NCBI RefSeq assembly: GCF_030284385.1
Contig: NZ_CP127221.1
Span: 1,054,001 to 1,118,000, forward strand
Origin: Altererythrobacter rubellus
GTDB lineage: Bacteria; Pseudomonadota; Alphaproteobacteria; Sphingomonadales; Sphingomonadaceae
Reading direction: 5' to 3'
Length of the DNA: 64,000 nucleotides
Shown: in pieces, positions 1 to 64,000 of the stretch
How the letters are laid out: each line of letters starts with the position of its first letter
How positions within the stretch are numbered: the stretch's first letter is position 1
The notes under the pieces: model-generated
What the model was told of the DNA's origin: nothing
Database searches by the model: none
What the model saw: the letters and a program-made list of their open reading frames with translations, nothing else
Program-made: the position numbers and the translations under genes

Positions 1-172
1 TCGCGACCAGATTGTGCTGATGAATCCAGTAAAGTGATCCGCCAATGCATTGCTCCCACTTGGTGGGCCGATACTTTGTCGTCAGATGCGGGCTGCGCCG
101 TCCGGCATACCAGCTCTCGATATCGTCGAAGCTTTGAGCTCCAAATGCAATCTTGGTCAAATTGAGCGGCAT
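1..172 (-). CDS. DUF1489 family protein, N-terminal part, cut by the left edge
   Basis: Reading the minus strand from an ATG at 172 gives an open frame of 57 codons that runs off the window. It begins MPLNLTKIAFGAQSFDD and contains TTKYRPTKWEQCIGGSLYWI. The opening LTKIA and the GGSLYWI motif are what I know from the DUF1489 family of alphaproteobacteria, a protein of roughly 140 residues with no established function. The frame is too short and too truncated for any domain statement beyond this. It is divergent from the cyclase gene that starts at 242, with only 69 bases between the two starts, so the promoters of both must lie there. Confidence 0.7.
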   Translation of the reverse strand, partial: MPLNLTKIAFGAQSFDDIESWYAGRRSPHLTTKYRPTKWEQCIGGSLYWIHQHNLVA

Positions 173-241
173 GGGTATGATCTGGCACATGAGGCCGCAG
201 ATTCAAGCCCGCTGGGGCAGTTTTGCGAGGGGAGAGTTTCA

Positions 242-1177
242 ATGAATACGAAGAATTTCCAAGGCGGCGTGCTTGCCGGAGTACTTTTGGCGGTGGCTGC
301 TTGCTCGCAAGCTCCAACGCAGGATGCTCCCGTCGCTGTTGGCGAACCTGATCCTCAGCTGGGCATGGTGACCACGATCACGCCGGGAATGACCGCGCGC
401 GCTGCGCGATTGGTCACTGAAGGCAAAACCTATGCGCTGGGGGTGATCACCGGCCCTGACACAGTTCCTTATCCGGGGCGGAGCTATTCAATCAGTGTTG
501 TAGGCATCAATGAGCCGATGGGTTCGAACAAAGCCACCGCGCATGATGACCGGCTCGAAACGCATGTCGGGATCGGCAGCCAGATCGACGGGTTCGGGCA
601 TATCGGGCGTGACGGAGTGCACTATGGAGGGGTCCGGCGTGAGGATATCTTTTCTGAAGATGGATTGAAGGCTCTAGGAATAGAGCACATTCCGCCCATC
701 GCCACGCGCGGGATCATGCTCGATATGGCAAAGCATTTCGGCGTGGACCGGCTTGCTCCCATGCAGGGTTTCGGGCGCGAGGAGATTTCCGCCGCTGCCG
801 AAGCGCAGGGTGTAACCATCGAAGCGGGCGATATTGTGCTGTTCCATACCGGATGGCTCTCGATGGCGGACGAAGACCCAAAAGCCTATATCGAGCAGCA
901 GCCGGGCATAAATATGGACGGAGCGGAGTATCTTGCCGAACTGGGCGTTGTGGCCATCGGTGCGGATAGCTCAGGGCTTGAAACGCAGGACTTCGGCGAG
1001 GGCCGTGTCTTTCCTGTCCACCAATTCCTGTTGGTGGATGCCGGTGTCTACATTCTGGAGACCATGAATACGAACGATCTTGCAGCAGACGGTGTGCACG
1101 AGTTCTTCTTTGTACTGGGTCAGCCGCGATTTGCGGGATCAGTGCAAGCGGTGATCAATCCGGTGGCGATTAGGTAG
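242..1177 (+). CDS. exported cyclase family protein (kynurenine formamidase-like), probable lipoprotein
   Basis: The start is set at the ATG at 242, preceded by GGGAG. The frame is open further upstream, but that part overlaps the divergent DUF1489 gene. The 311-residue product opens with a lipoprotein-type signal (hydrophobic GVLAGVLLAVAAC, lipobox Cys near residue 25), so it should be anchored on the periplasmic side of a membrane. Around residues 105-120 it has THVGIGSQIDGFGH, a variant of the metal-binding H-x-G-T-H-x-D-x-P-x-H motif of the cyclase family (PF04199). The canonical Gly-Thr-His is altered, so metal binding or substrate may differ from true kynurenine formamidases. The later DIVLFHTGW and GVVAIGADSSGLE stretches also fit the family. 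Substrate unknown. Confidence 0.8.
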   Translation: MNTKNFQGGVLAGVLLAVAACSQAPTQDAPVAVGEPDPQLGMVTTITPGMTARAARLVTEGKTYALGVITGPDTVPYPGRSYSISVVGINEPMGSNKATAHDDRLETHVGIGSQIDGFGHIGRDGVHYGGVRREDIFSEDGLKALGIEHIPPIATRGIMLDMAKHFGVDRLAPMQGFGREEISAAAEAQGVTIEAGDIVLFHTGWLSMADEDPKAYIEQQPGINMDGAEYLAELGVVAIGADSSGLETQDFGEGRVFPVHQFLLVDAGVYILETMNTNDLAADGVHEFFFVLGQPRFAGSVQAVINPVAIR

Positions 1178-1213
1178 ATAGCGAGGCAGCCGCGCCCGCT
1201 AGAAAAACTGCCG

Positions 1214-2662
1214 TTAGGCAAGGCCAGCAAGGACAGCCAGGCCAAGGAAGGCGAAAAAGCCCATGCTGTCAGTGATCATCGTCACGAAAACTGATGATGC
1301 CACAGCCGGGTCCTGATCCAGACGTTCAAACATCACCGGCACCAGAACGCCGGCCATGCCGGAAACGATGATATTGATCACCATCGCAACCGCGATCACC
1401 GTACCTAGCTGAGGCGTGAATAGTATTGCGGTTGCGATTCCGATCAGCACAGCGATGGTTACACCGTTCAGCAACGCAACGCGCAATTCGCGGCTCACGA
1501 TTTTCCAAGTGTTGGCCCGCGTCAGCTGATTGGTCGCGATTGCGCGCACAGCGACAGCCATGGTCTGTGTACCGGCATTGCCGCCGATACTGGCAACGAT
1601 CGGCATCAACACCGCGAGTGCGACCAGTTTCTCGATCGCGGCACCAAAGAAGGCGATGATGGCAGAGGCAACCACGGCTGTGCCAAGGTTCGCGATCAGC
1701 CAGCGCACGCGGCTGGAAAAAGCTTCGCGGATCGGCTCGTTAATATCGCCATCGCCCGCGCCCGACAGCAGCAGCACATCTTCACCGGCTTCTTCGGAGA
1801 TAATGTGGACGATGTCGTCCACTGTCATCTGCCCGACCAGGCGCCCGCTCTCGTCGACCACAGCGGCTGATATCAGATTGTATTTCTGGAACATCAGCGC
1901 GACTTCTTCCTGATCGGTATCGACCGGGATCAGAGTCTGATCGCGTTTCATTACATCGGTCAGCTTGATGTGACGCGGCGTGGTCAGCACCCAGCTTAGC
2001 GCGCAAGTGCCAACCGGATGGTGCCGTTCATCCACGACGAATACTTCGTAGAATTCCTGAGCCAGATCGCCTTCGTGACGCATATAGTCGATCAGACCGC
2101 CGACATTCATATGTTCCGGTACCGCCACAAAGTGCCGGCTCATCAAGCGGCCAGCGGTTTCTTCCGGATAAGCGAGCGCGCTTTCAATCGCCGCGCGGTC
2201 TTCGGAATCGACCTCGGCAAGGATTGCTTGCTGATCGTCTTCGTCCAGATCCTCGATCAGCTGAACCGCATCATCGGTTTCGAGCTGCTCGACAATGGTC
2301 GCAACCGCTTCAGGCGCGAGCGCTTCCATCATGTCTTCGCGCACGTGGTCGTTCAGCTCGGCGACCACTTCAGAACTCATCAAGTCTGTTATCGCAGCGG
2401 CGAGCTGTCCGCGCTCATCCTTGTCAAACAGCTCCAGCAAGTCGGCGACGTCAGCTGGGTGAAGCGGCTCCACCAGATCATACACGGCATTGTTGTCACC
2501 CGACTCAAATGCGTCACGTACGCTGCGGATATATTTGGGTTTTAGCCGGTTTTCTTCATCGTGCCGCTCGTCATCGATGCGGTCGTCAGGATGCGGGCCG
2601 TCTTCTTCCGGCATTTCAGCCGTCAGCAGGTCTTCCTCTTCAAGGCGCGCATCATCGGACAT
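1214..2662 (-). CDS. mgtE: magnesium transporter MgtE
   Basis: A 482-residue protein with the three-part layout of MgtE: a cytoplasmic helical N domain (about residues 50-175, rich in Asp/Glu), a CBS-domain pair (about 180-300), and a membrane domain of about five helices at the C-terminal third. The signature PIVASIGGNAGTQ in the membrane part is diagnostic for MgtE channels. The family mediates gated Mg2+ uptake across the inner membrane, with Mg2+ binding between the N and CBS domains closing the pore. The gene is convergent with the cyclase and divergent from the cyclophilin gene. I see no M-box riboswitch in the 98 bases upstream. Confidence 0.95.
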   Translation of the reverse strand: MSDDARLEEEDLLTAEMPEEDGPHPDDRIDDERHDEENRLKPKYIRSVRDAFESGDNNAVYDLVEPLHPADVADLLELFDKDERGQLAAAITDLMSSEVVAELNDHVREDMMEALAPEAVATIVEQLETDDAVQLIEDLDEDDQQAILAEVDSEDRAAIESALAYPEETAGRLMSRHFVAVPEHMNVGGLIDYMRHEGDLAQEFYEVFVVDERHHPVGTCALSWVLTTPRHIKLTDVMKRDQTLIPVDTDQEEVALMFQKYNLISAAVVDESGRLVGQMTVDDIVHIISEEAGEDVLLLSGAGDGDINEPIREAFSSRVRWLIANLGTAVVASAIIAFFGAAIEKLVALAVLMPIVASIGGNAGTQTMAVAVRAIATNQLTRANTWKIVSRELRVALLNGVTIAVLIGIATAILFTPQLGTVIAVAMVINIIVSGMAGVLVPVMFERLDQDPAVASSVFVTMITDSMGFFAFLGLAVLAGLA

Positions 2663-2760
2663 GGCGCTTGGTCTAGGCAGGCAGGGGGAAAAGGCAAGGT
2701 GCAGGGTGACTCACGCTCACAACTCTTTATACCGCTGCGCCAACAAAGGAGATTCTACCC

Positions 2761-3207
2761 ATGGCTGAGAAGCTGACATTTACCCTCGAATCCGGCGATG
2801 TTGTGATTAAATTGCGCCCCGATCTGGCACCGGGCCATGTTGAACGCATTACCGATCTGGCACAGGAAGGCTTTTACGATGGCGTGGTGTTCCACCGCGT
2901 GATTCCCGGCTTCATGGCGCAGGGCGGCGATCCGACCGGGACCGGCATGGGCGGCAGCGACCGTCCTGACCTGAAGGCGGAATTCAATGCAGAGCCGCAC
3001 GTGCGCGGCACATGCTCTATGGCCCGCACGCAAGTTCCGGACAGCGCGAACAGCCAGTTCTTCATCTGTTTCGATGATGCGCATTTCCTTGATGGCCAAT
3101 ACACCGTTTGGGGCCAGGTCGAGAGCGGCATGGAATTGATCGATGGTTTGGCAGTGGGTGAACCACCAGCCAATCCGAGCAAAATCGTGAAAGCCACGGT
3201 TTCCTGA
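2761..3207 (+). CDS. cyclophilin-type peptidyl-prolyl cis-trans isomerase
   Basis: A 148-residue single-domain cyclophilin without signal peptide, so cytoplasmic. VFHRVIPGFMAQGGD (about residues 42-56) carries the catalytic Arg and the FM-QGGD core, and SQFFICFDD plus LDGQYTVWGQV complete the active-site face. The family catalyses cis-trans isomerisation of Xaa-Pro bonds. The ATG at 2761 has a good AAAGGAG upstream. It is followed 10 bases later by a tiny lipoprotein gene and then miaB, so the three may be co-transcribed. Confidence 0.95.
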   Translation: MAEKLTFTLESGDVVIKLRPDLAPGHVERITDLAQEGFYDGVVFHRVIPGFMAQGGDPTGTGMGGSDRPDLKAEFNAEPHVRGTCSMARTQVPDSANSQFFICFDDAHFLDGQYTVWGQVESGMELIDGLAVGEPPANPSKIVKATVS

Positions 3208-3217
3208 TCCAACTATC

Positions 3218-3385
3218 ATGACGCACCGCAGAGCAGCACTGGTCCTGCTGGCATCGCTGCTCAGCGGTTGCGTCACATATCCTGACATCACCCGGTCGCG
3301 CAGCCCCTGCCGGATGGAGCCGGGCGGGTGGTGCGACTTTGGCCGCGAGAAGGACGTGCGCCGCGCCGCCTCTATAGCAGAATGA
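3218..3385 (+). CDS. very small lipoprotein (55 aa)
   Basis: A 55-codon frame from ATG 3218 to TGA 3385, below usual ORF-size cut-offs. It starts MTHRRAALVLLASLLSGC, a basic n-region, hydrophobic core and LSGC lipobox with Cys at residue 18, so the mature peptide would be only about 38 residues. That mature part has two further Cys (31 and 39) and a charged C-terminus (GREKDVRRAAS). It fits exactly between the cyclophilin stop and miaB. The clear lipobox is the main reason to accept it as real. No function can be assigned. Confidence 0.6.
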   Translation: MTHRRAALVLLASLLSGCVTYPDITRSRSPCRMEPGGWCDFGREKDVRRAASIAE

Positions 3386-3424
3386 TTGAACCCGCGCGGT
3401 CTTCCCGCTAAAGCGCGCGCCATC

Positions 3425-4765
3425 ATGAGACCGACAGAGACCCCCAAGACGTACCGCGTCAAAAGCTTCGGCTGCCAGATGAATGTCTATGATGGCGAAC
3501 GCATGGCGGAACTGCTTACTGAAAAAGGCATTACTGAGGCACCCGAAGGCAAGGACGCCGATCTGGTGGTTCTTAACACTTGCCATATTCGCGAGAAAGC
3601 AGCGGAGAAGATCTATTCGGACATTGGCCGCCTGACCAAAGGCAAGACGCAGAAAAAAGCGCCGATGATTGCGGTCGCTGGCTGCGTGGCGCAGGCCGAA
3701 GGCGAAGAGATCATGAAGCGCGCGCCGGCAGTTTCCATGGTGGTTGGGCCGCAAGCCTATCATCGACTGCCTGAAATGCTGGACCGGGCAGTGAAGGGCG
3801 AACGCGCGACCGATACCGACATGCCTGCGATTGCGAAGTTTGACAGCTTGCCTCAGCGCAAGCGTCGCTCCCCCACCGCATTCCTCACGGTCCAGGAAGG
3901 CTGCGACAAGTTCTGTACCTATTGCGTGGTACCCTACACACGCGGTGCGGAAATCTCGCGTCCATTCAATGATCTGATCACTGAAGCGCAGAAACTGGTT
4001 GAAGCCGGCGCGCGCGAAATCACGTTGCTGGGGCAGAATGTGAATGCCTGGTCCGCAGAGGACACAAAGGGACACACAGTAGGTCTGGCGGGCCTTATCC
4101 ATGCGCTAGCCAGGATCGATGGGCTCGAACGCATTCGTTATACAACAAGCCACCCCAATGACATGGATGATGCGCTGATCGCGGCGCATGGCGAAGTCGA
4201 CAAGCTGATGCCCTATCTTCATCTGCCGGTGCAGTCGGGCAATGATCGCGTGCTGAAAGCGATGAACCGCAGCCACACCGCGGAAAGCTATTTGCGGCTG
4301 CTTGAGCGGTTCCGTGAAGTGCGCCCTGATATCGCGCTGTCAGGCGATTTCATCGTCGGATTCCCAGGGGAGACCGAGGCCGAGTTTGAAGACACGCTGA
4401 AGATCGTGGACGAGGTCCGCTATTCTCAGGCGTTCAGTTTTAAATACTCGCCGCGTCCCGGCACGCCCGCAGCTACGATGGAGAATCAGCTCGCCAAAGA
4501 GGTGATGGATGACCGGCTTAAGCGCTTGCAGGCGCGGCTTAATCGCGACCAGCATGCATTCAACCAAGCGCTGGTCGGCAAAACTTGCGACGTGCTGGTG
4601 GAGCGCAAGGGCAAGCTGGACGGCCAATGGCTGGGCAAGTCGCCCTGGCTTACCTCGGTCTGGTTCGAGGATGACGCCCAGATAGGGGATATGGTAACGG
4701 TTGAGATCGTTGAAGGCGGCCCCAATTCGTTGATGGGCAAGCTCAAGCAGCCGGTATTCGCCTGA
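3425..4765 (+). CDS. miaB: tRNA-2-methylthio-N6-dimethylallyladenosine synthase MiaB
   Basis: A radical-SAM methylthiotransferase of 446 residues from ATG 3425. A TTG at 3386 would add 13 residues that do not look like the family. The N-terminal MTTase domain starts KSFGCQMNVYDGERM and has two further cluster Cys (LNTCHIREKA, VAGCVAQ). The radical-SAM triad is CDKFCTYC near residue 158, and a TRAM domain closes the C-terminus. MiaB adds the methylthio group to i6A37 of tRNAs reading UNN codons, using two 4Fe-4S clusters. It stands at the head of the conserved miaB-phoH-ybeY-corC string. Confidence 0.97.
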   Translation: MRPTETPKTYRVKSFGCQMNVYDGERMAELLTEKGITEAPEGKDADLVVLNTCHIREKAAEKIYSDIGRLTKGKTQKKAPMIAVAGCVAQAEGEEIMKRAPAVSMVVGPQAYHRLPEMLDRAVKGERATDTDMPAIAKFDSLPQRKRRSPTAFLTVQEGCDKFCTYCVVPYTRGAEISRPFNDLITEAQKLVEAGAREITLLGQNVNAWSAEDTKGHTVGLAGLIHALARIDGLERIRYTTSHPNDMDDALIAAHGEVDKLMPYLHLPVQSGNDRVLKAMNRSHTAESYLRLLERFREVRPDIALSGDFIVGFPGETEAEFEDTLKIVDEVRYSQAFSFKYSPRPGTPAATMENQLAKEVMDDRLKRLQARLNRDQHAFNQALVGKTCDVLVERKGKLDGQWLGKSPWLTSVWFEDDAQIGDMVTVEIVEGGPNSLMGKLKQPVFA

Positions 4766-4865
4766 GGGAATTGCGTGACAGCTGAGTGACTTTCCACCGC
4801 TTCGTGAAGGGCGCGCGCTTGCCAGCGGCGAAAACCCGCTTACATTTTCGACTCAGAAACACAGC

Positions 4866-4879
4866 TGGCGTTAACGCCA
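4866..4879. promoter_or_regulatory. perfect 14-bp palindrome abutting the phoH ribosome-binding site
   Basis: TGGCGTTAACGCCA is a perfect inverted repeat ending at the first base of the AAAGGAG that serves phoH. It could be a protein-binding site or a small mRNA hairpin modulating phoH translation. It is only 14 bp, so chance remains possible. Confidence 0.35.
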
Positions 4880-4888
4880 AAGGAGCGC

Positions 4889-5932
4889 ATGGCACGTAAA
4901 CCCGCCAATCAATCGCCCCGCGAAACCGGATCGAAGGTTTCGCCCTTTCCAGCAGCAGCCAGGCCGCGCCGCGCGCGGATCGAAATGAGCTTTGAGGATC
5001 AGTCGTTGCTGGTCCCATTGTTCGGCGAGTTCGATGCCAATCTGGTGCAGGTCGAAAACCGACTGGGCGTGTTTATCTCTGCCCGCGGGGACCAGCTACA
5101 GATCGAGGGGCCGCAAGACAGCGTGGCGCGCGCCCGCGATACGTTGCAAGCAATGTATGACCGGCTCGCCCAAGCGCAGGATCTGGATGCTGGCGCGATT
5201 GAATCGCTGATCGCAATGTCGAATGAGCCGACGTTGGAGGGGATCATCTCGGGCGATGAGGACAATGGCCCGCCGGTGATGATCCGGACCCGGCGCAAGA
5301 CGATCGTGCCGCGCAGTGCCGGGCAGATCCCTTACATGCGGCAACTGGCGAAGGATGATATCATCTTTGCATTGGGCCCAGCGGGGACCGGAAAAACCTA
5401 TCTCGCGGTGGCACAGGCCGTCAGTCAGTTGATAACGGGCAGCGTACAACGCCTGATCCTGTCGCGCCCGGCGGTGGAAGCTGGCGAAAAGCTGGGCTTT
5501 CTGCCCGGCGATATGAAGGACAAAGTCGATCCCTATCTTCGTCCGCTTTATGACGCGCTGTTCGATTGCATGCCGCCAGAACAGGTGGAAAGACGGATCG
5601 AAAGTGGAGAGATCGAGATCGCGCCGATTGCATTCATGCGCGGGCGGACACTGGCCGATGCATTTGTAATCCTGGATGAGGCCCAGAACACCACGCGCGA
5701 GCAGATGAAAATGTTTCTAACCCGTTTTGGCCAGAACAGCCGGATGGTGATCTGCGGCGACCCCAAACAGATCGACATTCCGGGTGGTGACCGGATGAGC
5801 GGCCTCGCGGATGCAGTAACCAAGCTGGAGAATGTTGAAGGGATTGCGGTGTCGCGCTTCACCAGCGCAGACGTGGTGCGCCACCCGATCGTGGGCCGTA
5901 TTGTTGAGGCCTATGAGGGCCCGTCCGAGTAG
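4889..5932 (+). CDS. PhoH family ATPase (YbeZ-like)
   Basis: A 347-residue cytoplasmic protein. An N-terminal KH-like segment (about residues 35-110) is followed by the PhoH P-loop domain with Walker A GPAGTGKTYLA near residue 165, the LSRPAVEAGEKLGFLPGDM block and Walker B VILDEAQNTT. This family binds and hydrolyses ATP and is thought to act with YbeY in RNA processing. The adjoining ybeY, whose GTG directly follows the phoH stop, supports coupled expression. The start ATG 4889 is preceded by AAAGGAG at tight spacing. Confidence 0.93.
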   Translation: MARKPANQSPRETGSKVSPFPAAARPRRARIEMSFEDQSLLVPLFGEFDANLVQVENRLGVFISARGDQLQIEGPQDSVARARDTLQAMYDRLAQAQDLDAGAIESLIAMSNEPTLEGIISGDEDNGPPVMIRTRRKTIVPRSAGQIPYMRQLAKDDIIFALGPAGTGKTYLAVAQAVSQLITGSVQRLILSRPAVEAGEKLGFLPGDMKDKVDPYLRPLYDALFDCMPPEQVERRIESGEIEIAPIAFMRGRTLADAFVILDEAQNTTREQMKMFLTRFGQNSRMVICGDPKQIDIPGGDRMSGLADAVTKLENVEGIAVSRFTSADVVRHPIVGRIVEAYEGPSE

Positions 5933-6418
5933 GTGGAACTAGACACCGACATTGATGGTTGGCCTTCGGGCGATTGGGAGGCGTTGGCCGCGAGCGCTGC
6001 GCAGGCTTGTGGAGACAACGCGCCCGAGCTTGCCAATGTGCGCCTGAGCGCAAGCCTGCTGTTCACCTCGGACGAAGAGGTTCGCACGCTCAACCGCGAG
6101 TGGCGGGGTCGTGACAAACCCACCAATGTTTTAAGCTTTCCCATGCTGACCCGCGAAGAATTGCTCGATCTGGCGCCTGACGGCCCGCCTGTCATGCTGG
6201 GGGATCTGGCACTTGCGTATGAGACTTGCGCTCGCGAAGCAGGGGCGAAATCGATACCGCTGGACCATCACGCCGCGCATTTGATCGTCCACGGATTGCT
6301 GCATCTTGCGGGCTACGACCACGAGATTAGTGAAGAAGATGCGGACAATATGGAGGCTTTGGAGATCCCGATACTTGCAAAACTTGGTATCGCAGACCCA
6401 TATATGGATCGTGACTGA
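5933..6418 (+). CDS. ybeY: endoribonuclease YbeY (rRNA maturation factor)
   Basis: 161 residues from a GTG directly after the phoH stop codon, so translation is very likely coupled. HLIVHGLLHLAGYDHE near residues 108-123 is the YbeY zinc site (three His) and defines the family. The conserved NREWRGRDKPTNVLSFP block sits near residue 55. YbeY takes part in 16S rRNA 3'-end maturation and ribosome quality control. The N-terminal region is somewhat longer than in E. coli YbeY (155 aa). Confidence 0.95.
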   Translation: MELDTDIDGWPSGDWEALAASAAQACGDNAPELANVRLSASLLFTSDEEVRTLNREWRGRDKPTNVLSFPMLTREELLDLAPDGPPVMLGDLALAYETCAREAGAKSIPLDHHAAHLIVHGLLHLAGYDHEISEEDADNMEALEIPILAKLGIADPYMDRD

Positions 6419-6439
6419 TAGGAGTAGCCACTAAGGGCC

Positions 6440-7363
6440 ATGCCCGATTCCCCATCTACCGCGGGAGACGCGGACAGTAGCAGCGGTCTGATGACCACTC
6501 TCAAGAACTTGCTAAAGATCGGCAATGGCGATCGCAGCCTTCGCGCGCAGCTCGAAGATGCGATTGATGAGCATGAAGACGGCAATTGTGATGCCGCTCC
6601 ATCCGAAGATGCTGGTGGCGATCTGTCGCCGGTTGAACGGCAGATGATGCGCAATCTACTGCACTTCAGCGAACACGATGCCGATGACGTGGCGGTGCCG
6701 CGTAGCGAAATCATCGCTGTGGAAGCGTCGATCAGCTGGGATGAGCTGGTCGCCGCATTTAGCGAGCATGGCCATTCGCGCATGCCGGTTTACCGTGAAA
6801 AGCTGGATGATGTGATCGGAATGATCCACATCAAGGACGTCTTTGCTTTCCTTGCAAATGGCAAGCCGCCGCCGGCGGATTGGACCACGCTGATGCGGCA
6901 ACCACTCTATGTGCCGCAGGTGCGCGGCGCATTGGATGTATTGGCCGACATGCGCGCACGGCGCGTTCATCTGGCAGTTGTCCTCGATGAATTCTCGGGA
7001 ACAGATGGCCTCATTACGATTGAAGATCTGGTCGAAGAAATTGTCGGTGACATTGAAGACGAGCATGACGATGCGCCAGAAGCGCTGATCGTGCCGATTG
7101 GTGACGGCATGTGGGATTGTGATGCGCGTGCCGAGTTGGATGATGTCGCTGAAATCGTGGACCCGCGCTTGGCAGAAGTTGCTGAATCGGTTGATACCTT
7201 GGGCGGCCTGACGTTCGTTCTGGCCGAACAGGTTCCGCCGGTTGGCGCAGTGGTTGAACATTCCAGTGGGTGGCGCATCGAAGTGATAGACGGCGATGAA
7301 ACCCACGTCACGCGGCTGCGTTTGCACGCGCCAAAGGATGCGGAAACAACAACAAAAGCCTAA
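6440..7363 (+). CDS. corC: hemolysin-family / CorC-type CBS-domain protein
   Basis: 307 residues, no membrane segment visible. An N-terminal acidic region precedes a CBS pair (VPRSEIIAVEASISWDEL ... HSRMPVYREKLDDVIGMIH ... GLITIEDLVEEIVGDIEDE), and a CorC/HlyC domain forms the last 80 residues (GGLTFVLAEQVPPVG). Members are linked to Mg2+/Co2+ efflux, although the molecular role is debated. It is the last gene of the miaB-phoH-ybeY-corC group and is followed by a hairpin at 7354-7378. In E. coli the same gene order continues with lnt, which is absent here. Confidence 0.9.
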   Translation: MPDSPSTAGDADSSSGLMTTLKNLLKIGNGDRSLRAQLEDAIDEHEDGNCDAAPSEDAGGDLSPVERQMMRNLLHFSEHDADDVAVPRSEIIAVEASISWDELVAAFSEHGHSRMPVYREKLDDVIGMIHIKDVFAFLANGKPPPADWTTLMRQPLYVPQVRGALDVLADMRARRVHLAVVLDEFSGTDGLITIEDLVEEIVGDIEDEHDDAPEALIVPIGDGMWDCDARAELDDVAEIVDPRLAEVAESVDTLGGLTFVLAEQVPPVGAVVEHSSGWRIEVIDGDETHVTRLRLHAPKDAETTTKA

Positions 7364-7378
7364 AAAATTTGGGCTTTT
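7354..7378 (+). terminator. probable intrinsic terminator after corC
   Basis: AAAAGCC (7354-7360) pairs with GGCTTTT (7372-7378) around an 11-base loop, overlapping the corC stop codon and followed by a T-rich stretch. It separates the miaB-corC group from the LysR gene. Confidence 0.55.
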
Positions 7379-7441
7379 CTTCGATTTTTTGCATCTTTTG
7401 ACTGGCGTAAGCGTATCTTTCTTGGAAAGAGAGAAATTGAA

Positions 7442-8326
7442 ATGCCAGCTCGTCGCCTACCCCCACTCCGCGCTCTTGAAGCGTTCATGCGAACAGTCCG
7501 CCTGGGCTCTGCTCGTGCCGCCGCTGAAGAGATCGGCCTGAGCCCTTCGGCGTTGTCGCGTCGGATCACCAATCTTGAGGAATTCGTCGGCAAGAAGCTG
7601 TTCACCCGGGCGCGCCAATCGATGCAGCTTACCGACGAAGGTCAGGCGTTCTACGAAGCGGTGAACCCGCACATGGAAGCGCTCGCTCGTGCGGTGGAAA
7701 GCCAATCGGACAATATCTCCTTGCTGCGATTGCGGTTGGGCGTGCTGCCACTGTTTGGTAGTCAGCGATTGTTTCCACGGCTGGGCGAGCTGCGTAAGCG
7801 GCACCCCTTGCTGCATATCGACATCGACACCGGGCCGCATCTGGAGGGCCGTGTTGGCGATACTCTCGATGCAGCCATCATCCTGTCCCAGGGGCCAGAG
7901 CAAGGCCTTCATGCGGTGCGGCTCGATCACAACATGGTGCACGCGATCTGCAGCAAGGAAATGGCGGGCACGCTGGGGGACGAGGTTGATATCGACAAGC
8001 TCGGCAAGCAAACCTTCCTAATCCACAACGAGCTGCCATTTAGTTTTGAAGCATGGAAGCGGGCACTTGGTTTGGAGAATCTGGAGCCTGCAGCGATCGA
8101 CCATTACGACTCTGGCCAGTTGATGCTGGAAGCAGCGGCGCAGGGTCTTGGCATAGCAATCATGCATGATGACCATTTGCGCCGTGCGGCCGACAATCGC
8201 CTTACTGACCTATATGGGGCGGAAGTTGAAAGCCCGTACAGCTATTGGTTTGTGTGCAAGCCGACCGCGCTGGAAGAACGGCCTGTCCGCCTGTTCCACG
8301 ATTGGCTGGTCAGTGCGGGGCTTTAA
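7442..8326 (+). CDS. LysR-family transcriptional regulator (GcvA-like)
   Basis: 294 residues: an N-terminal winged HTH (LPPLRALEAFMRTVRLGSAR, then AAAEEIGLSPSALSRRITNLE) and a type 2 periplasmic-binding-like effector domain (LRLGVLPLFGSQRLFPRLGEL to the end). The opening RRLPPLRALEAF is typical of the GcvA subgroup. An effector is not deducible. The gene is convergent with plsC (5 bases between stops) and sits alone between two conserved blocks, so it may be an insertion. No divergent target gene adjoins it. Confidence 0.92.
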   Translation: MPARRLPPLRALEAFMRTVRLGSARAAAEEIGLSPSALSRRITNLEEFVGKKLFTRARQSMQLTDEGQAFYEAVNPHMEALARAVESQSDNISLLRLRLGVLPLFGSQRLFPRLGELRKRHPLLHIDIDTGPHLEGRVGDTLDAAIILSQGPEQGLHAVRLDHNMVHAICSKEMAGTLGDEVDIDKLGKQTFLIHNELPFSFEAWKRALGLENLEPAAIDHYDSGQLMLEAAAQGLGIAIMHDDHLRRAADNRLTDLYGAEVESPYSYWFVCKPTALEERPVRLFHDWLVSAGL

Positions 8327-8331
8327 GCCCG

Positions 8332-9219
8332 CTATTCGATCGGGAAAATCTTTTCCGGCGCTTGATAACGCACCGGATCAACCGAAAACTCGAATTCGCG
8401 CAAAGGTTTGCCGAGCGCATTGACCAGTGCGGACTCGATTTCGTTTCGAGCCGTTGCGGCAATCGCCTTGCGTCCATGATGATCTTCCGGGCTGAACGGC
8501 TCCAGAAAATGCAGCTCAAGCGGGAATGTGCCCTTGCGCGCCATGACGCGTTTGAAATTGTTAAGCCCGGTCTCATCACCGACCCAGCCAACCCATTCTG
8601 CAATCTCGCCGTAGAATAGCATGACCGGTTGAACGAGCACTCCTGGCGGCGGCGGCTCGAGCACGCGCAACATGCTAGTCTTGAACGGCAGCAGAGACTG
8701 GCCATCGGTTACAGTGCCTTCGGGAAATACCGTGACGGACCAATTGTCCGAAAGCACTTCACGCAATGAGTTGATTTGCTCGGCTACGCCCATGCGGTTC
8801 TCACGCCTAACGAAAACCGTGCGGTTGAGCCTCGACAGCCATCCGACGATTGGCACCTCGTTGAGTTCTGCCTTGGCGACAAATGCGGTGCCGCTCGCGC
8901 CAGCCAGCGCCAGGATATCAAGCCATGATAGATGGTTCGATATGAAGAACACATCGCGGCGCAAGGGTGTGCCGATCACTTTGACTCGCGCCCCGGCGAC
9001 CCATGCGGCGAAGCGCAGGAAGTACATCGGAAAAGGCGAGCCATAGGCGAGCGCTCGATACAGGTAATGCACTGGTACGAGCAGCAGCAATGCCAGGAAC
9101 AGCAGGAATACCCGCCTGCCCAGACGCACCCAGCCCATTGGCGATATTGGAGTTGGCTCACCGCGCGCCGCGGCTGCCCGTAACTCGGCGTCAGTCTTCG
9201 CGCGCGATGCGGACGCCAT
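8332..9219 (-). CDS. plsC: lysophospholipid (1-acyl-sn-glycerol-3-phosphate) acyltransferase
   Basis: 295 residues with one strong membrane segment near residues 33-52 (VFLLFLALLLLVPVHYLY) and the PlsC motifs: NHLSWLD (the catalytic H-x4-D block) and, later, FPEGT for substrate binding. The family acylates lysophosphatidate at the inner membrane during phospholipid synthesis. Its first 29 bases overlap the end of fur, which suggests translational coupling. An adjacent aminolipid acyltransferase role (OlsA-like) cannot be excluded. Confidence 0.88.
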   Translation of the reverse strand: MASASRAKTDAELRAAAARGEPTPISPMGWVRLGRRVFLLFLALLLLVPVHYLYRALAYGSPFPMYFLRFAAWVAGARVKVIGTPLRRDVFFISNHLSWLDILALAGASGTAFVAKAELNEVPIVGWLSRLNRTVFVRRENRMGVAEQINSLREVLSDNWSVTVFPEGTVTDGQSLLPFKTSMLRVLEPPPPGVLVQPVMLFYGEIAEWVGWVGDETGLNNFKRVMARKGTFPLELHFLEPFSPEDHHGRKAIAATARNEIESALVNALGKPLREFEFSVDPVRYQAPEKIFPIE

Positions 9220-9613
9220 ACAGTTCCATTCGATGGTCGACCAAGCGATAGCCGAGCTTCTCTGCTATAACTTTTTGCAAGGCTTCCAGTTCAGGATCGA
9301 CAAATTCGACGACCTTGCCCGTCTCGACGTCGATCAGATGGTCATGGTGAGCTTCCGGCGCGGCTTCATAGCGCGCGCGGCCATCGCCAAAGTCATGCCT
9401 GTCCAGGATTCCCGCCTCTTCGAACAGGCGGACTGTGCGATAAACGGTGGCGATCGAAATCTTCGGATCGATAGAAGAAGCACGTTGATGCAGAAGCTCG
9501 ACGTCAGGGTGATCTTCGCTATCCGACAGCACGCGCGCGATCACGCGGCGCTGCTCTGTGATACGCAGCCCCTTGTCGGCGCAAAGCTGCTCAAGATCGA
9601 TTTTCTGCGACAA
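9191..9613 (-). CDS. fur: ferric uptake regulator family protein Fur
   Basis: 140 residues starting at a TTG that is preceded by a strong GGAGG. The N-terminal winged helix (RITEQRRVIARVLSDSEDHP ... ISIATVYRTVRLFEEAG) is followed by the metal-sensing region HHDHLIDVETGKVVEF. The Cys pair of E. coli Fur in this region is absent, as is usual in alphaproteobacterial Fur/Mur proteins. It could therefore sense Fe2+ or Mn2+. It lies directly downstream of mucR and overlaps plsC. Confidence 0.9.
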   Translation of the reverse strand: MSQKIDLEQLCADKGLRITEQRRVIARVLSDSEDHPDVELLHQRASSIDPKISIATVYRTVRLFEEAGILDRHDFGDGRARYEAAPEAHHDHLIDVETGKVVEFVDPELEALQKVIAEKLGYRLVDHRMELYGVRIARED

Positions 9614-9702
9614 TCCTGCCTCCGCTAGTGTTGGAGTACGCCTTGTATAGCCACAAGCTGCGGCGAAACAAGGCGCTCTTCAACAGACCACGGCCTGCGT
9701 CT

Positions 9703-10143
9703 TTAGGTGGTCTTTTTACGGCGACCGCGCTTCTGGCCGGGCATGCGGCCAAGGCCGATTTCCTTGGCCAATTTGCGGCGCGTTTCTGCGTAGTTCGGCG
9801 CGACCAGAGGATATTCGGGTCCGAGCTCCCACCGGGCGCGGTATTCGTCAGGCGTCATGCCATGCTCTGTCGACAAGTGACGCTTGAGCATTTTCATGCG
9901 CTTGCCGCAATCCAGGCAAACGATGTGATCCTTCTTCACTGAAGCCCGGACGGTAACAGCAGGCTCTGGGCGCTCTTCCTTTACGCCGGCCACCCCACCA
10001 AGCGTCGAGAGAGCTGAATACACATTGCTGATCAGCGATGGTACGCTTTCGACATCGACATTATTGTTGCTGACATGTGCAGCGACAATATCCGAAGTTA
10101 GCGTGATCAGCGTTTCTTTCATGTCTACTTCGGTCATATCCAT
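9703..10143 (-). CDS. MucR/Ros family zinc-finger transcriptional regulator
   Basis: 146 residues from ATG 10143, which has a GAGGAA box upstream. The frame extends further upstream, but that part lacks family similarity. The C-terminal half carries the prokaryotic C2H2 finger (Cys76, Cys79, His89, His94; CLDCGKRMKMLKRHLSTEH) followed by MTPDEYRARWELGPEYPLVAPNYA, the MucR hallmark. MucR proteins are H-NS-like global silencers in alphaproteobacteria, binding AT-rich promoters with loose specificity. The N-terminal region would oligomerise. A basic tail (GQKRGRRKKTT) ends the protein. Confidence 0.95.
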   Translation of the reverse strand: MDMTEVDMKETLITLTSDIVAAHVSNNNVDVESVPSLISNVYSALSTLGGVAGVKEERPEPAVTVRASVKKDHIVCLDCGKRMKMLKRHLSTEHGMTPDEYRARWELGPEYPLVAPNYAETRRKLAKEIGLGRMPGQKRGRRKKTT

Positions 10144-10273
10144 AGAGTTCCTCACTTTTATTATATTTTGCTCTTCGGAGTGTAGCCCCCCGATTTGTTT
10201 CGCATGCACCTAATCTGCGAGATTTTCAAGGCATGTGTGTGTGAAATTCTACATAAATGAGTACTAATTCACA

Positions 10274-10723
10274 TCAAATAGATAATCCATAAGTAATGGC
10301 ATCCATACGATTTCCGTCTGAAAGCAAGTAGTATGCCCTGCGTCTGCCGATGGGTTCAAAGCCTGCCCGAAGGTATAATACTTTGGCTGGGTTGTTCTCG
10401 CGCATCTCAAGAAAAATATGTGATGCCCCGCGAGTGCGTGCGTCAACCTTCAATTGCGATAGCATTTTCTTTGCTGTACCCTGTCTTCGATAATTTGGAT
10501 CGACCGCGATCAGCAGAAGCTCTTCTTCCCCCGGAGCGTGGCGCGTTATAAGAAAGCCGGTTGCTGTTTCATCTTGGCTGTCGCTAGTATTGAGAATGGC
10601 AAAAGTATTGGGAAGAAGAAGCGCATCTTCGACTTGGCGCCTGTTCCATGCTTCGCCCCATTGCGGGTCAAAGGCGGTCTCCATAACCGCCATGATCTGA
10701 TCGACTTGGCTGATCTTGTTCAT
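10274..10723 (-). CDS. rimI: ribosomal protein S18 alanine N-acetyltransferase (RimI-like GNAT)
   Basis: 149 residues with a GNAT fold. The acetyl-CoA loop is DPNYRRQGTAKKML near residues 74-87, and the C-terminal part ILEMRENNPAKVLYLRAGFEPIGRRRAYY-like stretch matches RimI (key Glu, Asn and Tyr visible at about 101-130). It starts within the last codons of tsaB (4-base overlap), the usual tsaB-rimI arrangement. RimI acetylates the N-terminus of ribosomal protein S18. Confidence 0.88.
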   Translation of the reverse strand: MNKISQVDQIMAVMETAFDPQWGEAWNRRQVEDALLLPNTFAILNTSDSQDETATGFLITRHAPGEEELLLIAVDPNYRRQGTAKKMLSQLKVDARTRGASHIFLEMRENNPAKVLYLRAGFEPIGRRRAYYLLSDGNRMDAITYGLSI

Positions 10724-11349
10724 CCGGTTGGCAACTTCGCATCAGGCCCGCGGCCATAGATCGGCGCAAGGTTGGTCGTTAGGTGGGCTTCGCGGAGCAG
10801 GTAGGTCTTGCGGGCATCGGGCAGTATATTGAGTGCCACGCTCTGACCTCCCAATTGATCAGCCATTTCCTGCGCCCGATTTCCTGCAATGACTTGGTAG
10901 TTGCAGACAGCGACAGCTTCATCCGGCGTAAGTGACTGCACTTCGCTTTCAGGATTGCTGCCATGCGAATAGTTCTGAACGAACCATTCGCCATGCCCGC
11001 CATTCATGCAGACCATAAGCGGCGCATCCGGTCGCTCGCTCTGAGCCATTGCTGCGAGCAGCGTGAGTGTTGGATAACCTTGCACATCAGCATCCCATGC
11101 AAAGCCCAATGCGCGCGCTGCCGCGATCCCGATCCTGACGCCGGTAAAGCTACCCGGGCCAAGCGAGACCAGGATACGGTCCGCTTTGCCATTGTCGGGC
11201 AGCGCTTGGATCATCGGCACGAGCCGTTCGGCATGGCCGCGGCCCAATACAACATGTTGGCCCGCCAGCAATTGGTCTCCCTCGAACACGGCGACCGAGC
11301 AGGCCTCAGTTGCTGTTTCGATTGCGAGTGTTCGTTTGGGCGTCCGCAT
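10720..11349 (-). CDS. tsaB: tRNA threonylcarbamoyladenosine biosynthesis protein TsaB
   Basis: 209 residues of the ASKHA-like TsaB fold. TLAIETATEACSVAVF opens the protein, VSLGPGSFTGVRIGIAAARALGFAW is the diagnostic block near residues 60-85, and a shorter C-terminal lobe follows. TsaB is the scaffold partner of TsaD and TsaE in t6A37 formation on ANN-decoding tRNAs. It overlaps rimI and follows the nitroreductase gene by 37 bases in a minus-strand run. Confidence 0.95.
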   Translation of the reverse strand: MRTPKRTLAIETATEACSVAVFEGDQLLAGQHVVLGRGHAERLVPMIQALPDNGKADRILVSLGPGSFTGVRIGIAAARALGFAWDADVQGYPTLTLLAAMAQSERPDAPLMVCMNGGHGEWFVQNYSHGSNPESEVQSLTPDEAVAVCNYQVIAGNRAQEMADQLGGQSVALNILPDARKTYLLREAHLTTNLAPIYGRGPDAKLPTG

Positions 11350-11386
11350 GGAAGTTGCGATGCCTCAAGCGGCCAAACGCTTCAAG

Positions 11387-11995
11387 TCAGACGATTGTGT
11401 TGAACGTGTCAAAATCCGGCCTTGGGCTGCGATCAAAGATGCTTTCCGGATCGCCGTAGCCCACAGAGCAGATGAAATTGACGCGGTGGCGCGGTTCATC
11501 GGCGAAGAATGCGGCGTTGACTGCGTCTGCATCGAAGCCCGACATAGGCCCACAATCGAGCCCGACCGCGCGTGCCGCCAGCATCAGATAGGCGCCCTGA
11601 AGCGTGGAATTGCGGAACGCGCCTTCCTTGCGGCCTTCTTCGTCGCCTTCGAACCAGCTTTTCGCGTCGCTATGCGGAAACAACCAGGGCAGCTCTTCAT
11701 GGAAATCGATATCGTAACCGATCACGGCAGTCACTGGCGCGGCAAGGATCTTTGCCTTGTTGCCTTCCATGGCGCAGTTTGCAAGCGCCTGTTTTTGTTC
11801 GTCAGATTTGACCCAGACAATCCGCACAGGCTGCATGTTCGCCGATGTTGGCGCCATTTTCAGCAGGTCCCAGATCGCATGCAATTGCGCGTCAGTCACC
11901 GGCTTGTCGAGCCAGTCATTATAGGTGCGCGCTTCGTTGAACAGTTGATCGAGCGCGTCGACAGACAACACGGTTCCGTGAAATTGCTTGGTCAT
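11387..11995 (-). CDS. nitroreductase-family protein (malonic semialdehyde reductase RutE-like)
   Basis: 202 residues from ATG 11995. The FMN-binding pattern of the nitroreductase fold is visible: LLKMAPTSANMQPVRIVWVKS, then LQGAYLMLAARAVGLDCGPMSGFD. The order of motifs is that of RutE-type reductases, which reduce malonic semialdehyde to 3-hydroxypropionate in pyrimidine breakdown. No other rut genes are nearby, so a housekeeping reductase role is equally possible. Confidence 0.85.
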   Translation of the reverse strand: MTKQFHGTVLSVDALDQLFNEARTYNDWLDKPVTDAQLHAIWDLLKMAPTSANMQPVRIVWVKSDEQKQALANCAMEGNKAKILAAPVTAVIGYDIDFHEELPWLFPHSDAKSWFEGDEEGRKEGAFRNSTLQGAYLMLAARAVGLDCGPMSGFDADAVNAAFFADEPRHRVNFICSVGYGDPESIFDRSPRPDFDTFNTIV

Positions 11996-12011
11996 CAATC
12001 GTCCTTGAGTG

Positions 12012-12596
12012 TTAGGCTGCGCGCACTTCCAGCACCTCGGGAACATAATGCTTTAACAGGCCTTCGATGCCGTGCTTGAGCGTCGCTGTGCTGGAAGGGC
12101 ATCCCGAGCATGCCCCTTGCAGGGTTAGGTAGACCACGCCGTCCTTGAAACCGCGATAGGCGATATCGCCGCCGTCACCGGCAACCGCAGGGCGCACTCG
12201 CGTTTCCAGCAATTCGTTGATCTGAGCCACGACGTCCGCATTGGCCGGATCATCTTCGACAACCAGTGTGTCTGCTTCGTCTGCGGGGATTGATATCCCC
12301 GATGCGTCACCGCCAGCAAACAGCGGCGCTTCTGAAACGAAATGGTCGAGCAGGATCGCGACCACTTGCGGCTTCAAATCGCTCCAACTGACGCCGGGCG
12401 CTGATGTGACGCTGATGAAGTCTGCTCCAAAAAAGACATTGGTGACTTCGCCGGTGTCGAAGATGGCCTGCGCCAAGGGGCTCGCTTCGGCGGCCTCGGG
12501 TGTCGCAAATTCGTGCGTTCCTGCGCTCATAACCTGCCGGCCAGGCAGGAATTTGAGGCTGGATGGGTTGGGTGTCGTTTCGGTTTCAATGAACAT
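12012..12596 (-). CDS. NifU-type Fe-S carrier protein (NfuA-like)
   Basis: 194 residues from ATG 12596. The N-terminal Nfu_N domain begins MFIETETTPNPSSLKFLPG, and the C-terminal NifU domain carries the Fe-S ligand motif GACSGCPSS (CxxC). This two-domain form is the alphaproteobacterial and mitochondrial NFU1 type, delivering 4Fe-4S clusters to target enzymes such as MiaB or lipoyl synthase. It heads the minus-strand run down to plsC and is divergent from the M16 peptidase. Confidence 0.93.
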   Translation of the reverse strand: MFIETETTPNPSSLKFLPGRQVMSAGTHEFATPEAAEASPLAQAIFDTGEVTNVFFGADFISVTSAPGVSWSDLKPQVVAILLDHFVSEAPLFAGGDASGISIPADEADTLVVEDDPANADVVAQINELLETRVRPAVAGDGGDIAYRGFKDGVVYLTLQGACSGCPSSTATLKHGIEGLLKHYVPEVLEVRAA

Positions 12597-12694
12597 AGGT
12601 GTTAATGTAGGCGCGACGCAGCCTGCCGACAAGGCAGCAAAGCTTGGCGATCATTCACTATCCCTTCACTTGTTGCGCCCCTATAGTGAATTTC

Positions 12695-15661
12695 ATGAAA
12701 TCAATTGCCGGCGCATTTGGCGCAATCATTCTTCTTTCAACTCCGGTTGTGTTCGCCTCTGAGCTCTTGGCTCAGGATATTGCGGCAAAGCAGCAATCCG
12801 CGCCTGATCCGCAATTCCTTCAGGCGGAAGACGAAACACCGTGGCTGTATGAAGGCAGCAATGTTCCGGTGGACCGCGAATGGCAGTTCGGCGAGATCGA
12901 CAATGGCTTGCGCTATGCAGTGCGCAACAATGGCGTTCCGCCGGGTCAGGTTTCGATCCGCGTTCGCATCGATGCTGGCTCCTTGCATGAAGAAGATAGC
13001 GAGCAGGGATTTGCGCATTTGCTAGAGCATATGCTGTTCCGTGAAAGCAAATACCTTGGTGAGGGCGAAGCGATCCCTCGCTGGCAGCGGCTGGGCGCGA
13101 CGCTGGGGCATGACACCAATGCGAGCACCAGCCCCACTGCTACGGTCTACAACATCAATTTGCCCGCATTTACCCCAGCGAATCTTGAAGAGAGCTTCAA
13201 ATTGCTGTCGGGCATGATCCGCGAACCTGTGTTGAGCGATGCCAATGTTGCAGCAGAGGTGCCGATCGTGCTCGCCGAAATGCGCGAGCAGGGCGGGGCG
13301 CAGCAAAGGGTCAGTGAGAAAACGCTGGAAACGCTGTTTGCAGGACAACGCCTGGCCAACCGTCGACCGATTGGCACGCCGGAAACGCTGGGCGCAGCAA
13401 CGGGCGAGACTGTTCAGGCCTTCCATGCGCGCTGGTATCGGCCCGAGAACGCCGTGGTAGTTGCGGTGGGCGATGTTGATCCGCTGCTCCTGGCTAAACT
13501 GATCGAAACCTATTTCGGAGATTGGCAGGGGGAGGGGCCGTTGACCCCTGCTCCCGACTTTGGCGATCCGATCCCGCTGGCTGGGTCAAGCGGCGGTACG
13601 ACGGTGGGCGAGCTTGCCGTCATTACAGAGCCGGACATGCCGCGCAGCCTGACTTATGCAGTGATGCGCCCGTGGCGCCCGGTGCAAGACACCGTGGTCT
13701 ACAACGAAGGCCTGATGATCGAAGCCATTGCGCAGGCGATCATCAATCGCCGACTTGAGACCCGCGCACGCAGCGGGGGAAGCTTCCTCTATGCGCAAGT
13801 CCAGCAAGACGACATTTCCCGCTCTGCCGATGCGACGATTATCAGCTTCGCGCCTTTGGGTGGGGACTGGAACGCAGCCCTGGCCGATGTTCGCGGCGTG
13901 GTCGCGGATGCATTGGCTACACCGCCCAGCCAGGAAGAGATCGACCGCGAGGTCGCTGAATTCGACATCGCCTTTGCCAGCGAGGTCGAGCAATCCCGCG
14001 TGACTGCAGGCGGGCGGCTGGCTGACAATATCGTGCGCGCGGTTGATATTCGCGAGACGGTTGCTTCGGCGCAGGTTGCGCTCGACATCTTTCGCGGGAC
14101 CAATCCGCGTTTCAACCCCGCTGAAGTTTTCGCTGCAACGCAAAAGCTGTTCGAGGGCGACGTTGTTCGCGGCGTCTATGTAACACCTGTTAGTGGCGAA
14201 GCCGAAGAGGCAGCTTTGCGTTTGGCTTTGGCCCGCGACACATCGCCCGATGAGAATGCGCGTTTGGCCAACAGGACAATCTCATTCGACGAATTGCCTG
14301 CGATTGGGCCGATCGGGACGATTCTCGAGCGCAAGGACATTGGCCTGCTGGACATTGAGCAGCTGACATTTGCCAATGGTGTGAATGTCATCTTGTGGTC
14401 GAACAATGACGAGCCCGGCCGCGTGTCGGCCAAGGTTCGGTTTGGCGCGGGCTATCGCGCATTCGAGGCCGAAGACGCACCTTATGTTTCGCTCGGCGAA
14501 ATCGCGCTTGTATCCTCGGGTCTGGGCGAGATTGACGAAAATGATCTCGATCGTCTCGCAAACGGTCGCAAAATGGGCTTCGATTTCTCGATCGAAGACG
14601 CAGTCTTCACATTCACGGCGCAAACCCGTTCCGAAGATGTGCAAGATCAACTTTATCTGTTCGCGGCCAAACTGGGCATGCCGCGCTGGGATCCCAACCC
14701 GGTCTTGCGCGCCAAGGCTGCAGCAGAGATCGGTTATGCGTCCTACTCATCCAGCCCGGCTTCCATGATCTCGCGCGATTTGGATTACCTCTTGCGTGAC
14801 AAGGATGAACGGTGGGCCACATCGACACCGGAAATGATGGCAAAGGTAACACCGGAGGGCTTCCGCGAGGTGTGGGAGCCTCGCCTTAAAGAAGGGGCGG
14901 TTGAAGTTTTGGTATTCGGCGAATTTGACCGCGAAGCTGTGGTCCAGACATTGCGCGAAACCTTTGGTGCCTTGCCAGCGCGCATGCCGTTGACGCCGGA
15001 AATCGCCAATCGATTGCCAGCATTCCCCGCACCTGACGCGCCGACCGAGGTGTTGGCTCATCGCGGCGATGCCAACCAGGCCGCAGCGGTCATCGCTTGG
15101 CCCACTGGAGGCGGCACTATTCGTCTGCGCGAATCTCGCCAGCTCGAAATCCTGACAGAGATATTCAACAATCGCCTGATGGATGCGCTGCGAGAGAAGT
15201 TGGGCGCTAGCTATGCGCCGCAAGCTATCTCTCGCTGGCCGGCCGACATCCCGCAAGGCGGGACAATCATGGCTCTGGCTCAGCTGGAGCCGCAAGATGT
15301 TCCAGTGTTCTTCGCTGAGGCTAACCAGATCGCAAAGGATCTGGCCGAAACAACACTGACAGAAGAGGAAATCGCGCGCGCCACGCAGCCATTGGGGCAA
15401 CTCTACAGCAGGGCGGCGACCAGCAACTTTTTCTGGCTGCTGCAATTGGAAGGTGCCAGCACTGATCCAAAGCGGGTAAAGCTGGTACCAACCTTGATCC
15501 GAGACTATTCCAGCACGCGGCCTGAAATAATGCAATTGCTAGCGCGACGTTATCTGGCGGCGCGTCCCGGATGGCAATTGGCGGTGATTCCGCACGGGCA
15601 GGAATTGGCGGAAACTACGCCTACAATCCGGCCAGCGGCGCCTGCTGTAATGGGCCGATAG
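12695..15661 (+). CDS. M16 family zinc metallopeptidase, exported
   Basis: 988 residues from ATG 12695, with an N-terminal signal (MKSIAGAFGAIILLSTPVVF...). Two tandem pitrilysin repeats are present. The first has the inverted zinc motif HLLEH near residue 110 with a downstream Glu (EVPIVLAEMREQG). The second half (from about residue 550) lacks HxxEH, as normal for the inactive lobe. Such proteins degrade peptides in the periplasm. It is divergent from nfuA with 98 bases between the starts, and stands as a single gene. Confidence 0.93.
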   Translation: MKSIAGAFGAIILLSTPVVFASELLAQDIAAKQQSAPDPQFLQAEDETPWLYEGSNVPVDREWQFGEIDNGLRYAVRNNGVPPGQVSIRVRIDAGSLHEEDSEQGFAHLLEHMLFRESKYLGEGEAIPRWQRLGATLGHDTNASTSPTATVYNINLPAFTPANLEESFKLLSGMIREPVLSDANVAAEVPIVLAEMREQGGAQQRVSEKTLETLFAGQRLANRRPIGTPETLGAATGETVQAFHARWYRPENAVVVAVGDVDPLLLAKLIETYFGDWQGEGPLTPAPDFGDPIPLAGSSGGTTVGELAVITEPDMPRSLTYAVMRPWRPVQDTVVYNEGLMIEAIAQAIINRRLETRARSGGSFLYAQVQQDDISRSADATIISFAPLGGDWNAALADVRGVVADALATPPSQEEIDREVAEFDIAFASEVEQSRVTAGGRLADNIVRAVDIRETVASAQVALDIFRGTNPRFNPAEVFAATQKLFEGDVVRGVYVTPVSGEAEEAALRLALARDTSPDENARLANRTISFDELPAIGPIGTILERKDIGLLDIEQLTFANGVNVILWSNNDEPGRVSAKVRFGAGYRAFEAEDAPYVSLGEIALVSSGLGEIDENDLDRLANGRKMGFDFSIEDAVFTFTAQTRSEDVQDQLYLFAAKLGMPRWDPNPVLRAKAAAEIGYASYSSSPASMISRDLDYLLRDKDERWATSTPEMMAKVTPEGFREVWEPRLKEGAVEVLVFGEFDREAVVQTLRETFGALPARMPLTPEIANRLPAFPAPDAPTEVLAHRGDANQAAAVIAWPTGGGTIRLRESRQLEILTEIFNNRLMDALREKLGASYAPQAISRWPADIPQGGTIMALAQLEPQDVPVFFAEANQIAKDLAETTLTEEEIARATQPLGQLYSRAATSNFFWLLQLEGASTDPKRVKLVPTLIRDYSSTRPEIMQLLARRYLAARPGWQLAVIPHGQELAETTPTIRPAAPAVMGR

Positions 15662-15776
15662 ACAAGCAAAGCTTGGGTCATGACGTGAAATTTTGTTACC
15701 TTTTGTCCATATTGTGCTTTGTGCTTCTTAGTCCGGGCGTGTTAACGCTCTGACTGAATTTTAATGGAATGAGAAT

Positions 15777-17156
15777 GTGACAGTGGCGCACAACTGGAAA
15801 CCCGACGGCTGGAAAGCCCATGAAGCGCGGCATTTGCCGCATTACGAAGACGCAGCTGAACTAGCCGAGGCGGAAGCGACGCTGTCCGTCTATCCGCCGC
15901 TAGTCTTTGCCGGCGAAGCACGTGCGCTGAAGGCGGATCTGGCAGACGTGGCCAACGGCCATGCATTCCTGTTGCAGGGCGGTGACTGCGCGGAAAGCTT
16001 TGCCGAATTCCACCCGAACAATATCCGCGACACTTTCCGCGTGCTTTTGCAGATGGCGGTTGTGATGACTTTCGCCAGCAAGCGGCCAGTGGTGAAGGTC
16101 GGCCGCATGGCTGGTCAGTTTGCCAAGCCGCGCAGTTCCGCAACGGAAACGCAAGGCGACCTGACATTGCCGAGTTATTTCGGTGACAACATCAACGGGA
16201 TCGATTTCGATCCGGTGCAGCGCCGCAATGACCCGGCGCGGATGGTAAAGGCCTATTCACAAGCGGCCGCGACGCTCAATCTGCTGCGCGCGTTTGCCGG
16301 TGGCGGCTATGCCAACCTGCGTCAGGTGCACCAGTGGACGCTCGATTTCATGGGGCGCACGCCCTGGGCGGAAAAGTTCGCGGAAACCGCTGACAAGATT
16401 GGCGACGCGCTCGATTTCATGGAAGCTTGCGGCGTTGATCCGGCAACTGTCCCGCAATTGCAGGGCACAAGCTTTTATACCAGCCACGAAGCGCTGCTGC
16501 TGCCATACGAGCAAGCTCTGACGCGCCAAGATTCTCTGACTGGAGATTGGTACGCCACCAGCGCGCATATGGTCTGGATCGGCGATCGAACACGCTTCCC
16601 GGGCAGCGCGCACATTGAATTTGCGCGCGGCATCGGCAATCCGTTGGGTATGAAGTGCGGACCGTCGCTCGAACCGGACGCTCTGCTTGAACTGCTCGAC
16701 GTGCTCAATCCATCGCGAGAAGCGGGCCGGATCACGCTGATCAGCCGCTTTGGCCATGACAAGGTCGAAGAGGGGCTGCCCAAACTCGTGCGCGCGGTGA
16801 AACGCGAAGGGCATCCGGTGGTTTGGAGCTGTGATCCGATGCACGGCAATGTGATCAAGTCGGACAGCGGCTACAAAACCCGTCCGTTTGATCGCATCCT
16901 CTCGGAAGTGAAGGGCTTCTTCAATGTGCATCATTCGGAAGGGACTCATCCGGGCGGCATCCATATCGAGATGACCGGGCAGGATGTAACCGAATGTGTC
17001 GGTGGGGCAGTGGCGATTACAGATGAGGCGCTAGGCGATCGCTATCACACCCATTGCGATCCGCGTTTGAATGCGGCGCAGTCGCTAGAGCTGGCATTCC
17101 TGATCGCGGAGATGCTCAACCAGCAAGTGAACGAGCAACAGGCCAACGCGGCCTGA
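15777..17156 (+). CDS. class II 3-deoxy-7-phosphoheptulonate synthase
   Basis: 459 residues from a GTG at 15777 (a second GTG at 15783 is also possible). [27 protein letters not shown] and [14 protein letters not shown] are signature stretches of class II (plant-like) DAHP synthases. The metal-site Cys of GGDCAES, the His of WSCDPMHGN and Glu and Asp further on are all present. The enzyme condenses PEP and erythrose 4-phosphate, the first step of the shikimate pathway. It stands alone. Class II enzymes often lack an N-terminal feedback domain. Confidence 0.95.
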
Positions 17157-17252
17157 CCAGCGTTTGCCACCTTCAGTCGCTGGGCATGCCTTTCAATTGT
17201 AACGCCTTTCGGGCATGATCTTGCCAGCACAAGCTGACGCGGGAGAAGTAAC

Positions 17253-18485
17253 GTGCCTGAATCGCTTGCCAGCGCTGTTGTTGATCGGGCGGCTGGGCTA
17301 GCCGATAGATTTCGCGCAACACGGCGTTTGAGCAAAGCGTTGGTTGCGCCGCTCAGCGATGCCGACGCCACGATCCAGTCGATGGAAGATGCTTCGCCAG
17401 CGAAGTGGCATCTGGCCCACACGACATGGTTCTGGGAAACATTCCTGCTGCGCGGTCATGCGCGCGGGTATCAGCTGTTCAACGAGCAGTATCCATTCCT
17501 GTTCAACTCCTACTACGAAGCAGAGGGCGAACGGATTGCCCGTTTCTCGCGCGGGATGCTGTCGCGCCCGACTTTGGAGCAAATCCTCGAATGGCGATCA
17601 CATGTTGACGCTGCGATGGAGCGTTTGCTTGATGATCCGGCGCACAGCGATCTGATTGAACTGGGTATCGCGCATGAACAGCAGCACCAGGAATTGCTGC
17701 TGACAGATATCAAGCATGCGCTGTTCCAGAACCCGCTCGGCCCAGCGATGTTTGACGGCGCTTTACCAGAATCGGGATCAGCGAAAGAAGGCTGGCACGA
17801 ACATCCTGGCGGTATCGCAATGATTGGGTACGAAGGCAGTGGCTTTGCGTTCGACAATGAAGGGCCATGCCATCGGGTCTTGCTGGAACCCTTTGCACTG
17901 TCAAAACGGCTTGTGATCAATCGCGAATGGGCGGAGTTCATTTCGGATGGCGGTTACACCAATCCTTCGCTTTGGCTGTCTGATGGTTGGGCCTGGGTTC
18001 GAGGCGATCGCATCTCTGCGCCGCTTTATTGGCGCGAAGGCGAGCAATTCACTCTGAACGGATGGCAGGATCGCGATCCCGACGCGCCGGTCACGCATAT
18101 CTCCTATTTCGAAGCTGATGCCTTTGCCAGCTGGGCTGGTAACCGATTGCCGACCGAGTTCGAATGGGAAGCTATGGGACAGGCACAAGACTCTGCGGCA
18201 GGTAACCAGCTGGATGATGCAAGCGGGGTGCAACCCACTGGCGGCGACAGTCTGTTCGGCGATTGCTGGCAATTCACCCGCTCGGCCTACTTGCCGTACC
18301 CCCGCTTCAAGCCCGCGCCGGGCGCAGTGGGCGAATACAACGGCAAATTCATGAGCGGCCAGTTTGTGTTGAAAGGTGCCAGCTGCGCTACGGTGCGCGG
18401 GCACTCGCGTTCCTCTTATCGCAATTTCTTCTACCCGCATCAGCGTTGGCAATTCACTGGCCTGCGCTTGGCAAAGGACTTTTGA
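17253..18485 (+). CDS. egtB: ergothioneine biosynthesis protein EgtB (sulfoxide synthase)
   Basis: 410 residues from a GTG. An N-terminal DinB-like helical bundle supplies the iron-binding His (WHLAHTTWFWE, His53/56 region; HEQQHQE with His141 and His145). The C-terminal FGE-sulfatase-like domain runs from about residue 190 (GFAFDNEGPCHRVLLEPF ... NRLPTEFEWEAMG ... RSAYLPYPRFKPAPGAVGEYNGKFM). EgtB joins a thiol donor to hercynine using O2 at a non-haem iron. The stop overlaps the egtD start by one base, confirming a bicistronic unit. No egtA or egtC is nearby, so cysteine may be used directly instead of gamma-glutamylcysteine; this last point is inference. Confidence 0.95.
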   Translation: MPESLASAVVDRAAGLADRFRATRRLSKALVAPLSDADATIQSMEDASPAKWHLAHTTWFWETFLLRGHARGYQLFNEQYPFLFNSYYEAEGERIARFSRGMLSRPTLEQILEWRSHVDAAMERLLDDPAHSDLIELGIAHEQQHQELLLTDIKHALFQNPLGPAMFDGALPESGSAKEGWHEHPGGIAMIGYEGSGFAFDNEGPCHRVLLEPFALSKRLVINREWAEFISDGGYTNPSLWLSDGWAWVRGDRISAPLYWREGEQFTLNGWQDRDPDAPVTHISYFEADAFASWAGNRLPTEFEWEAMGQAQDSAAGNQLDDASGVQPTGGDSLFGDCWQFTRSAYLPYPRFKPAPGAVGEYNGKFMSGQFVLKGASCATVRGHSRSSYRNFFYPHQRWQFTGLRLAKDF

Positions 18486-19471
18486 TGAACGCGTCTGAAG
18501 GCATGAGGCTGATCAATCTTGACGAAGATGGCGTGGACCGCGCGTTCAGGCAGGACGTTTTGGCAGGGCTGAAGCAAGTCCCCAAGGCGATCCCGGCACG
18601 CTGGCTATATGACGATGCCGGTTCACAATTGTTTGAGGAAATCACGCAGCTGCCCGAATATTATCCGACACGCGCGGAGACCGATATTCTGAAAACGCGC
18701 GGCGGTGAATTCGCGGAATTGATCGGTCCGGGCAGGGCAGTGGTCGAATTCGGCTCTGGCAGTTCCGTTAAAACTCCGGTGTTGCTGTCTGCTATTGCGC
18801 CTGCGGCCTATGTACCGCTTGATATCTCTGGTGACTTCCTGCGCGCTTCGTCCGCTGAGCTCGCAGCCAAGTTTCCCGGCCTTCCAGTCTATCCGGTCGA
18901 GGCGGATTTCATGCGCAAGGTCGCACTGCCTGATGCAGTTTCGGACATGCCCAAACTTGGTTTTTTCCCGGGTTCCACCATCGGCAATATGGTCGCGCGT
19001 ACTGCAGTGGATCTGCTGCGGACAGTGCGCGAAACGCTGGGCGAGGGCTCAAAGCTCTTGATCGGTATGGACCTGATCAAGGATCCCGATGTCCTGATTG
19101 CCGCCTATGATGATGCGGCGGGTGTAACCGCTGAATTCAATTACAACCTTGTCCGTCGGATTAATCGTGAGCTCGATGGCGACATTCCGCTTGAATTCTT
19201 GCGGCATGAAGCGCGCTGGAATGATGACTTTGCGCGGATCGAGATGCACTTGGTCGCGCAGAAAGACATTAGCTTCAGCGTGTCAGGCCAGCCATTTGCA
19301 CTGGCTCAAGGCGAGAGTTTGCACACTGAAAACAGCCACAAATTCAGCCGACGTACGGGGAACACATTGCTGTTGGCAGGTGGGTGGACACCAACTCATC
19401 GATGGCTTGATAGCAAGGAACGCTTCTCGCTCGTGTTGGCCGACGCGTCGATCCCGCGCAGCGCACCCTAG
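18485..19471 (+). CDS. egtD: L-histidine N-alpha-methyltransferase EgtD
   Basis: 328 residues from the ATG that overlaps the egtB stop (TGATG). IPARWLYDDAGSQLFEEITQLPEYY is the conserved opening, VEFGSGSSVKTP the SAM loop, and FFPGSTIGNM a further family block. EgtD trimethylates histidine to hercynine, the substrate of EgtB. Together the two genes give the core of ergothioneine synthesis, a cytosolic thione antioxidant. A PLP C-S lyase (EgtE) is not in the window. Confidence 0.95.
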   Translation: MNASEGMRLINLDEDGVDRAFRQDVLAGLKQVPKAIPARWLYDDAGSQLFEEITQLPEYYPTRAETDILKTRGGEFAELIGPGRAVVEFGSGSSVKTPVLLSAIAPAAYVPLDISGDFLRASSAELAAKFPGLPVYPVEADFMRKVALPDAVSDMPKLGFFPGSTIGNMVARTAVDLLRTVRETLGEGSKLLIGMDLIKDPDVLIAAYDDAAGVTAEFNYNLVRRINRELDGDIPLEFLRHEARWNDDFARIEMHLVAQKDISFSVSGQPFALAQGESLHTENSHKFSRRTGNTLLLAGGWTPTHRWLDSKERFSLVLADASIPRSAP

Positions 19472-19481
19472 TTGGCAGCAG

Positions 19482-20189
19482 ATGGACCTGCGCCCATTAG
19501 CTTCCTATATTCCGGTGATGTCGATCAAGGCCCTCTGGGAATATCTGGCGATGACCATTTCCGCGATCCCGCGTTCGGGATTGCTGTTGATGGTGGTCGC
19601 GGCAATCGCCGTAAGCGCGATCGGATCGCTAATGGTTCGCCGGAAAGTGCCACTGGGGCTGATGGTTCGGCGCGCCAGCACGGTTGTATTGGGCGGCGTT
19701 CTGCTGGTCGTTGTGTTGCAATTGTCGCGCTTCGATTCACGTCTGGAGATAGCTGTTCCGCAGTTTGGCTTGCCCGAACAGATCGTTGAAGGCGGCGAAA
19801 CCCGCATCCCCATGGCACCTGACGGGCATTTCTGGCTGCGCGCACAGATTAACGGTGTGCCGGCAAATTTCCTCGTCGATACGGGCGCTACGCTAACGGC
19901 CATTTCTCAGGATCTGGCGGATCGCGCAGCGATCAAACCACGACCTGGCGGATTGCCCGTTACCATCAACACCGCCAACGGCCCAGTCTCAGCTGAACTG
20001 TCTACCATTGACGAAATGCGCTTTGGCAGTGTGGCCGCCCGCGGGCTCGACGTAGTAATCGCGCCGTCTCTTGGTCAGACTAATGTTGTCGGGATGAATT
20101 TGCTATCGCGGCTCGCGTCATGGCGCGTTGAGGGCAACAATATGATTTTGGTGCCTAATAATCCGCAGCCCGAATCTGATCAGCGCTAG
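19482..20189 (+). CDS. membrane-anchored retropepsin-like aspartic protease (clan AA)
   Basis: 235 residues from ATG 19482, ten bases after egtD; ATG 19518 is an alternative. Two hydrophobic segments (about 26-45 and 62-78) precede a retropepsin domain with the single catalytic motif FLVDTGATLTAIS near residue 128 and the later GMNLLSRLASWRVEG flap/end motif. The architecture fits the bacterial clan AA family (TIGR02281) that needs dimerisation. The protease domain would face the periplasm. Substrate unknown. The stop lies over the stop of a LysR fossil on the other strand. Confidence 0.85.
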   Translation: MDLRPLASYIPVMSIKALWEYLAMTISAIPRSGLLLMVVAAIAVSAIGSLMVRRKVPLGLMVRRASTVVLGGVLLVVVLQLSRFDSRLEIAVPQFGLPEQIVEGGETRIPMAPDGHFWLRAQINGVPANFLVDTGATLTAISQDLADRAAIKPRPGGLPVTINTANGPVSAELSTIDEMRFGSVAARGLDVVIAPSLGQTNVVGMNLLSRLASWRVEGNNMILVPNNPQPESDQR

Positions 20190-20365
20190 CCAGGCAAGGG
20201 AGGCAGAGGCTGTGGCAGGGCGGAAATCCGTTCTGCAAGGAAGTCGAATACCAGTCGGATGCGGCGGCTTGTCTTCAGTTCGCGGTGCGAGACAAGCCAG
20301 AGCTGGTAAGCAAATCCAGGCATAAACGGGGCGGCGCGTTCAACGCCGGGTTCACCATCGCCGCG
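20186..20365 (-). pseudogene. LysR-family regulator, C-terminal fragment only
   Basis: Minus-strand translation gives GDGEPGVERAAPFMPGF, then YQLWLVSHRELKTSRRIR and LVFDFLAERI before a stop. This is the last 60 or so residues of a LysR effector domain (the ELWLVSHRELK...R...FDFLAE ending). The HTH and most of the effector domain are missing. Similarity stops at about 20365, where the sequence switches to a methyltransferase read on the opposite strand. It is a deletion remnant and cannot make a working regulator. Confidence 0.75.
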
Positions 20366-20392
20366 GGACTCGGAGTTTACGCCAATGCCCAT

Positions 20393-20845
20393 GCACGCCA
20401 CGTTTCCCACGTCACGGCAGTCGATGTTTCAGAGAAGATGCTGGAATTCGCGAAGATAAATGCGGCGGAAGCTAACGTCGACAATGTGACATTCAGGGCT
20501 ACCTCAATCGAAAGTTTTGAGGCCGCTGATGGCAGCTATGATGCTGTATTGATGCTAAGCCTACTGCATTTGCTGGAGAATCCCCGCGCTGCGCTGGACA
20601 AGGCGCACCGGCTTCTCAAACCTGGCGGCTTGCTGATCACCAGCACAGCGTGCCTTGGTGATAGTATGCGCTGGTTCGGCATGATTGCTCCGGTCGGCGC
20701 AGCATTGGGCCTGATACCCAAAGTCCAGTTCCTGTTCGTGGAAGAATTGCGCAGCGAGATCGCAGACCGTGGATTTGCCAGTCTGGAAGAATTCAATCAG
20801 GGCGACAATCGCACCTACTTTCAAATCGCGCGCAAGCTTGCGTAG
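20393..20845 (+). pseudogene. class I SAM-dependent methyltransferase lacking its N-terminus
   Basis: From about 20393 the plus strand reads ARHVSHVTAVDVSEKMLEFA, then SYDAVLMLSLLHLL and RLLKPGGLLITSTACL. These are motif I-end, II and III of a UbiE-like methyltransferase, with a normal C-terminus. The glycine-rich SAM loop that should precede it (E/D-x-G-x-G-x-G) is absent, and the frame upstream is antisense to the LysR fragment. An ATG at 20285 keeps the frame open, so a 186-residue product could be made, but it would lack part of the cofactor site. Confidence 0.75.
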
Positions 20846-20985
20846 CGATCCGGGCGGCTGGTCAGCCCCCCAAGTACCTCGCTTTTGGCCAGCCGCCCAC
20901 CCTCACTGATCGACCGACATTTCACTAGTGGATCGTATCTCTATGCCCAGCTAGCCCTTACCGCGATGATCGTAGGAGAGCGCGC

Positions 20986-21750
20986 ATGAAAGAACTGTTT
21001 GATCTTACTGGAAAGGTTGCCGTTGTTACGGGAGCAGGCCGCGGCATTGGAGAAGGTATCGCCACGCTGCTGGCAGATGCTGGCGCTGATGTGGTTTGCG
21101 CGGCGCGCTCTACCGACCAGATCGAACATACCGCCAAGCTGATCAATGAAAGCAATTCCGGCGGGCGTGCGGTCGCGCAAAAGACCGATGTATCGAGCGC
21201 GGAAGATATGGAAGCGCTGGCTCAGCGCGCGGTCGATGAATTCGGGCGGCTAGATATCTGGATTAACAATGCCGGTGGATCGCTGGTTTCCGCACCTCTG
21301 ACTGAGCTTGATCCGGCAGAATGGGACAAGACACTGGCCGTCAATCTGACGTCGGTTTTCTGGGGCGTACGTGCGGCGGCCAAACACATGAAAGACGGCG
21401 GCTCGATTGTGAACACGTCATCGATGGCGGGGCGCGATCCGTTTCCCGGAAGCGGGCATTATAGCGCGGCCAAGGCCGGCGTGAATATGCTCACCAAAAC
21501 ACTTGCTCTGGAGTTGGGGCCACAAAAGATTCGTATCAACGCGATCTTGCCCGGGTTTGTGCCGACAGATACAGTGAAGAAGGCACTCGACATGACAGAC
21601 GCAGATTTCGGGCCTCTGCTTGAACAGCTTAATCTTCCGGCTGGAAGGCTTGGGACACCGCGTGATATTGCAGCTTGTGTGCTATACCTTGTCGGGGGAT
21701 CAGGAGAGTGGGTCACGGGTCAATGCCTTTGTGTTGCTGGAACGGTATAG
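20986..21750 (+). CDS. short-chain dehydrogenase/reductase (SDR)
   Basis: 254 residues of a classical SDR. The nucleotide loop is TGAGRGIGEGIA (residues 15-26), NNAGG follows, and the catalytic Ser (NTSSMAG) and YSAAK are in place. The Asp-free position after the second strand (VVCAARSTDQ, Arg) suggests a preference for NADP(H). The ATG at 20986 has TAGGAGAG upstream. Substrate cannot be told. It stands alone between the fossil junction and the AT-rich GH16 gene. Confidence 0.92.
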   Translation: MKELFDLTGKVAVVTGAGRGIGEGIATLLADAGADVVCAARSTDQIEHTAKLINESNSGGRAVAQKTDVSSAEDMEALAQRAVDEFGRLDIWINNAGGSLVSAPLTELDPAEWDKTLAVNLTSVFWGVRAAAKHMKDGGSIVNTSSMAGRDPFPGSGHYSAAKAGVNMLTKTLALELGPQKIRINAILPGFVPTDTVKKALDMTDADFGPLLEQLNLPAGRLGTPRDIAACVLYLVGGSGEWVTGQCLCVAGTV

Positions 21751-21919
21751 CACTCGGTCTACTGACCCTTGGTCGGCGTTAAAAGCCTACTGAATGTTAT
21801 CAATCAGGGCCAAATGTTTTCTAAATTTTCATATCTATTCAATACGCTATTAATATTTCGTTCAATTTAATGAGGATTTTGGGAAGGGTAAATTAACCGT
21901 AGTAAATTCAATCATCAGT

Positions 21920-22840
21920 ATGAAAATTCTTACAAACATCATTACAATTGTCTTGGTCTCGACTTTAGTTTCTTGTGGAGACGAAGGGCAACAAATGCCA
22001 CCAAATACGGTTGGAGGAGGGGGTGTTCTGCCACCATCGCCACCCGTGTCTTCTCCTGCTTCCTTTGATACCTTGGTTTTTGAAGATCAGTTTGCGAATG
22101 GCTCACTGGATAGAAGTATATGGAATGTTGTCGGGCCGGATTTTTGGGTAAATAACGAACAGCAAGCCTATATAGACTCTTCGGACACAATATTCTTTGA
22201 AGCTGCAACAGGTTCTGAAGATGATGCAGTGTTGGTTCTCAAACCTGAATGGCGCGAGGGTTATCCAACACCAACTGGTCGTATAGTGGATTTTGTTTCT
22301 GGCCGTATTAACTCTCGCAACAAACTTGATGTTACGTATGCAAAGGTTTCAGCTCGAATTCGGATGCCTGATGCCCAAGGAGTTTGGCCCGCGTTTTGGC
22401 TTCTCGGATATGGTAGTTGGCCTAATTCTGGCGAAACCGATATCATGGAATATGTTGGTGAAAAGGCGTGGACGAGTTCGGCTTTGCATGGCCCTGGATA
22501 TTCTGGCGGAGAGAGCATTGGGGCGCGAAATAATTTTGAAGACGGTGCAGAAGTATCTGATTGGCATATATATACGGTCGAGCGGCGTACTGAAGATGTA
22601 AGATTTTTTGTAGACGAAGAAGAATTTTTTAGAGTTACAAGAGCGGAGGTTGAGGAGCGAGGTGAATGGAGATTTGATAGAGCTCAACATTTAATTTTGA
22701 ATTTTGCTCTGGGAGGAAATTATCCTCAAGGCGTTAATGGAGTGAATTCACCTTATCCTGGCTTGCCTGCGGCCACAGTAGAGGCAATTAAGGCTAATGA
22801 AATCAGTATGGAAGTAGACTGGGTCCGCATTTGGGAATGA
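21920..22840 (+). CDS. glycoside hydrolase family 16 (beta-glucanase/laminarinase type), lipoprotein
   Basis: 306 residues. An N-terminal lipoprotein signal (ITIVLVSTLVSC, Cys near residue 19) is followed by a Pro/Gly linker and a GH16 domain. The active site GETDIMEYVGE (nucleophile Glu, Asp, acid/base Glu) and the family's WPAFWLLGYGSWPNSG stretch just before it are intact, so the enzyme is probably active on beta-1,3- or 1,3-1,4-glucans outside the inner membrane. By eye the gene is far more AT-rich than its neighbours, with many TTT/AAT/ATA codons, which points to horizontal acquisition. It ends 22 bases from the 3' end of tRNA-Gln. No good ribosome-binding site precedes the ATG. Confidence 0.9.
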   Translation: MKILTNIITIVLVSTLVSCGDEGQQMPPNTVGGGGVLPPSPPVSSPASFDTLVFEDQFANGSLDRSIWNVVGPDFWVNNEQQAYIDSSDTIFFEAATGSEDDAVLVLKPEWREGYPTPTGRIVDFVSGRINSRNKLDVTYAKVSARIRMPDAQGVWPAFWLLGYGSWPNSGETDIMEYVGEKAWTSSALHGPGYSGGESIGARNNFEDGAEVSDWHIYTVERRTEDVRFFVDEEEFFRVTRAEVEERGEWRFDRAQHLILNFALGGNYPQGVNGVNSPYPGLPAATVEAIKANEISMEVDWVRIWE

Positions 22841-22858
22841 TCAAAAATATTTTTGATT
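22841..22858. terminator. palindrome between GH16 and tRNA-Gln, possible bidirectional terminator
   Basis: ATCAAAAATATTTTTGAT is a perfect 18-bp inverted repeat immediately after the GH16 stop and 4 bases from the CCA end of the tRNA gene. AT-rich and able to form a hairpin in either transcript. Confidence 0.4.
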
Positions 22859-22862
22859 AGGT

Positions 22863-22937
22863 TGGCTGGGGTGGCAGGATTCGAACCTGCGCATGCCGGT
22901 ACCAAAAACCAGTGCCTTACCACTTGGCTACACCCCA
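22863..22937 (-). tRNA. tRNA-Gln (anticodon UUG)
   Basis: The minus strand folds as a tRNA: acceptor TGGGGTG pairs with CACCCCA, discriminator G and an encoded CCA follow, the T arm is GCAGGTTCGAATCCTGC, and the anticodon arm CTGGT-TTTTGGT-ACCGG (one weak pair) places UUG at 34-36. A TATAGA -10-like box lies shortly upstream. Its 3' end faces the foreign-looking GH16 gene. Confidence 0.96.
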
Positions 22938-23017
22938 GCAGAGGGGCGGTCTATAACGGCTTGTGCGCGGATGTGAAGTGCAAACGCGCTGTTTTATGCA
23001 GGCCTTTGTCTGAGTGT

Positions 23018-24397
23018 CTATGCAGGCCTCGCGCGGCGCTGAGCCAATTCGCTTTCTATTGCCGCCAAAGTGCGTCGATCGATGTTGTAAAACAGCATCG
23101 CGATCCCGCCAGGAACCAGAACAATCGCCGGGATAATCGCGAAAGCGAGGTTGATTCCCATTATGGCGCTTTCGGATTGCTGCTCCCCCGCGACAAAGCC
23201 GGTCATACTGATGATTAGACCGGGTAGAGCGAGACCAAATGCAACGCCGGTCTTCACAGCGAAGATTGATGCGGCGACCACCAGAGCTGTCATCTGCTTA
23301 CGCGAACGCCAGTCGACATATTCCGCGATATCCGTGAACATCGCGTAGGCCAGAACCATCAGCATGCCGAAGCCGATCCCAACTCCAAATTGTGCAAATG
23401 TTTGCAGCCATACAGCGTCCAGCGGCATGGAGTGGAACAGCATGATCGTCGAAGCTTTTAGTGCCCCGGCAAAGATCACGAGATGCGATTTTTCAAACCG
23501 CCGCTGCAGGAAATTGGCGAAGATCACGCCTGTAATCTGACCTATCGCCAAAGCAGTCAGGAAAAGCGCGGGGCGATCAAGAAACGCGAGGACCGGCGAG
23601 CCATCGTCGCCTGCAACATACTCGAAAAAGAACAGCGCGCTGGCTTGTCGGGCGGCAATTGCTGTGACGCCCAAGATCGCGGCTATTGCCACCGCGATCC
23701 ACGGGCCGGTCACGACCAGTTCCTTGCAATCACCCAGAATAGATCCGTTTTCCTGGTTCGGCTCGATCCGTTCTTTGGTGGTGAAGAACGTTGCCAAGAG
23801 GCAAAAGAATGAAACGCCTGCAATGCACGCCATTGTCCACATAATGCCGCTTGCCTCGTCTCCGCCACCCAGTTCGCGCACCAGCGTAGTTCCAAGAACA
23901 CCAATCAAGATCCCCGACATTGCCGAGAAGAACATACGGTATGCGGTAACGCTGCCACGTTGTTCGGCGCTGGGAGATATCACACCCAGCAGACCGCCGT
24001 AGGGCACGTTCACGAAGGTGTAGACCAGCATCGCGAGCGTGTAGGTGACATAGGCCCAGATCAGCAGGCCGGTTGGGCTCAAATCTGGCGCTGCAAACAC
24101 CAATACGCCAAAAAAGCCAAACGGCACCGCTCCAAACAGCATGTATGGCCGGTATCGGCCCCAGCGGCTGCGCGTGCGGTCGGAAATTGCGCCCATCATC
24201 GGGTCAGTCACCGCGTCGACCAGCTTGGTCAGGAGCAACATCAAGCTGATCGCGGCAGGCGCCAGACCGTTCAGATCGACCAGAAAATAGAACAGGAAAA
24301 AGCCGAAAAAATTGAGATAGAGCCCGGAGGCAAGGTCTCCCACGCCGTAGCCCAGCTTCTCTTTCAGCTTGATGCGCTCAGGCGGGACGTGGTCCAA
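23018..24397 (-). CDS. MFS sugar transporter of the GPH (glycoside-pentoside-hexuronide:cation) type
   Basis: 459 residues with twelve predicted membrane segments. KLGYGVGDLASGLY at the start, DPMMGAISDRTRSRWGRYRPY in loop 2-3 and YVDWRSRKQMTALVVAA in the second half are GPH/MelB-family hallmarks. Transport of a sugar or glycoside with H+ or Na+ is expected. The start is a TTG at 24397, chosen because no closer ATG keeps the first helix. Its proximity to the GH16 glucanase hints at beta-glucan oligosaccharide use, but the two lie on opposite strands and have different base composition. Confidence 0.88.
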   Translation of the reverse strand: MDHVPPERIKLKEKLGYGVGDLASGLYLNFFGFFLFYFLVDLNGLAPAAISLMLLLTKLVDAVTDPMMGAISDRTRSRWGRYRPYMLFGAVPFGFFGVLVFAAPDLSPTGLLIWAYVTYTLAMLVYTFVNVPYGGLLGVISPSAEQRGSVTAYRMFFSAMSGILIGVLGTTLVRELGGGDEASGIMWTMACIAGVSFFCLLATFFTTKERIEPNQENGSILGDCKELVVTGPWIAVAIAAILGVTAIAARQASALFFFEYVAGDDGSPVLAFLDRPALFLTALAIGQITGVIFANFLQRRFEKSHLVIFAGALKASTIMLFHSMPLDAVWLQTFAQFGVGIGFGMLMVLAYAMFTDIAEYVDWRSRKQMTALVVAASIFAVKTGVAFGLALPGLIISMTGFVAGEQQSESAIMGINLAFAIIPAIVLVPGGIAMLFYNIDRRTLAAIESELAQRRARPA

Positions 24398-24483
24398 TCA
24401 GCACTCCAATAACGGCTTGGCGGCCCAGGCAAAAACCCTGTGCCACGAAACCCTAACGCACTGACTACGTCAAATATCCCGGA

Positions 24484-25338
24484 TCAAATATCCTTGCCTT
24501 CAAAATCCGCTGCCGAGTGGCGTTCACGAAGTTGCTGGTTCTCTTCGCCCCAGGTTTTGTTGACGATGCGGCCACGCTTCACTGCGGGGCGTGCAGAAAT
24601 TTCCTTCACCCAGCGGCCAACGTTTTTATACTCGTCGATCGAGAGGAAGGTCTTGGCATCGTTGTAGATATCGCCCGTGGTGAAAGGCGCGAGCCAAGGG
24701 AGGTTGGCCATGTCTGCGATGGTGTATTCGTCACCTGCCAGGAAGCGGCTTTCCGCCAGGCGCTTGTCCGCGACATCAAAGATGCGCTTTGTCTCCATCG
24801 CATAGCGATTGATCGGGTACTCATATTTCTCCGGCGCATAAGCATAGAAGTGTCCGAAGCCGCCGCCGATGAACGGGCCTGTGCCGACTTGCCATGCCAC
24901 CCAACTCAGCGTTTCAGCGCGAGCGGCGGGATCGGTTGGCAGGAATTCGCCGAATTTCTCGGCCAGATGGATCAGGATTGCGGCCGATTCAAAAACGCGA
25001 AATGGCTTGTCACCGCTGCGATCTTCCATTGTTGGGATTTTCGAGTTGGGGTTGAGAGCCACGAACCCGCTCGTGAATTGTTCGCCCTGGCTGATGTTGA
25101 CCGTGTAGGCATCGTATTCCGCGCCTTTGTGGCCCAACTCGAGCAATTCTTCCAGCATGATGGTGACTTTCACGCCGTTCGGCGTAGCGAGCGAGTAGAG
25201 CTGGAAGGGGTTATCGCCGACCGGCAAGTCCTTCTCTTCGCGCGCGCCGGAAGTGGGGCGGTTGATGCTGGCAAAGCGGCCGCCGCTTTCGGTATCTGCT
25301 GACCATACTTTGGGTGGGGTGTAGGTGGGATCGGCCAT
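24484..25338 (-). CDS. yghU: glutathione-dependent disulfide-bond oxidoreductase (YghU-type GST)
   Basis: 284 residues from ATG 25338 (the frame extends upstream without family similarity). NPFQLYSLATPNGVKVTIMLEEL is the thioredoxin-like N-terminal fold with the YghU Thr-Pro-Asn site, and FGHFYAYAPEKYEYPINRYAMETKR lies in the helical domain. YghU binds two glutathione molecules and reduces disulfides. Cytoplasmic. It is divergent from the HTH-NadE gene with 161 bases between the starts. Confidence 0.92.
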   Translation of the reverse strand: MADPTYTPPKVWSADTESGGRFASINRPTSGAREEKDLPVGDNPFQLYSLATPNGVKVTIMLEELLELGHKGAEYDAYTVNISQGEQFTSGFVALNPNSKIPTMEDRSGDKPFRVFESAAILIHLAEKFGEFLPTDPAARAETLSWVAWQVGTGPFIGGGFGHFYAYAPEKYEYPINRYAMETKRIFDVADKRLAESRFLAGDEYTIADMANLPWLAPFTTGDIYNDAKTFLSIDEYKNVGRWVKEISARPAVKRGRIVNKTWGEENQQLRERHSAADFEGKDI

Positions 25339-25499
25339 ATTTCTTGGTGTCCTGTCTCTTGAAGCTCTCTCTGAACTCGAGAGTTGGGGCATCGACGCTA
25401 CGAGTGCAAGGCGCATGTCCCCAAGCGTCCGTCGCCAATTGCTTTCCAGAGCAGTAGCGAAACTTGCCAAATGTATCACAAAAGGATACTAAATTCGAT

Positions 25500-27845
25500 A
25501 TGCATTTGGCTGGATACAAGATTCGCACCTGGCGTGACGCGTACAAGCCGCCGCTGTCAGCGGAGGAATTTGGCATTCGGTTTGGCGATCCCTGGCCAAG
25601 CAGGACTGTTTATGGCTGGGAATCCAAGGGGAAAGTTGCCCGTCCACCGGTCCAAAGACGCTTGGCCGATCTGGGCATATGTTCACCCGAAGACTGGCTT
25701 GAGCCAGCTCCCGAGCAGGATACTGACAATTCCCTAATGGTATCAAGAAATGATCAATCAGATCGGGATACTGGCGATCACCCCTTCTTCGACCTGCACC
25801 AGCACGGGATGGTTCGTGTCGCGACGAGTACGCCGAAAACGCGCACTGCGGACATTGATTACAACGTAGATGGAATTCTGGCCGAGGCCGAACGCGCGCA
25901 CGAGGCGAGGGTCGATCTTGTCGTTTACCCAGAGCTTTGCGTGTCATCCTATGCAATCGATGATCTGCATTTGCAGTCCGCTTTGCTGGATGCAGCGGAA
26001 GCTGGTGTTGCTCGCATTGTCGCCGCGAGTGCCGACATTGATCCTGTGCTGCTGATCGGCGCGCCGCTGCGGCACAATGGACGTGTCTATAACTGTGCAG
26101 CGGTTGTCGCGCGCGGGCAATTGCTGGGCGTTGTGCCGAAAAGCTTCCTGCCCAACTATCGCGAATATTACGAGAAGCGGTGGTTTGCGCATGGGCGAGA
26201 GATCAGGGGGATGGAGATCGCCGTGGCGGGGCAGGCCGTGCCTTTCGGTGTTGACCTGATTTTTGCGGCATCGAACTTGTCCGGGTTCATGCTGCATGTC
26301 GAAATTTGCGAGGATTACTGGGCGCCAACGCCGCCATCGACGCAAGGGGCGCTGGCAGGTGCAACCGTGCTCGCTAACCTCTCTGCCAGCAACATCACCA
26401 TCGGCAAGTCGGATGAGCGCCATCTGTTGGCAAGGGCGCAAAGTTCGCGCGCGGTCGCGGCCTATCTCTATTGCGCCAGCGGGTATGGCGAAAGCACCAC
26501 GGATCTCGCGTGGGACGGGCAGGGGATGATCTACGAATTGGGCGACCTGTTGGCAGAAAGCGAACGTTTCAGCCTCAATGCAGAGCTGTGCATCGCGGAT
26601 GTGGATTGCGAACGTATTCTTGCAGAGCGTGCACGGATGCAGACGTTCAACGACGCCGCTGAGGCGGCAGGGCGCCCAGAGGACAGTTTTCGCACAATCA
26701 GTTTCGCATTCGCGCCCAGCGATGGTGATCGCGGTCTGGTGCGCCCGGTCCGGCGGTTCCCCTTTGTGCCCAATCGCCAGCACAAACTTGATGAAGATTG
26801 CTACGAAGCTTTCAACATTCAGGTCGATGGCCTTATGCGGCGGTTGGAGGCGACCCATGCCAAGAGCATGGTGATCGGCATATCGGGTGGTCTTGATTCC
26901 ACCCACGCGCTGATTGTTGCCGCTAAATGTTGTGATCGGCTGGGTCTGCCGCGCAGCTTTATCCGTGGCTACACCATGCCCGGATTTGCAACCTCTGATC
27001 ACACCAAGTCGAACGCATGGAAGCTGATGAAGGCGCTGGGGATCACAGCGGAAGAGATCGATATCCGGCCGGCAGCGACGCGGATGCTCGAAGACATGCA
27101 GCACCCCTTCGCTGACGGGGAGCCGGTCCACGACGTGACGTTCGAGAATGTCCAAGCCGGGCTGCGCACCGATTACCTGTTCCGGTTGGCGGGGCACCAT
27201 TCGGGCTTTGTGATCGGGACGGGCGATCTGTCAGAGCTCGCGCTTGGCTGGTGCACCTATGGCGTTGGCGACCAGATGAGCCATTACGCCGTCAATTCGG
27301 GCGTGCCGAAGACCTTGATCCAGTATCTGATACGATGGGCTGTCAGCACCGAGCAGTTCGATCCGACAACCGATGAAGTTTTGCTGTCTATCCTCGATAC
27401 GGAGATTTCGCCTGAACTAGTGCCGCCGGGCGAGGGCGGTGAGATCCAGAGCACGGAAAGCATCATTGGCCCCTATGAACTGAATGACTTTTTCCTGCAT
27501 CACACCATCCGCTGGGGGCAGCGGCCCAGCAAGATTGCCTTCCTTGCCTGGCATGCGTGGAAGGATGCCAAGGCTGGGCTGTGGCCGGCTGAATTTCCTG
27601 AAGCAAAGAAGAACGAATATGATCTGGCGACCATTCGCGAGTGGCTTGAGAAATTCATCAAGCGTTTCTTTGCGTTCAGCCAGTTCAAACGCAGCGCCAT
27701 TCCCAACGGCCCCAAGGTGAGCGCGGGTGGCGCTCTTTCACCGCGTGGTGATTGGCGCGCGCCAAGCGATGCGGTGGCCGATGTCTGGCTGAAGGAATTG
27801 CGCGATAAAGTGCCGGAGAGCGAGAAGCTCCCCGACGCCCGATAA
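25500..27845 (+). CDS. nadE: glutamine-dependent NAD+ synthetase with an in-frame N-terminal HTH-like segment
   Basis: One uninterrupted frame of 781 codons from ATG 25500. Residues 1-80 (MHLAGYKIRTWRDAYKPPLS, then FGIRF...SRTVYGWESKGKVAR and RRLADLGICSPEDWL) look like a Cro/XRE-type HTH protein, normally a separate small gene. From about residue 92 follows complete NadE: nitrilase-type glutaminase domain with Glu (VYPELCVSSY), Lys (PKSFLPNYREYY) and Cys (EICEDYW), then the synthetase domain with SGGLDST. It makes NAD+ from NaAD, ATP and glutamine. An ATG at 25737 would give a 702-residue conventional NadE, but its upstream AGGA is weak and 13 or more bases away. So either a fusion protein or two overlapping products are made. 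Confidence 0.85.
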   Translation: MHLAGYKIRTWRDAYKPPLSAEEFGIRFGDPWPSRTVYGWESKGKVARPPVQRRLADLGICSPEDWLEPAPEQDTDNSLMVSRNDQSDRDTGDHPFFDLHQHGMVRVATSTPKTRTADIDYNVDGILAEAERAHEARVDLVVYPELCVSSYAIDDLHLQSALLDAAEAGVARIVAASADIDPVLLIGAPLRHNGRVYNCAAVVARGQLLGVVPKSFLPNYREYYEKRWFAHGREIRGMEIAVAGQAVPFGVDLIFAASNLSGFMLHVEICEDYWAPTPPSTQGALAGATVLANLSASNITIGKSDERHLLARAQSSRAVAAYLYCASGYGESTTDLAWDGQGMIYELGDLLAESERFSLNAELCIADVDCERILAERARMQTFNDAAEAAGRPEDSFRTISFAFAPSDGDRGLVRPVRRFPFVPNRQHKLDEDCYEAFNIQVDGLMRRLEATHAKSMVIGISGGLDSTHALIVAAKCCDRLGLPRSFIRGYTMPGFATSDHTKSNAWKLMKALGITAEEIDIRPAATRMLEDMQHPFADGEPVHDVTFENVQAGLRTDYLFRLAGHHSGFVIGTGDLSELALGWCTYGVGDQMSHYAVNSGVPKTLIQYLIRWAVSTEQFDPTTDEVLLSILDTEISPELVPPGEGGEIQSTESIIGPYELNDFFLHHTIRWGQRPSKIAFLAWHAWKDAKAGLWPAEFPEAKKNEYDLATIREWLEKFIKRFFAFSQFKRSAIPNGPKVSAGGALSPRGDWRAPSDAVADVWLKELRDKVPESEKLPDAR

Positions 27846-27917
27846 CCCTAGTATGCGAGCCGAAGGGCCTTGGTCCTTTATCCGCGATCCAGACTGAAAC
27901 GGCCCGGTCCAAACGCG

Positions 27918-28112
27918 GCGACCATGAACATGCCGCGTCATCAGGTTGCCGAAGATTTGCGTGAGGGCACGCTGGTCGAACTCGACCTGCCGGAGAAACC
28001 CGGTGCGCACTATACGCTGAGCGCGACCTGGCGGCGAGATGCGCGTCCAGGCCCGGCGACCAGCTGGGTGATCGATGCCATGCGCGATGCCTTGGCACAG
28101 TGTCCGGACTAG
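27918..28112 (+). pseudogene. LysR-family regulator, C-terminal fragment
   Basis: The plus strand reads NMPRHQVAEDLREGTLVELD, then YTLSATWRRDARPGPATSWV and a stop. This is the end of a LysR effector domain (MP-x-H-x-V-x-x-DL-x-x-G-x-LV ... WR-D-x-x-x-GPA-x-x-W). Nothing recognisable as the HTH or first effector lobe precedes it; nadE ends only 72 bases upstream. The nominal 80-codon frame from 27870 has no function I can see. A deletion remnant, the second LysR fossil in 8 kb. Confidence 0.7.
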
Positions 28113-28781
28113 TTATGTGGCTTGATCGGGCCCGAAAAGGATCCGGTCGTCACCGGCCTTCCAGGGCACGAATTTCGGCATGATCGACTTGAACAGGTCC
28201 GAGGCGAGGTGCTGTTCCAGCCATTGCTGCAAATGCGGCAGGCCTTGTAAGTCAAACCAGTCGCGGTCGGTGTTGGCGAATTGCCGGACAAAGGGAAACA
28301 GCGCGATATCGGCTAGCGTACGCGTGTCGCCGCAGAGGTATTTCTGACCACCCAATCGTGTGTCGAGATCGGTCAGAATGGCCAAGCCGCCTGAACGGTG
28401 ATCGTAACGGAAGGTTTCTTCATCGCCGTTCGCTTCATCGGGATAGCGCGTGGGATATTTGTAGCGGTCCAGGTGACGCTTGAACGGGCCGTCATTGCGC
28501 TCGATCAGCTCGCGATCATCTCCGGCAAGCCATCCTTCCGGGTCATTCTTGCCGAGTGCCCAGCGCATGATATCGATACTCTCTTCGAGCAGCGGGCCAT
28601 CGGCTGATATCAGCACCGGCACTGTCGCTTTGGGCGAAATTTCACGCAGCGCTTGCGGTTTGGCGGAAAGCTTCACTTCGCGCAGGATCACGCTGATTCT
28701 GGCGCTCCACAGGGACATCCTTGCGCGCATCGCATAAGGGCACCGGCGAAAGGAATAGAGGACCGGGGGATGCTCAGTCAT
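28113..28781 (-). CDS. glutathione S-transferase family protein
   Basis: 222 residues from ATG 28781, which overlaps the trhO end by 8 bases. The thioredoxin-like domain begins [18 protein letters not shown] with a Cys at the position used by omega/beta-type GSTs, KATVPVLIS contains the cis-Pro, and [13 protein letters not shown] the glutathione-binding Glu-Ser. The helical domain has [18 protein letters not shown]. Thiol transferase or dehalogenase chemistry is possible; substrate unknown. Likely co-transcribed with trhO and ilvE. Confidence 0.88.
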
Positions 28782-29739
28782 CGGCGGTTTCTTTTGCGTC
28801 TCGCTCCAGCCGCTTGCCGATATGTTCTTCACCCCGCTTGCGCGCCAGTTTCTGCTGCTTTTGCCGCTCGGCATAACGCGCGCGCTGTTCTTCATTGCGC
28901 GCGTCGATGCAATGCGGGCAGCTGACCCCCTCCGCATAAGCGGGTGAAGCCATTTCTTCGTCAGAAAGCGGCATGCGGCAGGCAAAGCATTGCCCGTAAG
29001 AGCCGAGCTCTAGCCCATGCTTTACCGACACACGTTGATCGAACACGAAGCATTCACCGTGCCATAGGCTTTCGTCCTGCGGCACGGTTTCGAGATATTT
29101 CAGGATGCCGCCTTTCAGGTGAAAGACATCGTCGATGCCTTCGCTGCGCAGGAAACTGGTCGATTTCTCGCAGCGGATCCCGCCGGTGCAGAACATCGCG
29201 ACCTTCTTCTTGGCTTCCAGCAGCTCGTCGCGGTGTTCGCGAAACCATTGCGGAAAGTCGCGGAAGCTCGCGGTTTCCGGATCAACCGCACCTTCGAATG
29301 TGCCAATCGCGACTTCATAGTCATTGCGCGTATCGATCACGATAGTGTCGGGATCGCTGATCAGTTCGTTCCAGTCTTCGGGCGCGACATAGCGGCCAAC
29401 GCTTTGGCGCGGGTCGATGTCGGGCTCTCCCATGGCCACGATCTCGCGCTTTAGACGCACTTTCATGCGGTTGAACGGCATGCTCTCGGCATGCGAAAAC
29501 TTGACGTCCAGCTCTGCGCATCCGGGCATGGCGCGGATATGGCCAAGCACTTGTGCGATAGCGTTCTCGCTGCCAGCGATGGTACCGTTGATGCCTTCCT
29601 TGGCCAGCAACAGCGTGCCCATCGTGCCCACTTTCTCGCATTTGGCGAGCAGCGGCTCGCGCAAGGACGCGGTCTCCTCAAAACGCGTGAACTGGTATAG
29701 CGCGGCAACGGTGATGGGGGCATTCGCCACTGTGGTCAA
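28774..29739 (-). CDS. trhO: oxygen-dependent tRNA uridine(34) hydroxylase TrhO (YceA/UPF0176)
   Basis: 321 residues. The N-terminal UPF0176 domain ([34 protein letters not shown]) is followed by a rhodanese domain with catalytic [11 protein letters not shown] (Cys-Thr-Gly-Gly-Ile-Arg-Cys), then a Cys-rich tail (CFACRMPLS ... CPHCID) and a Lys/Arg-rich end. TrhO forms 5-hydroxyuridine at wobble position 34. It overlaps ilvE by 4 bases upstream and the GST by 8 bases downstream, so the three form an operon. Confidence 0.93.
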
Positions 29740-30818
29740 TCCAGCTTCATCACCCAGCCATGGGTGTCTTCCATTGCGCCGCGTTGAATCGCGACCAGCT
29801 TCTCGCGGAGCTTCATGGTCAGCTGACCGGGGCCGCCGCTGCCGATTGTGAACTCGCCATCATGGCTGGCAACCGTGCCGACAGGCGTCACCACAGCCGC
29901 GGTGCCGCAAGCCATAGTCTCCAGCAGTTTGCCGCTTTCCGCATCCGCGCGCCATTGATCGATGCTGTAGGGCTCTTCGCGCAGTTCCAGTCCCTCTTCG
30001 CGGATCAATTGGATCAGGCTGTCACGCGTTATACCGGGCAGGATTGTTCCCGTTAGCGGCGGTGTCACCACGCTGCCATCATCGAACACGTAGAACAGGT
30101 TCATGCCGCCCAGTTCTTCGATCCATTTGCGCTCGACCGCATCGAGAAACACAACCTGATCGCAGCCTTGCTCGATCGCTTCGGCTTGGGGCACGAGTGA
30201 TGCAGCGTAATTGCCGCCGGTCTTGGCCGCGCCAGTGCCGCCGGGGGCCGCGCGAACATAATCCTGGCTGACCCAGATTTTCACCGGGGCAGGGCCGCGT
30301 TTAAAGTAACTGCCGGACGGGCTGATAATCACAACGAATTTGTATTGTTTGGCCGGGCGCACACCAAGGAAAGCTTCGGATGCGAACATGAAGGGGCGCA
30401 GATAAAACGAGCCGCCTTCGACTGGCGGGAACCAGCTCTTGTCCTGCTCCACCAGCTTGCGGATGCTCTCAAGGAACAGTTTCTCTGGCAGTTCGGGCAT
30501 CGCCATACGCCGCGCTGAGGCATTAAAACGCCGCGCGTTTTCTTCGGGCCGGAACAGGGCCATGGTGCCGCCGTCCAGTTTATAGGCCTTCATGCCTTCG
30601 AAGATTTCCTGCGCGTAGTGCAGCACGCTGGCCGCCGGATCGAGCGGGATCGGCTTGCGGGGCCCGAGCGCCGCGGAAAACCAGCCGCCTTTCGCTTCGT
30701 CATAATCGATCACTACCATGTGGTCGGAAAAACACTTTCCAAAGCCAGGGTCAGCGATTGCCGCGAGGCGTTCTGCTTCGGGCGTTGGCGAAGGGTGGGT
30801 GATGTAGTCGAACAACAT
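29736..30818 (-). CDS. ilvE: branched-chain amino acid aminotransferase IlvE
   Basis: 360 residues from ATG 30818 (longer upstream frame lacks similarity and would read into the leader terminator). Fold type IV aminotransferase of the long, class II BCAT type: [44 protein letters not shown] (Lys for PLP is in the GGNYA neighbourhood), and [12 protein letters not shown]. It transaminates Leu, Ile and Val. It is the first gene of ilvE-trhO-GST and lies 41 bases downstream of the hairpin leader described separately, which probably controls it. Confidence 0.94.
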
Positions 30819-30858
30819 GGGAGTTGCGAATAGTGAGATGGAGGAACGAGGGCAAGAT

Positions 30859-30903
30859 ATGAAAAGGGCGGTCACCGCCGGTCGGGGTGAACCGCCCTTT
30901 CAT
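30859..30903 (-). terminator. terminator-like hairpin in the ilvE leader
   Basis: In the minus-strand RNA, ATGAAAGGGCGG pairs with CCGCCCTTTTCAT and, inside it, TCACC pairs with GGTGA after a one-base bulge, leaving a short GC-rich loop. Four U residues fall in the 3' arm and no long U tract follows, so termination efficiency is uncertain. It lies 41 bases before the ilvE ATG, the position expected of an attenuator. Confidence 0.6.
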
Positions 30904-30907
30904 GGTC

Positions 30908-30961
30908 AGCGGCGGCAAGCGCCGCTCACGAAGTCTCTATAGGTTCCGAACTTACCTATAG
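30908..30961 (-). promoter_or_regulatory. two further hairpins of the ilvE leader
   Basis: Hairpin A: CTATAGGT (30937-30944) and ACCTATAG (30954-30961) are perfect complements around a 9-base loop; the 5' arm in the minus-strand RNA covers the last two codons and touches the stop of the 18-codon ORF. Hairpin B: AGCGGCG and CGCCGCT (30908-30926) around a 5-base loop. A ribosome stalled on, or releasing from, the ORF would cover hairpin A. Confidence 0.55.
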
Positions 30962-31008
30962 TACCTCATGCGGAAACTTGCCGACCTCTCTACTGAACCA
31001 TGAGACAT
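30952..31008 (-). CDS. 18-residue putative leader peptide upstream of ilvE
   Basis: ATG at 31008 to TAA at 30952 encodes MSHGSVERSASFRMRYYR. The upstream sequence GAAAGGAGGTGATC complements the 3' end of 16S rRNA over about a dozen bases with 7 bases to the ATG, the strongest ribosome-binding site in the window. The peptide is unusual for an ilv leader: one Val, no Ile or Leu, four Arg of which three are the AGG codon, and a Tyr-Tyr-Arg end. Its stop is inside hairpin A. The placement suggests translation-dependent control of ilvE, but the sensed signal is not obvious. Confidence 0.5.
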   Translation of the reverse strand: MSHGSVERSASFRMRYYR

Positions 31009-31100
31009 CGGATCACCTCCTTTCGCGCTTGTAAGCCAAGACCCAGACCGCATCACCGGGGGCCGAGAGCCGCGTTCGCCGCTGGCCTCAGGTGTCAATC

Positions 31101-31116
31101 TGATTCATGTGAATCA
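31101..31116. promoter_or_regulatory. 16-bp palindrome next to a TTGACA box, upstream of the ilvE leader
   Basis: TGATTCATGTGAATCA is a near-perfect dyad (7-bp arms, TG centre). Two bases away, the minus strand carries TTGACA (31098-31093), a consensus -35 hexamer, although no convincing -10 follows at 16-18 bases. Likely an operator for the leader/ilvE promoter. Confidence 0.4.
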
Positions 31117-31193
31117 CGAAAACAAGACTTGAATTTTAGTTTTCCCACGTCAGAATAGTTCGCCTTCGCCAAGAGCGCTCTGCTTAAGAGTAT

Positions 31194-31715
31194 TTACCTA
31201 CAATCCTCGATTACGCGGGTCACTTCGGCCCATGCCGGAAGATAGAGCGGCTCCATGCCCTCGACTTCGACGGCGAAGCGCCCTTTGGTAATGGCCATTG
31301 CATCAAGGAGGCGGTTGTTTGCTGCCAGCTCAACCGCGATCAGGCCGGTCATTGGAACCGGCTGTGCGGTAAACAGCTGGTCTTGTGTCTCTGTTCTTAC
31401 ACGCATCAAGACATCGCCCACCTGTTCCGAGGAACGAGCGAGCCAAACTTGGCGCGTTGGTCTATCGCAGCGGATCATGAAATGTCGGTTATCCGGCATG
31501 GCGCGATCACCAAAATAGGCAAAGGCCTCACCCGGTTCGGAAACATAGACCCAAGTGCCGGGCGTTTGTGGCTGGTCGTTCCAGCTGCCATCATCTGCCA
31601 TCTCGATTTGAACCAGAGGCGTTTCATTTTCCTGCTGCTGAGCGCAGGCGGTGCTTGATCCGATCGTAAAGGTCGCCGCTAGCCCTGCGGCCATTTGCAA
31701 ATAGATGTGTTTCAT
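31194..31715 (-). CDS. exported protein of unknown function
   Basis: 173 residues from ATG 31715. A signal peptide (MKHIYLQMAAGLAATFTIGS...ACAQ) ends near residue 26. The mature part is a single beta-rich domain (WVYVSEPGEAFAYFG, MIRCDRPTRQVWLARS, AVEVEGMEPLYLPAWAE) with two Cys, one in MIRCD and one at the C-terminus (EDCR), suited to a periplasmic disulfide. I do not recognise the family with confidence; invasion-associated-locus-B-like proteins are a loose resemblance only. Divergent from tlyA, whose start is 51 bases away. Confidence 0.75.
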   Translation of the reverse strand: MKHIYLQMAAGLAATFTIGSSTACAQQQENETPLVQIEMADDGSWNDQPQTPGTWVYVSEPGEAFAYFGDRAMPDNRHFMIRCDRPTRQVWLARSSEQVGDVLMRVRTETQDQLFTAQPVPMTGLIAVELAANNRLLDAMAITKGRFAVEVEGMEPLYLPAWAEVTRVIEDCR

Positions 31716-31766
31716 GTGCGCATATTGCGCGCTAGTGGCTGTTTCGTCCATGACCAAGATAACGCT

Positions 31767-32504
31767 ATGAGCAAAAAACAACGGATCGATCAAATGCTTG
31801 TCGAGCGCGGGCTCGCGGAGAGCCGCGCGCGCGCTCAAGCACTGGTGATGGCGGGGCTTGTCTTCAGCGGGGACACCAAAATCGTCAAGCCCGGTCAGCA
31901 GTTGGCCCAAGACGTGCCGCTTGAGGTGCGCGGACGCGATCACCCATGGGTCAGTCGGGGCGGGATCAAGCTTGCCCACGCGATCGAACACTTCGGGCTT
32001 GATCCATCGGGCGCGGTCGCAATGGATATCGGCAGTTCAACCGGCGGCTTCACCGACGTGCTGCTGCAGGGCGGGGCAGCGCATGTCTTTGCAGTCGATA
32101 GCGGCACTAACCAGCTCGCATGGAAGCTGCGCCAGGATGAGCGCGTGACCGTGCTGGAGCAGACCAGCGCGCGCATTCTGACACCAGACATGATCGACCG
32201 TCCAAGCAATTGGGTGGTGTGCGATGCGAGTTTTATCGGACTTGCCAAAGTGCTTGAGCGGCCTTTGGAGCTGGCGGCACCGAAATGTCAGCTGGTTGCG
32301 CTAATCAAGCCGCAGTTTGAAGTCGGTCGCGAGGAAGTAGGCAAGAAAGGCGTGGTCAGCGATCCCGCCTTGCACGCGCGCGTATGCGATGAAGTGCGCG
32401 ATTGGCTGGAAAGCGGTGGTTGGAATGTCGAAGGTATTGTTGAAAGCCCGATCACTGGCCCGCAAGGCAATGTGGAGTTCCTAGTTTCCGCGACGCGCAC
32501 TTAG
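31767..32504 (+). CDS. tlyA: TlyA family rRNA methyltransferase / hemolysin-like protein
   Basis: 245 residues from ATG 31767. An N-terminal S4 RNA-binding domain (QRIDQMLVERGLAESRARAQ, residues 4-65) is followed by an FtsJ-like methyltransferase domain with SAM loop AMDIGSSTGGFTDVLL and later IKPQFEVGREEVGKKGVV. TlyA proteins 2'-O-methylate cytidines of 16S and 23S rRNA. Its stop is 4 bases from the stop of the convergent gene at 32509. Confidence 0.92.
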   Translation: MSKKQRIDQMLVERGLAESRARAQALVMAGLVFSGDTKIVKPGQQLAQDVPLEVRGRDHPWVSRGGIKLAHAIEHFGLDPSGAVAMDIGSSTGGFTDVLLQGGAAHVFAVDSGTNQLAWKLRQDERVTVLEQTSARILTPDMIDRPSNWVVCDASFIGLAKVLERPLELAAPKCQLVALIKPQFEVGREEVGKKGVVSDPALHARVCDEVRDWLESGGWNVEGIVESPITGPQGNVEFLVSATRT

Positions 32505-32508
32505 CGGT

Positions 32509-33168
32509 CTATTCCAAATCCAGACTGCTGATTTTCGCATCCAGATCGATCGGGATCTGTGAGAGCACTTCGACGCCGCTTTGTTTCTCATAAGCCTTAT
32601 CGCCATGCTCGACGACAAGTTCGGCATGGCGGAGATCGCGCTGGCGCAGAAGCTCCGCAATTTCTTCGCGGTAAAGCGCGACCATGGCCGTCACGAAGCG
32701 ATTGACGAGATCGTCCTCCTTCGTCTGGTCGACATTGAAGTCGGGCAGATGCTCGATCATCACATCGGCCGGAAAGAGAAACTCGTTCGTGACAAAGCGG
32801 TTTACGGTGAACCAGGCACGCGGGATGCCTATGGTATCGATCGACAGCCCTACCAAATGCGTAACATGCGCTTTGCAATCTTCGCCCTGCGGCGGCCAGA
32901 CCGTGGGCTCAAAACCCTTTGGCAGCTGAGTGCGGTGCAGGAACAGGTGAAAATGTCCGTGTTCGCCTTCATCTCGCGATCCCGGCGCGTGTACATGGTA
33001 GTACCAGCGCGACTTGGTTTTGGCATCGCGCGCATCGCCTTTCGGGTAATGTGTCCAGAAGTTGCTCTCGCCACCCTCTGGTAGCACGCGCAGCATCAGC
33101 GGGCGCTGTTCTTGCGCCATCTGCGTAACGGTTTCGATGACGGTGTAGGCGGCGTCTGTGGCGTTCAT
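32509..33168 (-). CDS. uncharacterised protein with a histidine-rich motif
   Basis: 219 residues from ATG 33168, no signal peptide or membrane segment. Near residues 50-75 it carries WYYHVHAPGSRDEGEHGHFH followed by LFLHR, a cluster of six His and acidic residues that could bind a metal. The C-terminal third is helical and charged (TKEDDLVNRFVTAMVALYREEIAELLRQRDLRHAELV). Family members with no assigned function occur in alphaproteobacteria as I recall, but I cannot name a verified domain. A strong terminator separates it from the Cys-Cys lipoprotein gene upstream on the same strand. Confidence 0.75.
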   Translation of the reverse strand: MNATDAAYTVIETVTQMAQEQRPLMLRVLPEGGESNFWTHYPKGDARDAKTKSRWYYHVHAPGSRDEGEHGHFHLFLHRTQLPKGFEPTVWPPQGEDCKAHVTHLVGLSIDTIGIPRAWFTVNRFVTNEFLFPADVMIEHLPDFNVDQTKEDDLVNRFVTAMVALYREEIAELLRQRDLRHAELVVEHGDKAYEKQSGVEVLSQIPIDLDAKISSLDLE

Positions 33169-33191
33169 ACTCGCTTGCCTAGAAAACGAAA

Positions 33192-33222
33192 CGGCCGACG
33201 GCAACACAGTCACCGTCGGCCG
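33192..33222 (-). terminator. intrinsic terminator after the Cys-Cys lipoprotein gene
   Basis: A perfect 10-bp stem CGGCCGACGG / CCGTCGGCCG with an 11-base loop, followed on the minus strand by TTTCGTTTTC. It ends the small lipoprotein transcript 24 bases before the next gene. Confidence 0.8.
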
Positions 33223-33248
33223 AATTGTCTGTTTTGAACAGCTAGAGC

Positions 33249-33458
33249 TTATTCAGCTGCTGCTTCTTCTTCAGCAGCGGCACAGCAACCTTCAGCTGCA
33301 CAGCAGCCTTCTTCAGCAGCTGCACAGCAACCTTCAGCTGCAGCTTCTTCAACAGCTGCTTCTTCAGCAGGAGCTTCTTCAGCTGGAGCCGAACATGCAG
33401 CAGTAGCTACAGCGAGGCCGCCTGCAACTGCCAGCATCGATGCCAGATTCTTTCTCAT
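33249..33458 (-). CDS. small lipoprotein with repeated Cys-Cys motifs (69 aa)
   Basis: 69 residues from ATG 33458. The signal MRKNLASMLAVAGGLAVATAAC has its lipobox Cys at 22. The mature part is almost only Ala and Glu with three Cys-Cys pairs at 44-45, 52-53 and 58-59 in EGCCAAAEEGCCAAEGCC. Composition suggests an extended, acidic, metal- or redox-active surface peptide. At DNA level the Cys region is a short imperfect tandem repeat, so copy number may vary by slippage. It has its own terminator and no partner gene. Function unknown. Confidence 0.75.
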   Translation of the reverse strand: MRKNLASMLAVAGGLAVATAACSAPAEEAPAEEAAVEEAAAEGCCAAAEEGCCAAEGCCAAAEEEAAAE

Positions 33459-33723
33459 TACCAAATTCCCCTTGTGGGTTGGGCGCCCCAAATGACGACC
33501 CCACGCCGCTATGCGCCCAATCGCACGACGCGGAAACAGGGAGCTTAGCAGAAGATTTCCTTTTCGCTCAAATTCTTTTTCCACTTCTTTTATGAGACAC
33601 GCCGTTGAGGTTTTTTTGACCTTTTCTCTGTTTGAGACAGCATTTGGCGTGCAATTGCCCAAAGTGTATCGCGTGGCAGGACGCAAGATGGGCGATTCGC
33701 CCTACCTTTTGCCGGGAGATCAC

Positions 33724-34272
33724 ATGAACGTCATTGCCTCACGCAGCCAATTGCGCGCCAGCTTCTTTCGCTGGGCGCTTTTCACTGTGCCATTGATTGT
33801 TCTGTTGGGCTTTGTCGCTGGCCAGTTAGGCAGTCCGAATACCTTGTGGTTTCAAAGCCTGGTCAAGCCAGACATTTTTCCGCCACCCGCGGCTTTCGGT
33901 ATCGTCTGGTCGATCCTTTATGTGATGATCGGTATCGCATTGGCGCTGGTTTGCAGCTCTTGGGGAGCACGCGGGCGCGGGGTCGCGATTGGAATTTTCG
34001 CAGTGCATTTCCTGTTCAATCTCGCGTGGACGCCGGTTTTCTTCGGAAATCAGAACATCGAAGGCGGGCTTATAGTCATCGCAATCGTGCTGCTGACGCT
34101 GCTGGCTGTCATTGTTGCATTCTGGAAGGTGCGCAAATTGGCGGCCTTGCTGCTGCTGCCCTATCTCGCATGGGTTGGCTTTGCGACCTTGCTCAACTAC
34201 GAATTCCTCGAAGCAAATCCTGACGGTGGGCAATCGATCCCGAGCAACGCAACCCAGCGCATCCAGTTGTAG
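33724..34272 (+). CDS. TspO/MBR family protein (tryptophan-rich sensory protein)
   Basis: 182 residues from ATG 33724; the frame is open upstream to about 33511 but without similarity. Five membrane segments and the family motifs are present: WFQSLVKPDIFPPPAAFGIVWSILYVMIGIAL-like first half, then FLFNLAWTPVFFG and YLAWVGFATLLNYEF. TspO binds porphyrins and related ligands in the membrane and in alphaproteobacteria modulates tetrapyrrole and photosynthesis genes. It is followed 43 bases later by ubiK. Confidence 0.92.
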   Translation: MNVIASRSQLRASFFRWALFTVPLIVLLGFVAGQLGSPNTLWFQSLVKPDIFPPPAAFGIVWSILYVMIGIALALVCSSWGARGRGVAIGIFAVHFLFNLAWTPVFFGNQNIEGGLIVIAIVLLTLLAVIVAFWKVRKLAALLLLPYLAWVGFATLLNYEFLEANPDGGQSIPSNATQRIQL

Positions 34273-34315
34273 GAATTTCTTGCCTTTTGCGGCCTCCGAC
34301 CCCATTTCCCGGACG

Positions 34316-34567
34316 ATGCAAAGCAAGAATCCGATGATCGCCGATTTTGTAAAGATGGCAAACAGTGCTGCGGGCACATTTGCCGGCATGACCCGTGAAG
34401 CGCGCGAGAGCGCACGCGAACGCTTGAAAGAAAGCATGGCGGGCATGGATTTCGTCTCTCGTGAAGAGTTCGAAACGGTCAAGATGATGACTCAGAAGGC
34501 GCGCGAAGAGAATGAAGCGCTGAGAGCGCGGTTGGAAGAGCTGGAAGCGAAGCTCGCTTCCAAGTAA
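34316..34567 (+). CDS. accessory factor UbiK family protein (membrane fusogenic, BMFP)
   Basis: 83 residues from ATG 34316. MIADFVKMANSAAGTFAGM is an amphipathic opening, and the rest is a coiled coil (EEFETVKMMTQKAREENEAL, then LEELEAKLASK). This is the BMFP/YqiC pattern, a trimeric lipid-binding helper of ubiquinone synthesis in E. coli. 12 bases before recO. Confidence 0.88.
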   Translation: MQSKNPMIADFVKMANSAAGTFAGMTREARESARERLKESMAGMDFVSREEFETVKMMTQKAREENEALRARLEELEAKLASK

Positions 34568-34579
34568 TGACTGCGCGCG

Positions 34580-35185
34580 ATGAACCTGCGCGCGCCAGCC
34601 ATTCTTGTAGCCTCCCGTAGCCACGGCGAAACCGCCAGTATTGCGCGGCTTCTCACAGAAGATTTCGGCCTGGTCGCCGCCTATATCGCGGGCGGACGAG
34701 GCCGGCATTTGCGACCTGTTATGATCCCGGGCAATCGGGTCGAGATCGACCTGCGCGCCAAATCGGACAGCCAGCTACCTTTTGCAAAGATTGAACTAAC
34801 GGAAAGTCGCGGGCCATGGATGACCGAGCCGTTGCCCGCTGCTGCAATCACATGGGCTTGTGCTTTGACAGCAACTGCGTTGCCTGAACGAAATGCCTAT
34901 TCCGCTCTGTTCGGCGCGCTTGATGCGTTGTTGAGTGCGGTGTGTCAGGCCCCTTCGGCGCGGGGCTGGCTGCCCGCGATGATCGGATATGAAACGCTGC
35001 TATTGCGCGAGCTAGGTTATGGCGGCGCGCGTCCGGATGTGGACACTGATCTGTCAGCATTGGTAGCTGCGTTTGACCGGCTCGAACAACCTCTTGCGCG
35101 CTACCTGCTTGCAGACAAGCGCGGCGATGTTATGGCATCGCGAAAGCTATTGAGGGAGCGGCTTGGCCGCATGCTGACACAATGA
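34580..35185 (+). CDS. recO: DNA repair protein RecO
   Basis: 201 residues. An N-terminal OB fold ([20 protein letters not shown], then [21 protein letters not shown]) and a helical C-terminal domain ([10 protein letters not shown]) are as expected. The zinc Cys of some RecO proteins are not evident. RecO loads RecA onto SSB-covered gaps with RecR. It overlaps leuB by 4 bases. Confidence 0.9.
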
Positions 35186-36240
35186 AGATTGCAGTTCTGC
35201 CAGGTGACGGGATCGGCCCCGAAGTAACGCACGAAGCCTTGCGGGTGCTGGATGCGTTGAGACTGCCTGGGCTCACACTGTTCGAAGGCGATGTGGGCGC
35301 GGCGGGATACCGCGACCATGGCCATCCTTTGCCGCCCGAGACACTACAAATGGCCCGCGAGGCGGATGCCATCCTGTTCGGTGCGGTGGGTGATCCGTCA
35401 TGCGACGATCTAGAGCGGCATTTGCGCCCCGAGCAAGCGGTGCTGGGTCTACGTAAGGAATTGCAACTGTTCGCGAATCTGCGCCCTGCGACAATGTTTT
35501 CCGGGCTGGAAGAACTGAGCGGACTAAGGCCCGAGATTGCGCGGCAAATCGACTTGTTGATCGTGCGTGAACTGACGGGTGATGTCTATTTTGGCGACAA
35601 AGGAACGCGCACGACTGATAGTGGCGAGCGAGAGGGGTGGGACATGATGTCCTATTCCGAAAGTGAAGTGCGCCGCATTGCCCACACCGCTTTTCGCGCG
35701 GCGCAAACACGCCAAAATCGCTTAACCAGCGTGGACAAGGCGAATGTGCTCGAGACGAGCCAGCTTTGGCGTGATGTCGTGATCGAAGTCGCCGTCGAGT
35801 ATCCGGACGTTGCGCTTGAGCACATGTATGTCGACAACGCCGCGATGCAATTGGTGAAGGCGCCAGGCGCGTTCGACGTGGTTCTGACCGGTAATCTGTT
35901 CGGCGATATTCTGTCCGATCTGGCGAGCATGTGCGTTGGCTCGATTGGTCTGCTGGCGAGTGCTTCACTGGGTGACCGGCAAACCGCGCATGGCACATTT
36001 GGCCTTTATGAGCCGATCCACGGCAGTGCGCCCGATATCGCGGGGCAGGGCAAGGCCAACCCCATGGCCACAATCCTGTCCGCGGCCATGATGCTGCGCC
36101 ATTCATTTGGTTTGGAAGATGAGGCGAAACGTATCGAGGACGCCGTCGCGCGCGCCTTGAAGAACGGCATTCGCGGCGGCGATCTGGGTGGAGACATGGG
36201 CTGCGAAGCGATTGGAAAGGCGGTCTGCGAACGGCTGTGA
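35182..36240 (+). CDS. leuB: 3-isopropylmalate dehydrogenase LeuB
   Basis: 352 residues. [20 protein letters not shown] opens the beta-decarboxylating dehydrogenase fold; [14 protein letters not shown] holds the substrate Arg and Tyr, and [19 protein letters not shown] plus [19 protein letters not shown] complete the active site and NAD site. Third step of leucine synthesis in the cytosol. It follows recO with ATGA overlap. The next frame is the chimeric GT2::TetR locus, not a leu gene. Confidence 0.97.
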
Positions 36241-36241
36241 T

Positions 36242-36763
36242 ATGGCGGGCGAGGGGCGATCACTCGAACTGGCGATCATTCTGCCGACGCTCAATGAACG
36301 GGGCAATCTGGGGCCGCTGGCAAAAGCTGCCGGCACAAGCGATCGGATGCTCATCTGCCACTTCGGAAATAAAGAGCGGCTGATCAGTGAGTTGCTGAAA
36401 TTCATCGCAGATGCATATTCACAAGCGCTTGACCGGGCGCTGTCCGGCACCTGGCCGAAATCACGGCAGGAACTGCTTGATCGAATCACCTCCTTTACCG
36501 GTGGGTCGGAGATGGAGCCATTCCTGGCGCTCTGGTGGGACATCGTGGCCGGCTCCGCTCGCAATGTGCCGGGCTATAGGCACGCTGCGCAAAGTGTGAT
36601 GTCCCACTTGCTTGAATGGTTGATCAGGCAGATGCCGGAAGGGTATCCGGATCCAGAAGGCGGAGGGCAATTCTTGCTGACATTGATCGAAGGCGCTCAG
36701 ATGCTTTCGACAGCTGGCCATGCCAAGGTGGGGCGAGACGGGATTGCGGCGGCTCGCTTGTGA
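36242..36763 (+). pseudogene. chimeric frame: glycosyltransferase-2 N-terminus fused to a TetR regulator lacking its N-terminus
   Basis: 173 codons from ATG 36242, one base after the leuB stop. Residues 1-26 (SLELAIILPTLNERGNLGPL) are the start of a GT2 polyprenol-phosphate glycosyltransferase. From residue 27 (AKAAGTSDRMLICHFGNKER) the sequence is the second half of a TetR HTH followed by a helical ligand domain. The TetR first helix and turn are missing, and so is the whole GT2 catalytic domain. The join, near 36317-36322, is in frame. The product could still fold as a TetR-like ligand domain, but DNA binding is unlikely. Confidence 0.75.
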
Positions 36764-36908
36764 TATCTCCGCAACAAGAGCTTGAAATAACGCTTTATCG
36801 CTGAATTGGGGCAGTTTGCCCGTACCCGTTAAGATTGACATTCAAGCAGTTTTCGCCGATTACTACTGAGAATTTACAGTAATTTGGAAGTCCAAGGGGA
36901 ATAACTTT

Positions 36909-37121
36909 ATGTTGAAGAAAATTGGTCTTGCTGCTGGTGCCGTTGCACTGGTTGGCGCGCCTATCGCTCTGCAAGCTAGCGAGCGCGTGATTGCTCCTGT
37001 TGAAGGTGAGCAAGAGCTTGGCGGCGGTTCAAACGGTTTGATAGCAGCTATTGCAGGTGCAATTCTGGTCGGTTTCATCGTTATCACTGCTTCTGATGAT
37101 GATGAGCCAGTCAGCCCATAA
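36909..37121 (+). CDS. small exported/membrane protein (70 aa)
   Basis: 70 residues. MLKKIGLAAGAVALVGAPIALQAS is a Sec-type signal, followed by a short linker (EGEQELGGGSNG), a hydrophobic helix (LIAAIAGAILVGFIVITA) and the acidic end SDDDEPVSP. The product may therefore be a single-pass inner-membrane peptide. A GGGGA box precedes the ATG and a strong terminator follows, so it is a monocistronic gene. No function known to me. Confidence 0.75.
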   Translation: MLKKIGLAAGAVALVGAPIALQASERVIAPVEGEQELGGGSNGLIAAIAGAILVGFIVITASDDDEPVSP

Positions 37122-37150
37122 GCTGCTTGCACAAAAATCGAATTTGAAGA

Positions 37151-37175
37151 GCGGGGCCCGGTGCCCCGCTTTTTT
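37151..37175 (+). terminator. intrinsic terminator after the 70-aa membrane peptide gene
   Basis: GCGGGGC (37151-37157) and GCCCCGC (37163-37169) pair around CCGGT, followed by six T. Confidence 0.9.
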
Positions 37176-37215
37176 ATTGCCTGATGGTGACGTGAGCGAC
37201 TAACCCCGCAAGGCA

Positions 37216-38433
37216 ATGAAGAAAACAACAGGCATGGACCGCGCGACTACGCGCAATTGGCGCGCCGCGACACAGGCTGTGCGTGGTGGAACCTGGCGCA
37301 GCGAGCACGGAGAGACCAGCGAAGCGCTGTTCCTCACATCCGGTTACACCTATGATGACGCGCAGACCGTGGCAGACCGGTTTGCAGGTGATGCGCAAGG
37401 CATGACCTATTCGCGTTTGCAGAACCCGACCGTTGCGATGCTGGAAGAACGCATTGCTCTGCTCGAAAGTGCTGAAGCCTGCCGCGCGCAGGCGAGCGGT
37501 ATGGCTGCGATGACTGCGGCGCTCTTGTGTCAACTCTCTGCTGGCGATCACTGCGTTGCCGCGCGGGCTGCATTCGGATCGTGTCGCTGGCTCGTCGATC
37601 ACCTGCTCCCACGATTCGGGATCGAAACAACAGTGATCGACAGCGCAGATGATGCGCAATGGGAAGCGGCGATCCGCCCCAACACAAAGGTCTTCTTCTT
37701 CGAAACGCCGGCCAATCCGACGCTTGACGTTGTGAACCTGCAGCATGTTTGCGATGTCGCTCGTGCGCACAACATCATTACGGTTGTAGACAACGCTTTC
37801 GCCACCAGCGCGCTGCAACGCCCAATGGATTTCGGTGCGGATGTTGTGGCCTATTCGGCAACAAAGCTGATGGACGGACAAGGCCGTGTATTGGCTGGCG
37901 CGATCTGCGGTAGTGAGCAGTGGATCAATGAAGTCTTGCTTCCCTTCCAGCGCAACACGGGGCCAAACATCTCGCCCTTCAATGCATGGGTTGTTCTGAA
38001 AGGACTCGAGACGCTGGAACTGCGCGCCATGCGGCAGAGCCAAAATGCGGTGGAGCTCGGCGGATTCCTGGAACCGCGCATCGATACAGCTGGTGGACGC
38101 ATGCTGCATCCCGGTCTCGCGAGTCATCCTCGCTATGAGCTTGCCAGGCGCCAGATGCGATCAACCGGACCGATTTTTGCATTCGATGTTGGCACGCGTG
38201 AGCGGGCATTCGCGATCCTCGATGCGCTACAACTGATTGATATCTCAAATAATATTGGTGATGCTCGATCGCTGATGTGCCATCCGGCTTCAACCACTCA
38301 TGCAGGCATGGAAGCCGATGACCGCGCTGCAATGGGCGTGACCGAAGGGTTGTTGCGTATCAATGTCGGGCTGGAGGATATCGATGATCTGAAAGAGGAT
38401 CTCGACCAAGCTCTTCAGGCAGCAGGCATCTAG
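37216..38433 (+). CDS. metZ: O-succinylhomoserine (or O-acetylhomoserine) sulfhydrylase
   Basis: 405 residues of the Cys/Met-metabolism PLP family: TYSRLQNPTVAMLEERIALLE, GMAAMTAALL, FETPANPTLDVVN, and YSATKLMDGQGRVLAG with the PLP Lys. The closing SLMCHPASTTHAGM ... GLLRINVGLED is typical of MetZ. It makes homocysteine from an activated homoserine and sulfide. The preference for the succinyl or acetyl ester cannot be read from sequence by eye. 11 bases before the HCCA-isomerase-like gene. Confidence 0.93.
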   Translation: MKKTTGMDRATTRNWRAATQAVRGGTWRSEHGETSEALFLTSGYTYDDAQTVADRFAGDAQGMTYSRLQNPTVAMLEERIALLESAEACRAQASGMAAMTAALLCQLSAGDHCVAARAAFGSCRWLVDHLLPRFGIETTVIDSADDAQWEAAIRPNTKVFFFETPANPTLDVVNLQHVCDVARAHNIITVVDNAFATSALQRPMDFGADVVAYSATKLMDGQGRVLAGAICGSEQWINEVLLPFQRNTGPNISPFNAWVVLKGLETLELRAMRQSQNAVELGGFLEPRIDTAGGRMLHPGLASHPRYELARRQMRSTGPIFAFDVGTRERAFAILDALQLIDISNNIGDARSLMCHPASTTHAGMEADDRAAMGVTEGLLRINVGLEDIDDLKEDLDQALQAAGI

Positions 38434-38444
38434 GAGAAAGTTGC

Positions 38445-39059
38445 ATGTCCAAACGCGTTGAACTGGTTTTCGATTTCGTCAGCCCCAATGCCTATTTGAT
38501 CTGGTGGCCGCTGCGCGATCTGGTGCGGCGAACAGGGGCAGAGCTGGATGTGATCCCGGTGTTTCTTGGCGGCATGCACAAACTGACCGGCAATGCACCT
38601 CCGATGATCCGTGACGCTGATGTGAAAGGCAAAGTCGAGTATTCCATGCTGGAGATGCATCGCTTCATCGCCAAGCACAATTTGACCAAATACAAGCTGC
38701 ATCCGCAATTTCCGTTCAACTCGATCACGCTTCAACGCATGCTGTTCGCCGCTGACCAAGATGGGCGCGGGGTTCAGTTCGCAGAGGCAATGCTGCCTGC
38801 GATCTGGGAAGAAGGCGTGGATGTGCTTGATCCCGCGAGCCTGGGTGCGGCGGTGACTGCGGCCGGGTTTGATGCGAAGGACCTTTACGAGCGCAGCCAA
38901 ACAGACGAGGTCAAGCAGGGGCTTGCCGCCAATACCGATAATGTGGTGGCGCGCGGCGCATTTGGCATCCCGACTATGTTCGTTGGACCCAAGGGCGCAG
39001 GCGAAATGTTCTTCGGTAAAGAGCGGCTCGATCAAATCGAAGACGAATTGAATAAGTAA
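38445..39059 (+). CDS. 2-hydroxychromene-2-carboxylate isomerase / DsbA-family protein
   Basis: 204 residues, no signal peptide. VELVFDFVSPNAYLIWWPLR carries the Ser in place of the DsbA CxxC (the kappa-GST/HCCA isomerase pattern), and AFGIPTMFVGPKGAGEMFFGKERLDQIE holds the cis-Pro and closing motif. In naphthalene degraders the family isomerises HCCA with glutathione. No aromatic catabolic genes adjoin, so the substrate is open. Likely co-transcribed with metZ. Confidence 0.88.
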   Translation: MSKRVELVFDFVSPNAYLIWWPLRDLVRRTGAELDVIPVFLGGMHKLTGNAPPMIRDADVKGKVEYSMLEMHRFIAKHNLTKYKLHPQFPFNSITLQRMLFAADQDGRGVQFAEAMLPAIWEEGVDVLDPASLGAAVTAAGFDAKDLYERSQTDEVKQGLAANTDNVVARGAFGIPTMFVGPKGAGEMFFGKERLDQIEDELNK

Positions 39060-39077
39060 GCCTGACCATAGCCAACA

Positions 39078-39266
39078 TCAGGGCTGTGCTGGCAAGCCAT
39101 TGATCCATGTGGCCAGATTTTCGCCAATTGTGTGCGGATGGTCTTCCTGCAAATAGTGCGTGCCGCCATCCAAATCGACCGTGGTAAGGTTTGGAGCACG
39201 TGCCACCACGGCTGGCTTTGCTGCAGGAGGCATCAAGGCACCCGGATCGGCGAATAAGAAAGGCTT
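39078..39266 (-). pseudogene. haloalkane dehalogenase (alpha/beta hydrolase), C-terminal fragment
   Basis: Minus-strand reading gives KPFLFADPGALMPPAAK, VVARAPNLTTVDLDGG and THYLQEDHPHTIGENLATW before the stop. This is the last 60 residues of a haloalkane dehalogenase, with the catalytic His in THYLQED. The nucleophile Asp, halide-binding Trp and cap domain are missing. The frame can be extended upstream to 39380, but that part has no similarity. A decayed remnant in a 428-base gap. Confidence 0.75.
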
Positions 39267-39487
39267 TCGGAATACGCGAGAACCGAAGGCCAGACTTTGG
39301 CTCTGGAAGCAATCGATGTCATTTAGATTATGTTGATCATCTATAGTGTCAATCCACGCATCTGCGACGCCGAGTTTCACTCAGCTCCAGGCGCAATCGG
39401 AAATTTTGCGGATTTTGGTAGATCAGCGTGGAATAATCGTGGATCGGCTCTTGAGGCCTTCGCCTTAATCGCTACCTTCAGTTTGTC
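39267..39487. other. non-coding remainder of the gap between the dehalogenase fossil and apaG
   Basis: I find no gene or clear structure here. It presumably contains the apaG promoter and eroded sequence of the missing dehalogenase body. Confidence 0.4.
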
Positions 39488-39889
39488 ATGAAAGAGCTGT
39501 TCCAACATGCTGCAATCACCGACGGGATTACCGTGCGGGTGGCGGTCAACTTTCTTCCCGAGCAATCACAGCCCGATGCGGGCAAGTGGTTCTGGGTTTA
39601 TCATATCCGCTTGGAGAATGGCTCTCACGAGGCGGTTCAATTGCGCACCCGCCATTGGCGCATTACCGACTCGCGCGGCATGGTGAACCATGTCGATGGT
39701 GAGGGTGTGGTAGGGGAGCAGCCCTTACTTAAACCCGGCGAAAGTCACGATTATGTGTCGGGCTGCCCGCTGACAACGCCGCATGGCTCAATGGAGGGCT
39801 TTTATGTCTTCCATCGCGAAGATGGAACGCCGCTAGAAGTACTTATTCCGTTCTTCCCGCTTGCGGCGCCCGAAACCGCCGAACGCTAA
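39488..39889 (+). CDS. apaG: ApaG domain protein
   Basis: 133 residues, a single ApaG (DUF525) beta-sandwich: VAVNFLPEQSQPDAGKWFWV, then YHIRLENGSHEAVQLRTRHW, then GEQPLLKPGESHDYVSGCPL, with the C-terminal GSMEGFYVF. The domain resembles the ligand domain of F-box proteins. In gammaproteobacteria apaG is tied to apaH and Mg/Co efflux, but its exact role is unsettled. Here it stands alone. Confidence 0.93.
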   Translation: MKELFQHAAITDGITVRVAVNFLPEQSQPDAGKWFWVYHIRLENGSHEAVQLRTRHWRITDSRGMVNHVDGEGVVGEQPLLKPGESHDYVSGCPLTTPHGSMEGFYVFHREDGTPLEVLIPFFPLAAPETAER

Positions 39890-39934
39890 GCGGTGCTTGC
39901 GGTCCTGCTTGGACCACCCTAAATCGCCCACACT

Positions 39935-40726
39935 ATGAAGCGGACTCACCTGCCTTTAAATGCCTTGCGCGTGTATGACGCGGCTGCACGGCATCTGTCG
40001 TTCACACGCGCAGCAGACGAGCTCGCGGTAACCCCTGCTGCCGTGGGGCAGCAAATCCGGGCGTTGGAAGATCATTTGGGCGTGGTCCTTTTTCGCCGCA
40101 CCAGCAAGGGGCTAGAGTTGACGGGCGAGGGTTCTGCTGGGCTCGACGCGTTGCGCGAAGGTTTTCTGAAGTTTGAAGAAAGCGTGCAGGCAATGCAGGC
40201 CGGACAAGCGTCCGATCGCTACACTATTGCTGTACCTAGAGAGTTCTATGCGCAATGGCTTGGCGTGAAGTTGGCCGAGTTCAAAGCCGAGAATCCCCAT
40301 ATTCAGTTTCATATCGTCGCTGACGAGAACGCGGATTTCACCGAAGCGAATCTGGACCTTGCGGTGCGTCTTGTAGACGGACCTGGAGATCTGGAGGGCG
40401 CACAATTGGCAGAGGCGCGGCGTGTTGTTGTGGCTGCGCCCAATTCTCAAGATAGCTGGATCAGCTGGCCAGGTGCCCCTTTGCCGGATGGCGCCAAGCC
40501 CTGCGTTACCACCGGGAATCCCGGCCAAGCGCTAAGCTCAGCTATCTCAGGCCTTGGCAAGGCCATATTGCCTTACCCTCTCGTGGAAGAAGCAGTAGCT
40601 GCCGGGAAGCTTGAGATTCTCGAAGGTCCTGACGAGGGCCGCCGCGCCTATTGGCTGGTCGCACCGCTGCCGCAATGGCGCCAAAAGAAAGTGAAGGCGC
40701 TGGTCGCGCATCTGACCGCAAAGTGA
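39935..40726 (+). CDS. LysR-family transcriptional regulator (short, GcvA-like)
   Basis: 263 residues, shorter than the usual 290-310. The winged HTH (LPLNALRVYDAAARHLSFTR, AADELAVTPAAVGQQIRALE) is complete, and the effector domain covers QASDRYTIAVPREFYAQWLG to the end with some loops shorter than standard. The GNAT gene start overlaps its stop, so the two are co-transcribed. Target unknown. Confidence 0.9.
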   Translation: MKRTHLPLNALRVYDAAARHLSFTRAADELAVTPAAVGQQIRALEDHLGVVLFRRTSKGLELTGEGSAGLDALREGFLKFEESVQAMQAGQASDRYTIAVPREFYAQWLGVKLAEFKAENPHIQFHIVADENADFTEANLDLAVRLVDGPGDLEGAQLAEARRVVVAAPNSQDSWISWPGAPLPDGAKPCVTTGNPGQALSSAISGLGKAILPYPLVEEAVAAGKLEILEGPDEGRRAYWLVAPLPQWRQKKVKALVAHLTAK

Positions 40727-41265
40727 CCGCTTCACTGCCAACACCCACATTGGAAACCACGCGATTCACAATGCGCAAGCTTGTGCGCAACGACACTCAG
40801 GCTCTCTTCCCGACCCTATCTGATCCCGAACAATGCAAATTCATGCTGAGCGCTGCGTTCGAGACGGAGGAGAAGCTTGGCGATTGGCTATGTGATCCCG
40901 ATTGGAATGGCCGCAGTTGGAGCGCGATCGAGCGTTCGACAGGAGAGCTGGTGGCGCGGATTGTCGCTGTGCCGTGTGAGCATGAAACAGCCGAGCTGGG
41001 CTACATCACCGTTAAGCACCGCCAAGGGGAAGGCATAGCATTTGAGTGCACGCAGCGCTTGCTGAAGCAGCTGTACGAAGTGGAAAATCACCATCGAGTT
41101 TTCGCTGTTACGGATCCGCGTAATTTGAGCTCAAACCGGTTGATCGAGAAGCTCGGCTTCCGTCGCGAAGCGCATTTTGTTGAAAATATCAAAACGCATA
41201 TCGGGTGGTGCGACGAATACTATTGGGGCATGCTCAAAAGCGAATGGCTCAAGCGCAATCGATAG
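40723..41265 (+). CDS. GNAT family N-acetyltransferase (RimJ/RimL type)
   Basis: 180 residues from a GTG that overlaps the LysR stop (GTGA). LETTRFTMRKLVRNDTQALF starts the Acetyltransf_3 pattern; the acetyl-CoA loop is VKHRQGEGIAFECTQRLL, and NLSSNRLIEKLGFRREA the final motif. RimJ/L-like enzymes acetylate protein N-termini or small molecules; the substrate is unknown. Confidence 0.9.
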   Translation: MTASLPTPTLETTRFTMRKLVRNDTQALFPTLSDPEQCKFMLSAAFETEEKLGDWLCDPDWNGRSWSAIERSTGELVARIVAVPCEHETAELGYITVKHRQGEGIAFECTQRLLKQLYEVENHHRVFAVTDPRNLSSNRLIEKLGFRREAHFVENIKTHIGWCDEYYWGMLKSEWLKRNR

Positions 41266-41980
41266 CGCTAGGAAGGCATTGATAGCGAAACGCGGTCAGT
41301 AACCGGGTCATATTCTACCGCAACACCCGCTCCGCGAAGCTCATGATACGGTATGAATCCGCTTCCGATTTCAAGCGCGCTGACGATCCGTCTTGGAAGG
41401 GCTTGCGCGCGCGGCGCTGTTCGGGCTTGACGACCTGGCCGACGAGGCTGATGCCTTGCGCAGGCGTTTGAACTCACGGCTGGAGCTGGATGTTTCGGGC
41501 ATGCATGAGGGTGATTGGCTCGACAGTTTCCGGCTGGACCCGCGAGCGTTGAACGAGGGTGTTTACGCCCTGGAGTTATCAGTCGAGTAGGCCATTCTTT
41601 TCCTACAGGATGGAACAATGTCCTGAGAGGAGAAGGAATTTGCATATTGAGTCTAAAGGATCCAACTCCCCTTGACCCCCACACTCTCCCCCGCTAAAAG
41701 CGCACGGTCTATCGGTGAGGTGACTCGTCGACAAACATAATTATTGAGCTGAACATTGGCGGTCTCGCTGCTCCTCATATGGAGTGACAACCGGCAAAGT
41801 AATCCGGCGGCTTTGGCCAAAGGGTGGAGCGTTTTCAGTCTCGTGGTACTCGCCAACCCGCTGAACCAGCGGCGCTTGCGACTTTCCACGGCACTGCATC
41901 CCCTTCATCTTCTGATCGAACTGTCAAATTGTTTCGACCTCGCGCCTGGGCTTGTGGCTATATGCCGCGCTCCCATCAGC
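41266..41980. other. gene-poor stretch before the ribosomal cluster
   Basis: Two modest open frames cross here: plus 41393-41590 (65 codons from a TTG, ADEADALRRRLNSRLELDVS) and the minus end at 41268 (GVAVEYDPVTDRVSLSMPS). Neither matches a family I recognise, neither has a good start, and they overlap each other, so at most one could be real, perhaps as gene remnants. From 41600 to 41980 I see no gene. A CTATAT -10-like box near 41960 may belong to the rpsL promoter. Confidence 0.35.
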
Positions 41981-42046
41981 AAAAGTGGGAACCGGTTGGA
42001 ACCTCATCATGTAAAAGTGGTCACCACTTTTACGCCCGGATGAGGT
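41981..42046. repeat. nested palindromic element upstream of rpsL
   Basis: Outer arms ACCTCATC (42001-42008) and GATGAGGT (42039-42046) enclose inner arms GTAAAAGTGGT (42011-42021) and ACCACTTTTAC (42023-42033) with a one-base centre; GCCCGG separates the inner hairpin from the outer 3' arm. AAAAGTGGGAACCGGTT precedes it. The same plan, including AACCGG and GCCCGG, recurs at 62253-62293 before rplQ, so this looks like a dispersed REP-like repeat of alphaproteobacteria. Confidence 0.7.
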
Positions 42047-42102
42047 GACAGAAACAATCCGCCCGCCCGGATGGGGCGCGCAACGAGTAACGAAGGGTAC
42101 AT

Positions 42103-42474
42103 ATGCCTACTATCAACCAGCTGGTCCGCAAGGGCCGCACCCCGCAGAAGGCCAAGTCAAAGGTCCCTGCGATGGAGCAGAACCCGCAGAAGCGCGGTGT
42201 TTGCACCCGCGTCTATACCACGACGCCGAAGAAGCCGAACTCCGCTCTGCGTAAGGTTGCCAAGGTGCGCCTGACCAACCAGCGTGAAGTCATCAGCTAC
42301 ATCCCGGGCGAAGGCCACAACCTGCAAGAGCACAGTGTTGTCCTGATCCGTGGTGGCCGTGTGCGCGACCTTCCCGGTGTGCGTTACCACGTGCTGCGCG
42401 GCGTGCTCGACACGCAGGGTGTTAAGGACCGTAAGCAGAGCCGTTCGAAATACGGCGCGAAGCGGCCGAAGTAA
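42103..42474 (+). CDS. rpsL: 30S ribosomal protein S12, with Arg at position 88
   Basis: 123 residues, standard length, in the decoding centre of the small subunit. [12 protein letters not shown] keeps Lys43 and [13 protein letters not shown] has Arg88 (codon CGC at 42364-42366) where E. coli has Lys. Lys88-to-Arg is a known streptomycin-resistance substitution, and sphingomonads are described as naturally streptomycin-resistant. First gene of the str operon. Confidence 0.98.
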
Positions 42475-42610
42475 TTTAGGCGCGGCGACGGTCTTCTCCC
42501 GCGACGGTCCACCCCCAGGGATATTTCCCGGGTGGAAGGGCGGGGGAGAGGGCCGGTGCCGCAAGGGGCGGGCGGATGCCTGACCCGCACTCCGAAGGAG
42601 TTTAGAGAAA

Positions 42611-43081
42611 ATGTCACGTCGTCGTAGACCCGAAAAGCGGGTTATCCTTCCAGATCCCAAGTTTGGTGATCAGGTTTTGTCGAAGTTCATGAACAACCTC
42701 ATGCTGGACGGTAAGAAGTCCACTGCAGAGCGTATCGTTTATGGCGCACTGGAAACCGTTGAAACCAAGGCGAAAGCCGATCCGGTTCAGCTATTCCACG
42801 AAGCGCTCAACAACGTCGCTCCGCAGGTCGAAGTGCGTAGCCGCCGTGTTGGTGGTGCAACGTATCAGGTTCCGGTTGAAGTGCGCCCCGAGCGCGCTCA
42901 GGCTCTCGCGATCCGCTGGTTGATCGGTGCGGCTCGCGGCCGTGCGGAAACCACTATGGCAGCGCGCCTGTCGGGTGAGCTGATGGATGCTGCGAACAAC
43001 CGCGGCAATGCTGTCAAAAAACGTGAAGATACGCACCGTATGGCTGATGCCAACCGCGCGTTCTCGCATTACCGCTGGTAA
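42611..43081 (+). CDS. rpsG: 30S ribosomal protein S7
   Basis: 156 residues, complete ([20 protein letters not shown] at the start, AFSHYRW at the end). S7 nucleates assembly of the 30S head and in E. coli represses the str operon. The 136-base rpsL-rpsG spacer is GC-rich with CCACCC/GGGTGG arms and could hold an S7 target; this is a guess by analogy. A good GAAGGAG precedes the ATG. Confidence 0.98.
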
Positions 43082-43121
43082 CACTAGTTCAAGGGGTTGA
43101 GCCCCTGATGGAGAATTGAAA

Positions 43122-45254
<2,133 letters not shown>

Positions 45255-45274
45255 GCGAGCGACACAGTCTAGGG

Positions 45275-45302
45275 GCGGCGCCTGATTCAGCGGGTGCCGC
45301 CT
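45275..45302 (+). terminator. hairpin between fusA and tuf
   Basis: GGCGGCGCC (45275-45283) pairs fully, with one G-U, with GGTGCCGCC (45294-45302) around a 10-base loop, followed by TTCTCCC. It may attenuate or stabilise the fusA end; tuf is commonly expressed more strongly than fusA. Confidence 0.5.
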
Positions 45303-45343
45303 TCTCCCGCAGAAATTCAATTTTAGCAGAGGTTATTTGAGAA

Positions 45344-46534
45344 ATGGCTAAGGAAAAATTTGAGCGCAATAAGCCGCACTGCAACATCGGCACCATCGGC
45401 CACGTTGACCACGGCAAAACCACGCTGACAGCGGCAATCACCAAGGTGATGGCTGAATCTTACGGCGGTGCAGCAGTCGATTTCGCAAACATCGACAAAG
45501 CCCCCGAAGAGCGCGAGCGCGGCATCACTATCTCGACCGCACACGTCGAATACGAAACCGAAGCTCGTCACTACGCACACGTCGACTGCCCAGGTCACGC
45601 TGACTATGTTAAGAACATGATCACCGGTGCTGCGCAGATGGACGGCGCGATCCTGGTTGTGAACGCAGCTGACGGCCCGATGCCGCAAACGCGTGAGCAC
45701 ATCCTGCTTGCTCGTCAGGTCGGCGTGCCAGCTCTGGTTGTATACATGAACAAGGTTGACCAGGTTGACGACGAGGAAATCCTCGAACTCGTCGAATTGG
45801 AGATTCGCGAATTGCTGAGCGCGTACGACTTTGACGGCGACAATATCGCAATCGTCAAGGGTTCGGCTCTGGCGGCTCTCGAAGGTCGTGACGACGAAAT
45901 CGGCAAGAACTCGATCCTCGAGCTGATGAAGGCCGTTGACGAGCACATCCCGCAGCCCGACCGTCCGGTTGATCAGGACTTCCTGATGCCGATCGAAGAC
46001 GTGTTCTCGATCTCTGGTCGTGGTACGGTTGTTACCGGCCGCGTTGAGACCGGCGTTGTGAACGTTGGCGACGAAGTTGAAATCGTTGGTATCAAGGACA
46101 CCACGAAGACGACTGTTACCGGCGTTGAAATGTTCCGTAAGCTGCTTGATCGCGGTGAAGCTGGCGACAACATCGGTGCGCTGATCCGCGGCGTTGGCCG
46201 TGAAGAAGTTGAGCGTGGCCAGGTTCTGGCGAAGCCAGGTTCTGTGAACCCGCACACCGAGTTCTCTGCAGAAGTTTACGTTCTGTCGAAAGACGAGGGT
46301 GGCCGTCACACGCCGTTCTTCGCGAACTACCGTCCGCAGTTCTACTTCCGTACAACTGACGTGACCGGCGAAGTGATCCTTCCTGAAGGCACTGAAATGG
46401 TCATGCCTGGCGATAACGTATCGATCAACGTCAAGCTGATCGCACCGATCGCTATGGACGAAGGTCTGCGTTTCGCTATCCGCGAAGGTGGCCGCACTGT
46501 TGGTTCAGGCGTTGTAGCCAAGATCACCAAGTAA
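45344..46534 (+). CDS. tuf: elongation factor Tu
   Basis: 396 residues. [20 protein letters not shown] (P loop), [15 protein letters not shown] and NKVDQVDD identify EF-Tu; domains 2 and 3 are complete. It delivers aminoacyl-tRNA to the ribosome. Only one copy is seen in the window. It is set off by hairpins before and after. Confidence 0.98.
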
Positions 46535-46568
46535 GCCGCTGCTCCATTAAAGGAGCTTAGCAAATTCG

Positions 46569-46598
46569 GGGGCTGGATCGCGAAAGTGATCCGGCCCC
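46569..46598 (+). terminator. hairpin after tuf
   Basis: GGGGCTGGATC and GATCCGGCCCC form an 11-bp stem with one G-U around GCGAAAGT. No T tract follows, so it may be a rho-independent terminator of low strength or a 3'-end stabiliser. Confidence 0.55.
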
Positions 46599-46702
46599 TA
46601 ATTTATGAAAGGCCCTTTTCACCGCACCTGCGGGGAACAGGGTTGATCGGCAGGCATATTTTTAGGGCATTCGGGGTTGCCAGAATCCTGTGCTCCCGAT
46701 AT

Positions 46703-46820
46703 AGGCCCGCCAACTCCAACGGAGATTCGTTTCCGTTGTAACGAAAATTGTAGAGGTCGCCTGCGGAAGGAAGCGGAAGCAGGGCGGGCCTTTTTTGTTT
46801 TGAGAGGTGGAAACACCTCT
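46703..46820 (+). promoter_or_regulatory. structured leader with terminator-like hairpins before rpsJ
   Basis: AGGCCCGCC (46703-46711) can pair with GGCGGGCCT (46783-46791), which runs straight into six T; inside, CAACGGA (46717-46723) and TCCGTTG (46732-46738) make a local hairpin. A separate hairpin AGAGGTG-GAAA-CACCTCT lies at 46803-46820, 26 bases before the rpsJ ATG. The order (multibranched fold, U-tract, second hairpin, gene) is that of an attenuating ribosomal-protein leader. Confidence 0.5.
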
Positions 46821-46846
46821 TTGGCTCTTTCGCATTGGTATAGGTA

Positions 46847-47158
<312 letters not shown>

Positions 47159-47425
47159 GCCATCTGATCCGGGTCCGTCGGTAGGGACCTTAAACCCACC
47201 GAGAAATTCGGGGCTCCAACGGCCCCGCTGATCTGCCCAGACTGATGGGCGTATCAGCAAGACATTGGGATACCGCCGGACATGTCCGGGTCTGCGTCCC
47301 CCGTCTAGCTTCCCGAGCCAACCGGCATGGGTGGCACTCAGCCCGGACGGGGCGATGCACAACAATTTGGGCTGACAAGCACCTCGGGATGGGCCCGTTG
47401 TGCCTCTGTGTTAGGAGTTTTGACG
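47159..47425 (+). promoter_or_regulatory. 267-base folded spacer between rpsJ and rplC
   Basis: No gene is visible, but several local hairpins are: CGGGGC/GCCCCG (47209-47227), GCTGAT/ATCAGC enclosing GCCC/GGGC (47227-47258), and GCACAAC/GTTGTGC (47357-47403) enclosing GC-rich arms shortly before rplC. Such a length between these two genes is unusual and suggests an internal regulatory RNA or promoter. Confidence 0.45.
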
Positions 47426-48271
47426 ATGCGCACAGGCGTGATCGCAAAGAAAGTCGGGATGACCCGCCTGTTCCAGGAGGACGGACGTCACGTACCTGTG
47501 ACTGTTCTGTCTTTGGAAGACTGTCAGGTTGTCTCACACCGCACCGCAGAAACGGACGGCTATTTTGCTGTTCAGCTGGGTGCAGGTGAAGCGAAACAGA
47601 AAAATGTAGCCAAGCCGCAGCGCGAGCACTTCGCGAAGGCCCAAGTCGGTCTGAAGAAGCGCGTTGCCGAGTTCCGCGTTGAGAGCGAAGACGGTCTTGT
47701 ACCGGTCGGCGCCACAATCAGCGCAGAGCATTTTGTGGCTGGCCAAAAGGTCGACATCACCGGGCATACCCAGGGTAAGGGTTTTGCTGGCGCCATGAAG
47801 CGCTGGGGCTTCGGTGGTCTTCGTGCAACGCACGGTGTCTCGCTCTCTCACCGTTCGCACGGTTCGACGGGTAACCGTCAGGATCCGGGCCGCGTGTTCA
47901 AGGGCAAGAAGATGGCTGGTCACATGGGTGACCGTCAGCGGACGCAGCAGAACCTCGAAGTGGTTCGCACCGACGCTGATCGTGGTCTCATCTTCGTGAA
48001 GGGTTCGGTCCCTGGTTCGAAGAATGGCTGGTTGCTGGTCCGTGACGCTGTGAAGCTGGCTCTGCCAGACGATCTTCCGTTCCCGGGCGCTATCATCGAC
48101 ACGAATGCACCGGCTCCGGAAGCAGAAGCTCCGGCAGTTGAAGAGCAACAGGTTGATGCAGTGGCAGCAGAAGAAGCAGCGGCTCCGGCTGAGGCTCCAG
48201 CGGTAGCACCTGCTGAAACTCCGGCAGCTGTAGGCGATGCGCCTTCCAGCGACGAAAATAAGGAGGGCTAA
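47426..48271 (+). CDS. rplC: 50S ribosomal protein L3 with acidic C-terminal extension
   Basis: 281 residues from ATG 47426 (TTAGGAG upstream). [20 protein letters not shown] and [20 protein letters not shown] ... [20 protein letters not shown] define L3, complete by about residue 226. The remaining 55 residues ([14 protein letters not shown] ... [20 protein letters not shown]) are Ala/Pro/Glu-rich and disordered, beyond the usual 205-215-residue protein. L3 is an early 50S assembly protein near the peptidyl-transferase centre. Four bases before rplD. Confidence 0.97.
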
Positions 48272-48274
48272 GCC

Positions 48275-48898
48275 ATGAAGGTGAAGGTCCAGAAAATCGA
48301 CGGCAAGGCAGCTGGCGACGTAGAACTGAATAAGGATGTGTTCGGTGTAGAGCCGCGCGCAGACATTCTGCACCGCGTGGTCACCTGGCAGCTGGAAAAC
48401 CGCCGTGCCACCGCACGTCCGACGCGTGAGCGTTCAGACATTGCACGCACTGGCAAGAAGTTTGGCCCGCAAAAAGGTTCAGGTGGTGCACGTCACGGTG
48501 ACCGCGGCGCGCCTATCTTCATCGGTGGTGGTAAAGCGCACGGTGCTCGCAAGCGTGATTTCGATCAGTCGCTGAACAAGAAGATCCGTTCGCTTGGCCT
48601 GAAAATGGCTCTGTCGAGCAAGGCGAAAGACGGCCTGGTGGTTGTTGACAGCCTTTCGCTCAAGGATGCCAAGACCAAGGTGCTTAAAGGTCACTTCGAC
48701 AAGGCTGGCTGGAACGGCAAGGTCCTCGTGATCGACGGCGAAAGCGTAGACGAAGGCTTCAAGAAAGCCGCAGGCAACCTGCCGGGTGTCAACGTGATGC
48801 CGGCGATGGGTGCGAACGTCTATGACATTCTCAACCACGACACGCTTGTCCTGACCAAGGAAGCGGTCGAAAAGCTGGAGGCGCGCTTCAATGGCTAA
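48275..48898 (+). CDS. rplD: 50S ribosomal protein L4
   Basis: 207 residues. The extended loop motif ([20 protein letters not shown], then [19 protein letters not shown]) that lines the exit tunnel is complete. In gammaproteobacteria L4 also represses the S10 operon through its leader. Overlaps rplW by 8 bases. Confidence 0.97.
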
Positions 48899-49199
48899 AA
48901 AGCAAGAAATCGATGCGCGTCACTATGACGTGATCCTGGCTCCGCACATCACCGAGAAGTCCACGATGGCTTCCGAGAACAACGCTGTTGTTTTCAAGGT
49001 TTCGGGCGATGCGACGAAGCCACAGATCAAAGAGGCGGTTGAAGCGATCTACGACAAGAAAGTCGTGAACGTGAACACCATCAACGTCAAAGGCAAGACC
49101 AAGCGCTGGAAGGGTAAACCTTACAAGCGCAATGACGTGAAAAAAGCGATCGTCACCCTCGCCGAGGGTGAAATGATCGATATCACTAGCGGTATCTGA
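48891..49199 (+). CDS. rplW: 50S ribosomal protein L23
   Basis: 102 residues ([20 protein letters not shown], then [20 protein letters not shown]). L23 lies at the tunnel exit and is the docking site of trigger factor and SRP. Eight bases before rplB. Confidence 0.97.
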
Positions 49200-49207
49200 G
49201 GCGGATC

Positions 49208-50044
49208 ATGGCACTCAAGAACTACAAACCGACAAGCCCCGCGCGCCGCGGCCTGATTCTTGTCGACAAGTCCGGCCTGTACAAAGGCAAGCCGGTCAAG
49301 TCGCTGACAGAAGGCAAGCGCAAGACCGGTGGCCGTAACAACAAAGGTCATGTCACGTCGCGTGGCATCGGCGGTGGTCACAAGCAGAAGTACCGCTTTA
49401 TCGACTTCAAGCGTCGTAAGTGGGATGTTCCTGCGACTGTCGAGCGGATCGAGTATGACCCGAACCGTACGGCTTTCATCGCGCTTCTCAAATATGAAGA
49501 CGGTGAGCAGGCATACATCATCTGTCCGCAGCGTGTTGCTGTTGGTGACACCATCATTGCTGGCGAAAAGACCGACACGAAGCCAGGCAATGCCATGCTT
49601 CTGGGTCAGATGCCGGTTGGCACGATCTGCCACAACGTAGAGATGAAGCCGGGCAAGGGCGGTCAGATCGCTCGCTCTGCTGGCGCTTACGTTCAGCTGG
49701 TTGGCCGTGACCGCGGCATGGTGATCGTTCGTTTGAACTCTGGCGAACAGCGTTACCTTCGCAGCGATTGCATGGGCACGGTTGGCGCGGTGTCTAACCC
49801 CGACAACCAGAACCAGAACTTTGCGAAAGCCGGCCGCACACGCTGGAAGGGCAAGCGCCCTCTCACACGTGGTGTTGCGAAGAACCCGGTCGATCACCCA
49901 CACGGCGGTGGTGAAGGCCGTACCTCAGGTGGCCGTCACCCGGTTACCCCTTGGGGCAAGCCGACCAAGGGTGCTCGCACTCGTAACAACAAGCAGACGG
50001 ACAAGATGATCATCCGTTCGCGCCACGCCAAGAAGAAGAGGTAA
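49208..50044 (+). CDS. rplB: 50S ribosomal protein L2
   Basis: 278 residues. [20 protein letters not shown] and the C-terminal [20 protein letters not shown] with the conserved His needed for peptidyl transfer are present. Standard length. Confidence 0.98.
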
Positions 50045-50050
50045 GGACAC

Positions 50051-50326
50051 ATGGCACGTTCCGTCTGGAAAGGTCCGTTTGTCGAACTCAGCCTTCTGAA
50101 GAAGGCGGAGGACGCACAAGAGGCGAGCAACAGCAAGCCGATCAAGACCTGGTCGCGTCGCTCGACCATTCTCCCGCAGTTCGTTGGTCTGACATTCAAT
50201 GTCTACAACGGGCACAAGTTCATTCCCGTCTCTGTTTCGGAAGAGATGGTTGGCCACAAGCTTGGTGAATTCGCGCCGACGCGCACATTCCCCGGCCATG
50301 CTGCCGACAAGAAGGGTAAGCGCTAA
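50051..50326 (+). CDS. rpsS: 30S ribosomal protein S19
   Basis: 91 residues ([40 protein letters not shown]). Head protein contacting tRNA-proximal 16S rRNA. The rplV ATG overlaps its stop codon by one base. Confidence 0.97.
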
Positions 50327-50709
50327 TGGGCAAGGCAAAATCACCGCGCCGTGTTGGCGATAACGAGGCATTGGCTGTCGGCACCACGATCCGTGGTTCG
50401 GCGCAGAAGCTGAACCTCGTTGCACAGCTGATCCGCGGCAAAAAGGCCGAAGAGGCTTTGAACATCCTCTCCTTCTCCAAGAAGGCGATGGCGCGTGACG
50501 CCAGCAAGGTGCTCGCTTCGGCGATTGCCAATGCGGAAAACAACCATAATCTCGACGTCGACGCGTTGGTCGTTGCCGAGGCTTCAGTGGGCAAGTCGAT
50601 TACGATGAAGCGTTTCCACACACGTGGCCGCGGCAAGTCGACCCGTATCCTGAAGCCGTTCAGCAAGCTGCGCATCGTGGTTCGCGAGCACGACGAGGAA
50701 GAGGCGTAA
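50326..50709 (+). CDS. rplV: 50S ribosomal protein L22
   Basis: 127 residues with the long beta-hairpin that reaches the exit tunnel ([20 protein letters not shown]). Slightly longer than E. coli L22 (110) through an N-terminal stretch. Coupled to rpsS by stop-start overlap; one base separates it from rpsC. Confidence 0.97.
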
Positions 50710-50710
50710 G

Positions 50711-51406
50711 ATGGGCCAGAAGAGCAATCCGATCGGTCTGCGCCTGCAGATCAACCGCACCTGGGACAGTCGCTGGTACGCTGAAGGGCGTGACTATGCG
50801 AAGCTTCTCAAGGAAGACATCGAGATCCGCAAATACATCTTCGAAACCGTGCCACAGGCTGCGATTTCGAAGGTTGTGATCGAGCGTCCGGCGAAACTTT
50901 GCCGCGTTTCTATCTATGCTGCACGCCCAGGCGTGATCATCGGCAAGAAAGGCGCAGACATCGAGAAGCTTCGTTCGAAGCTTGCATCGATGACTGATAG
51001 CGAAGTGAAGCTGAACATCGTTGAAATCCGCAAGCCGGAAATCGACGCGAAGCTTGTTGCACAAGGTATCGCTGACCAGCTGATCCGCCGTGTCGCTTTC
51101 CGTCGCGCTATGAAGCGTGCGGTTCAGTCGGCTCTGCGTCTTGGTGCAGAAGGCATCAAGATCACCTGTGGTGGTCGTTTGGGCGGTGCGGAAATCGCCC
51201 GCGTTGAATGGTACCGCGAAGGCCGCGTTCCGCTGCACACGCTGCGTGCCAACATCGACTACGCCGAAACCGAAGCGCTGACTGCTTATGGCATCATCGG
51301 TATCAAGGTCTGGATCTTCAAAGGCGAGATCCTGGCACATGATCCGACTGCGCAAGACCGTTTGATGATGGAAGCTCAGACTTCCGGCGTGCGCCCCGCT
51401 CGTTGA
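50711..51406 (+). CDS. rpsC: 30S ribosomal protein S3
   Basis: 231 residues. The KH domain ([20 protein letters not shown]) and C-terminal [11 protein letters not shown] are present. S3 lines the mRNA entry channel with S4 and S5. Confidence 0.97.
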
Positions 51407-51440
51407 TGGCGCCGCGCTGATTGGAAGATAGAGACAGACA

Positions 51441-51878
51441 ATGTTGCAACCGAAGAAATCCAAATACCGCAAGGCTTTCAAGGGCCGGATCAAGGGCGAC
51501 GCAAAGGGTGGCACTACGCTGAACTTCGGCTCTTATGGTCTCAAGGCACTTGAGCCAGAGCGTATCACTGCACGCCAGATCGAAGCTGCGCGTCGTGCGA
51601 TTACCCGTGCGATGAAGCGTCAGGGCCGTCTCTGGATCCGTGTATTCCCGGACGTGCCGGTTTCGAAGAAGCCTGCCGAGGTCCGTCAGGGTAAAGGTAA
51701 GGGTTCAGTTGAATACTGGGCTGCGCGCGTAAAGCCGGGCCGCATCCTGTTCGAACTCGACGGTGTACCTGGCCCGCTGGCTGCGCTCGCATTTGAACGC
51801 GCTGCGATGAAACTGCCGATCAAAACCAAGGTTGTTGCCCGTCTGGGTGATACCTCTCACCTGGGAGGCGACAAATGA
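51441..51878 (+). CDS. rplP: 50S ribosomal protein L16
   Basis: 145 residues ([40 protein letters not shown]). Binds near the A-site finger. Overlaps rpmC by 4 bases (ATGA). Confidence 0.97.
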
Positions 51879-52081
51879 GCAAGGTAGAAGATCTGCGCAC
51901 TAAGACTGATGATCAGCTTTCCGCTGAACTGACCGAGCTGAAGCGCGAACAGTTTAACCTGCGTTTTCAGGCTGCCACCAACCAACTCGAGCGTCCTGCT
52001 CGGGTTCGGGAAGTGCGCCGTTCGATCGCTCAGATCAAAACGCTGCAAAACGAGCGCGCAGCTGCGGCTGTGAAGGCTTAA
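51875..52081 (+). CDS. rpmC: 50S ribosomal protein L29
   Basis: 68 residues, two helices ([20 protein letters not shown], then [20 protein letters not shown]). Surface protein next to L23 at the tunnel exit. Confidence 0.96.
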
Positions 52082-52091
52082 GGAGTAGACC

Positions 52092-52382
52092 ATGCCGAAA
52101 CGTATCCTGATCGGATCTGTCACCTCCGACAAGACCGACAAAACCGTGACCGTACTGGTCGAACGCAAGGTGAAGCACCCGCTTTACGGGAAGATCATCC
52201 GTCGTTCGAAGAAGTATCACGCTCACGACGAAAACAACGAATACGCGATTGGTGACGTGGTCCGCATTGAAGAGACCAAGCCGATTTCGAAAACCAAGAC
52301 CTGGACCGTGAAGGATCGGGTTGTGGCTGGTGGAACTCAGGCAGTGGAAGCTGACCTCGAAGTCGAAGCCGCCGGTAACTGA
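52092..52382 (+). CDS. rpsQ: 30S ribosomal protein S17
   Basis: 96 residues: OB-fold core ([31 protein letters not shown]-like [20 protein letters not shown]) plus a short acidic C-terminal tail ([12 protein letters not shown]). Last gene of the S10 operon; 72 bases to rplN. Confidence 0.97.
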
Positions 52383-52454
52383 GTTAGACGAAGGAACTGT
52401 TGAGCCCCGGTTGGTATCGGGCGTCCCAACAAGCCAAGAGAAGGAACCGGATCA

Positions 52455-52823
52455 ATGATCCAGATGCAGTCCAATCTCGACGTCGCAGACAATAGCGGCG
52501 CAAAGCGCGTCCAGTGCATTAAAGTACTGGGTGGCTCAAAGCGTCGCACTGCGAGTGTCGGAGACGTGATCGTGGTTTCCGTTAAGGAAGCCCAACCACG
52601 TGCCAAAGTTAAGAAGGGCGACGTGCACCGCGCAGTGATCGTGCGAACAAAGAAGGAAGTGCGCCGCAAAGACGGCAGCGTGATCCGCTTTGACAGCAAC
52701 GCTGCAGTGCTCGTGAACAAGAGCGAAGAGCCAATCGGCACCCGTATCTTTGGCCCAGTTGTTCGTGAACTGCGTGGCCGCGGCTTCATGAAGATCATCT
52801 CGCTTGCGCCGGAGGTGCTGTGA
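52455..52823 (+). CDS. rplN: 50S ribosomal protein L14
   Basis: 122 residues ([38 protein letters not shown]). First gene of the spc operon. Its stop overlaps the rplX start (TGATG). Confidence 0.98.
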
Positions 52824-53146
52824 TGGGTGCTGCAAAGATCAAGAAGGGTGACAGCGTTGTCGTTCTGTCTGGCAAGGACAAGGGTAAGACCGGTACGGTC
52901 ACTCAAGTCATGCCAAAGGAAGGCAAAGTCGTGGTTGAAGGCATGAATGTCGCAACCCGTCACCGCAAACCGAGCCAGGCCAACCCGCAAGGTGGCATTG
53001 AGCGCCGTGAGGCTCCGATGCACATCAGCAAGGTTGCCGTGGCTGATCCGAAGGATGGCAAGCCCACCCGCGTCCGCTTCGATGTGAAGAAGGACGGTTC
53101 CAAAGTGCGCGTTGCCGTAAAGAGTGGGGAGACCATCGATGGCTGA
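52823..53146 (+). CDS. rplX: 50S ribosomal protein L24
   Basis: 107 residues from ATG 52823. KOW motif ([20 protein letters not shown]), assembly initiator of the 50S. Overlaps rplE by 8 bases. Confidence 0.97.
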
Positions 53147-53720
53147 TTACACTCCTCGTCTAAAGCAGAAGTTCGAAGACCAGATCGTCAAGGCGATGAC
53201 CGAGAAGTTCGGTTACAGGAATCGTCTTGAAGTTCCGAAGCTTGAGAAAGTCACACTCAACATGGGTGTGGGCGAAGCAAGCCAGGACAAGAAGAAGGTA
53301 ACGATCGCTGCTGAGGAAATGGCGCTGATCGCCGGCCAGAAGCCGGTCATCACTAAAGCCAAGAAGTCGATCGCTCAGTTCAAGCTGCGCGAAGGCATGC
53401 CGATCGGTTGCAAGGTAACCCTGCGCCGTGACCGTATGTACGAATTCATGGATCGTCTGGTGACTGTTGCAATGCCTCGCATTCGTGACTTTCGTGGTCT
53501 GAACCCGAAGTCATTCGATGGCCGTGGCAACTATGCAATGGGCCTCAAGGAACAGATCGTGTTCCCTGAGATCAGCTATGATCAAATCGAAAAGGTGCGT
53601 GGCATGGATATCATCGTCACCACTACCGCAAAAACCGATGACGAAGCACGTGAATTGCTGAAGCTGTTTGGCTTCCCTTTCCCCGCCGAAGCATCAGATG
53701 AAGATAAGGAAGCGGCGTAA
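53139..53720 (+). CDS. rplE: 50S ribosomal protein L5
   Basis: 193 residues from ATG 53139, chosen because the family begins [12 protein letters not shown]. Core [16 protein letters not shown] and [20 protein letters not shown] present, with a slightly longer acidic end ([10 protein letters not shown]). Binds 5S rRNA. Confidence 0.97.
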
Positions 53721-53744
53721 GCCGCTTAGGAGAGCTTAAGTCCA

Positions 53745-54050
53745 ATGGCGAAACTGAGTTCCATCAACAAGAACGAGAAGCGCAAGAAGCTCGTTCAGAA
53801 GTACGCAAACAAGTACGCCAAGCTTAAGGCGATTGCTGCGGACGAGTCTCTCGATGAGAGCGAACGTCTGATTGCACGTCTGAAGATGGCGGAAATCCCG
53901 CGCAATGCGAACCCGACCCGGGTCCGCAACCGCTGCGCCACCACCGGCCGCCCACGCGGCTATTACCGTAAGTTCGGCATCAACCGTATCGAACTGCGTC
54001 AACTCGGCAACCGGGGCATGATCCCTGGTCTGACCAAGTCGAGCTGGTGA
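53745..54050 (+). CDS. rpsN: 30S ribosomal protein S14
   Basis: 101 residues, the long zinc-free form (only one Cys in [20 protein letters not shown]), so there is no zinc ribbon. Located in the 30S head. Confidence 0.97.
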
Positions 54051-54061
54051 GGAATTAGACA

Positions 54062-54457
54062 ATGGCAATGACCGATCCATTGGGTGATATGCTCACCCGT
54101 ATCCGCAACGGCCAGCAGGCGAAGAAGGACTCTGTCCTGTCACCTGCGTCAAAGCTGCGTGCGAATGTGCTCGAAGTGCTTCAGCGTGAAGGCTACATCC
54201 GTGGCTACAGCGAAGACGCATCTGGCAAACACCCTGCGCTGCGGATCGAACTGAAATATTTCGAGGGTGAACCGGCTATCAAGCATGTCGCTCGTGTCTC
54301 CAAGCCTGGCCGCCGCGTTTATTCGGGTTCGAAAGAGCTTCCGACTGTGCGCAACGGCCTTGGTATCACCATCGTTTCGACCCCTCGCGGAGTGCTTTCG
54401 GACAGCGAAGCTCGCAACGAGAACGTCGGTGGCGAAGTGCTGGCGGAGGTGTTCTAA
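54062..54457 (+). CDS. rpsH: 30S ribosomal protein S8
   Basis: 131 residues ([40 protein letters not shown]). In E. coli S8 represses the spc operon by binding near rplE. Stop-start overlap with rplF. Confidence 0.97.
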
Positions 54458-54990
54458 TGAGCCGTATTGGTAAGAAAGCGGTTGCGATCCCTAGCGGCGT
54501 AACGGCTACCATCGAAAACGGTACGATGACCGTGAAGGGCCCGAAAGGCACCCTTTCCATGGGTCTCAGTGACCTGATCGACTACAAGGTCGAAGGTGAA
54601 GAGATCCAGGTCAACCCGGCCAACGACACCAAGCAGGCGCGCTCTTTCTGGGGCATGCATCGCACGCTGGTATCGAACCTGGTTGAAGGTGTGACCGACG
54701 GTTTCACCAAGACACTTGAAATTTCAGGTGTCGGTTATCGTGCTCAGGCGCAGGGCAACAAGCTCAAGCTGCAGCTCGGTTTCAGCCACGATGTCGACAT
54801 CGACGTGCCAGAAGGCATCGACGTGAAGACACCTGATCAGACAACTGTGATTGTAAGCGGAATGGACAAGCAGGCCGTTGGCCAGCTCGCCGCTGAAATC
54901 CGCCGCTGGCGCAAGCCCGAGCCTTACAAGGGCAAGGGTATCAAGTACCAGGGCGAGTATGTCTTCCGTAAGGAAGGGAAGAAGAAGTAA
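54457..54990 (+). CDS. rplF: 50S ribosomal protein L6
   Basis: 177 residues, two repeated domains ([21 protein letters not shown]-terminal [20 protein letters not shown]). One base before rplR. Confidence 0.98.
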
Positions 54991-54991
54991 G

Positions 54992-55336
54992 ATGGCAAAG
55001 CTTTCTCTCTTTGAACGCCGCCGCCGCCGCGTGCGCACCGCGCTTCGCAGCCGTGCTGGTGGTAAGCCGCGCCTGTCCGTGCACCGCACCGGCAAGCATA
55101 TCTACGCGCAGATCATCGATGATGCAGACGGCAAGACGCTTGCTGCCGCTTCGACGCTCGGTGCGAAGGCTTCAGGTGCCAATGTCGATGCCGCCACAAA
55201 GGTTGGCAAGGACATTGCAGCTGCTGCCAAGAAGGCTGGCGTAACGACTGTCGTGTTCGATCGCGGCGGTTTCCTTTTCCACGGCCGCGTGAAAGCGTTG
55301 GCTGATGCCGCTCGCGAAGGCGGGCTGGAGTTCTGA
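54992..55336 (+). CDS. rplR: 50S ribosomal protein L18
   Basis: 114 residues from ATG 54992 ([40 protein letters not shown]). 5S rRNA binder. Its stop overlaps the first ATG of rpsE. Confidence 0.97.
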
Positions 55337-56136
55337 TGATGGCTGACGAAAAGAAAACACCAGAAGCCGAATCTGAAGCACCGAAGGTTGAAGAAACCGC
55401 GGCTGCTGAAGAAACCAAGGTAGAAGCAGCGACGGAAGAAGCTGCTCCTGCTGAAGAAGCGGCTCCTGCTGAAGAAGCGGCTCCTGTTGCTGATGACCAG
55501 CGTCAAGGGCGCGGTCGCGGTCGTGGCGGCAACCGTGATGGCGGAAATCGTGGCCGTGGCGGCCGTGACAACCGTCGTGGTGGACGCCGCGAAGAAGAAG
55601 ATGACGGCATCATTGAGAAGCTGGTTCACATCAACCGCGTGTCGAAAACAGTGAAGGGCGGTAAGCGCTTCGGTTTCGCAGCATTGGTTGTTGTGGGTGA
55701 CGGATCGGGCCGCGTCGGCTTCGGCCACGGCAAGGCTCGCGAAGTTCCAGAGGCAATTTCGAAAGCTTCGGCTGCTGCGCGCAAGAAGATGGTTCGCGTT
55801 CCTTTGAAAGAAGGCCGCACGCTGCACCACGACGGCAAGGGCCGTTTCGGTGCCGGCAAGGTAACCGTTCGTACGGCGCCTCCGGGTACTGGCATCATCG
55901 CCGGTGGTCCGATGCGTGCTGTGTTCGAAAGCCTGGGCGTTGCAGACGTTGTGACCAAATCCGTCGGTACGTCGAACCCGTACAACATGATTCGCGCTAC
56001 ATTCGATGCGCTGACCAACCAGTCTTCGCCGAAGTCTGTGGCTCAGCGTCGTGGCAAGAAGGTTGCAGACCTGCTTGGCCGTGGTGGCGCTACCGAAGCG
56101 GAAGCAGAAGCTGACGCTGCTGCAGTTGTGGAGTAA
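55336..56136 (+). CDS. rpsE: 30S ribosomal protein S5 with long acidic + RGG N-terminal extension
   Basis: 266 residues (265 from the second ATG at 55339), against about 166 in E. coli. The S5 core starts only near residue 92 ([20 protein letters not shown]). Residues 4-53 are acidic Ala/Glu/Pro repeats including tandem APAEEA, and residues 56-84 form an Arg-Gly box ([27 protein letters not shown]). A short Ala/Glu tail closes the protein. S5 works in decoding fidelity and mRNA unwinding at the entry channel, where an RGG tail could touch RNA. Confidence 0.96.
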
Positions 56137-56141
56137 GGTCA

Positions 56142-56327
56142 ATGGCTGCCAAGAAAACCGTAAAAATCAAGCAGATCGGTTCGCCGATCCGTCGTCCGGA
56201 AAGCCAGCGCAAGATCCTGATCGGTCTTGGGCTTAACAAGATGCACAAGGTCGTAGAGCGTCAGGATACCCCTGAAGTTCGCGGCGCGATCGCCAAGATC
56301 CCGCATCTGGTTGAAGTGGTCGACTAA
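56142..56327 (+). CDS. rpmD: 50S ribosomal protein L30
   Basis: 61 residues ([20 protein letters not shown]). Followed directly by a strong terminator-like hairpin. Confidence 0.97.
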
Positions 56328-56336
56328 ACCAATCAC

Positions 56337-56367
56337 GTGACCCTGCTTCGGCGGGGGTCACTTTTTT
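56337..56367 (+). terminator. intrinsic terminator structure inside the spc operon
   Basis: GTGACCCTGC and GCGGGGGTCAC pair around a TTCG tetraloop (one G-U, one bulge) and are followed by six T. It lies 9 bases after rpmD and 48 bases before rplO, so it probably attenuates the distal genes. Confidence 0.85.
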
Positions 56368-56414
56368 AGCGCGAACCCCGGATCGGGGCATAGAAAGCGA
56401 AAGCGAGTGCAACA

Positions 56415-56939
56415 ATGAAACTCAACGACATCCGTGACAACGAAGGCGCCCGCAAGGGCCGCATGCGTGTTGGCCGTGGCATCGGCTCTGGCAAAGGCAA
56501 GACCTCTGGTCGTGGCCAAAAGGGTCAGAAGAGCCGTTCTGGCGTAGCGATCAAGGGCTTTGAAGGCGGCCAGATGCCGCTGCACATGCGTTTGCCAAAG
56601 CGCGGGTTCAACAACCCGTTTGGCAAGGACTTTGCTGAAGTGAATATCGGCATGGTTCAGAAGTTCATCGACGCGAAGAAGCTCGACGGCAAAAAAGACA
56701 TTACTGAAGAAGCGCTTCGTGCTGCTGGCCTCGTGCGTGGTGGCAAGGACGGTGTTCGTCTGCTCGGCAAAGGCGAGATCAAGGCCAAGGCGAAATTCAT
56801 CGTTGCTGGTGCCACCAAAGGTGCGATTGCAGCGGTTGAAAAGGCTGGTGGCAGCGTCGAAGTGATCGCTGCGGCTCAGCCCGAGCACGAGAAAAAGGCT
56901 GCCCGCCACGAAGCCAACAAGGCGGCGAAGGCCAAGTAA
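56415..56939 (+). CDS. rplO: 50S ribosomal protein L15
   Basis: 174 residues, longer than E. coli L15 (144) by a Lys/Ala-rich C-terminal tail ([19 protein letters not shown]). [20 protein letters not shown] and [20 protein letters not shown] define the family. Separated from rpmD by the terminator. Confidence 0.97.
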
Positions 56940-57053
56940 TCAAATAAATTGGGGCGCGGGGGTTCGACATTGGGCCATCCGCTCCCTATCTAACCGTTCT
57001 GAGCTATCTGAGCCGGACACGGGCCGGCGCAAGACCAGGATTGATCTGATACA

Positions 57054-58418
57054 ATGGCATCACGCGCCGACAGCATTGCGAGCAATCTAAACCTCGCCAA
57101 TTTCTCCAAAGCCACCGAGTTGCGTCAGCGCATCTGGTTCACGCTCGGCGCGCTCATCGTGTTCCGCTTTTTGAGCTTCGTGCCGCTGCCGGGTATCAAC
57201 CCGTTGGCGCTGTCACAGCTTGCAGAGCAGACCCAGGGCGGCATTCTGGACATGTTCAACATGTTCACAGGCGGCAGCCTGGAGCGGATGAGCCTGATCG
57301 CGCTTGGAGTCATGCCTTACATTACCGCTTCGATTGTGGTGCAGATGGCATCTGCGCTCCACCCGACGCTCGCAGCCCTCAAGAAAGAGGGTACGACTGG
57401 TCGCCAGAAGCTGAACCAATACACGCGCTATGGCACAGTGTTCCTGTGTTCGATCCAGGGCTGGTTCCTGGCTGCGGGCCTGGAAAGCTTTGCTAACTCT
57501 GCTGGTCTGCAGGCTGTGGTCGATCCGGGCTATATGTTCCGTGTTGGCGCTGTGATCAGCCTTGTCGGCGGCACGATGTTCCTGCTGTGGCTGGGTGAAC
57601 AGATCACCAGTCGCGGTATCGGCAATGGCGTTTCGCTGATCATTATGGCTGGCATCGTGGCGCAGTTCCCGATGTTTACCTCGAACCTGTTCGAAGGCGG
57701 CCGCACCGGTTCCATTGCACCAGGCGTCATCATCGGCTTTATCGTGATGGTCGTTGTGCTTATCCTCATGATCAGCTTCGTTGAGCGCGCACAGCGCCGC
57801 CTGCTGATCCAGTATCCGAAACGTGCGACGCAGCGCGGCATGATGCAAGCGGACAGCTCTCACTTGCCGCTCAAGCTCAACACAGCCGGCGTTATCCCGC
57901 CGATTTTCGCTAGCTCGCTGCTCTTGCTGCCGCTGACGATTACTCAGTTCGCGGGCAATTCGCTTGACCCTACAAGCACCGGTGGCCAGACAATCCAGTC
58001 GATCGTGCAGTATCTGCAGCATGGCCAGCCGCTCTACATGACGCTCTATGCTATTCTGATCATGTTCTTCGCGTTCTTCTACACAGCGGTTGTGTTCAAC
58101 CCGGAAGAGACGGCAGACAATCTGAAGAAAAACGGCGGCTTCATTCCGGGTATCCGCCCGGGCAAACGCACCGCGGATTATCTCGACTATGTGCTGACCC
58201 GTATCACTGTGGTGGGCGCAATCTATCTCACCGCGGTCTGTGTGGTTCCGGAATATATGATCGCGCAGACAGGCATTCCGCTGTTCCTTGGCGGCACCAG
58301 TCTGTTGATTGTGGTCAATGTGACAGTGGATACGATCAGCCAGGTGCAATCCCACCTGTTGGCACACCAGTATGGTGATCTTATCAAGAAGGCCAAGTTG
58401 AAGGGCCGTAAGCGCTAA
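57054..58418 (+). CDS. secY: preprotein translocase subunit SecY
   Basis: 454 residues with ten membrane helices. FRFLSFVPLPGINPLALSQL opens, and the plug region LDMFNMFTGGSLERMSLIAL and cytoplasmic loop FYTAVVFNPEETADNLKKNG are in place. SecY is the channel of the Sec translocon. 26 bases before adk. Confidence 0.98.
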   Translation: MASRADSIASNLNLANFSKATELRQRIWFTLGALIVFRFLSFVPLPGINPLALSQLAEQTQGGILDMFNMFTGGSLERMSLIALGVMPYITASIVVQMASALHPTLAALKKEGTTGRQKLNQYTRYGTVFLCSIQGWFLAAGLESFANSAGLQAVVDPGYMFRVGAVISLVGGTMFLLWLGEQITSRGIGNGVSLIIMAGIVAQFPMFTSNLFEGGRTGSIAPGVIIGFIVMVVVLILMISFVERAQRRLLIQYPKRATQRGMMQADSSHLPLKLNTAGVIPPIFASSLLLLPLTITQFAGNSLDPTSTGGQTIQSIVQYLQHGQPLYMTLYAILIMFFAFFYTAVVFNPEETADNLKKNGGFIPGIRPGKRTADYLDYVLTRITVVGAIYLTAVCVVPEYMIAQTGIPLFLGGTSLLIVVNVTVDTISQVQSHLLAHQYGDLIKKAKLKGRKR

Positions 58419-58444
58419 GCTTTTCATTCGGGGGTAGGCGACCA

Positions 58445-59089
58445 GTGAACATTATTCTTCTTGGCCCTCCGGGCGCTGGTAAAGGCACCCAAAGCGGCCG
58501 CCTTGTCGCCAATCGCGGGATGAAGCAGCTCTCCACCGGAGATATGCTGCGCGAAGCGGTCAAGGCGCAGACCCCGGTGGGCATCAAGGCCAAGGCGGTT
58601 ATGGATGCAGGCGAGCTGGTCTCGGACGAGATCGTCTCTGACCTGATCGATGCCGAATTGGCTGAGCTGGACGATGCAACCGGCGCAATCTTTGACGGAT
58701 ATCCGCGCACTGAAGCGCAGGCGGAAAGCCTGGATGAGCTGCTGACCAAGCATGGCCGCACGCTGGACTATGTGATCGAGCTCGAGGTCGATGTGGATGC
58801 TCTGGTAGAGCGTATCACGGGCCGTTTCAGCTGCGCCAATTGCGGCGCGCTGTATCACGACACAGCAAATCCACCCTCGAAAGAAGGCGTGTGCGACACT
58901 TGCGGTTCCACCGAGTTCAAGCGCCGACCGGATGACAATGAGGAAACCGTGCGTACGCGGATGCAGGAATATCGGGCCAAGACCGCGCCGATCCTGCCCG
59001 GCTATGAAGCGCGCGGCATTGTGCGGCGGGTTGATGGCATGGCGTCCATCGACGAATTAACTGCAAAGATCGACGCGATCCTTGGCTAA
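58445..59089 (+). CDS. adk: adenylate kinase
   Basis: 214 residues from a GTG. P loop LGPPGAGKGTQ, long LID with a four-Cys zinc site (CANCGALYHD ... CDTCG), and core residues GYPRTEAQAE. Balances ATP, ADP and AMP. Normal neighbour of secY in the spc operon. Confidence 0.97.
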   Translation: MNIILLGPPGAGKGTQSGRLVANRGMKQLSTGDMLREAVKAQTPVGIKAKAVMDAGELVSDEIVSDLIDAELAELDDATGAIFDGYPRTEAQAESLDELLTKHGRTLDYVIELEVDVDALVERITGRFSCANCGALYHDTANPPSKEGVCDTCGSTEFKRRPDDNEETVRTRMQEYRAKTAPILPGYEARGIVRRVDGMASIDELTAKIDAILG

Positions 59090-59164
59090 AGCCCCGCGCG
59101 GCGAATAGTCCTTTCCCTTGAGGCCGTGGTTGCTTAGACCAAAGTCCAAGAGGAGAGGGCCACC

Positions 59165-59851
59165 ATGAGATTCCTGACTGTTTTCGCCGGTGCGGCATGG
59201 CTTGCAGTGTCTGGCGCTGCGCAAGCGGAAGTTGTCGCGAGCAGCGACGACGGATTTGTCACGCGAGACAGTGCGGTGGTTGATGCCACCCCGATGGAAG
59301 TCTGGCTCGCCCTGATCTCTCCAGGCAAATGGTGGAACGATGCGCATACCTGGTCGGGCGATGCAGCGAATATGACGCTCAAGCCGCAAGCGGGCGGGTG
59401 CTTTTGCGAACGGATTCCTGAAGATGTCGATGCAGACCGTGTGACGCTGGAAGGCAGCGTCGAGCATATGCGCGTGGTACAGGCCTTTCCCGAAAGGGCG
59501 CTGCGCATGCGCGGCGGACTGGGCCCGCTCCAGAGCGAGCCGGCTGGCGGCGTTTTGACGGTAGTGATCAGCGAGGCCGAGAATGGCACGCAGATCGTCT
59601 GGGAATACATCGTGGGCGGTTTCATGCGCTATGAAGTGCCGGTGATCTCGATCGCGGTGGACGGTGTCATGACGCAGCAGCTGAATGGTCTCGCCGATTT
59701 GCTGGGCCGTCTTGATGTGCCGGACGCTCCGTCGGAAGATGTCGAACCTGAAGCTGAAGGGGCTCCGGTTGAAGAATCCGCCCCTGAAGTTGACGGCGGG
59801 GAGCCCCGTCCGTCGGTCGATGAAGCCTTCAGCGATCTCAGCGACAACTAG
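59165..59851 (+). CDS. exported SRPBCC-domain protein between adk and rpsM
   Basis: 228 residues. A signal peptide (MRFLTVFAGAAWLAVSGAAQ, cleavage after AQA) precedes an SRPBCC/START-like fold (VDATPMEVWLALISPGKWWN, GGCFCERIPED, TQIVWEYIVGGFM) and a 45-residue acidic tail (SEDVEPEAEGAPVEESAPEV). Such folds bind hydrophobic ligands. It has GAGGAGAG upstream and a hairpin downstream, so it seems an independent unit inserted into the otherwise conserved adk-rpsM junction. Confidence 0.8.
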   Translation: MRFLTVFAGAAWLAVSGAAQAEVVASSDDGFVTRDSAVVDATPMEVWLALISPGKWWNDAHTWSGDAANMTLKPQAGGCFCERIPEDVDADRVTLEGSVEHMRVVQAFPERALRMRGGLGPLQSEPAGGVLTVVISEAENGTQIVWEYIVGGFMRYEVPVISIAVDGVMTQQLNGLADLLGRLDVPDAPSEDVEPEAEGAPVEESAPEVDGGEPRPSVDEAFSDLSDN

Positions 59852-59856
59852 TTTTC

Positions 59857-59902
59857 ACCAAGCTAGCGGATTGCCGATTTTGGATATCGGGTGCTAGCTG
59901 GT
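59857..59902 (+). terminator. hairpin after the SRPBCC gene
   Basis: ACCA-GCTAGC (57-67, one bulge) pairs with GCTAGC-TGGT (93-102 of the same block) around a 25-base loop. No T tract follows, so only a possible terminator. Confidence 0.4.
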
Positions 59903-60171
59903 ATGAGGTTGAAATTTAGCGATGAGGGCCCATATAAGGCTGCGTTGTCGTTTGCGCGTGCTTGCCTGTTGACGACTCAACAGAATCACATTAAGCGCGC
60001 TCATCATTCGACATGTTCGAAATAAGTCCGGCAGGCGGCAGACGAATGCGCCCCTATCGGGCTTTTTGCCGTTTAAGCGTCAGCCTGCTCGGGTTTGCGC
60101 ATGTCGATTTGTAGCGATGAGATAGGGAGGCGGACTGTTCTGTCTTGGCCCTGTGGAGCATGGAGAAGTAA
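59903..60171 (+). promoter_or_regulatory. probable promoter region of the alpha operon
   Basis: No gene is seen. A TTGACG -35-like box (59969-59974) lies within the dyad CTGTTGA-CGAC-TCAACAG (59966-59983), and TAAGCG follows at 17 bases as a weak -10. An independent rpsM promoter is expected because the SRPBCC unit breaks read-through from adk. GGAGAAG precedes the rpsM start. Confidence 0.4.
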
Positions 60172-60540
60172 GTGGCTCGTATTGCCGGGGTGAACATCCC
60201 CACAAACAAGCGCGTGATTATCGCGCTGACATATATTCACGGAATTGGCCGCACAACGGCCGTCCAGATTACTGACAAGCTGGGCATCGATCACACCAAA
60301 CGTGTGCAGGATCTTTCTGATGAAGAAGTACTGCGTATTCGTGAGACGATCGACGCTGATTACACCGTGGAAGGCGACCTACGTCGCAATACCGCGATGA
60401 ACATCAAGCGCCTGATGGACCTGCGTTCATATCGCGGTCTTCGTCACCGTAACCAGCTGCCCGTTCGCGGCCAGCGTACCCACACCAACGCCCGCACTCG
60501 CAAGGGTAAGGCGAAGCCGATAGCCGGCAAGAAGAAGTAA
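60172..60540 (+). CDS. rpsM: 30S ribosomal protein S13
   Basis: 122 residues from a GTG with GGAGAAG upstream ([40 protein letters not shown]). Contacts the P-site tRNA and the B1 bridges. First gene of the alpha operon. Confidence 0.98.
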
Positions 60541-60607
60541 GCGGATCGCGGTCTTCGGACCCGAGATGCTTTTCCCTTCTTTGGACGAATAAAGAGGAAT
60601 ACGAACC

Positions 60608-60997
60608 ATGGCACGCGAACCCGTCAAAATCAGGCGCCGTGACAAAAAGAATATCAGCAGCGGCGTTGCGCATATCAACGCCAGCTTCAACAACACCATG
60701 ATCACCATCACCGACGCACAGGGCAATGCTATCAGCTGGTCCAGCGCAGGCATGATGGGCTTCAAGGGTAGCCGTAAGTCGACACCATATGCTGCACAGG
60801 TTGCTGCGGACGATGCCGGCAAGAAAGCTGCCGAGCACGGTGTGCGTACGTTGGAAGTCGAAGTGAAGGGCCCGGGCTCGGGTCGTGAGAGCGCGCTGCG
60901 CGGTCTCGCCGCTGTCGGTTTCAACATCACATCGATCAGGGACGTGACGCCGATCCCGCACAATGGTGTGCGGCCGTCGAAGCGTCGCCGCGTCTGA
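60608..60997 (+). CDS. rpsK: 30S ribosomal protein S11
   Basis: 129 residues ([36 protein letters not shown]). Platform protein beside the Shine-Dalgarno helix. rpsD, which lies next in E. coli, is absent here, as usual in alphaproteobacteria. Confidence 0.98.
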
Positions 60998-61117
60998 TCC
61001 GTTGCTGATTGGCGGCTTTCGGGCCGCCCAAACAGAGTTTCGGACCGGACGCGCTCTAACCAGCGCTCCGGTCCAGTCCGCATTTGAAAACGCTGCTTAG
61101 CGAATTAGGGGAAATCC

Positions 61118-62173
61118 ATGTCCGTCAATATGAAGAACTGGCAGGAACTTAAGAAGCCCAACACTCTCGAGATCAAAGAAGGCGGAGACAAAGGTCGCAA
61201 GGCGACTTTCGTTGCAGAACCGCTGGAGCGTGGTTTCGGTCTTACACTCGGTAACGCGCTGCGTCGCGTCCTTCTGAGCTCGCTTCAAGGTGCCGCGATC
61301 ACATCGATCAAGATCGAGAACGTTCTGCACGAGTTCAGCTCGCTTGCGGGTGTTCGCGAAGACGTGACCGACATCGTTCTGAACGTGAAGCAGATCGCAT
61401 TGAAGATGGAAGGCGAAGGCGCCAAGCGTCTGCAACTTTCTGCAACCGGCCCGGCTGAAGTGAAAGCCGGCGATATCGCTGTTTCCGGCGACATTGAAGT
61501 CATGAACAAAGATCTAGTGATCTGTCACCTGGACGAAGGCGCAACGCTCAACATGGAGCTGACCGCTGACGTAGGTAAGGGCTATTCGCCCGCAATTGCC
61601 AATCGCCCGGCAGATGCGCCGATCGGCCTGATCCCGGTCGACAGCCTGTATTCACCGGTTCGCCAGGTGAGCTACAAGGTTGAGAACGCACGTGTTGGCC
61701 AAGAGCTGGACTATGACAAGCTCAGCCTCACCATCGAAACCGACGGCACAGTCACCCCTGAAGATGCGATCGCTTACGCGGCGCGCATCCTGCAGGATCA
61801 GCTGACGCTGTTCGTACACTTCGAAGACGGCATTCCGCAGCCACAGGCCGCAATGATCGGTCAGGCAGCGACTCCGCAAGAAGACGATGCGAACCAGCTT
61901 AACCGCTACCTTCTCAAGAAGGTTGACGAGCTTGAACTGTCGGTTCGTTCGGCTAACTGCCTCAAGAACGACAACATCATCTACATTGGCGATCTGGTCC
62001 AGAAGACCGAAGCCGAGATGCTGCGTACGCCGAACTTCGGCCGCAAGTCGCTCAATGAGATCAAGGAAGTGCTCTCCAGCATGGGTCTGCGCCTCGGCAT
62101 GGATATCCCGGGCTGGCCACCAGAGAACATCGAAGAAATGGCCAAGAAGCTCGAACAGGAACTTCTCGGCTAA
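61118..62173 (+). CDS. rpoA: DNA-directed RNA polymerase subunit alpha
   Basis: 351 residues. The N-terminal assembly domain ([20 protein letters not shown]) and the C-terminal domain ([20 protein letters not shown], then [12 protein letters not shown]) joined by a linker are complete. The C-terminal domain binds UP elements and activators. Confidence 0.98.
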
Positions 62174-62252
62174 GATTGGCGAAGGTGGCGGCCACAACTT
62201 GCCACCAGGAACGGGCTACCTTGCACGGGCCCATTACGAACGAAGCGCTGAT

Positions 62253-62293
62253 CCCCTCAGGAAAAGTCGGAACCGGTTTTCCGCCCGGAGGGG
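62253..62293. repeat. palindromic element upstream of rplQ, related to the one before rpsL
   Basis: Outer arms CCCCTC (62253-62258) and GAGGGG (62288-62293); inner arms GGAAAA (62260-62265) and TTTTCC (62277-62282) around GTCGGAACCGG; GCCCGG overlaps the junction. The layout and the AACCGG and GCCCGG blocks match 41981-42046. Confidence 0.65.
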
Positions 62294-62314
62294 TCAGCCA
62301 GAAAGAGATAAACA

Positions 62315-62734
62315 ATGCGTCACGGAATTTCACAGCGTAAGCTGAGCCGTAAATCGGGCCACCGTACGGCCCTGTTCCGCAACATGGCAGCGGCTCTGAT
62401 CAAGCACGAGCAGATCCACACCACATTGCCAAAGGCGAAGGAACTGCGTCCTTACGTCGAGAAGCTGATCACGCTGGCAAAGCGTGGCGGCCTGTCGAAC
62501 CGTCGCCTGGCGATGAGCCGTCTGCAGGACGAAACCCAGCTGAAGAAGCTGTTTGACACTCTGGCAGAGCGCTACAGCGACCGTGAAGGCGGTTACACGC
62601 GCATCATCAAGGCCGGCTATCGCGGCAGCGACGCTGCGCAAATGGCGATCATCGAGTTTGTCGAGCGTGACGAAGACGCGAAGGGCCAGGACTCTGGTCC
62701 GGTCCAGAACGAAGAAGACATGGAAGAAGCGTAA
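62315..62734 (+). CDS. rplQ: 50S ribosomal protein L17
   Basis: 139 residues ([40 protein letters not shown]) with an acidic C-terminal tail (QNEEDMEEA). Last gene of the ribosomal supercluster, followed by a strong terminator. Confidence 0.98.
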
Positions 62735-62756
62735 GCGACTTCATATCCGAACAAGC

Positions 62757-62790
62757 AAGGGCTGGAAGGGTAACCTTCCGGCCCTTTTTT
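62757..62790 (+). terminator. intrinsic terminator ending the alpha operon
   Basis: AAGGGCTGGAAGG and CCTTCCGGCCCTT form a 13-bp stem with one G-U around GTAA, running into six or more T. Confidence 0.93.
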
Positions 62791-62965
62791 GATGTGTTTG
62801 ACACACTTCAACCTTTCCCATAACAGGCGCCCAAGGCTGAGAGCGGCCTGCCGTCCGCGGGCGCAAGCCAGGGTGAACACTCTCACGATATCACAAATCA
62901 TCTTCAGGCTAGCCGGGATGGCAATGCGGACTCCATCGTAATCGGCTTGAGAGCAGGAGATTGAT

Positions 62966-63421
62966 ATGATTTCGCAACACCTTCCCAATCTGGCGAATAT
63001 GAAGGTGCTGGCGCGGCGATACCGCTCCATCAAACAAACGCAGGGGCGCCATGTCTCGCATTCGCGTGCGCTGGCATTGATCGCGCGTCGTTATGGTTTC
63101 TTCGATTGGAACACTGCGGCTGCACAGGCCAGAAACCTGCATACACCCGATCGTTTTCAGGCCGGACAACATGTTGCTGGCCGGTACATGGGGCACGAGT
63201 TTCAGGCGCGCGTTGTCGCATCGACACGGCTGTCGCAAGAAGAGGTGCTGATCTCCCTCGAGTTCTGGGAGCCCGTTGACGTAGTGACGTCCAAGTATTT
63301 CTCGAACAATCGCAAGCGAGTTTCGGGCAGGATCGGGATTGATGGCCGGTCTCGGGAATGCTTGTCCGGCGGCATTCCCCACCTCGAGGTGATGGAAGAA
63401 GCAAGTATGGCGCGACCTTAG
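62966..63421 (+). CDS. glyoxalase-related small protein of unknown function
   Basis: 151 residues, no signal peptide. Near residues 28-50 HSRALALIARRYGFFDWNTA resembles the short helical motif (HSQALELIA...G-Y-x-x-WN-x-L) I know from proteins annotated as glyoxalase superfamily/Glyoxalase_8. The rest (GHEFQARVVASTRLSQEEVL) is beta-rich and not recognisable. GCAGGAG precedes the ATG, and a strong terminator follows, so it is a monocistronic gene. Confidence 0.7.
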   Translation: MISQHLPNLANMKVLARRYRSIKQTQGRHVSHSRALALIARRYGFFDWNTAAAQARNLHTPDRFQAGQHVAGRYMGHEFQARVVASTRLSQEEVLISLEFWEPVDVVTSKYFSNNRKRVSGRIGIDGRSRECLSGGIPHLEVMEEASMARP

Positions 63422-63441
63422 TTTAACCGCAGCAAGCGATC

Positions 63442-63475
63442 GGGCCGGTGGAGCGATCCATCGGCCCTTTTCTTT
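63442..63475 (+). terminator. intrinsic terminator after the glyoxalase-related gene
   Basis: GGGCCG-G-TGGA and TCCA-T-CGGCCC form an 11-bp stem (one G-U) around GCGA, followed by TTTTCTTTT. Confidence 0.9.
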
Positions 63476-63502
63476 TATCCGCGCCGGGCTAGGGTGGCGC
63501 GC

Positions 63503-64000
63503 ATGATCCGCACATCTCTCGGCGCTCTCGCGCTACTCGCTGCCATTCCCCTCGCAACCCCAGCCGTTGCGCAAGGCGCGCAGGAACAACTCGACGCTCG
63601 CTATGACCGGGCGCTGGCTGCTGGTTACAAAGCTCTGTTCCTGTGCAGCGCGATCGCGAATGCAGAGGCCAACGGCACCATGCGAACACCCGAAAGCGTC
63701 CACGAGTGGGAGCTGACAGGCATACAGGCGCCGCTGAATGATATCGTGCGCGATTTGCCCTATGAGATCATCCGCACGCCCGAATCCGGAACGGTTGATC
63801 AAGTGCGCGTCACTTGGGCCGATGACATGGGTCCGCGTACCGCGCGCTATCAGCCGCGCTTCGGCTGCGACCTGATGCCCATTGACTCCCCCGAGTTGGA
63901 GACACGAGAGCCGCTTCGCATGCGCAATTCCAGCTCAGAATCGGGCTGGTCCTTTCCTGACAGTGTGTCCGTCAACGGATTGCCAGGCGAACTCGGCGCA
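63503..64000 (+). CDS. secreted protein, probably a beta-lactamase-like serine hydrolase; cut by the right edge
   Basis: Open for 166 codons from ATG 63503 to the window end. The signal peptide is MIRTSLGALALLAAIPLATP (cleavage after VAQ). YDRALAAGYKALFLCSAIAN and the following DLPYEIIRTPESGTVDQVRV, YQPRFGCDLMPI resemble the region that precedes the catalytic domain in sphingomonad serine hydrolases (class C beta-lactamase family). The catalytic SxxK would lie beyond the edge, so the assignment rests on the prefix only. Confidence 0.55.
   Translation, partial: MIRTSLGALALLAAIPLATPAVAQGAQEQLDARYDRALAAGYKALFLCSAIANAEANGTMRTPESVHEWELTGIQAPLNDIVRDLPYEIIRTPESGTVDQVRVTWADDMGPRTARYQPRFGCDLMPIDSPELETREPLRMRNSSSESGWSFPDSVSVNGLPGELGA

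Follow-up and report, generated by a model that had tools for sequence, protein, structure and literature searches.

Leaders of the trp, his, and ilv type are ribosome-dependent attenuators, and SgrS is a dual-function sRNA. The Caulobacter small RNA CC2171 (Rfam family RF01867), which reportedly goes back to Landt et al in 2008, is listed by Rfam as a plain sRNA. The cell-cycle-regulated transcript CCNA_R0050, mentioned in a passage of PMC5988900, could be CC2171 by its map position. A literature search by the names CC2171 and RF01867 yielded, as relevant mentions in the portions of text covered, table entries in a Mesorhizobium sRNA list and in an Rfam update. Going by titles and the beginnings of abstracts, no paper describing an ORF in a CC2171-type RNA was found. 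In S. meliloti, 33% of 54 new short ORFs detected by Ribo-seq are located on annotated sRNAs, as stated in a section of PMC10117765.

Here, a CC2171-like RNA is described that lies upstream of ilvE in Altererythrobacter rubellus, within the window, that is, the whole 64-kb stretch of DNA analyzed. The reading we favor, at a probability slightly below one half, is that of an independently transcribed CC2171-related RNA, which would function through binding of the 30S ribosomal subunit and through translation, not through the encoded peptide.

Results

The elements of the locus follow one another on the minus strand in the order CTTG, GAATC, 16S complement, ATG with the ORF, stop hairpin, second hairpin, CTGACCATG, and terminator (Table 1), upstream of ilvE (ATG at 30818, same strand; Aminotran_4 domain). 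A preliminary description had placed the 16S complement, an 18-codon ORF, the second hairpin, and the terminator here, and all of them are present; the complement, given there as 12 bases or more, extends over 15 nt, and the ORF runs exactly as described. The stop codon had been said to lie in a perfect 8-bp hairpin: the stem is indeed perfect, but it includes no more of the stop codon than its T. The 5′ end of the RNA was set from the promoter motif, and genus-wide conservation by BLASTN begins near 31090. A scan for E. coli-type promoters at the RNA returned none. Upstream of the −35 element, a TGACGnGGGAAAA-like box (31140–31152, minus strand) is conserved in 31 of 35 genus copies.

Table 1. 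Coordinates of the features of the locus within the window.
Feature	Position	Strand	Remarks
Putative promoter	31102..31126	-	−35 CTTG 31126-31123, 16 nt spacer, GAATC 31106-31102 (GANTC/CcrM-type site at −10 region)
RNA gene (predicted extent)	30861..31095	-	CC2171 model spans 31031-30865
16S rRNA 3′-tail complement GAAAGGAGGTGATCC, 15 nt	31010..31024	-	Predicted duplex −28.0 kcal/mol
18-codon ORF MSHGSVERSASFRMRYYR + TAA	30952..31008	-	ATG at 31008, stop TAA 30954-30952
P1 helix, 5′ strand CATGGTTCAG	30993..31002	-	ORF codons 3-6
P1 helix, 3′ strand CTGACCATG	30901..30909	-	Directly before terminator
Hairpin across stop codon, 8 bp	30937..30961	-	Pairs changed on both sides: alignment columns 136-175, 137-174, 138-173
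Second hairpin AGCGGCG/CGCCGCT	30908..30926	-	Kept in genus; by eye missing from some sphingomonads
Intrinsic terminator AAAGGGCGGT ... ACCGCCCTTTT	30861..30900	-	Genus alignment has stem pairs with both partners changed

At Rfam's own cut-offs, the only match in the 64-kb window was a tRNA. A known riboswitch or leader was thus not found at these cut-offs, and a relaxed search of positions 30700–31300 yielded RF01867 alone. The CC2171 model matches the locus end to end (model positions 1–159, 44.5 bits, E 4.3e-8), and the alignment includes both P1 and the terminator; the score lies below the gathering cut-off of 75. By its full-length match, the RNA is therefore a predicted CC2171 homologue, not a family member by the Rfam cut-off. 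The same 1–159 match was obtained at all five sphingomonad loci tried (41.5–52.5 bits) and at seven of the eight other alphaproteobacterial loci tried. Across the class, the model matched 31 of 142 genomes at E ≤ 0.01, five of the 142 reaching the gathering score of 75. By eye, four of the 30 RF01867 loci fetched (L234, L237, L238, and L239) lack the box and are chance-like. Two of the 14 control genomes gave a match, Caulobacter above the cut-off and Deinobacterium, from outside the class, below it. The sphingomonad G150 carries two RNAs of the CC2171 type (L218 and C1:2921849-2922077): one copy is Caulobacter-like, with 68.9 bits and an altered box, the other has 34.6 bits and the exact box. 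At a Pelagibacterium locus (L130:5129-5280), an FMN riboswitch follows ∼80 nt downstream of the CC2171-type RNA.

With 301 nt of the locus as query, BLASTN found it in 37 of 61 genomes, namely in all 37 of the genus (including its own) and in none of the 24 others. An alignment of 35 genus copies (35 of the 37 genomes; G006, without the exact 13-mer, and G016 were left out) showed the 16S complement, ATGTCTCATGGTT, and GTGAGCGGC/GCCGCTGACCATG to be invariant or nearly so, and the flanks to be variable. The reach of BLASTN is confined to the genus because only these short elements, and not the flanks, are invariant. Within the family, the pattern AAGGAGGTGATCCNATG, used instead, was found in 217 of 298 genomes, representing 79 of 96 genera, at most once per genome listed, with no match for the reversed control. 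Within the class, the pattern AAGGAGGTGATCCNNTG was found in 58 of 289 genomes from 46 of 218 genera, again with none for the control; the exact pattern is absent from 81 of the 298 family and 231 of the 289 class genomes. A scan of named genomes returned at least 118 stretches. Among the named matches listed, most are from Sphingomonadales and Rhizobiales (Mesorhizobium, Rhizobium, Phyllobacterium, Chelativorans, and Pelagibacterium), others from Hyphomonadaceae, Oceanicaulis, and further Alphaproteobacteria, and a few are probably due to chance (an actinobacterium and an archaeal metagenome-assembled genome). The full set comprised 247 copies, 203 of them distinct. Missing conservation of ORF and stems in close relatives had been named as an outcome that would speak against the preliminary description; ORF, strong ribosome site, and stems were all found in relatives.

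The 14-mer AAAGGAGGTGATCC occurs a single time in the 2.296-Mb assembly of the organism. The next-best exact complement of the 16S tail in the window is 12 nt long, lies antisense inside an ORF (36486–36497, minus strand), and was taken as chance. The assembly, listed as 99.99% complete, gave no match to 16S rRNA, which is masked or missing there. The 16S tail CTGGATCACCTCCTTTCT was found in seven of the 26 genus genomes searched, including that of the same species (G663), so that the 15 nt can pair with it. A copy or an antisense piece of 16S rRNA was considered and rejected, as the match ends at 15 nt and the following NATG does not fit 16S antisense. The latter continues with AGCC past the tail complement; in the genus genomes examined, CTGG precedes the tail. 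A perfect complement of the 16S tail is also present before ORFs of 57–59 codons resembling small secreted proteins (L129, L162, and L174; Azospirillum, MSHG...) and, in L260, before the ORF VRISAFVLAAAML..., which likewise resembles a small secreted protein; here, that ribosome site seems to be put to another use.

The duplex with the 16S tail is predicted at −28.0 kcal/mol, compared with −6.6 for AAGGAG, and the Shine–Dalgarno (SD) sequence is predicted to be slightly less paired than the entire RNA (unpaired, 0.37–0.39 versus 0.30–0.32 as group means; 200 sequences). Both values would suit a decoy that titrates 30S subunits via its over-strong SD with little or no elongation; such a decoy, which has no need of a stop codon at a fixed place, is quite unlikely.

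When the copies were fetched with the RNA model, a search that imposed no start codon, each of the 20 distinct copies with the exact 13-mer had ATG, GTG, or TTG exactly 1 nt downstream of the element. Five further copies with an altered element keep the start codon, by eye, at the same place. In copies fetched with the patterns, which end in NATG or NNTG, the start codon is present by construction. Among 114 distinct sphingomonad sequences, the ORF has 18 codons in 95, 19–20 in 14, and 16 in two, the remaining three being unrelated long ORFs; outside the sphingomonads, it has 20–26 codons in 76 of 92. The stop codon of the 114 sequences is TAA in 74, TGA in 31, and TAG in nine, and the first stops of the two alternative frames fall at scattered positions. 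When 96 copies, all of them with 18 codons and thus chosen for a stop at codon 19, are placed on a tree, the type of stop changes at least 20 times. The counts of ORF lengths and stops include the three Azospirillum copies with 57–59 codons and other ORFs of more than 36 codons (Virgisporangium, Thermoproteota, etc.), all of which were excluded from the P1 tests, the duplex and accessibility predictions, and the promoter and neighbor counts.

The constancy of start, stop, and length could be taken to mean that the RNA is a small mRNA whose function resides in the encoded peptide of 18–26 residues, the more so as the N-termini MSHGS, MSS, and MSN recur within clades. In S. meliloti, the 23-residue protein SEP1 has the highest translation efficiency among unannotated short ORFs, as reported in a section of PMC10117765. 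Its length comes close to that of two 24-residue rhizobial ORFs of the present set. However, residues past codon 5 change freely: neighboring sequences differ by 62 nonsynonymous and 14 synonymous changes, and the third codon position is the least variable (entropies of 1.06, 1.13, and 0.79). The N-terminal codons are invariant at synonymous sites as well, so that RNA pairing can explain their constancy. Selection on the peptide, looked for by codon-position entropy and neighbor differences, was not found, and a function of the peptide is unlikely. Codon-level conservation of the 18 residues, the check proposed in the preliminary description, is thus missing, and the AGG arginine codons and the Tyr-Tyr-Arg end, suggested there as sensing codons, are not conserved, the peptide ranging from MSHGSVERSASFRMRYYR to MSHGSVARSVKIPTEHTR within the genus. 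In rhizobial copies (L096 and L118), a hairpin such as GGGAAG-CAGT-CTTCCC was seen by eye just before the stop. It encodes a recurring ending that contains Q, and this C-terminal "motif" is therefore probably RNA structure. A draft genome of a congener (G006; L039/L276, G006:C46 ∼18840–18865) has kept both flanks of the locus but lacks 68 nt with the SD and almost the entire ORF, which is either a natural deletion or an assembly artefact.

Thus, translation seems to have been kept and the peptide has not, and the mini-ORF is, by this pattern, likely translated. Counted against it was a statement by Schrader et al (2014; a passage in PMC4117421) that most Caulobacter ncRNAs are located in intergenic regions found untranslated by ribosome profiling; CC2171 may be one of these ncRNAs.

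Another way to account for the strong SD would be an sRNA that acts by base pairing or as a sponge, with its GGAGGU bound to the CCUCC loops of anti-SD sRNAs; the ORF would then be incidental. Small RNAs with CCUCC loops do occur in Alphaproteobacteria. BbsR14 of Bartonella is an example (a passage in PMC7717549), and Caulobacter CrfA is described as a sponge for SisA-D (a passage in PMC12559287). Yet the complementarity at the locus covers 15 nt of the 16S tail and not CCUCC alone, the start codon is kept at one spacing, and the stops turn over at one codon; a sponge is accordingly quite unlikely.

A 238-nt stretch of the locus folds at −109.6 kcal/mol (z = −4.2), and none of 200 shuffled sequences folded as well. 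Judging from this z-score and from the conservation in genus, family, and class, the predicted structure exceeds chance. P1, present in the minimum free energy (MFE) fold and in the Rfam model, pairs codons 3–6 with the segment before the terminator, and both of its sides change together across clades (CATGGTTCAG/CTGACCATG; CATTGTC/GGCAATG in L113; ATGAAT/ATTCAT in L223; ATGAG/CTCAT in L131). In a permutation test with one copy per distinct segment (47, from 246 copies including duplicates), the native mean run was 5.0 and the permuted one 4.22; none of 500 permutations reached the native value, the highest being 4.72. A cruder test by duplex energy, in which the native pairing was the stronger one in 74 of 95 and that of control windows in 58–69 of 95, is unspecific and lends P1 weak support. 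RNAalifold did not choose P1 in the genus alignment, where it hardly varies. There, 13 of the 55 predicted pairs changed on both sides, including pairs of the stop hairpin and the terminator. A hairpin with a T-run was found in 245 of 246 copies (duplicates included) by loose criteria and without a shuffle control. Of the three stems for which a check of covariation had been proposed, stop hairpin and terminator thus show changes on both sides. The second hairpin does not extend beyond the genus as a universal feature; it is by eye absent from L074–L081 and was rejected as an essential element.

CTTG-N16-GANTCA precedes the RNA in 32 of the 35 genus copies with upstream DNA, a count that covers G016. 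Among 114 distinct sphingomonad copies, 84 have CTTG-N13..20-GANTC, compared with a mean of 1.9 and a maximum of 6 in dinucleotide shuffles of stretches of equal length, and the spacer is exactly 16 in 82 of the 84. In other alphaproteobacterial copies, CTTG...GANTC was found in five of 99 (shuffle mean, 1.5); by eye, Rhizobiales copies have a promoter-like CTTG...CCCAT ∼20–30 nt before the box. The middle base of GANTC is C in 31, T in 30, and A in 22 of a separate count of 83. As GANTC is kept while its middle base is free, which is the pattern expected of it, selection for a CcrM site is suggested. The genome encodes GcrA (81.7 bits, in a search that also matched Sulfolobus among the controls) and, in a 379-residue frame, an N6_N4 methyltransferase, a family match that does not imply identity with CcrM. 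The promoter in the window has the GANTC site of GcrA/CcrM-controlled promoters. The extended GcrA motif, YGAKTCG according to a passage of PMC7987155, is absent there (TGAATCA). In sphingomonads, transcription of the RNA is, by this motif, probably tied to CcrM/GcrA and hence to the cell cycle.

In 35 of the 37 genus genomes, the RNA lies upstream of ilvE and is read in the same direction, with gaps that reach 1186 nt; the exceptions are G029, where the two are divergent, and G032, where they are ∼500 kb apart. Downstream neighbors were tallied for 208 distinct loci whose ORF has at most 36 codons, with downstream ORFs called mechanically and filtered by codon-position G+C. The closest one is on the same strand in 112 loci and on the opposite strand in 82; the other 14 loci have none. 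An unfiltered tally of 214 loci (same strand 88, opposite 101, none 25; largest cluster 27) is misleading, since 18 of its opposite-strand ORFs are shadows of ilvE. The 194 downstream ORFs fall into 111 clusters, of which the largest, with 55 members, is ilvE and the next has 12. ilvE is the following gene, in the same orientation, at 55 of the 108 sphingomonad loci with a downstream ORF (28 from the genus and 27 from other sphingomonads, such as Novosphingobium), and in none of the 86 other alphaproteobacterial loci.

The preliminary description took the locus for a possible translation-controlled leader of ilvE, in which translating the 18 codons decides between terminator and read-through, perhaps only in sphingomonads with this gene order. 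That the filtered tally puts ilvE downstream in 55 loci adds weight to this proposal and takes some from a stand-alone RNA; the terminator sits just before ilvE, and the ORF with its hairpins resembles an attenuator. Against it stand the gap of up to 1186 nt and the two congeners in which ilvE is not in cis. Moreover, a different gene lies downstream in 53 of the 108 sphingomonad loci and in every one of the 86 others, with the parts of the RNA unchanged. As had been noted from the start, the ORF contains no Ile or Leu codon and a single Val codon, so neither cognate control codons nor a conserved operon linkage was found, and the MFE fold lets P1 and the terminator coexist. On synteny and codons, an ilvE attenuator is hence judged unlikely; the relative of the RNA is a free-standing sRNA family. 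The linkage to ilvE is, in the gene orders compared, a trait of a clade, and the RNA exists without it. With no shared downstream gene outside the sphingomonads, a stand-alone RNA of the CC2171 type is very likely; what speaks against the explanation preferred here is that ilvE follows in half of the sphingomonad loci, which would allow a role in cis in that clade.

Discussion

The comparison suggests that the relatives of CC2171 span many alphaproteobacterial families and that their common feature is a perfect ribosome-binding site with a mini-ORF retained for the sake of translation. By its footprint, a ribosome on this ORF would exclude a closed P1. As the two would be mutually exclusive, the RNA should have a ribosome-bound and a free state. 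Under the reading of an independently transcribed RNA working through the ribosome, a 30S subunit would be captured by the SD, either while the RNA is still being made or once it is complete. Initiation at the ∼18-codon ORF and its translation would then hold P1 open and bring the terminating ribosome to the stop hairpin. In an RNA free of ribosomes, P1 would close and the RNA fold as one domain. The working part would be binding and translation as such, and it is probably occupancy by the ribosome that counts. Output would be in trans, through RNA stability, holding of the 30S subunit, or a 3′ segment released to pair with other RNAs. A translation-dependent switch is put forward tentatively as the function, at somewhat less than even odds. 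One step further, and rather doubtful, the ORF of fixed length and free sequence would be a docking track for ribosomes, with P1 reporting the supply of initiating ribosomes under GANTC control in sphingomonads. If true, CC2171 would be a sensor of ribosome availability rather than a target-pairing sRNA. The finding offers a route to how Alphaproteobacteria might sense ribosome supply.

Attenuator leaders of the trp, his, and ilv type, including rnTrpL/peTrpL of S. meliloti (a section of PMC10117765), share with the RNA a short ORF, hairpins, and a terminator. In contrast to them, it has no control codons, its P1 does not exclude the terminator in the predicted fold, and no operon linkage is conserved beyond a part of the sphingomonads. 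Spot 42 encodes a 15-residue protein, going by an entry in the reference list of PMC10117765. The dual-function sRNAs SgrS and Spot 42 are likewise stand-alone and carry a short ORF, but the conserved functional peptide of that class was not found here, the peptide being unconserved, and the SD is a complement of the 16S tail. The Caulobacter RNA CcnA (CCNA_R0094), which is located at the replication origin and acts via a CCCC loop according to a passage of PMC8959179, is similar in kind, as an alphaproteobacterial ncRNA linked to CtrA/GcrA; it was rejected as the same RNA, as both locus and loop differ. With CC2171 itself, the RNA shares the GAAAGGAGGUGAUCC box, the place of the start codon, the P1 pairing, and the terminator. 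The five CC2171 copies above the cut-off have an ORF of 22–26 codons starting with GUG, whereas that of the window has 18 codons and starts with AUG, and the RNAs of the genus differ further from CC2171 by their longer 5′ part and the GANTC promoter.
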